A DNA stretch of 20,520 nt from a virus. The notes beneath the pieces were generated by a model that was given only the letters and a program-made list of their open reading frames with translations, ran no database searches and was not told the origin of the DNA. Shown in pieces: positions 1 to 20,520 of the stretch; the stretch's first letter is position 1; each line of letters opens with the position of its first letter. The stretch is taken from the IMG/VR virus record IMGVR_UViG_3300043435_000165, positions 1 through 20,520 of that record. One strand, 5' to 3'. Position numbers and translations under genes: made by a program.

Positions 1-526
1 GTGAGGTACAAATCGCAGCCAATAGTTTGCCACCAAGGTAATTATACCCGAATGGTTGTGCAGGTACAATGACAAAACCCATCGCAGCACATTGATTGAA
101 CCTTTGAGCACCGCCTTGGACTTGCGTAAACACTTGTCCAAGCATTTGATTTCGTGGCTTGCAGTTGATGACTGGAGAACCAAGACGAATGAAACCACAC
201 CACTTTCCAGACTTCTTCTCTAAGATTGCCAATCGTAGACAACGACCGGGTATACTTGTCATGTTTGAATGTGACGATATCATATCAAGGTAAATGTCCC
301 ATCGATCTTGAGGCAAGTCAACAACCTCAAATTGCATATCTGCCGGTGACATTGTAAAGTCGGAGAACAAGTCTTCTTCTGGTCCACATCCAGGTAACGT
401 GAATGGTCTTTCTGACATTGCTGCCAGTTTTTGTTCACGCATATACTCATCTATGCGGCCAAACTTATCGAAATATTCCGAGAATACATTGGCAACATAA
501 GCACCTTGTTCTACTGTTAAACTCAT
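1..526 (-). CDS. DruA-like (DUF4338-like) protein, paralog A, partial
   Basis: The gene starts at ATG 526 and runs off the left edge, so only the first 175 residues are visible. The ATG overlaps the helicase stop codon (ATGA), which points to translational coupling. Its central part matches the 449-residue protein encoded at 17943-19292: an RW pair near residue 75, then KKSGKWCGF (residues 104-112), then VPAQPFGYNYLGGKLLA (154-170), which parallels VPFQPLGYNYVGGKLLA in the other copy. That block, with a preceding PRN where the other copy has PRD, resembles the core of DruA/DUF4338 proteins, the family named from the Druantia defence locus. The assignment to DruA is from recalled family patterns; the paralogy is directly visible. 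The function in a phage is unknown. Confidence 0.75.
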   Translation of the reverse strand, partial: MSLTVEQGAYVANVFSEYFDKFGRIDEYMREQKLAAMSERPFTLPGCGPEEDLFSDFTMSPADMQFEVVDLPQDRWDIYLDMISSHSNMTSIPGRCLRLAILEKKSGKWCGFIRLGSPVINCKPRNQMLGQVFTQVQGGAQRFNQCAAMGFVIVPAQPFGYNYLGGKLLAAICTS

Positions 527-1914
527 ACTTTAATTCCGTCAAATTTATTTCTACGTTCTCTATTACCAAATGTACTTAGTGGTTTATCTGGTTGACCAGA
601 ATCGGAGATATCGGTCTGTGCAGATTGTTCAGTATCATATAGTCGCATCTTTGATCGATCAATACCAACAATGAAACGTTTGAATACACTAGGATCCGAA
701 TAACGATTCTTCAATTGTTTCACCATAATCTGGTTCAATTGTTGCAGTTCTTCCGTACTAATCAACGCAAACATAAAGTCGGCAGTCGCAGGCAAACCAA
801 ACGATTCACTTGTGTCTGTCAAGTCAACATCGGTGTTGGTGAAACCAGACCTAGTTGTTTGTGTCGCAGTTACAATTGGCAGACCTGCTTCAACGGCAAG
901 ACCACGCAATTCTTCAGCAATCGATTTAATATACGTATATGAGTTAACAGAACCACCAGGTTTGATACGTGAAGACGAACAAATATTTAGATAGTCGATA
1001 AAGATAATATCAGGTTTAAAACTTTTCTTCAACTGTAACTCTTGCAACAAAGCACGGAAGTGGAGTGCATTGGCTGCGGCAGTTGGATACTCTTTGATGA
1101 TTAACTTGCCTTGTGTCTTGTTCTTTAGTACACCAAACTTACGTACATAATCATCCTTAGACATTACGTGTAGTTCATCCATTGTCACATTCAACAAGTT
1201 GGCATCGATACGTTCAGCAATCTTTTCTTCAGCCATTTCCATGGTGATGTACAAAACATTCTGTGCATTAGATAAACAACTTGCAGCAACGTGACACATG
1301 AACAAAGACTTACCAACACCAGTGCCTGCAAGTGCAACATTCAATGTTTTAATTGGCAGACCACCTTTGGTAATCTTATTGAAGATATCAAGGTCAAACT
1401 TAACACGTGATTCAACTTTGTGATACAGGTCATAACGATTTGAAAAGTCATCAATGTAATCGTGACCAACATTAGGGTCAAATGATACACCCAAGGCATC
1501 ACTAAGAATCTTTGGAATCTCGCCTTTGGCTTTCTTATCACCTTTGTCGTCCAGAATCGATACAGATTCCATGATGGCATTGTAGATTGCTTTGTCTTGA
1601 CAGAACTTCTCAGTCTGTTCAACCAACCATTTCATTTCGGTTGGTTCATCTTTATGCTGATTGATATTGTGTAACAACTCAATAGAATTACGAACTTCTT
1701 GTTCAGTTAACTTCTTACTCTCGGTAAGATTAATGATGAGTGCTTCGTGTGTCGGTAGACTATTGTACTTGTTGATAAACTCATCAACTTCTTTGTAAAC
1801 TACTTTCTCGGTATTGTCAGAGAAATAATCGTTACGGAGAAACGGCAAAACTTTACGAGCAAACGTTTCATTGTAAATCAGGTTCTTTAGAATCGAGTGT
1901 TCTAGTCTGTTCAT
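523..1914 (-). CDS. 41: Replicative DNA helicase, DnaB family (T4 gp41-like)
   Basis: This 463-residue protein should be the hexameric 5'-3' helicase that unwinds the fork and carries the primase. An N-terminal helical domain (about 1-150) precedes a RecA-fold C-terminal domain. The Walker A motif AGTGVGKS is at 196-203, the TMEM motif with the likely catalytic Glu at 223-226, and Walker B IIFIDYLN at 303-310. Its length is close to T4 gp41 (475 residues). It lies downstream of uvsX, as in T4, separated only by a small gene whose 3' end overlaps the helicase start by 47 bases. The AAGAAAG upstream of ATG 1914 is a modest ribosome binding site. No clear gp40 or primase gene is in this window. 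Confidence 0.95.
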   Translation of the reverse strand: MNRLEHSILKNLIYNETFARKVLPFLRNDYFSDNTEKVVYKEVDEFINKYNSLPTHEALIINLTESKKLTEQEVRNSIELLHNINQHKDEPTEMKWLVEQTEKFCQDKAIYNAIMESVSILDDKGDKKAKGEIPKILSDALGVSFDPNVGHDYIDDFSNRYDLYHKVESRVKFDLDIFNKITKGGLPIKTLNVALAGTGVGKSLFMCHVAASCLSNAQNVLYITMEMAEEKIAERIDANLLNVTMDELHVMSKDDYVRKFGVLKNKTQGKLIIKEYPTAAANALHFRALLQELQLKKSFKPDIIFIDYLNICSSSRIKPGGSVNSYTYIKSIAEELRGLAVEAGLPIVTATQTTRSGFTNTDVDLTDTSESFGLPATADFMFALISTEELQQLNQIMVKQLKNRYSDPSVFKRFIVGIDRSKMRLYDTEQSAQTDISDSGQPDKPLSTFGNRERRNKFDGIKV

Positions 1915-2227
1915 TATGGCTTTCTTGATTAATAATAATATCTGTGAGAATTTCTCCCATCATTGTATGATATTCTTGGTCAGTTAGCAAGCTTGCATGG
2001 CCATGTTGACCTGGATTGTTTACGTTATAGGTAAACTGTAGTTGACCTAATTCGCCTTCTTCAAATCTAACATGACCATACGAGAATACTACACCTGAAT
2101 ACTTACCACCGGTAATTTCTACCATCGTGGAGTCTTCTTCAGGTAAGTTCAGAAACTTGTACTCAAGCTTCTTCTGCTTCTGCCGTATTGAAATCTTCTC
2201 CCATAATGTTGCCAAAAGCGATTTCAT
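1868..2227 (-). CDS. Small conserved-looking protein overlapping uvsX and 41
   Basis: The open frame gives 119 residues from ATG 2227, which has AAGGA well placed upstream but lies inside the end of uvsX, so the genes overlap by 65 bases. The first 20 residues are therefore constrained by another frame. The body from residue 21 onward looks like a real soluble beta-rich protein (VEITGGKYSGVVFSYGHVRF, positions 36-55). An internal ATG at 2125 is the only other ATG candidate but would remove the start of this body. The 3' end overlaps the helicase start by 47 bases. I do not recognise the family. T4 has gene 40 at this position between uvsX and 41, but I see no similarity that would allow that name. 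Confidence 0.75.
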   Translation of the reverse strand: MKSLLATLWEKISIRQKQKKLEYKFLNLPEEDSTMVEITGGKYSGVVFSYGHVRFEEGELGQLQFTYNVNNPGQHGHASLLTDQEYHTMMGEILTDIIINQESHNEQTRTLDSKEPDLQ

Positions 2228-3221
2228 ATTTCTTCCTTACAGATTCTTTAAATGATTCATTGACGAGCATACTAGACCAGAATTCTTCGGTATTAGTATC
2301 CTTTTCACGGAACTTCTTGTCTTCAATTTCACCAGTTTCTTTGTTGACACGTGAATACCAACCATTGGATGGTTTGACTACGTGGCCAGATTCAAGAGCA
2401 ACATCAAGTAAGCCAGACCACTTGCTAATGCCACCATCAAAAGATACAGAAACAGGAATTTTGGATTTTTCCCTAACATATCGTGATTTCTCCACATTGA
2501 TAATAAAATTATAACCAGTTAATTCAGTTCCATCCTTCTCTTGCTGGCGACCAAGAATAAAGATGTTGTCGGCAGAATAGTAACTACCTGTGCCACCACC
2601 AACAATGTCTTTAGGGAACATTCCAATTTCTTTGTAGGTGTGATTAACAACTACCATTGGAATATCTTTGAGTGACAAGTGTGGTGTGACCATACGGAAC
2701 AAACTCTTCACTTGTTTTGCACGTGACATATCAGCAACTGACTTGCCTTCTAATGCATCATCTACTTCCTTTTTAGACGCAAGATTACCAATAGAATCAA
2801 TAACAATAATAATATGCTCACCACGTTCAAACCCCTCAAGTTGTTTCATAATGTCAAACTTCAACTGCTCAATGTCAGTCAATGGTGTGTGTAAGACACG
2901 TTCAGTATCAATACCAAATGTATCAAAGTAGGACTGTGGAGTACCAAACTCAGAATCATAAAACAACATTACTGAATCTTGGTACTTGTCCATGTAAGAC
3001 TTGGCCATCAGCAAACTGAAAGCAGTCTTGAAGTGTTTAGAAGGACCTGCCCACATTGTAAGACCTGGGGTTAGACCACCATCTAAACGACCCGACAACG
3101 CCACGTTTATCATTGGGATAGATGTTGAAATCATATCCTTTTTGGTAAAGAACTTTGATGTTGCGAGCACAGCACTGTCTTTAATCGTACTGTTCTTTTT
3201 AATTTTATCTAATAAACTCAT
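2163..3221 (-). CDS. uvsX: UvsX recombinase (RecA/Rad51-like)
   Basis: UvsX coats single-stranded DNA and performs strand invasion, which primes recombination-dependent replication in T4-like phages. The 352-residue protein has the UvsX-type Walker A GPSKHFKT (residues 59-66) and Walker B IIIVIDSIG (137-145). A DNA-binding loop follows at about 190-212 with IVGGGTG. The C-terminus is acidic (AEAEEA), as expected for UvsX. It is somewhat shorter than T4 UvsX (391 residues). AAAGGA stands just upstream of ATG 3221, and only 9 bases separate it from the polymerase stop, so it is probably on the same transcript as gene 43. Confidence 0.96.
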   Translation of the reverse strand: MSLLDKIKKNSTIKDSAVLATSKFFTKKDMISTSIPMINVALSGRLDGGLTPGLTMWAGPSKHFKTAFSLLMAKSYMDKYQDSVMLFYDSEFGTPQSYFDTFGIDTERVLHTPLTDIEQLKFDIMKQLEGFERGEHIIIVIDSIGNLASKKEVDDALEGKSVADMSRAKQVKSLFRMVTPHLSLKDIPMVVVNHTYKEIGMFPKDIVGGGTGSYYSADNIFILGRQQEKDGTELTGYNFIINVEKSRYVREKSKIPVSVSFDGGISKWSGLLDVALESGHVVKPSNGWYSRVNKETGEIEDKKFREKDTNTEEFWSSMLVNESFKESVRKKYEIAFGNIMGEDFNTAEAEEA

Positions 3222-3230
3222 AATATTCCT

Positions 3231-5768
3231 TTAGTTAAAAAAACTATCCAATGAATTAGTCTTCTCTGTTTTCCAATCAATACAATCTAAAATCACTTTG
3301 ATTGGTTCGAGGAAAGACTTATCAAACTGTGTGTCATAATCAATATACTCTTGTAGATTGAATTCTTTTGGCAATCGACCTGGAAAAGATACGACTGACT
3401 CTTTGAAATGGTTTGGAACTTTCAAGTATGTGAACTTGAGTTTCTCACCTTCTTGAATCAATGGATACTTCTTATCCAATTTATACTGCTTCAGGAAATG
3501 ATTGTACACGATGGCACCACGAACATGAATCGGAGTACCCTTCTTGTACATTGTAACAGAATCAGAATAAGTTTTCAAGCCATTAAGTCCTCTTGGAAAA
3601 GAAATATCTTCAGCAGGTAAAGATTTAAATTCTTCTCTAAAGGTTTGGATGAAGTCTTGTACCTCTTCTTCTGTACCAAGCATCACCATTTTAATTAAGG
3701 TATTCATCTTCTCACGAATCGCAGCCGGTGTAGAAGACTTAATCATCTCAAGTCCCATCACCTTCATATGTGGTTCGTTGTACTGAACACCCTCATTGTT
3801 ATATACATTAAGAATGTAACGTTTCTTGGCAGTCCAAATACCTTTGTCGGACAAACCCTCACGTTTCATTTGCATCTTTTGGGCATACGCATTAACATAC
3901 GTAGCAAGCTCCTGGTAACTCTCATCAATAAATGGTTGTATCTTCTGCTCACATACTTTATCCATGAATTGGATAATCTGTTGTACGTTTGATTCTTTCG
4001 GATGCACCTTATCAACAAGCTCACCAAGACGGAGATAAATCGAATCTGTGTCTGAGGCGATAACATAATCTTTTTCGGTCTTTAATAGTTTGTTCATGTA
4101 AGAATTGATTTTATTCTCAATCCACTTAATACTAAGTTGACCTGCAGAGGTAACACCAAGAGCTTGTCGTAAATCATAGAATCGGAAATACTTGGAACCT
4201 AAGGCACCGTATGCCGAATTCAGAGACACCTTCTTTGCTAGTTGTAGGTTATTATACCTAGCAATTCGTTTATCTAATTCATTCTTCTTTGTCTCATCAG
4301 TTTCAACTTCATAATCTTTCTTCGCCTGAATCATCATCTTTTTAAACTTCGAACGATCAATATACATTTCTTCCAACATCTTTGGTAAGAAACCTTGTTT
4401 GGTCGTACTGAAGAACTGGCCATTCGGTGTGATAGTATAACCACTCATCTTTGATAGGTCAACTGATTTAGTCAGCAGTTTATCAACGCTTACACCACGC
4501 ATAATAATGTCACGCATATCTTGTGTGTAGTCTTCAGGCTCAATCAATGTCTCAGGTGAGATGTTGTATTGCATCATCAAGTGTGGGTACAAACTGTTCA
4601 AGTCAAATGAAGCAACACATTTATGCATACCTTTTTGTGGGTCTTTAACATAAGCACCCTCGAAAGCAGCATCTTTGTCCTTCATAACCTTTGGTGGCAC
4701 GATGATATTACGGTTCAACAAGTAACCATATGTCATTGCATCCCACATTCTAGTTTGTGCAAATACATCATCATAGTTACACTTCGTATCATAGGCAAGA
4801 GTAAGTGCCAATTCTAACAACTTCAACTTGTCGTCTAGTTTTAGAATCAATGCTACGTCTTTAATATTATACTCAATGAACTTTTGGTAATTCAAACGAT
4901 ACAACTGGTGCAAGTTGTCATACTCATCATATGAAATCTTACTCTCACCAATCTCAACGTTCGCAATATTATCCAAACGATATGACTCTTGTGATTTACC
5001 ACCTGGCGCATACCATCTGTACAATTCAATATAGTCAAGTGTCGCAACACCCAACAATTCATATGCAATGTTTTCACGACCCATGGCCATGACCTTGCGT
5101 TCAGAAATCATATTCCATGGTGACAACTTCTTTGTGTCATCTTCACCAAGGATACGGGATAGACGATTGACCAAATATGGAATATCAAAGAACTTAATAT
5201 TCCAACCACTTATAACATCTGGACAATTATTTGACCAGTGGTTGATAAATGTTTTGCAAAGGTCATACTCATCACGGCATTTAATGTATGTAACGTTATC
5301 ATCATTATTAATATATTCACCACAACCCATCACGATTGTTTTACCACCGACACGTGTAATACAAATGGCAGTGATTGGTTCATTGGCCTGATATGGATCA
5401 GGGAATCCATTTTCAGAACCAACCTCAATATCGATAACATCAATTGCAACATCTTCAAAGTCCCAATCGGTCATCTCTGGATGTTCATCAGCAATAAATG
5501 CATATTCGAATCTGGTTTGACCATAGATTTCAAAGTTTTGTACTTCATTGTACATCTTAACAAAATCACGTGCTTCACGGATAGATTCGAACTTCATAGG
5601 TTCAAGTGCTTCACCATTTAAGTTTTTAAACTTAGTTGGTTTATTAGACTTCAAAAACAAAGTCGGCGTGTAAGCAATTTTCATCTTAACACGCCGGCCG
5701 TTGTTTACACCTCTGTAGAAAATGTTGTTGCCAATAGAGGCAACATTTGTGTAATATTTTTTATTCAT
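3231..5768 (-). CDS. 43: Family B DNA polymerase (T4 gp43-like)
   Basis: This is the replicative polymerase with proofreading exonuclease, 845 residues against about 898 in T4. Exonuclease motifs are visible: DIE at 113-115, NIKFFD at 190-195 and YNIKD with D304. Polymerase motif A is SFDLNSLYP (388-395), motif B KKVSLNSAYGALGSKYFR lies around 512-529, and motif C ASDTDS is at 571-576 with D573 and D575. A KKRY element is at 648-651. The C-terminus SLDSFFN (839-845) looks like the clamp-binding peptide that attaches gp43 to the gp45 ring. A TATAAT lies directly upstream of the start but has no matching -35, and there is no strong ribosome binding site, so expression probably comes by read-through from 6330. 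Confidence 0.97.
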   Translation of the reverse strand: MNKKYYTNVASIGNNIFYRGVNNGRRVKMKIAYTPTLFLKSNKPTKFKNLNGEALEPMKFESIREARDFVKMYNEVQNFEIYGQTRFEYAFIADEHPEMTDWDFEDVAIDVIDIEVGSENGFPDPYQANEPITAICITRVGGKTIVMGCGEYINNDDNVTYIKCRDEYDLCKTFINHWSNNCPDVISGWNIKFFDIPYLVNRLSRILGEDDTKKLSPWNMISERKVMAMGRENIAYELLGVATLDYIELYRWYAPGGKSQESYRLDNIANVEIGESKISYDEYDNLHQLYRLNYQKFIEYNIKDVALILKLDDKLKLLELALTLAYDTKCNYDDVFAQTRMWDAMTYGYLLNRNIIVPPKVMKDKDAAFEGAYVKDPQKGMHKCVASFDLNSLYPHLMMQYNISPETLIEPEDYTQDMRDIIMRGVSVDKLLTKSVDLSKMSGYTITPNGQFFSTTKQGFLPKMLEEMYIDRSKFKKMMIQAKKDYEVETDETKKNELDKRIARYNNLQLAKKVSLNSAYGALGSKYFRFYDLRQALGVTSAGQLSIKWIENKINSYMNKLLKTEKDYVIASDTDSIYLRLGELVDKVHPKESNVQQIIQFMDKVCEQKIQPFIDESYQELATYVNAYAQKMQMKREGLSDKGIWTAKKRYILNVYNNEGVQYNEPHMKVMGLEMIKSSTPAAIREKMNTLIKMVMLGTEEEVQDFIQTFREEFKSLPAEDISFPRGLNGLKTYSDSVTMYKKGTPIHVRGAIVYNHFLKQYKLDKKYPLIQEGEKLKFTYLKVPNHFKESVVSFPGRLPKEFNLQEYIDYDTQFDKSFLEPIKVILDCIDWKTEKTNSLDSFFN

Positions 5769-5780
5769 TCATACATTATA

Positions 5781-6080
5781 TCAGAATTTTGGAATACTTG
5801 AGGCAATTTGAATGCCAGAACCAAATAACTTATTATACTCATTTTCCAATTCTACCATTGGAGTTGTAACGCAAAGAATGTCAGACATATCAAATGTGAT
5901 GCCTGTTTTAAACTCTTGTGCATACTCCAAGAAAGGAGAGAATCCCATCATTGGACCATCTTTCGATGGTTGAACAATTACTTGTACAGTTTCTTTCACT
6001 GTAATTCTTTCATCATTCTCATAGACAACACTGGCAATGATTGTCTGATTTGTTTTAAAAGAAATTAACTTTACTGCCAT
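5781..6080 (-). CDS. Small beta-rich hypothetical protein, possibly Sm-like
   Basis: The 99-residue protein starts at ATG 6080 with AGGA upstream. It reads as a small beta-barrel: MAVKLISFKTNQTIIASVV, a variable turn, then a valine-rich strand (KETVQVIVQP), a hydrophobic mid-region (GFSPFLEYA) and a polar C-terminal helix ELENEYNKLFGSG (77-89). Several T4-like phages carry small proteins with this layout that I associate loosely with an Sm-like fold. That is an impression of pattern, not a verified match. It sits between a 72-residue unknown and gene 43 with one to twelve bases of spacing, so it is co-transcribed with the polymerase from the promoter at 6325-6353. Confidence 0.8.
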   Translation of the reverse strand: MAVKLISFKTNQTIIASVVYENDERITVKETVQVIVQPSKDGPMMGFSPFLEYAQEFKTGITFDMSDILCVTTPMVELENEYNKLFGSGIQIASSIPKF

Positions 6081-6081
6081 T

Positions 6082-6300
6082 TCAAATCCTTGTTGAAGCT
6101 GGCACTACGGCCAAAGTTACCCAACGTTTTGGGTAAAGCATTTCACGACCATTAAACTCGGTCATGTTGAGTGTTGGGTCTTCAATAAGACCTACGACCT
6201 CTACCATATCATCGAATTCTCGCAAAAAGAAATCGTACTTATAGGCACGGGGAAGGCGATTAGCCTCAGCGAATTGTTTTGCGATTCTGTATGTTTCCAT
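6082..6300 (-). CDS. Hypothetical protein, 72 residues
   Basis: This short gene starts at ATG 6300, preceded by CGGAG at good spacing. It is the first gene behind the sigma-70 promoter at 6325-6353. The product is mildly mixed in charge with a run of short hydrophobic strands (MVEVVGLIEDP, WVTLAVVPAS) and no membrane segment or recognised motif. I do not recognise the family. One base separates it from the next gene, and its reading frame is intact, so it is likely a real small early protein. Confidence 0.8.
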   Translation of the reverse strand: METYRIAKQFAEANRLPRAYKYDFFLREFDDMVEVVGLIEDPTLNMTEFNGREMLYPKRWVTLAVVPASTRI

Positions 6301-6324
6301 AATATCTCCGAAAGTTAATAATCA

Positions 6325-6353
6325 ATTATAATCTATTTAAACGAACTTGTCAA
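6325..6353 (-). promoter_or_regulatory. Sigma-70 promoter upstream of the 72-residue gene / gene 43 unit
   Basis: On the minus strand TTGACA (6353-6348) is followed after 17 bases by TATAAT (6330-6325), a full match to the bacterial consensus. The -35 lies inside the 3' end of the MazG-like gene. Transcription should begin near 6318 and serve the two small genes, polymerase and probably uvsX and 41. Confidence 0.85.
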
Positions 6354-6681
6354 GCGCAGGAGGCGTCCATCCTTCTGGTTTTAAAACTTTACCGTCTGGT
6401 CTTTTAATTACTTTGCCTGTTGCTGGGTCAATCTTTGCCAAGTTAGAACGAGCAACTTCTGCCCATGCGGCATCAACATCATACCCCTTCATTTTACAGA
6501 ACCCTAAGATAACCCAAATCATATCCATACAGGCATCAAGTTGTTCTACCTCATCACATGCGTAGTAAGCTGAACGAAACTCACCAACTTCTTCATCAAT
6601 TAAGGTTTTGTATAACTTAACATTTTTTGCGGATGCTTCTTGGTCACAAGCATCTATGAATTTACAAACATCATTATACAT
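6337..6681 (-). CDS. MazG-like nucleoside triphosphate pyrophosphohydrolase
   Basis: The 114-residue protein carries the all-alpha NTP pyrophosphohydrolase signature: EEVGE at 30-34, then DACMDMIWVILG at 49-60, which supplies the acidic residues that bind Mg2+. Such enzymes cleave NTPs or dNTPs to monophosphate and pyrophosphate, and T4-like phages of aquatic hosts often carry one. The exact substrate cannot be read from the sequence. The C-terminal third is basic and proline-rich (DGKVLKPEGWTPPALDKFV). The start ATG 6681 overlaps the 3' end of the cytidylyltransferase gene by 8 bases, so the two are likely translationally coupled. Confidence 0.85.
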   Translation of the reverse strand: MYNDVCKFIDACDQEASAKNVKLYKTLIDEEVGEFRSAYYACDEVEQLDACMDMIWVILGFCKMKGYDVDAAWAEVARSNLAKIDPATGKVIKRPDGKVLKPEGWTPPALDKFV

Positions 6682-7132
6682 TCTGGCGACTCAATTCGGA
6701 TTGGTATGCACGTTGTCTCAATTCAGTTGAACTGAAACGGTGATTGCGGGAGTTAAAGTACATATTGATATTGCGGTCAATACAGATTTGTTTACCTGTA
6801 TATTGTTTATCTTTATATTCTTCACCAATGATTCTAACAGAAATTGGAAGAAACATCAATAAGTCTTCAAGGTCTTTTTCGGTACTATAGACAACAATCT
6901 CATCTACAAATTTTACCGCAGAAAGTTGTACGAATCGTTCTACAATAGATTGAACTGGTTTGTTCTTACCAGGTCTATCGGCAGTCGGATCATTTTGTAA
7001 ACCAACAATCAAGTGGTCACATACAGACTTGGCTTCAGCAAGCATAAGAATATGTCCTGCATGAAGTAAATCAAAAGTTGAGCAGGTGAAACCAATTGGT
7101 CTGCCTGCCATATCATCTGGCACTACTAACAT
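6674..7132 (-). CDS. Cytidylyltransferase-like nucleotidyltransferase
   Basis: This 152-residue protein has the nucleotidyltransferase alpha/beta fold motifs of the TagD / HldE-C group. GFTCSTFDLLHAGH (14-27) holds the HxGH motif, and RFSSTELR (132-139) matches the conserved SSTxLR element. Family members attach CMP or AMP to small phosphorylated alcohols or sugars such as glycerol 3-phosphate; the substrate here is unknown. ATG 7132 has AAAGGAG seven bases upstream, which decides the start over a second Met at residue 8. It lies between the dCMP deaminase and MazG-like genes, so a role in nucleotide or surface-sugar chemistry is inferred only. Confidence 0.87.
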   Translation of the reverse strand: MLVVPDDMAGRPIGFTCSTFDLLHAGHILMLAEAKSVCDHLIVGLQNDPTADRPGKNKPVQSIVERFVQLSAVKFVDEIVVYSTEKDLEDLLMFLPISVRIIGEEYKDKQYTGKQICIDRNINMYFNSRNHRFSSTELRQRAYQSELSRQNV

Positions 7133-7148
7133 AATAAACTCCTTTAAA

Positions 7149-7610
7149 TTATATATGCTGTTGAACAGCTACATTACACTTCTTTAGAAAATTAATACCG
7201 TCATCGTTGCGATAACTATTTCGGTAATACACACTATCAATACCAGACTGATATATTAGTTTGGCACAATCTAGACAAGGTGCATGAGTTACAAACAATG
7301 TTGCACCATCACTTGAGTTGGTACTACGTGCAATCTTTGCGAGTGCATTAGTCTCTGCATGTAGTACTTCTGGTTTGGTTTTAAGAATGTATGTTGCACC
7401 ATTTCCATCTGTGCATTTAAAACGACCTGGTGAAAAATAATCTCTTACCTCACATTCATTGTCCCAACCAGAAGGCATGCCGTTATAACCGATGCCAATG
7501 ATTGTATTATCTTTTACAACAACACAACCAACGTGCAGTCTTTTTGCTGAAGACAATTCAGCATAGACTTCAGCAGTCTTCATGTGTGCATCGATAAATT
7601 TCTTTTTCAT
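7149..7610 (-). CDS. cd: dCMP deaminase
   Basis: The enzyme converts dCMP to dUMP, the precursor for thymidylate, with an active-site zinc. The 153-residue protein has HAETNAL with H84 and the proton-shuttling E86, and PCLDC with C112 and C115 as the other zinc ligands. The region CEVRDYFSPGRFKCTDG (53-69) is the insert typical of phage-type deoxycytidylate deaminases. It is shorter than T4 Cd (193 residues). The start ATG 7610 has no good ribosome binding site and is preceded at 7621-7638 by a perfect GAAA-capped hairpin, so translation may depend on coupling to hsp20 or on RNA structure. Confidence 0.93.
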   Translation of the reverse strand: MKKKFIDAHMKTAEVYAELSSAKRLHVGCVVVKDNTIIGIGYNGMPSGWDNECEVRDYFSPGRFKCTDGNGATYILKTKPEVLHAETNALAKIARSTNSSDGATLFVTHAPCLDCAKLIYQSGIDSVYYRNSYRNDDGINFLKKCNVAVQQHI

Positions 7611-7620
7611 AATATAGTAA

Positions 7621-7638
7621 GTGGGGCTTTCGCCCCAC
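7621..7638 (-). promoter_or_regulatory. GAAA-capped hairpin before the dCMP deaminase gene
   Basis: GTGGGGC, GAAA, GCCCCAC form a perfect 7-bp stem with a GNRA tetraloop on the minus strand, between the hsp20 stop and the deaminase start. No T-tract follows on the minus strand, so it is not a standard terminator for these genes. It may protect a processed 3' end or modulate the deaminase start 10 bases downstream. Confidence 0.7.
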
Positions 7639-7642
7639 AGTT

Positions 7643-8095
7643 TTACTCAGTCAATAGAGTTGGTTTTGAGAACGCAAGTTGCTCACCAATCTCAATCTTC
7701 CTTGGTTTTTTATGGTCGGGAATTACATTTTCCAAACCAATCTTCAAAATGCCGTCTTTGAATTCGGCACCACGCACTTCCATAGTGTCAGTCAACCTAA
7801 TAGTCTTAGTGAAAGAACGAGCAGCAATACCACGATAAACATAATTTGCGTCATCTTTGGTGTTCTTCTCACCACGAATCACTAGATTACCCTCATCAAG
7901 TTGAATGTCAATTTCATCTTTTGAAAATCCAGCAACAGCCATTTCAACGACATACTTGTTGTCTTCTACTTTGATGATGTTGTGTGGAGGGAAAGATGTT
8001 TGGACTGTTTGACCTTTGCCAACGAGTTTCTCCAACTCAGTAAACAATTGGTCAAATCCAACGTATGATGGATACAATGCTGAAATACTTGTCAT
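7643..8095 (-). CDS. hsp20: Small heat shock protein, Hsp20 / IbpA type
   Basis: This 150-residue ATP-independent chaperone holds unfolding proteins in soluble oligomers. The alpha-crystallin domain spans about residues 38-135, beginning with FPPHNIIKVEDNKYVVEMAV (35-54), and includes RGIAARSF (88-95) and DGILKIGL (114-121). The PRKIEI segment at 131-136 is characteristic of the IbpA group. Hsp20 genes are common in T4-like phages of aquatic bacteria. ATG 8095 has AAAGGAG upstream. The gene lies behind an intrinsic terminator (8121-8147) with no sigma-70 promoter visible between them, so expression should depend on read-through or on the RNA element described at 8121-8245. Confidence 0.95.
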   Translation of the reverse strand: MTSISALYPSYVGFDQLFTELEKLVGKGQTVQTSFPPHNIIKVEDNKYVVEMAVAGFSKDEIDIQLDEGNLVIRGEKNTKDDANYVYRGIAARSFTKTIRLTDTMEVRGAEFKDGILKIGLENVIPDHKKPRKIEIGEQLAFSKPTLLTE

Positions 8096-8120
8096 AGTTT
8101 TCTCCTTTAATAAGCAAGTT

Positions 8121-8147
8121 TAAAAATAGATACCCCGAAGGCATATC
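8121..8147 (-). terminator. Intrinsic terminator with UUCG loop upstream of hsp20
   Basis: On the minus strand GATATGCC, TTCG, GGGTATC form a stem of seven pairs with one bulged base, capped by the very stable C(UUCG)G loop. TATTTTTA follows directly. It ends transcripts arriving from regA or the structured segment upstream, 26 bases before the hsp20 start. Confidence 0.8.
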
Positions 8148-8250
8148 ATTAATCCAGCTTACCGACTACTGGGGTACCTTATCGTTGTACCGGCTTTAGA
8201 CGCTCCTAAGGTAGTAGAGTCTTTACGTTCCCATCCCGATGGGAGTATTT
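8148..8250 (-). ncRNA. Structured noncoding segment: small RNA or attenuator
   Basis: About 100 bases between a small gene and the terminator hold no frame of note but many inverted repeats. A 6-7 bp hairpin lies at 8229-8244. TACCTTA (8213-8207) can pair with TAAGGTA (8181-8175), extended by pairing of the flanks at 8221-8214 with 8169-8164. GGTAC (8191-8187) can instead pair with GTACC (8077+100, i.e. 8177-8173). TACCCC (8176-8171) is complementary to GGGGTA (8136-8131), the 3' arm of the terminator, giving a possible anti-terminator. The hairpin at 8229-8244 has a T-rich run only on the plus strand, so a plus-strand RNA is not excluded. No known RNA family was recognised. Confidence 0.5.
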
Positions 8251-8436
8251 TTATTTATCCAATTTTACAAAAGCTTCACCATTCACAAAGTATTTTCTTT
8301 GTGGATTTTCTGGTTTGTATACCTGGATAAATGTCATTGTACTGTCTTGTCTTTTTTCAAACAAATTACTGGTGTACACCACCTCACCAGTATAAATGTT
8401 TTTCAACTTATCAACTTTTTCTTTCACTTGTTTCAT
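8251..8436 (-). CDS. Hypothetical protein, 61 residues
   Basis: A small basic protein starting at ATG 8436, 11 bases after the regA stop. The N-terminus is lysine-rich and probably helical (MKQVKEKVDKLKNIYTGEVV), followed by YKPENPQRKYFVNGEAFVKL (40-59), which looks like a beta hairpin. I have the impression that similar short proteins recur next to regA in T4-like phages, but I cannot name a family. No membrane segment or metal-binding motif is present. The coding frame runs right to the start of the structured noncoding segment. Confidence 0.78.
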   Translation of the reverse strand: MKQVKEKVDKLKNIYTGEVVYTSNLFEKRQDSTMTFIQVYKPENPQRKYFVNGEAFVKLDK

Positions 8437-8447
8437 AATATATCTAC

Positions 8448-8852
8448 TTATTGTGGTGTAATCTTCTTACCAATATTGTACTTTGGTACCAAATTCCATT
8501 CATCTTTCTCCTTGTGGGAGATGATTTTGATTTGGTGTAATGGTGCAATGTTATCACCCATTAATTCTGGATTAGAAACTTTCACCAAACCCCATTCTTC
8601 CAATAGTCTTGCAATTGCATTTCTTCTTTGAATATCATTCTCTGTAATGTCGGTTGGTTTACCATCCAACTGGAATAATTCTTTGAAGTGTACAATATAA
8701 TATTTACCTTGTTTGTGGAGTATGTGACACGACTGATACAAAATCTTATCTTTACGTGAAGAAACACCGATTCTGGTTAATGTTTCACGTACTTTTAAAA
8801 AATCATCCTCTTGCTTTAACTTAACTTCAACAAAGTTTTTTAAATCTACCAT
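8448..8852 (-). CDS. regA: RegA translational repressor
   Basis: RegA binds the ribosome binding sites of many phage early mRNAs and blocks initiation. The 134-residue protein resembles T4 RegA (122 residues) through most of its length: DDFLKVRETLTRIGVSSRKD (16-35), LYQSCHILHKQGKYYIVHFK (38-57), the DIQRRNAIARLLEEWGL region (73-89) and a C-terminal WNLVPKYNIG. The first eight residues and a short insert after the GL motif explain the extra length. It lies between gene 62 and a small unknown gene. In T4 regA sits between 62 and 43; here about 2.7 kb of other genes separate it from 43. Confidence 0.95.
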   Translation of the reverse strand: MVDLKNFVEVKLKQEDDFLKVRETLTRIGVSSRKDKILYQSCHILHKQGKYYIVHFKELFQLDGKPTDITENDIQRRNAIARLLEEWGLVKVSNPELMGDNIAPLHQIKIISHKEKDEWNLVPKYNIGKKITPQ

Positions 8853-8853
8853 A

Positions 8854-9237
8854 TTATTTCCTCAATCCACCGATGCCGGTTTTTTCTTTTAATTTTTGGA
8901 TTTGTTCATCAGTCAATAGGCGGAGTGCTTCAAGTGCTTTCGTATCAGAAAAACCATAGACGGTTTTAATGCATTGTATATCTTCACTTTTATCAGACTT
9001 AGCCCACTTTACGAACGGTCTTTTCTTAGACCTTATGGTATTTAGTAAAAAATCATTCTGCAGTTTCTTGTCAATGAATGACCTGCGGTTCATCTCATTC
9101 GCATATGATACACAATCAATATGGTAAGATAACGAACGATTTACCAGAAACGGAACGTATTCCGATTCGGTCACATCATCAACAATTAACTGTTTCTTTC
9201 CTTGTAGGATTTGGTTAACATAATCAAACGGACTCAT
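8854..9237 (-). CDS. 62: Clamp loader small subunit (T4 gp62-like)
   Basis: gp62 joins four gp44 subunits to open the gp45 ring and place it on primed DNA. The 127-residue protein carries the family's N-terminal pattern: MSPFDYVNQILQGKKQLI, then FLVNRSLSYHIDCVSYANEM (30-49). It has no Walker motifs, as expected. It is much shorter than T4 gp62 (187 residues), in line with compact versions in other T4-like phages. Position between 44 and regA supports the call. Its start ATG 9237 overlaps the membrane protein stop by four bases, and one base separates its stop from regA. Confidence 0.9.
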   Translation of the reverse strand: MSPFDYVNQILQGKKQLIVDDVTESEYVPFLVNRSLSYHIDCVSYANEMNRRSFIDKKLQNDFLLNTIRSKKRPFVKWAKSDKSEDIQCIKTVYGFSDTKALEALRLLTDEQIQKLKEKTGIGGLRK

Positions 9238-9521
9238 ATTACCATCCTTATTAATCCGATTGTGTCGATTGTGGTAAGTAAGAGGTAATTAGCCAACATA
9301 CCAAAGGAACGCCTGTTGTAAGCGCACCAAGCGTATATAGAACAACCAATAATCCAGATTGGGTATAAAACCAAGAGAGGTGGTGTTGGAACGGTGATAG
9401 CCATAGTGATAGCACACCCAATACTAAGAGCCCAAGCAAGGACCTCAAGACAAAAACGAACTCTATTACTTTTGTAATCTTCTTTGATCCAGTCAAATGT
9501 TGGTTTGAAGAGGTCATTCAT
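9234..9521 (-). CDS. Small membrane protein with three predicted helices
   Basis: I place the start at ATG 9521, which has GAGAG just upstream and overlaps the previous stop by 8 bases; a longer form from 9545 would overlap more and lacks a ribosome binding site. The 95-residue product has a charged N-terminus (MNDLFKPTFDWIKEDYKSNR) and three hydrophobic stretches: about 24-43, 46-66 and 72-93. The end NYLLLTTIDTIGLIRMVI is faintly like the last helix of PnuC-type transporters, but the protein is far too short for one. Placing an inner-membrane protein inside the clamp-loader operon is unusual. Function unknown. Confidence 0.8.
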   Translation of the reverse strand: MNDLFKPTFDWIKEDYKSNRVRFCLEVLAWALSIGCAITMAITVPTPPLLVLYPIWIIGCSIYAWCAYNRRSFGMLANYLLLTTIDTIGLIRMVI

Positions 9522-9702
9522 TTTCTCTCTCAATCTGCACGGCATAATAGTCAGTCAATTCTTTGTATGCTTTGAACACGGAATTAGGAACGATGCCGTC
9601 ACCATACTGATGTGTAATTTGTTCGATTGCAGAACTAAGTTGACGAGACAATCTAATCTCTTCAGTTGTGCCAATAGGATGTACTTCAAAATCTTTACTC
9701 AT
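9514..9702 (-). CDS. Hypothetical protein, 62 residues
   Basis: This small acidic protein starts at ATG 9702 in an ATGA overlap with the gene 44 stop. It reads as mostly helical: EEIRLSRQLSSAIEQITHQY (14-33) and SVFKAYKELTDYYAVQIERE (41-60). No family is recognised. The tight overlaps on both sides indicate that it is translated with the clamp loader genes. Confidence 0.78.
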   Translation of the reverse strand: MSKDFEVHPIGTTEEIRLSRQLSSAIEQITHQYGDGIVPNSVFKAYKELTDYYAVQIERENE

Positions 9703-10631
9703 TTAAACTCCACACTTACCATTAATTCTGTTAAACAGGCCACAGTATTAATCTCAGGGTCAGCAACGAATGCCTGCTTGTACTGATAGTCAGCAATGAT
9801 AATTACTGCTTGAGGAATACTTTGTGGTTTCAGAACCTCATATAAACCATCATACAACTTACGATACAATGTTGCAGCATCAATCTCAGTGGTTGCAACC
9901 CATTTACGAATTGAACCAAAGTCTTTCTCTTTGATATACTTAACGATGTTTGAAATCTCAACGTCACCCATCTGCACAAGAATGCCAGAATCAATCTTAC
10001 CAAACTGGGAATACCTCTGCATCTCATTAATGATACGGCGGAAATCTGGAAAGTGTTTCTTAACTAATTCAGCAATAACAGCGTCTTCATACTCAACTTT
10101 TTCACTTTGTAAAACCGACTGGATTCTCTTAAAGAATGAACCAGCCATCTTGGCCTTCTCACCATTCTTCAGACCAAACTCAATCACGGCACAACGAGAG
10201 TGCAATGGTTCAATGATGCGGTTCTTAAAGTTACAAGTAAAAATGAACGAACAGTTACCTGCAAACTCTTCAATCGCATTACGAAGAGCAGGCTGTGTAG
10301 AATTTGGATTTAGATAATCTGCCTCATCGATAATGATAACCTTGCGGCCACCTGATAGAGACATAGAAGAAGCATAGTTCTTAATCTTGGTACGAAACAC
10401 ATCGATACCAGATTCATCAGAACCGTTAATGACAATATAGTCACAACCAATCTCATTACACATGGCTTTGGCAACAGTTGTCTTACCGACACCTGCGCCG
10501 CCACTCAATAACAAGTTGGGAATGTTTTTTTGATTTACGTATTCCTGAAACGGTGTTTTCAACCGTTCAGGTAAAATACATTCTTCAATAGTTTTAGGAC
10601 GATACTTCTCTGTCCATAATAAATGATCCAT
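9699..10631 (-). CDS. 44: Clamp loader large subunit ATPase (T4 gp44-like)
   Basis: gp44 is the AAA+ motor that loads the sliding clamp. The 310-residue protein has the N-terminal LWTEKYRPKTIEE signature (5-17), Walker A GGAGVGKT (44-51), Walker B with DEAD at 102-105, sensor 1 (TCN at 132-134) and the SRC arginine-finger motif at 145-147. A C-terminal collar domain follows. T4 gp44 has 319 residues. The start ATG 10631 is chosen for full coverage of the MDHLLWTEKYRP terminus; no strong ribosome binding site precedes it. It has its own promoter at 10661-10689. Confidence 0.96.
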   Translation of the reverse strand: MDHLLWTEKYRPKTIEECILPERLKTPFQEYVNQKNIPNLLLSGGAGVGKTTVAKAMCNEIGCDYIVINGSDESGIDVFRTKIKNYASSMSLSGGRKVIIIDEADYLNPNSTQPALRNAIEEFAGNCSFIFTCNFKNRIIEPLHSRCAVIEFGLKNGEKAKMAGSFFKRIQSVLQSEKVEYEDAVIAELVKKHFPDFRRIINEMQRYSQFGKIDSGILVQMGDVEISNIVKYIKEKDFGSIRKWVATTEIDAATLYRKLYDGLYEVLKPQSIPQAVIIIADYQYKQAFVADPEINTVACLTELMVSVEFK

Positions 10632-10649
10632 GATTCACAACTTTCATAA

Positions 10650-10686
10650 TATAAAAATAAATTATAACACGACCCGAAGGCCGTGT
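10650..10686 (-). terminator. Intrinsic terminator after the ParB-like gene
   Basis: ACACGGCC, TTCG, GGTCGTGT (10686-10667) form an 8-bp stem with one G-U pair and a UUCG loop, followed by TATAATTTATTTTTAT on the minus strand. The stem begins 9 bases after the ParB-like stop codon. Confidence 0.75.
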
Positions 10687-10689
10687 CAA
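10661..10689 (-). promoter_or_regulatory. Sigma-70 promoter of gene 44, with a terminator hairpin in its spacer
   Basis: TTGACA (10689-10684), 17 bases, TATAAT (10666-10661) on the minus strand is a full consensus match. The spacer and part of the -35 form the terminator hairpin reported separately, so promoter and terminator share the same bases. Confidence 0.85.
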
Positions 10690-10695
10690 GTCAAA

Positions 10696-11718
10696 TTAGA
10701 ATGGTATATATTCCGATTCACCACTTTTCACATCTTGCGGTAAGAAACCTTCAATGTGCCATGGGAATTTACCATTCTTTTCATAATAATCAAACACCTT
10801 AAGTAGAGAATCTTCCAGGTTTTGGAATGTTTCAATCATCTTATTACGGCGTTCAACTACACCATACTTTTCAGTAGGTGATTTTGTGTGTAAAGTAAAA
10901 TACGATTCGTTGCCTGATTCACCAAATTTCTTAATGGCGTTCATCATCATCTCATATTCATATCCTTCCAATACAGACCAACCATTCATTTGTAAATTGT
11001 GGTCATAGTTGCCAGAAACAACATATTTGGTTGTCTTTGAAATGAAATCATTTACATCAGTTGCAGTATAAGTTACCACATCTTGAGCAACAGCACATCC
11101 AGTATTTTTTAATTTGCGAACAACATCTCTAACGATTTTAGATTTGGTTTGGCCATGCATATAAGTGCATACTTCATTCACATAATCAACAATACTCTGT
11201 TCTTCTGGAAGAACCAATTTTGATTTGTGTTCAATCAAACGAACAATAACATTGACTACATCATCTTCTGTTGAAGCTAAATTAGGTGCAAAGTTGTTTT
11301 CTTTTAATTGAAAGGTGCGAATTGCATCTTCATAACCATAAGAAGAACCAAATGGAATTTCATATACATCGAAAATCCATTCATCAAATCCTAAATTACG
11401 CAAGGCCTCAAATCTGTGATTACCAGTTACCAATTCATACTTGGTAATTTCACCATTCTCATTTCTTGATTTGATGCGAACCGTAAGTGGCATCTGTGAA
11501 TAATCAATGCCTTGTTTGAAGGATTGTTCCAATCTTTGAATGTGCATTACGTTTTTACCTTTAGAGCGGACAGAATTGTCACTCTTAATTGGTGCAACAT
11601 AGATTTCAGAAAGTTTAATTTTGATTCGATTTACGAATTTAGTTCCGGGTGAATTAATTTTTCCAAAAGTGCAAAGCTCAGGATCAATATTTTTATAGTT
11701 AAAGTTTGGGTTTGTCAT
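10696..11718 (-). CDS. ParB/Srx-fold nuclease-like protein
   Basis: The 340-residue protein has an N-terminal ParB-like domain: residues 31-45 (RIKIKLSEIYVAPIK), then a basic segment with MPLTVRI (76-82), then VTGNHRFEALRNLGF (97-111), which matches the GxHR nucleotide-binding box of the ParB/sulfiredoxin fold. Family members act as DNA-binding CTPases, nucleases or, in a few phages, protein modifiers. The C-terminal two thirds show no recognised domain. The last residues ESEYIPF resemble the tail of bacterial SSB. ATG 11718 has GGAG upstream. It lies between the clamp and its loader, an unusual position, with a hairpin in the gap before it. Confidence 0.8.
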   Translation of the reverse strand: MTNPNFNYKNIDPELCTFGKINSPGTKFVNRIKIKLSEIYVAPIKSDNSVRSKGKNVMHIQRLEQSFKQGIDYSQMPLTVRIKSRNENGEITKYELVTGNHRFEALRNLGFDEWIFDVYEIPFGSSYGYEDAIRTFQLKENNFAPNLASTEDDVVNVIVRLIEHKSKLVLPEEQSIVDYVNEVCTYMHGQTKSKIVRDVVRKLKNTGCAVAQDVVTYTATDVNDFISKTTKYVVSGNYDHNLQMNGWSVLEGYEYEMMMNAIKKFGESGNESYFTLHTKSPTEKYGVVERRNKMIETFQNLEDSLLKVFDYYEKNGKFPWHIEGFLPQDVKSGESEYIPF

Positions 11719-11738
11719 ATGTTTTCTCCATAAATTTA

Positions 11739-11776
11739 AAACTGGTAGGTAGAAAAATCTTCTAACAAACTACCAA
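11739..11776 (-). terminator. Long hairpin between gene 45 and the ParB-like gene
   Basis: On the minus strand TTGGTAG (11776-11770) pairs with CTACCAG (11748-11742), and inside it TAGAA (11764-11760) pairs with TTCTA (11754-11750) around a 5-base loop. TTTTAAATTT follows. It looks like a weak terminator or attenuator ending about 20 bases before the ParB-like start. Confidence 0.55.
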
Positions 11777-11815
11777 GTTTTGGTTACGAGGGAAGGTCCT
11801 CACATTTATATATGC

Positions 11816-12499
11816 TTATTCTTTAGAAAACTTTGAACCGGCTTCGGTAGTAATCCAATATTGCAAATCTTTGCCCTTATTACGTAGGTGTGAAATACCT
11901 TTAGAAGAAATATTCACATCATAAGTTCCAGGCATAACCTTACTAATGTTTTCTGTACGGAAAATCATTTTGTATTTCGTACCATTGCCTTCACCAAGTT
12001 CAAGGCAATCAGTATGCGCTGCATCATTGGTTGTATCTAGTGTAATCAAATTGATTTTGGTACCATCAGATTCAACGGCAATTTGCGGTGACGACAATAC
12101 GTTAGCTGCACGTAGTACCCAATCCAAATCTTCAGCAGTCAAGGTGAAAGTAATCTCAGGGTTTGGTACCTGCAATTCTTTCTCTGGTGCTGTAACAATC
12201 ATAGTAGGGTCACAGAAACGATACTTAATTTTAGAACGACCTTTGTTGCCAACAATCACAACATGTTTGTCATCAAACTCAAACGTGGTATCGTCTTTGT
12301 GCAACGATACAACAGATAAGAAATTGTTAAGGTCATAGACACCAAAGTCAGCAGGAACATCTTCAGTGATGTTGACCTGTGCTAGGATGTTTTTGTGTGA
12401 AGACATGGTCTTCAATGTATTACCTTTGCGAAAGTAAATACCTTGGTTAATTGCACCGAAGTTTTTCAGTACGTTCAGTGTGTCATTCGATAGTTTCAT
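11816..12499 (-). CDS. 45: Sliding clamp, DNA polymerase processivity factor (T4 gp45-like)
   Basis: gp45 forms a trimeric ring that tethers the polymerase and, in T4, activates late transcription. I choose ATG 12499 rather than the open-frame start at 12742: it has GGAG upstream, gives 227 residues against 228 in T4, and begins MKLSNDTLNVLKNFGAINQG, very close to T4's MKLSKDTTALLKNFATINSG. Further similarity includes the VYDLNNFLSVVSL stretch (about 54-66) and the later TAEDLDWVLRAANVL region. The upstream extension is only a shadow of the neighbouring gene. It is served by the promoter at 12519-12547. Confidence 0.95.
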   Translation of the reverse strand: MKLSNDTLNVLKNFGAINQGIYFRKGNTLKTMSSHKNILAQVNITEDVPADFGVYDLNNFLSVVSLHKDDTTFEFDDKHVVIVGNKGRSKIKYRFCDPTMIVTAPEKELQVPNPEITFTLTAEDLDWVLRAANVLSSPQIAVESDGTKINLITLDTTNDAAHTDCLELGEGNGTKYKMIFRTENISKVMPGTYDVNISSKGISHLRNKGKDLQYWITTEAGSKFSKE

Positions 12500-12518
12500 A
12501 ATATACTCCAAAAAATTA

Positions 12519-12547
12519 ATTATATATGGTTTACTTGTCTTTGTCAA
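12519..12547 (-). promoter_or_regulatory. Sigma-70 promoter of gene 45
   Basis: TTGACA (12547-12542), 17 bases, TATAAT (12524-12519) on the minus strand. It sits in the last codons of the DUF5664-type gene, so the clamp can be made independently of the genes upstream. Expected start of transcription is near 12512. Confidence 0.85.
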
Positions 12548-12833
12548 GCGAATATTTAATGTCATGCTCATATAAAAACATGAGACAACACATTGCATGA
12601 GCCAAGTGATGTATGCCAGATTCGGGGTCAAGTTGCTCACCTTGTTTCCATGCCCAAAGATGCCGTTGTAATGCATCAAAATACCTGCGTTTAGATTCAG
12701 GTACCTTTTGCCAATTATCACGTTCATACTTTTGAGCACCAAAGGTGAGAACTTTAACCGTCTCCTCTAGCGCAAGAGGTGGCAACAAACCATATTCTAG
12801 TTTGCCACCATCAAACTTACGACCAGTAGCCAT
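12531..12833 (-). CDS. DUF5664-type dATP/dGTP diphosphohydrolase-like protein
   Basis: The 100-residue protein matches the short domain labelled DUF5664 or dATP/dGTP diphosphohydrolase N-terminal domain: GRKFDGGKLEYGLLPPLALE (4-23), FGAQKYERDNWQKVP (31-45), RRYFDALQRHLWAWKQGEQL (49-68), DPESGIHHLAHAMCCLMFL (69-87). Histidine and acidic residues in the last two blocks probably hold the metal. Related phage proteins adjust purine dNTP pools, in some phages in connection with modified bases; whether that applies here is open. Its start shares one base with the glycosyltransferase stop (TAATG), indicating coupled translation. Confidence 0.85.
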   Translation of the reverse strand: MATGRKFDGGKLEYGLLPPLALEETVKVLTFGAQKYERDNWQKVPESKRRYFDALQRHLWAWKQGEQLDPESGIHHLAHAMCCLMFLYEHDIKYSLDKDK

Positions 12834-13648
12834 TATAACCTACCAGTTAACTCTGCTACTTTTGGCATATTGCCTGAGAAGGCATATGTACCAATGTGTT
12901 GTGTCTTCATCCATGGGCACAAGAAGATATCTCCACCCATCTTACGCCACATCTGGCAGAACATGTAATCTTCACTTAGATAACGTTCTGAACCACCGCC
13001 TGTAATGGACTCTTTGGTGTCAATTACAGTATCAAAGTAAGCATGAATGTAACGTGAACCATCAAAGTGCGCCTGACCAACGTGGTCTGGTTTGTAACGA
13101 ATGTTTGGATACTCGACAGCCATCTTATCAAAGACTTCACGTTTAACCAACATAAAACCAGTACCAATTTCCAATACTTCAAGTGGTTCGGTAACTGAGA
13201 ATTGTGATGTGCCTTTAACAACGTTGAAGACATATTCACCAACCAATGTTTCCAATTCACGTGGTTCCAAATCTGGATGATTACGTGCGGCATGTGCAAT
13301 GTTATTCCAATTGATTGATTTCTTGGGGTAAGGACCACCAATAACATCTTTGTCTAATGCCAATAATGCTACAACATCTTGTGGGTTGTAATGAATATCG
13401 GAATCCAAAAACAATAAGTGTGTGCAATCTGAGCGCAAGAATTCATCTACGAGGTAGTTTCTTGCACGTGTAATAAGTGATTCATTAAATAGGAAAGAGA
13501 ACTTAACATCAACACCATAACGTGACATAATACCTTGAAGGTCTAAACAAGACTTCAGGTATAACCCGTGTGCCATGCCACCATACATTGGTGTAGCCAC
13601 AAAGAGTTTATTCTTTTTCAAATCTTCAACTTTGACTTGTATTTCCAT
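12833..13648 (-). CDS. GT-A fold glycosyltransferase
   Basis: The 271-residue protein has a Rossmann-like N-terminus (LFVATPMYGG, 15-24), the DxD-type sugar-nucleotide motif THLLFLDSDIHYNP with DSD at 82-84, an LEIGTGFMLVKREVF segment (159-173) that is common before the acceptor site, and SEDYMFC (225-231) with an ED pair likely acting as general base, plus H251. There is no membrane segment. Substrate and target are unknown: DNA bases, virion proteins or cell surface are all possible. It lies just behind a strong terminator (13659-13702) with no sigma-70 promoter of its own, so its expression depends on read-through or on a phage-specific promoter. Confidence 0.87.
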   Translation of the reverse strand: MEIQVKVEDLKKNKLFVATPMYGGMAHGLYLKSCLDLQGIMSRYGVDVKFSFLFNESLITRARNYLVDEFLRSDCTHLLFLDSDIHYNPQDVVALLALDKDVIGGPYPKKSINWNNIAHAARNHPDLEPRELETLVGEYVFNVVKGTSQFSVTEPLEVLEIGTGFMLVKREVFDKMAVEYPNIRYKPDHVGQAHFDGSRYIHAYFDTVIDTKESITGGGSERYLSEDYMFCQMWRKMGGDIFLCPWMKTQHIGTYAFSGNMPKVAELTGRL

Positions 13649-13658
13649 AATTTATTCC

Positions 13659-13702
13659 ATAAAAAAAAGAGGAGGGATATACTTATATATCCTACTCCTC
13701 TT
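13659..13702 (-). terminator. Strong intrinsic terminator after the winged-helix gene
   Basis: On the minus strand AAGAGGAG (13702-13695) pairs with CTCCTCTT (13674-13667), with an inner 7-bp stem GGATATA / TATATCC and a 4-base loop, followed by a run of eight T. It ends transcripts from the promoter at 14073-14101. Confidence 0.88.
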
Positions 13703-13719
13703 ACAAAGAGACTACTCTT

Positions 13720-13992
13720 TTAGGCGAATGTTGACATTCCTGCAGTGCGAAGTGCTTGCAAGCCAGCAGCAACTTGGCGCTTAGTTGGTGTGCCTAAACG
13801 ATAGAAAGAAACTTTCTCGCCATCAGACTTGATACGGGTGTTCAAGTAAATAGCATGACCTTCTTCACGCAATTCATTAATGCGAGCAGCAACGTTCTGA
13901 ACGTTGAAACGAGCACGAGCTTGATTAACGGTCAACGTGTTGTAACCATCAGATTTGCTCAAGTAGGACAAGATTTTTGCTTTAGCGGACAT
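13720..13992 (-). CDS. Small winged-helix DNA-binding protein (HTH_39-like)
   Basis: I place the start at ATG 13992, which has GGAG eight bases upstream; the 12 extra residues of the longer frame fall in the leader. The 90-residue protein reads AKILSYLSKSDGYNTLTVNQ (4-23), then ARARFNVQNVAARINELREE (25-44), the pattern of the short HTH domain where the second helix reads RxxVxxxAxRIxELR. A beta wing follows (KVSFYRL, 60-66). It is likely a small regulator or nucleoid-type DNA-binding protein. It forms a single-gene transcription unit between its own promoter and terminator, with an RNA pseudoknot possible in the leader, as if its level is tightly controlled. Confidence 0.87.
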   Translation of the reverse strand: MSAKAKILSYLSKSDGYNTLTVNQARARFNVQNVAARINELREEGHAIYLNTRIKSDGEKVSFYRLGTPTKRQVAAGLQALRTAGMSTFA

Positions 13993-14021
13993 AATAACTC
14001 CAAAATTTAAATAATAAAAAC

Positions 14022-14067
14022 GAACCACACTTCAAATAATTCTGAGAGGTGGTTCATTCTCTCAGAA
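14022..14067 (-). promoter_or_regulatory. Predicted H-type RNA pseudoknot in the winged-helix gene leader
   Basis: On the minus strand stem 1 is TTCTGAGAG (14067-14059) with CTCTCAGAA (14048-14040), nine perfect pairs. The loop holds GAACCAC (14055-14049), which is exactly complementary to GTGGTTC (14028-14022) downstream. Loop 1 is AAT, stems abut without a spacer, and loop 3 is 11 bases, all standard H-type geometry. Transcription from the promoter just upstream should start near 14066, so the pseudoknot would form the very 5' end of the mRNA. It ends about 30 bases before the start codon. Confidence 0.65.
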
Positions 14068-14072
14068 ATTCT

Positions 14073-14101
14073 ATTATAACAAAACTATTAACACTTGTCA
14101 A
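14073..14101 (-). promoter_or_regulatory. Sigma-70 promoter of the winged-helix gene
   Basis: TTGACA (14101-14096), 17 bases, TATAAT (14078-14073) on the minus strand, a full consensus match. It lies directly after the stop of the MoxR-like gene. Confidence 0.87.
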
Positions 14102-14115
14102 CAGTTTTTAGGCAA

Positions 14116-15300
14116 TTAGAATGGTACTTCATCACTGTTTGCCGAGACTGCTTCTACGTTCACTTGTTGGTTACTGGTATTGGCACCAGCATCTAACTTG
14201 GCGTACAGGTCAATAAACGATAACTTGGTATCGGTATCAAAACGGTTCAAGCAGAGAGCAATTGCTTTCATGCGGTCGCCATGCACAGAGTACGTTTTGC
14301 AAATGTGAACCAGACGGCGGGTAGAAATAATTTCATCAACACCACCTTCAGCAAACGTTTTACGGATTACATCAGCCCATGTTACCAACTTTTCGGCAAA
14401 CTCATCATCAGAACGGTTCAATGAAGCCAATTCTTTCTTAATGATTTTCTTCTCAATGTTGATTGGAGGAAACTCTTGCTCATATGTATTCAAGAAACGT
14501 TCGAGGAAAGCCTCATTCAAAACATTGGTGAACATGTAACGACCATCTTCTGAGCCTTTACCTTTTGTATTGGCAGTAGCCACAATTGTAAAACCTTCAG
14601 CAGGTGCAACCATTTCATTCTTCTTTTTAAGCAAGAAAGGTCTGCCTTCTAAAACACGTTGCAGGCAGGACAGATTCTGAGCACCATAATCAATTTCATC
14701 AATACACAGCACAGCGCCTTGTCGAGCCGCAACGGTAACTGGACCATCACGCCATTCCATTTGACCATTAATCAAAACATAATTGCCAAGCAAATCACTT
14801 TCATCGGTATCAGGTGTCATTGATACGCAAACAAATTTACGTTTTGCTTTAGCGCAAGCTTGTTCAACTGACATTGTTTTGCCGTTGCCAGATTGACCAG
14901 TAATAAAAATTGGGAAAAACAATTTGCTTTGTACAACGGAAAGCAAATCATCAAAGTTACCAAAGGGAACATAATTGCTATATGTTTTTGGAACTAGATT
15001 TTCAGTTTCAAGGTCAGTAACAATATTTGCAATACGATTGCCACTGGAAACAACAGGTTCAGATTTTTTCATTTGCAAAACTTGTGCAGCTGCCATGTTA
15101 ACTACACTGGCATTATTAGAGGGAACTTTATATAGACCACGACCTGCACGGAAGTCCATATCTTTCAAATACCACTGGGGTAACTTAATATCATTTTCTA
15201 CACAAAGGTCTTTAATGTCCTGTAGTGTAAAAATACTTTTGCCTGTAGCAGAGGCAATAGAAATAAACTTCTCACGTTTGTCAGTTTGAATACCACGCAT
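14116..15300 (-). CDS. cobS: MoxR/CobS-like AAA+ ATPase
   Basis: I choose ATG 15300, preceded by GGAG at nine bases, over the two Met codons at 15318 and 15315. The 394-residue protein has an N-terminal helical region, Walker A GQSGNGKT (135-142), Walker B with CIDEID (199-204), the sensor 1 ATAN (241-244) and an ERF element (267-269), a layout shared by CobS and MoxR ATPases. These act with VWA-domain partners as metal chelatase motors or remodelling machines, and the VWA gene lies immediately upstream. Phage copies are widely labelled CobS, but no cobalt chelatase large subunit is here, so a cobalamin role is unproven. The C-terminus NSDEVPF resembles the SSB tail. Confidence 0.88.
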   Translation of the reverse strand: MRGIQTDKREKFISIASATGKSIFTLQDIKDLCVENDIKLPQWYLKDMDFRAGRGLYKVPSNNASVVNMAAAQVLQMKKSEPVVSSGNRIANIVTDLETENLVPKTYSNYVPFGNFDDLLSVVQSKLFFPIFITGQSGNGKTMSVEQACAKAKRKFVCVSMTPDTDESDLLGNYVLINGQMEWRDGPVTVAARQGAVLCIDEIDYGAQNLSCLQRVLEGRPFLLKKKNEMVAPAEGFTIVATANTKGKGSEDGRYMFTNVLNEAFLERFLNTYEQEFPPINIEKKIIKKELASLNRSDDEFAEKLVTWADVIRKTFAEGGVDEIISTRRLVHICKTYSVHGDRMKAIALCLNRFDTDTKLSFIDLYAKLDAGANTSNQQVNVEAVSANSDEVPF

Positions 15301-15334
15301 TACGAATAACTCCATCAATCAATTCAATATACCA

Positions 15335-15362
15335 ATTATATCAAAACCACAGCATTTGTCAA
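15335..15362 (-). promoter_or_regulatory. Sigma-70 promoter of the MoxR-like gene
   Basis: TTGACA (15362-15357), 16 bases, TATAAT (15340-15335) on the minus strand. An 11-bp perfect inverted repeat abuts the -35 on its upstream side. Confidence 0.85.
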
Positions 15363-15392
15363 TAGTACTGTTGCATAAAAACAACAGTACTA
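15363..15392. repeat. 11-bp perfect inverted repeat abutting the MoxR promoter
   Basis: TAGTACTGTTG (15363-15373) and CAACAGTACTA (15382-15392) flank an 8-base loop. It lies between the VWA gene stop and the -35 of the next promoter. No T-tract follows on the minus strand, so an operator or RNA-processing hairpin is as plausible as a terminator. Confidence 0.75.
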
Positions 15393-15404
15393 CTTTAGTA
15401 TTAC
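15391..15404. repeat. 14-base direct repeat, copy at the VWA gene 3' end
   Basis: TACTTTAGTATTAC covers the VWA stop codon and is repeated exactly at 17757-17770 in the leader of the same gene. The two copies flank the coding region in direct orientation. Confidence 0.8.
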
Positions 15405-17689
15405 ATTGCGATTTCACCAATGAAACGGTTAACCAAGACACGGCTTACCTGTTTTTTCTTATTCATTTTGATAAATGCGGTACGCAATTTAGCAGCAGTG
15501 ACATTGCCTTCAACGGACAATTCATCATCTTCAACATCTAAATCACTTCCACCAGGAATCAAAAAGAACTTATTGTAACCTTTATTTTTGGATTCCAAAA
15601 ACTTGGCTGCTTTAATCACTTTGAGCATTTCACGTGCTTCTTCTTTCTCACGCAACCAACGATTGTGTGACCTGTTATAATCATATTTTTCTTCTTTAGT
15701 TTCTGGTGTTTCATTACCAGAAATATACTTGCGTTGAATAGCAGCTCTTGCACCAACACCTGTACCAATCAAAAAGAAACCAACAATCTTTGCACCAGTA
15801 ACGTGGCGATACCAATTAAAAATTCCTGTACGCATTGGATCATCATCTTTAGATTGTTCTTCATTTACCAAAAGTGTTTCGAATTTAGATTCGGTATCAC
15901 GAATAACTACTGATTGTGTTTTAACATTAAAATAATCAAATCTTGGTGAACCATAATCATTATTTTCGCCAGTAAAATAACCAGAAATACTATCAGCATC
16001 GCCATCATGAATTAATATCATGTTAACAATATCAAGATTATTCACTTTGCGGAATTCATTAGTAATATACCGAGAAGCAATCATAGCTTCAACCATTGGT
16101 GTATTAGATAATGTTTCTGATAATGGTCTGTCAATCTTACGTGAAAAACGTGGCATATAAGAATGCATTAATGAAATCATATTACGAAGGCAACGATTAA
16201 ACTCAGCATTACCCATACGTGAATTCATATACTCACGCATATAAACATCAGACAAATACAAATCTTTCTCACCTCTTGAGAAGGATGGTTTCTGAACAAC
16301 GCTATCACCTAAATCCATACCTCTAGAGAAAGTGCAATTGCCAAAACCATAAACAACAAAAGGAATATTCACTTTGCGGCAGAACATGGTTAGAATCAAA
16401 ATCTGTTCAATTGAACTTTGCATATTGCCGTCCATAGAACCAGAACGGTCAAGTAACAAAACCAATCCGTGTGACTTGCCTTTTGGTATACGCATCATTT
16501 TACGGAAGATATTATCATCAACTTGATATTTGTAAATGCGGGAGATATCAATATCACCAGTCTCCGATATCTTTTGTTTAGAGAACTTGGAGGCAGCTTT
16601 ACGCATTTCAAATTCTTTGGCAAGTAAAGACACATAACGGTCATTACGATTTTTAAATTCTTTCAATAATGAATCTTGAAAACTTCTGTGCTCAGGAATA
16701 GTATTTTCATAATATTTTGTCCAGTGATTCTCCATTAATTCATGTACACGTTTGTATGATGTAATTGAATGTTGTGGGTAGAATTTTGGGATATTAACAT
16801 AAACAAATTCTTTGCTTTTTGCATCTAATAACAGAGCTTCATTATCACGGAACGTTTCATCAGTTTCGCATGTTGGTTCAAAGTTATCATAATAACCATC
16901 AGAATTGGATGTTTCTTTATTACGATTAATTTCGTTTACATAATCATCTTCATCATCAGAATCTGTTTCATCATTTCCTTTTACACTTTCGGTACCATCA
17001 GATTCTCCATCAGATTCTTCATACTCATATTCATCATCACTATAATCATAATCACCATTATCTGATTCTCTATAATTACCGAATTCAATATCTTGTTGGA
17101 TTTTATTAATATCTTGCTGTTCTTTTTTAGAGTAATCAAAGATTGCACCAGTAACTCGAACAACATCTTCCCATGTTTCGCAAGATTCTACCTCACGCAA
17201 TAATGGTTCTTCTTCAGTATTAAATTTAATACCAAGATTATAACCACCTTTAGTAAACAAATTTAATCGGTCAATAAATGGCAAAGCATTTACATCTTCA
17301 TTTTTAATACCGAAAAAATCACGGTCAAGTAATTGACCATAAGCTTTAATGAATGAAGGTTTAATACCTGGAAATTTACGTTTGATTTTCTTTTCGATAC
17401 GGGCATCTTCAATCACATTCAAAAAGTGTTTGAAGTTTTTACTGAATTGTGATTTGCCTGTACTGACAGCATCATGCCAACCTTCTTCAGGGGTTTCTAA
17501 TGCATGACCAACCTCATGGCCAAGCATAAGGTCATACATTTCGCCTGTCATATCTTTCCAGATTGGACAAGTCAAAACACGGTCTTTAAGATTGAACGAA
17601 GCAGTTTGAACTTTTTTGTGTTCAACTGTAAGATTCTCTGAAGCCAGCAACTTGGCTAATTGAGATTTGGATTCTACTGAATATTGCAT
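15401..17689 (-). CDS. cobT: CobT-like VWA protein with HExxH metalloprotease motif
   Basis: I start at ATG 17689; the longer frame's Met at 17710 falls within the promoter -10 region. The 762-residue protein has HEVGH at about 58-62 in an N-terminal zinc-metalloprotease-like region, followed by NVIEDARIE (91-99), which could give a third ligand. A low-complexity Asp/Glu/Tyr-rich linker covers about 208-255. The VWA domain holds the MIDAS motif DRSGSMDG (414-421). Large VWA proteins with this layout (CobT-like) pair with CobS/MoxR ATPases, and that gene lies directly downstream. In phages the pair's function is not established. A basic C-terminus ends in RFIGEIAM. Confidence 0.87.
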   Translation of the reverse strand: MQYSVESKSQLAKLLASENLTVEHKKVQTASFNLKDRVLTCPIWKDMTGEMYDLMLGHEVGHALETPEEGWHDAVSTGKSQFSKNFKHFLNVIEDARIEKKIKRKFPGIKPSFIKAYGQLLDRDFFGIKNEDVNALPFIDRLNLFTKGGYNLGIKFNTEEEPLLREVESCETWEDVVRVTGAIFDYSKKEQQDINKIQQDIEFGNYRESDNGDYDYSDDEYEYEESDGESDGTESVKGNDETDSDDEDDYVNEINRNKETSNSDGYYDNFEPTCETDETFRDNEALLLDAKSKEFVYVNIPKFYPQHSITSYKRVHELMENHWTKYYENTIPEHRSFQDSLLKEFKNRNDRYVSLLAKEFEMRKAASKFSKQKISETGDIDISRIYKYQVDDNIFRKMMRIPKGKSHGLVLLLDRSGSMDGNMQSSIEQILILTMFCRKVNIPFVVYGFGNCTFSRGMDLGDSVVQKPSFSRGEKDLYLSDVYMREYMNSRMGNAEFNRCLRNMISLMHSYMPRFSRKIDRPLSETLSNTPMVEAMIASRYITNEFRKVNNLDIVNMILIHDGDADSISGYFTGENNDYGSPRFDYFNVKTQSVVIRDTESKFETLLVNEEQSKDDDPMRTGIFNWYRHVTGAKIVGFFLIGTGVGARAAIQRKYISGNETPETKEEKYDYNRSHNRWLREKEEAREMLKVIKAAKFLESKNKGYNKFFLIPGGSDLDVEDDELSVEGNVTAAKLRTAFIKMNKKKQVSRVLVNRFIGEIAM

Positions 17690-17712
17690 ATTGTTTCCCG
17701 ATGTATGCATTA

Positions 17713-17740
17713 ATTATAACAGATTAGGGGCATTTGGCAA
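17713..17740 (-). promoter_or_regulatory. Sigma-70 promoter, proximal, of the VWA gene
   Basis: TTGCCA (17740-17735), 16 bases, TATAAT (17718-17713) on the minus strand. Transcription near 17706 leaves about 17 bases of leader before ATG 17689, containing GGGA as a ribosome binding site, which supports that start. Confidence 0.82.
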
Positions 17741-17756
17741 GCCCTTTAAAAATGAG

Positions 17757-17770
17757 TACTTTAGTATTAC
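17757..17770. repeat. 14-base direct repeat, copy in the VWA gene leader
   Basis: TACTTTAGTATTAC, identical to 15391-15404. It lies between the two tandem promoters. Confidence 0.8.
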
Positions 17771-17808
17771 TTATGGAACCGTTGTCCATGTTCGTCTGTA
17801 AAGGTTTA

Positions 17809-17836
17809 ATTATACTGTATCCACGGTAAATGGCAA
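17809..17836 (-). promoter_or_regulatory. Sigma-70 promoter, distal, of the VWA gene
   Basis: TTGCCA (17836-17831), 16 bases, TATAAT (17814-17809) on the minus strand, the same -35 variant and spacing as the proximal promoter 96 bases away. It begins just after the T-run of the upstream terminator. Confidence 0.85.
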
Positions 17837-17839
17837 GCA

Positions 17840-17874
17840 TAAAAAAAGAGATGTTGTATTTCTACAACACCTCT
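17840..17874 (-). terminator. Strong intrinsic terminator of the gene 46 / def / DruA-like unit
   Basis: On the minus strand AGAGGTGTTGTA (17874-17863) pairs with TACAACATCTCT (17858-17847), 12 pairs with one G-U, around a GAAA loop and followed by seven T. It ends the operon that includes peptide deformylase and the DruA-like gene. Confidence 0.92.
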
Positions 17875-17877
17875 AAT

Positions 17878-17940
17878 TGGAGCGGTTTTATGGAGTTTAA
17901 CCAACTTTTCCCTTGGGAGGGACTTTTCACGGAAAACCGC
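17878..17940 (-). ncRNA. Folded 60-base element ending in CCA, tRNA-like
   Basis: Two bases after the DruA-like stop, GCGGTTTT (17940-17933) pairs perfectly with AAAACCGC (17889-17882), followed by T and CCA (17880-17878). Inside, TCCC and GGGA can form a short hairpin, and a TGG/CCA stem with a 7-base TTAAACT loop sits where a T arm would be. The element has no D arm and is too short for a canonical tRNA, so it is a tRNA-like structure, a decayed tRNA or just a multibranched 3' UTR. Confidence 0.4.
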
Positions 17941-17942
17941 AT

Positions 17943-19292
17943 TTATCTTCCTACTTGACTTAGATATTTATCTTTCGTTTCCTGCCATGTCAAATAAATT
18001 AAATCATCATAAAACAATGTTTCGGTAGAGACTTTGTTTTTCTTCTTTAGAAAACCAATCCGACCTCTTGCATGTTTTTCTTTCCATGTATTACTTAGGC
18101 TCTCTGTAGACGTTTCGAACGACTTTTTCAAATCATTGCCGTCACATTTGCCGCAAAGAAAATCATATGTGTTATCATACAATGGACTGAAATAAATTCC
18201 ACGAGCATGTTCTGAACGAATCAACTCTTTTGGAATACCTAACTTCGAATATGTAAATGACAAAGAACGATTCTTATGGTCACGCTTGTATGGTTGACCA
18301 CTAGGTTTCTTTGCAACGTACCACTCAAAGTATTTTCGTGTATGATTCTTTTTCAACCATTCACGTATTTCATATCTTGTGTCTCTTTCTGGTTCAAATG
18401 ATACTGAGCCTGAAGTAAAACCCATCGGCAACCAATGGTCAAGATTATCATACTGACTTAATCCGTTCGCCTTGGTTTTACCATAGAGTGATGTTGTAGT
18501 AACACCAACTAGTGTATCACCATATTGTTTCTTCCACAAATCTTGTACTGTATCAGATAAACAAAGTAAAGCAAGTAATTTACCACCAACATAGTTATAA
18601 CCTAGTGGTTGAAACGGAACAATCGTAGAACCAATGGCAGTATAGTTAATCATACCGCCTTGTGTTTTCTTCTCACGTTCCCAACCAATTACGTTATCTC
18701 TTGGTGTTAAATCTAGGAAGTCGGATGAGATACAGACAACACCAAGGTACTTGCCTGTCTTCTTATCCTGTGCAAAGAAATTTAAATTACGGCCGATGTT
18801 AGAGTTGTTTTTCATTGTTGAAATGAATGTGCGTGCTGTGTTCCATCTTTCAGGTAAATCAGAACGTTTAATTTTCTGAGTTACATTAGTGCCGTCCATA
18901 CCTGTGGAGACCTTCTCACCAGAGTCATCAGTATAGATTAGAACAGGTTCCAAATCTAAATATGCATCAGGTGAATCAGGTGTCCAAATATTGGCCTTTA
19001 CTTCTTCAATCATTGTTCTCTGAGAAGGGTCAATTAACTGCCTCTCAGTTCCAAACAACGTGTTCATCTCCTCAGTTGGATATTTCTCATGCACTTCACA
19101 CCATTTTTGGTACAAGGTATATTCTTTTACATCCATAGCTGATACAAACGTCAAATCTTTCTTAACGTTCTCTGTTAGAACACCCAAATCAATATCTCTA
19201 TAAACAATACCCGAATCTAACCATTTCTGGTATTGTGTTTCGATATCATCTTTAGGATCAAATGCGTATGCCACGTTTATAAGTTCTTTCAA
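17943..19292 (-). CDS. DruA-like (DUF4338-like) protein, paralog B
   Basis: This 449-residue protein has a core resembling DruA/DUF4338: LGVVCISSDFLDLTPRDNVI (183-202) followed by GW, then VPFQPLGYNYVGGKLLALL (225-243), a W253 and YG (257-258), LVGVTTTS (261-268), and W287 before GFTSGS. The family is named for the Druantia anti-phage locus, where its biochemical role is not settled as far as I know. A CGKC pair lies near 385. The open frame has no ATG near its start: TTG 19292 or GTG 19274 are the candidates, both overlapping the peptide deformylase gene; the first ATG would be 19136. It is the last gene before the terminator at 17840. A paralog lies at 1-526. Confidence 0.8.
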   Translation of the reverse strand: MKELINVAYAFDPKDDIETQYQKWLDSGIVYRDIDLGVLTENVKKDLTFVSAMDVKEYTLYQKWCEVHEKYPTEEMNTLFGTERQLIDPSQRTMIEEVKANIWTPDSPDAYLDLEPVLIYTDDSGEKVSTGMDGTNVTQKIKRSDLPERWNTARTFISTMKNNSNIGRNLNFFAQDKKTGKYLGVVCISSDFLDLTPRDNVIGWEREKKTQGGMINYTAIGSTIVPFQPLGYNYVGGKLLALLCLSDTVQDLWKKQYGDTLVGVTTTSLYGKTKANGLSQYDNLDHWLPMGFTSGSVSFEPERDTRYEIREWLKKNHTRKYFEWYVAKKPSGQPYKRDHKNRSLSFTYSKLGIPKELIRSEHARGIYFSPLYDNTYDFLCGKCDGNDLKKSFETSTESLSNTWKEKHARGRIGFLKKKNKVSTETLFYDDLIYLTWQETKDKYLSQVGR

Positions 19293-19854
19293 ATTTCTTT
19301 AGTTGTTTCTTTTGTTTTTCTCTGGCCATCATCATTGTGGTTGGACCAACTCTGTCAGCCATCAACACACCATTCAAATGATCCAACTCATGTAAGAAAC
19401 AACGAGCAGTTACTCCAGTCAAATTCATGTTTACAAGTTCACCTTTTTCATTAGTAAATTCAACATCAATATTGTCTGGACGTCCAATTGTAACAGATAA
19501 TGCAGGGTAAGACAAGCATCCTTCTCTTTCTCGCACAATGTTATCCGATTGTTTAACTACTCTTGGATTGATACAGGTAATTTTAAAATCATCTCTATCG
19601 CCTGTACCGATTACAAACACTCGGGCACGAATACCACATTGATTGGCCGCAAGACCAATACCATTGTACATCTTTCTTGTCAGGTGCATTTGTTTGGAGA
19701 ATCTCTCCATGTTGTTGTTAGGTAACTTGTCTGTATATTCAGGCATTACCTCCTTCAACATACCAAAAGCATCCGAATAAATTGTCAAAGGAACAATTTC
19801 TGACTCCTTGACAACTGTATTACTTTCGGTATTAAACGTTAAGACTTCACTCAT
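19258..19854 (-). CDS. def: Peptide deformylase
   Basis: The enzyme removes the formyl group from the N-terminal Met of new proteins using a metal ion. All three family motifs are present in the 198-residue protein: GIGLAANQCG (65-74), EGCLSYP (111-117) with metal ligand C113, and HELDHLNG (155-162) with H155, E156 and H159. Phages of aquatic bacteria, notably cyanophages, often carry their own copy. An unusual lysine/arginine-rich tail follows (MAREKQKKQLKKFERTYKRG, about 176-195), which may bind the ribosome. The start overlaps the 68-residue gene stop by 8 bases, and its 3' end overlaps the DruA-like gene. Confidence 0.95.
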   Translation of the reverse strand: MSEVLTFNTESNTVVKESEIVPLTIYSDAFGMLKEVMPEYTDKLPNNNMERFSKQMHLTRKMYNGIGLAANQCGIRARVFVIGTGDRDDFKITCINPRVVKQSDNIVREREGCLSYPALSVTIGRPDNIDVEFTNEKGELVNMNLTGVTARCFLHELDHLNGVLMADRVGPTTMMMAREKQKKQLKKFERTYKRGIRI

Positions 19855-20053
19855 TCTTTAGTCCTTCACATAATTTTGCAATCTCTTCATTGGTCAAAAA
19901 GAATTCATATGTTGATGAATGAACAATCTCCTCATCTTCACCTAAAACTTCTTGTACAAAATACACAGCGTTCAAATCTTTTGGTACAAAACAGGGTTTA
20001 ACCTGAACTCGCAATTTAAATGCCGCATCATCTTTAATTAAAAACTCTTTCAT
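19847..20053 (-). CDS. Hypothetical protein, 68 residues
   Basis: A short acidic protein starting at ATG 20053, with GAGG seven bases upstream, two bases after the gene 46 stop. The first half is a beta-type segment (AAFKLRVQVKPCFVP, 10-24), and the C-terminus is helical (TNEEIAKLCEGLKNE, 54-68). I do not recognise a family. The close spacing to gene 46 and overlap with peptide deformylase place it in the same operon. Confidence 0.8.
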   Translation of the reverse strand: MKEFLIKDDAAFKLRVQVKPCFVPKDLNAVYFVQEVLGEDEEIVHSSTYEFFLTNEEIAKLCEGLKNE

Positions 20054-20055
20054 AA

Positions 20056-20520
20056 TTACCTCACTATTCTAGAAAAATTCTTTACCTTCTCAAACCTAAT
20101 CACATTTCGAAACTTGTCTTGTAGTATATCACCTTTGTGTGAAATAACAAACAGATTAACATCTTCCAACATGTGCAGTATCTTCATCAGATTTTCAGTG
20201 CCTTCTGTATCTAGTGAAGAATCAAAGACCTCATCCAGTATCAACAGGTTGGTGTTGGACGAATTCTTTAACTTGGCGACAGCACGCCATGTCAGTAACA
20301 AGGCCATATCAATACGTTGTTTCTCACCTTCAGAGAATGAAGCATAAGAAAACTCATCACGATGCCGAGACTTAATTGTTTCCTTGAATGATTCGTCAAG
20401 GTTAAAGTTCACAAAGAAATCCAGGGAAGATAAATACTTATTGACCAGTTTATTAATGATTGGCAAATACTGGCGAACAATCTTTGTTTTAATGCCAGTA
20501 TCTTTCAACAACACCGCAGC
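20056..20520 (-). CDS. 46: Recombination endonuclease subunit, SbcC/Rad50-like (T4 gp46-like), partial
   Basis: Only the C-terminal 154 residues are visible; the gene enters from the right edge. The SMC/Rad50 signature motif SEGEKQRIDMALLLTWR and Walker B LLILDEVFDSSLD, followed by a D-loop and an ISHKGD H-loop (VISHKGD), identify an ABC-type ATPase head. With gp47 it forms the Mre11/Rad50-like nuclease that makes single-stranded ends for UvsX. Its place upstream of gene 45 agrees with T4 order, although here the deformylase, VWA, MoxR and other genes intervene. The stop TAA is at 20056-20058. Confidence 0.93.
   Translation of the reverse strand, partial: AAVLLKDTGIKTKIVRQYLPIINKLVNKYLSSLDFFVNFNLDESFKETIKSRHRDEFSYASFSEGEKQRIDMALLLTWRAVAKLKNSSNTNLLILDEVFDSSLDTEGTENLMKILHMLEDVNLFVISHKGDILQDKFRNVIRFEKVKNFSRIVR

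Follow-up and report, generated by a model that had tools for sequence, protein, structure and literature searches.

A conserved RNA pseudoknot predicted to head the mRNA of a small winged-helix protein in uncultured phages

In E. coli, 5' stem-loops of the ompA and papA type stabilise the mRNAs that carry them. The type III antitoxin RNAs (ToxI) are small H-type pseudoknots, and phages can carry mimics of these. In T4 gene 32, a pseudoknot lies 5' of an A+U-rich region in which the ribosome-binding site is located, and this operator has diverged in sequence between T4 and RB69 while its structure was kept (PMC535899, PMC3014915). A pseudoknot in the translational operator of ribosomal protein S15 (rpsO) likewise serves autogenous control (PMC3014915). 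The locus described here lies on the minus strand of a 20,520-nucleotide stretch of viral DNA, which was analysed as a whole and is called the window. The initial annotation had likened its leader to that of T4 gene 32, and a pseudoknot, an A+U-rich linker and a ribosome-binding site were indeed found in the order that these sources give for gene 32.

The source of the window is probably an uncultured T4-like phage, because its DNA polymerase shows 50.7–52.2% identity to its counterparts in the 12 records listed, which comprise marine viruses and phages that we label T4-like cyanophages. From position 14067 to 14022 on the minus strand, the sequence fits an H-type pseudoknot with a first stem (S1) of 9 bp, a second stem (S2) of 7 bp and loops of 3, 0 and 11 nt. 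In the 5' to 3' direction, the elements are the 5' strand of S1 (TTCTGAGAG, 14059..14067), loop L1 (AAT, 3 nt, 14056..14058), the 5' strand of S2 (GAACCAC, 14049..14055), the 3' strand of S1 (CTCTCAGAA, 14040..14048), loop L3 (TTATTTGAAGT, 11 nt, 14029..14039) and the 3' strand of S2 (GTGGTTC, 14022..14028). The loops were read from the sequence, and the stem strands from the sequence and from covariation. L2 has 0 nt, and an eighth S2 pair (U-G) is possible. This leader obtained a pseudoknot parser score of 43.1, while 1360 dinucleotide shuffles of 68 leaders, scored by the same parser, had a 95th percentile of 26.7 and a maximum of 34.6. The folding energy of the pseudoknot was estimated from stacking sums plus the 9.6 kcal/mol pseudoknot penalty, with the coaxial bonus omitted. 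By this estimate the pseudoknot of the window (about -20.5 kcal/mol) and its best nested hairpin (-20.3 kcal/mol) are nearly isoenergetic. The pseudoknot was favoured over the best nested fold in 63/63 parsed leaders by a median of 4.1 kcal/mol, and in the window leader by 0.2 only. Because the nested hairpin is so close in energy, our conviction rests on the comparative evidence given below.

The promoter on the same strand matches the sigma-70-type consensus at 12/12 positions (TTGACA, 17-nt spacer, TATAAT). Its -35 box TTGACA (14096..14101) was read in the sequence and detected by the promoter scan. The -10 box TATAAT, with TG one base upstream, was located by the scan at 14073..14078, and relatives have matches at the same place. 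The promoter ends at 14073 and S1 begins 5 nt further on. Since the promoter-like site directly precedes S1, transcription probably starts at the first base of S1 (14067) or within 1–2 nt of it. Downstream of the pseudoknot, we read in the sequence an A+U-rich linker of 20 nt (14002..14021) and a Shine-Dalgarno sequence (GGAG, 13998..14001), with the ATG at 13992. The gene (13720..13992) is closed off by a terminator-like hairpin (AAGAGGAG...CTCCTCTT, then a U-run; 13661..13702, -17.1 kcal/mol), which was also read in the sequence and is absent from the output of the consensus scan of the window. The initial annotation had described this pseudoknot geometry, placed a promoter directly before the structure with transcription from its first base, and assigned the small winged-helix gene to a unit of its own; the geometry proved exact, the promoter and the terminator-like hairpin were both present, and the start is probably at or near the predicted base.

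The gene encodes a protein of 90 amino acids, identified by profile matches to Pfam HTH_39 and phrog_4973 and by a structure model. The HTH_39 profile score was 24.8 bits against a Pfam cut-off of 21.3, and 41 of 45 aligned relatives matched the profile at E<=0.01; phrog_4973 is a family without an assigned function. The protein is basic (pI ~10.3), and its model (pLDDT 85.9) shows the order H-H-H-E-E-H of a winged-helix fold. Foldseek searches with the model gave generic winged-helix matches and methyltransferase chains, none below E 0.001, and the best match of the protein among solved structures, at E 0.08, was not credible. The flanking genes are a cobS-like AAA gene (14116-15318) and a glycosyltransferase-like gene (12833-13648), the latter with a weak Anp1 match.

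Homologous leaders were collected from IMG/VR. A protein query gave 37 loci, an alignment query gave 80 of at least 585 relatives, and two further queries gave the best 80 of 97 loci and 33 of 33 loci, with overlap of loci between queries. In a first set, 143 loci had a match, 141 of them a usable start, and 4 were too short, leaving 68 unique leaders of 105 nt. The parser found the pseudoknot in 64/68. Two leaders of this set belong to distant database phages, of which L058 had a chance-level score and L059 none, and L075, L112 and L128 were missed through an S1 defect. The statistics on 62 leaders given below omit L058 and the mis-parsed L131. A larger set of 239 loci contained 113 unique leaders after exclusion of L058 and L059. 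The parser accepted 109 of these, a tolerant version added L112 and L128, and L075 and L259 were missed; four of the 109 (L131, L299, L312 and L316) had been parsed in the wrong register. In the homologous register, both stems are perfect in 105/113 leaders by the parser and in L316 by eye. The remaining 7/113 hold both stems with one mismatch or bulge: one S2 mismatch in L131, L299 and L312 (by eye), a single S1 defect in L112 and L128, and a single S1 bulge in L075 and L259 (by eye). Both stems are thus present in 113/113 unique leaders if one defect is allowed, while their sequences vary. About 5% of shuffles pass the acceptance threshold of 27, and therefore covariation, not the parse count, is the proof. 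L316 is divergent, with S1 CGGAAG/CTTCCG, S2 GTCGC/GCGAC (by eye) and an unusually long L3 of ~19 nt. A search for relatives in bacterial genomes gave 29 pattern matches, of which 0 were confirmed.

Covariation was evaluated in two MAFFT alignments that had not been fitted to the structure. Alignment A2 contained 61 sequences (55 distinct), i.e., the 68 leaders minus four unparsed rows, L058, L131 and L037; A3 contained 24 rows picked from 39 leaders with a 9-nt S1 loop. In A2, 84.1% of the cells were paired, compared with 72.9% after shuffling. S2 was paired in 91.7% of its cells and S1 in 77.5%, the lower value arising, we think, because variable loop lengths shift the S1 5' strand. Cells changed on both sides numbered 130 versus 51 in shuffles, and the covariation was 0.482 versus 0.273, with 0/500 shuffles as high and slid versions at 0.183 or less. 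In A3, 93.5% of the cells were paired, with a covariation of 0.585 versus 0.264 for shuffles. Pairs were altered on both sides in 12/15 cases in A2 and in 12/16 in A3. For two of the five measures, the excess over the shuffles was not clear. Further pair types numbered 31 versus 31.5 in A2 (343/500 shuffles as high) and 28 versus 26.0 in A3 (94/500), and 32/500 and 13/500 shuffles, respectively, had as many pairs with both sides altered. The cell counts are not independent events, because the rows are related and were chosen among leaders already parsed as pseudoknots. The fold is kept by compensatory change in both stems; homologues lacking such changes, or lacking the second stem, which the initial annotation had named as the outcomes that would speak against it, did not occur.

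The pair types also distinguish the strands. G·U pairs count in RNA only, and the antisense strand would show A·C in such cells. The core pairs of A3 comprised 291 Watson-Crick cells, 20 G·U, 0 A·C and 1 other, and the S2 cells of A2 comprised 306 Watson-Crick, 22 G·U, 1 A·C and 1 other. Since G·U is common and A·C almost never occurs, selection appears to act on the sense RNA and not on a DNA palindrome or an antisense RNA. Taken together, the alignments indicate that the leader of the winged-helix gene almost certainly contains a conserved RNA pseudoknot.

The anatomy of the leader was compared across the relatives. When the best promoter match was sought 3–13 nt before S1, at least 10/12 positions matched in 52/63 leaders, against 1.4% of 1260 dinucleotide shuffles, and the distance from the -10 box to S1 within this range was 4–12 nt (median 7). 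In the 62 leaders, L1 has 1–5 nt, L2 is empty in 39 and otherwise mostly C, and L3 has 10–16 nt (5 to 19 in the larger set). Close to the junction, the 5' strand of S1 has a strong purine bias. None of the loop positions is invariant; the most conserved, an A three bases before S2 in L3, is found in 50/62. The linker to the Shine-Dalgarno sequence measures 6–20 nt (median about 10) and is 96% A+T in the 51/62 leaders with a recognised Shine-Dalgarno sequence; its weak structure was judged by base composition alone. A shape that stays constant while its sequence drifts is easier to reconcile with a mechanical role, or with recognition of the fold itself, than with a ligand pocket. At gathering thresholds the window has no match in Rfam, and ten weak matches to the leader had E values of 0.8 or more, far below the gathering scores of their families. 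An upstream open reading frame starting near L1 was considered and rejected, as an ATG occurs there in only 11/62 leaders.

The region upstream of the leader also contains repeats. In the window, a hairpin search found an inverted repeat (AAAACTGTTGAC / GTTAATAGTTTT, 14081..14108, minus strand) around the -35 box, upstream of the transcript. The best upstream hairpin, with a stem of at least 7 bp (G-U allowed), overlaps the -35 box of this promoter in 45/63 leaders versus 15% of shuffles, and one with a stem of at least 10 does so in 32/63 versus 2%. Some of these hairpins have a TTGACT loop and T-rich DNA behind, and the overlapping repeat is seen, e.g., in L030, L022 and L129. Possibly the element terminates the cobS-like gene upstream and has the next promoter embedded in it. 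A second tight hairpin-promoter junction was observed where a strong hairpin (15363-15392) abuts the 12/12 promoter of the cobS-like gene (15362-15335, minus strand). In L021 (1522-2892) and L033 (256-1710), large open reading frames ending in an HNH-like motif (by inspection) lie directly upstream of the promoter and leader, and recall the homing endonuclease gene adjoining T4 gene 32.

The pseudoknot geometry was searched for on both strands of the window and of three related records of 162–172 kb (G001, G007 and G008), with one composition shuffle per chunk. The winged-helix leader was the top match in 3 of the 4 records (the window, G001 and G008), with scores of 41.8–43.1, and no shuffle reached 37. 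The homologous leader of G007 was missed because its S1 has a bulge; the best match of that record, at 67416 on the minus strand (35.75), is within the shuffle range and is followed by AAGGAG and ATG. At a score of at least 33, 29 real places (one listed twice) were obtained versus 8 in shuffles. Four other real places, all in G001 and G008, scored above every shuffle (37.05–39.05): G008 114445 (minus, 39.05), G008 156216 (plus, 38.3), which is just behind the winged-helix gene, G001 15030 (plus, 37.2), which overlaps a promoter-like site at 15045, and G001 140201 (plus, 37.05). The geometry alone is therefore not unique. By their sequence, none of the four has the layout of a promoter before and a ribosome-binding site after the fold, so that no second copy with this layout was found in the scanned records. 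Among promoter-like sites of at least 11/12 in the four records, only the one at this leader (in the window, G001 and G008) precedes a first-50-nt fold below -13 kcal/mol; the values after this promoter are -15.9 to -18.9 kcal/mol and that of the next site is -12.8, the G007 copy falling below the promoter cut.

Genes for gp32 are present in 5/8 long records. Four of the five gp32 leaders (L155, L156, L158 and L159, with L157 left out) contain no such pseudoknot, with best parser scores of 22.1–26.95. Repeats such as CCGTTTATACTCCGTTTATAC stand before the Shine-Dalgarno sequence in L155 and L156, TTTATACAA occurs twice in L158, and L159 has one TTTATAC; these are candidate gp32 operators. No phage-encoded S21 was found in the 8 pseudoknot-bearing records, which are possibly fragments.

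Marine relatives were examined as a contrast (73 loci, of which 41 were analysed, giving 26 unique leaders). In the HTVC008M-like group, the winged-helix gene directly follows an S21-like open reading frame, annotated as S21 in HTVC008M and recognised by eye in the others. The S21 leader of Pelagibacter phage HTVC008M (L059, 1480-1670) has several inverted repeats and looks structured, and the winged-helix gene of this phage may start at a later ATG than annotated. Parser scores of 30–32, between the 95th percentile and the maximum of the shuffles, were obtained for 3/26 leaders (L194, L237 and L238). L237 and L238 have a pseudoknot-like fold just before the Shine-Dalgarno sequence, possibly an independent pseudoknot at the same place; their S1 sequences are very different and the second stem TGGCA/TGCCA is shared. 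Twelve marine leaders picked by eye fold into a simple hairpin, mostly of 8–9 bp, before the winged-helix gene, with uncertain start codons. The hairpin (in L178-L205, upstream of the winged-helix start codon) is of the TTTC...GAAA type, and alignment of 11 of the 12 gave no consensus fold. These comparisons suggest that leader structure may be tied to the winged-helix gene, also where other genes precede it on the transcript, and not only to the mRNA 5' end. If real, the marine hairpins lean weakly to gene-specific regulation over pure 5'-end protection.

From these results, we infer that the leader very probably acts in cis and post-transcriptionally on the winged-helix gene in a gene-specific manner. 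A pseudoknot at the 5' end of the mRNA, followed by the A+U-rich linker and the ribosome-binding site, would constitute the cis-acting RNA element. Our leading reading, a tentative one by analogy, is a translational operator like that of T4 gene 32, with autogenous repression by the winged-helix protein. The basic protein would first fill its normal, probably DNA, sites, and the excess would go to the pseudoknot, recognise its shape rather than its sequence, and block ribosome loading on the adjoining linker and Shine-Dalgarno sequence. When the repressor is absent, the same 5'-terminal fold would leave the start site open and protect the 5' end against decay. Only the shape could be recognised, because the stem sequences change while the middle helix of the protein stays largely conserved, and the absence of an invariant loop base fits this. 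That a protein of a DNA-binding fold is in fact a shape-specific RNA-pseudoknot repressor of its own mRNA, independent of the sequence of the pseudoknot, is in our estimate less likely than not.

Autogenous repression has its strongest competitor in a protein-free shield, which we consider somewhat unlikely as the explanation. If transcription starts at the first base pair, the 5' end would be tied up in the fold and decay that depends on a 5' end would meet little single-stranded RNA, so that the mRNA would be long-lived with no regulator involved. The promoter match directly before S1 in most leaders, the short distance from the pseudoknot to the Shine-Dalgarno sequence (median about 10 nt), which places the fold close to a bound ribosome, and the loops without conserved bases all suit this explanation. 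For such a function, however, a simple hairpin should do, yet S2 is present in every one of the 113 leaders (three with one mismatch), and the other strong promoter-like sites of these records do not have comparably folded 5' ends. An operator bound by its repressor and a protein-free shield can coexist.

A different trans factor of the phage or the host, such as gp32, a RegA-like repressor or a host RNA-binding protein, might bind the pseudoknot and time the expression of the gene. The occurrence of gp32 genes in the long records and the linker, A+U-rich like the gp32 operator and containing UUAAA in the window, are compatible with this proposal, but the four gp32 leaders lack this pseudoknot and the scanned phage records have no second copy with the promoter and ribosome-binding-site layout. 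We regard it as improbable.

More remote is an element acting on transcription, either S2 and a U-rich tract as an attenuator, or a nascent 5' structure modifying RNA polymerase. The put RNAs exemplify the latter, causing antitermination through RNA structure acting on RNA polymerase, and the pseudoknot would emerge from the polymerase ahead of all other RNA. S2 is followed by GTTTTTATT in the window, and at least 4 T start within 2 nt of S2 in 26/62 leaders, but a run of at least 5 T within 1 nt of S2 occurs in just 8/62. The U-run behind S2 is thus not conserved, which argues against a terminator, and we rejected an intrinsic terminator or attenuator on this ground; the competing terminator form of S2 that the initial annotation had allowed for was not borne out. 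S2 alone would also close a loop of 20 nt (-8.2 kcal/mol), and antitermination is not obviously needed, because promoter-like sites of at least 11/12 are present elsewhere in the window.

There is only a slight chance that the interlocked inverted repeats are a DNA operator for the winged-helix protein. The protein fold is of the usual DNA-binding type and the repeats are just downstream of a promoter, but on the sense strand Watson-Crick pairs give way to G-U and hardly ever to A-C, the L3 spacing varies over 10–16 nt in 62 leaders, and the arm sequences drift. A small-molecule riboswitch of the preQ1 or SAM-II pseudoknot type is scarcely credible in spite of the compact H-type fold near the Shine-Dalgarno sequence, since the lack of an invariant unpaired base, with A in only 50/62 leaders at the best L3 position, argues against a ligand pocket, and Rfam gave only the weak matches mentioned above.

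If autogenous repression by the winged-helix protein is correct, gene 32 would be joined by a second viral case of autoregulation through a pseudoknot, in at least 113 distinct leaders of uncultured phages. Searches by title and abstract opening, with the subscription literature mostly uncovered, found no published description of this leader, a result that does not establish its absence from print. With this conserved fold, whose covariation is clear, phage mRNA leaders gain a structured RNA that had not been catalogued; the fold points to an RNA switch or shield acting on the winged-helix gene. It also marks this little protein, so far unstudied, as important enough in these phages for a leader structure of its own. 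The many natural compensatory variants make the generality of the gene 32-type strategy testable.

Among the known systems, a type III antitoxin RNA was rejected. The leader is a small H-type pseudoknot RNA like ToxI, but it is a single match at this place without tandem copies, its sequence drifts freely, no Rfam family matches at gathering thresholds, and its neighbours are the cobS-like and glycosyltransferase-like genes. Like the stabilisers of the ompA and papA type, it would place a stable structure at the extreme 5' end (given the predicted start) of a short leader; unlike them, it is a pseudoknot with a persistent S2 instead of a simple hairpin, and precedes one gene only in the scanned phage records. 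In rpsO, the pseudoknot and the ribosome-binding site overlap and the ribosome is trapped, whereas the pseudoknot of the winged-helix leader ends 6–20 nt before the Shine-Dalgarno sequence. In both cases, a pseudoknot stands in the leader of a gene for a small protein that binds nucleic acid or, as here, is predicted to do so from its DNA-binding-type fold. The closest resemblance is to the gene 32 operator of T4, T2 and RB69, in which a leader pseudoknot at the functional mRNA 5' end is followed by an unstructured A+U-rich stretch and the Shine-Dalgarno sequence (PMC535899, PMC3014915). Here, this layout arises from a promoter placed directly before the pseudoknot, so that the 5' end would be promoter-made, whereas that of T4 gene 32 is made by RNase E cleavage. 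The gene encodes a winged-helix HTH_39 protein and not a single-stranded DNA-binding protein, and the four gp32 leaders of related phages, unlike that of T4 gene 32, are without the pseudoknot. Phage leaders with a pseudoknot ahead of a ribosome-binding site are a known kind of element; what is new here is the gene, the predicted origin of the 5' end at a promoter, and how widely the element occurs.
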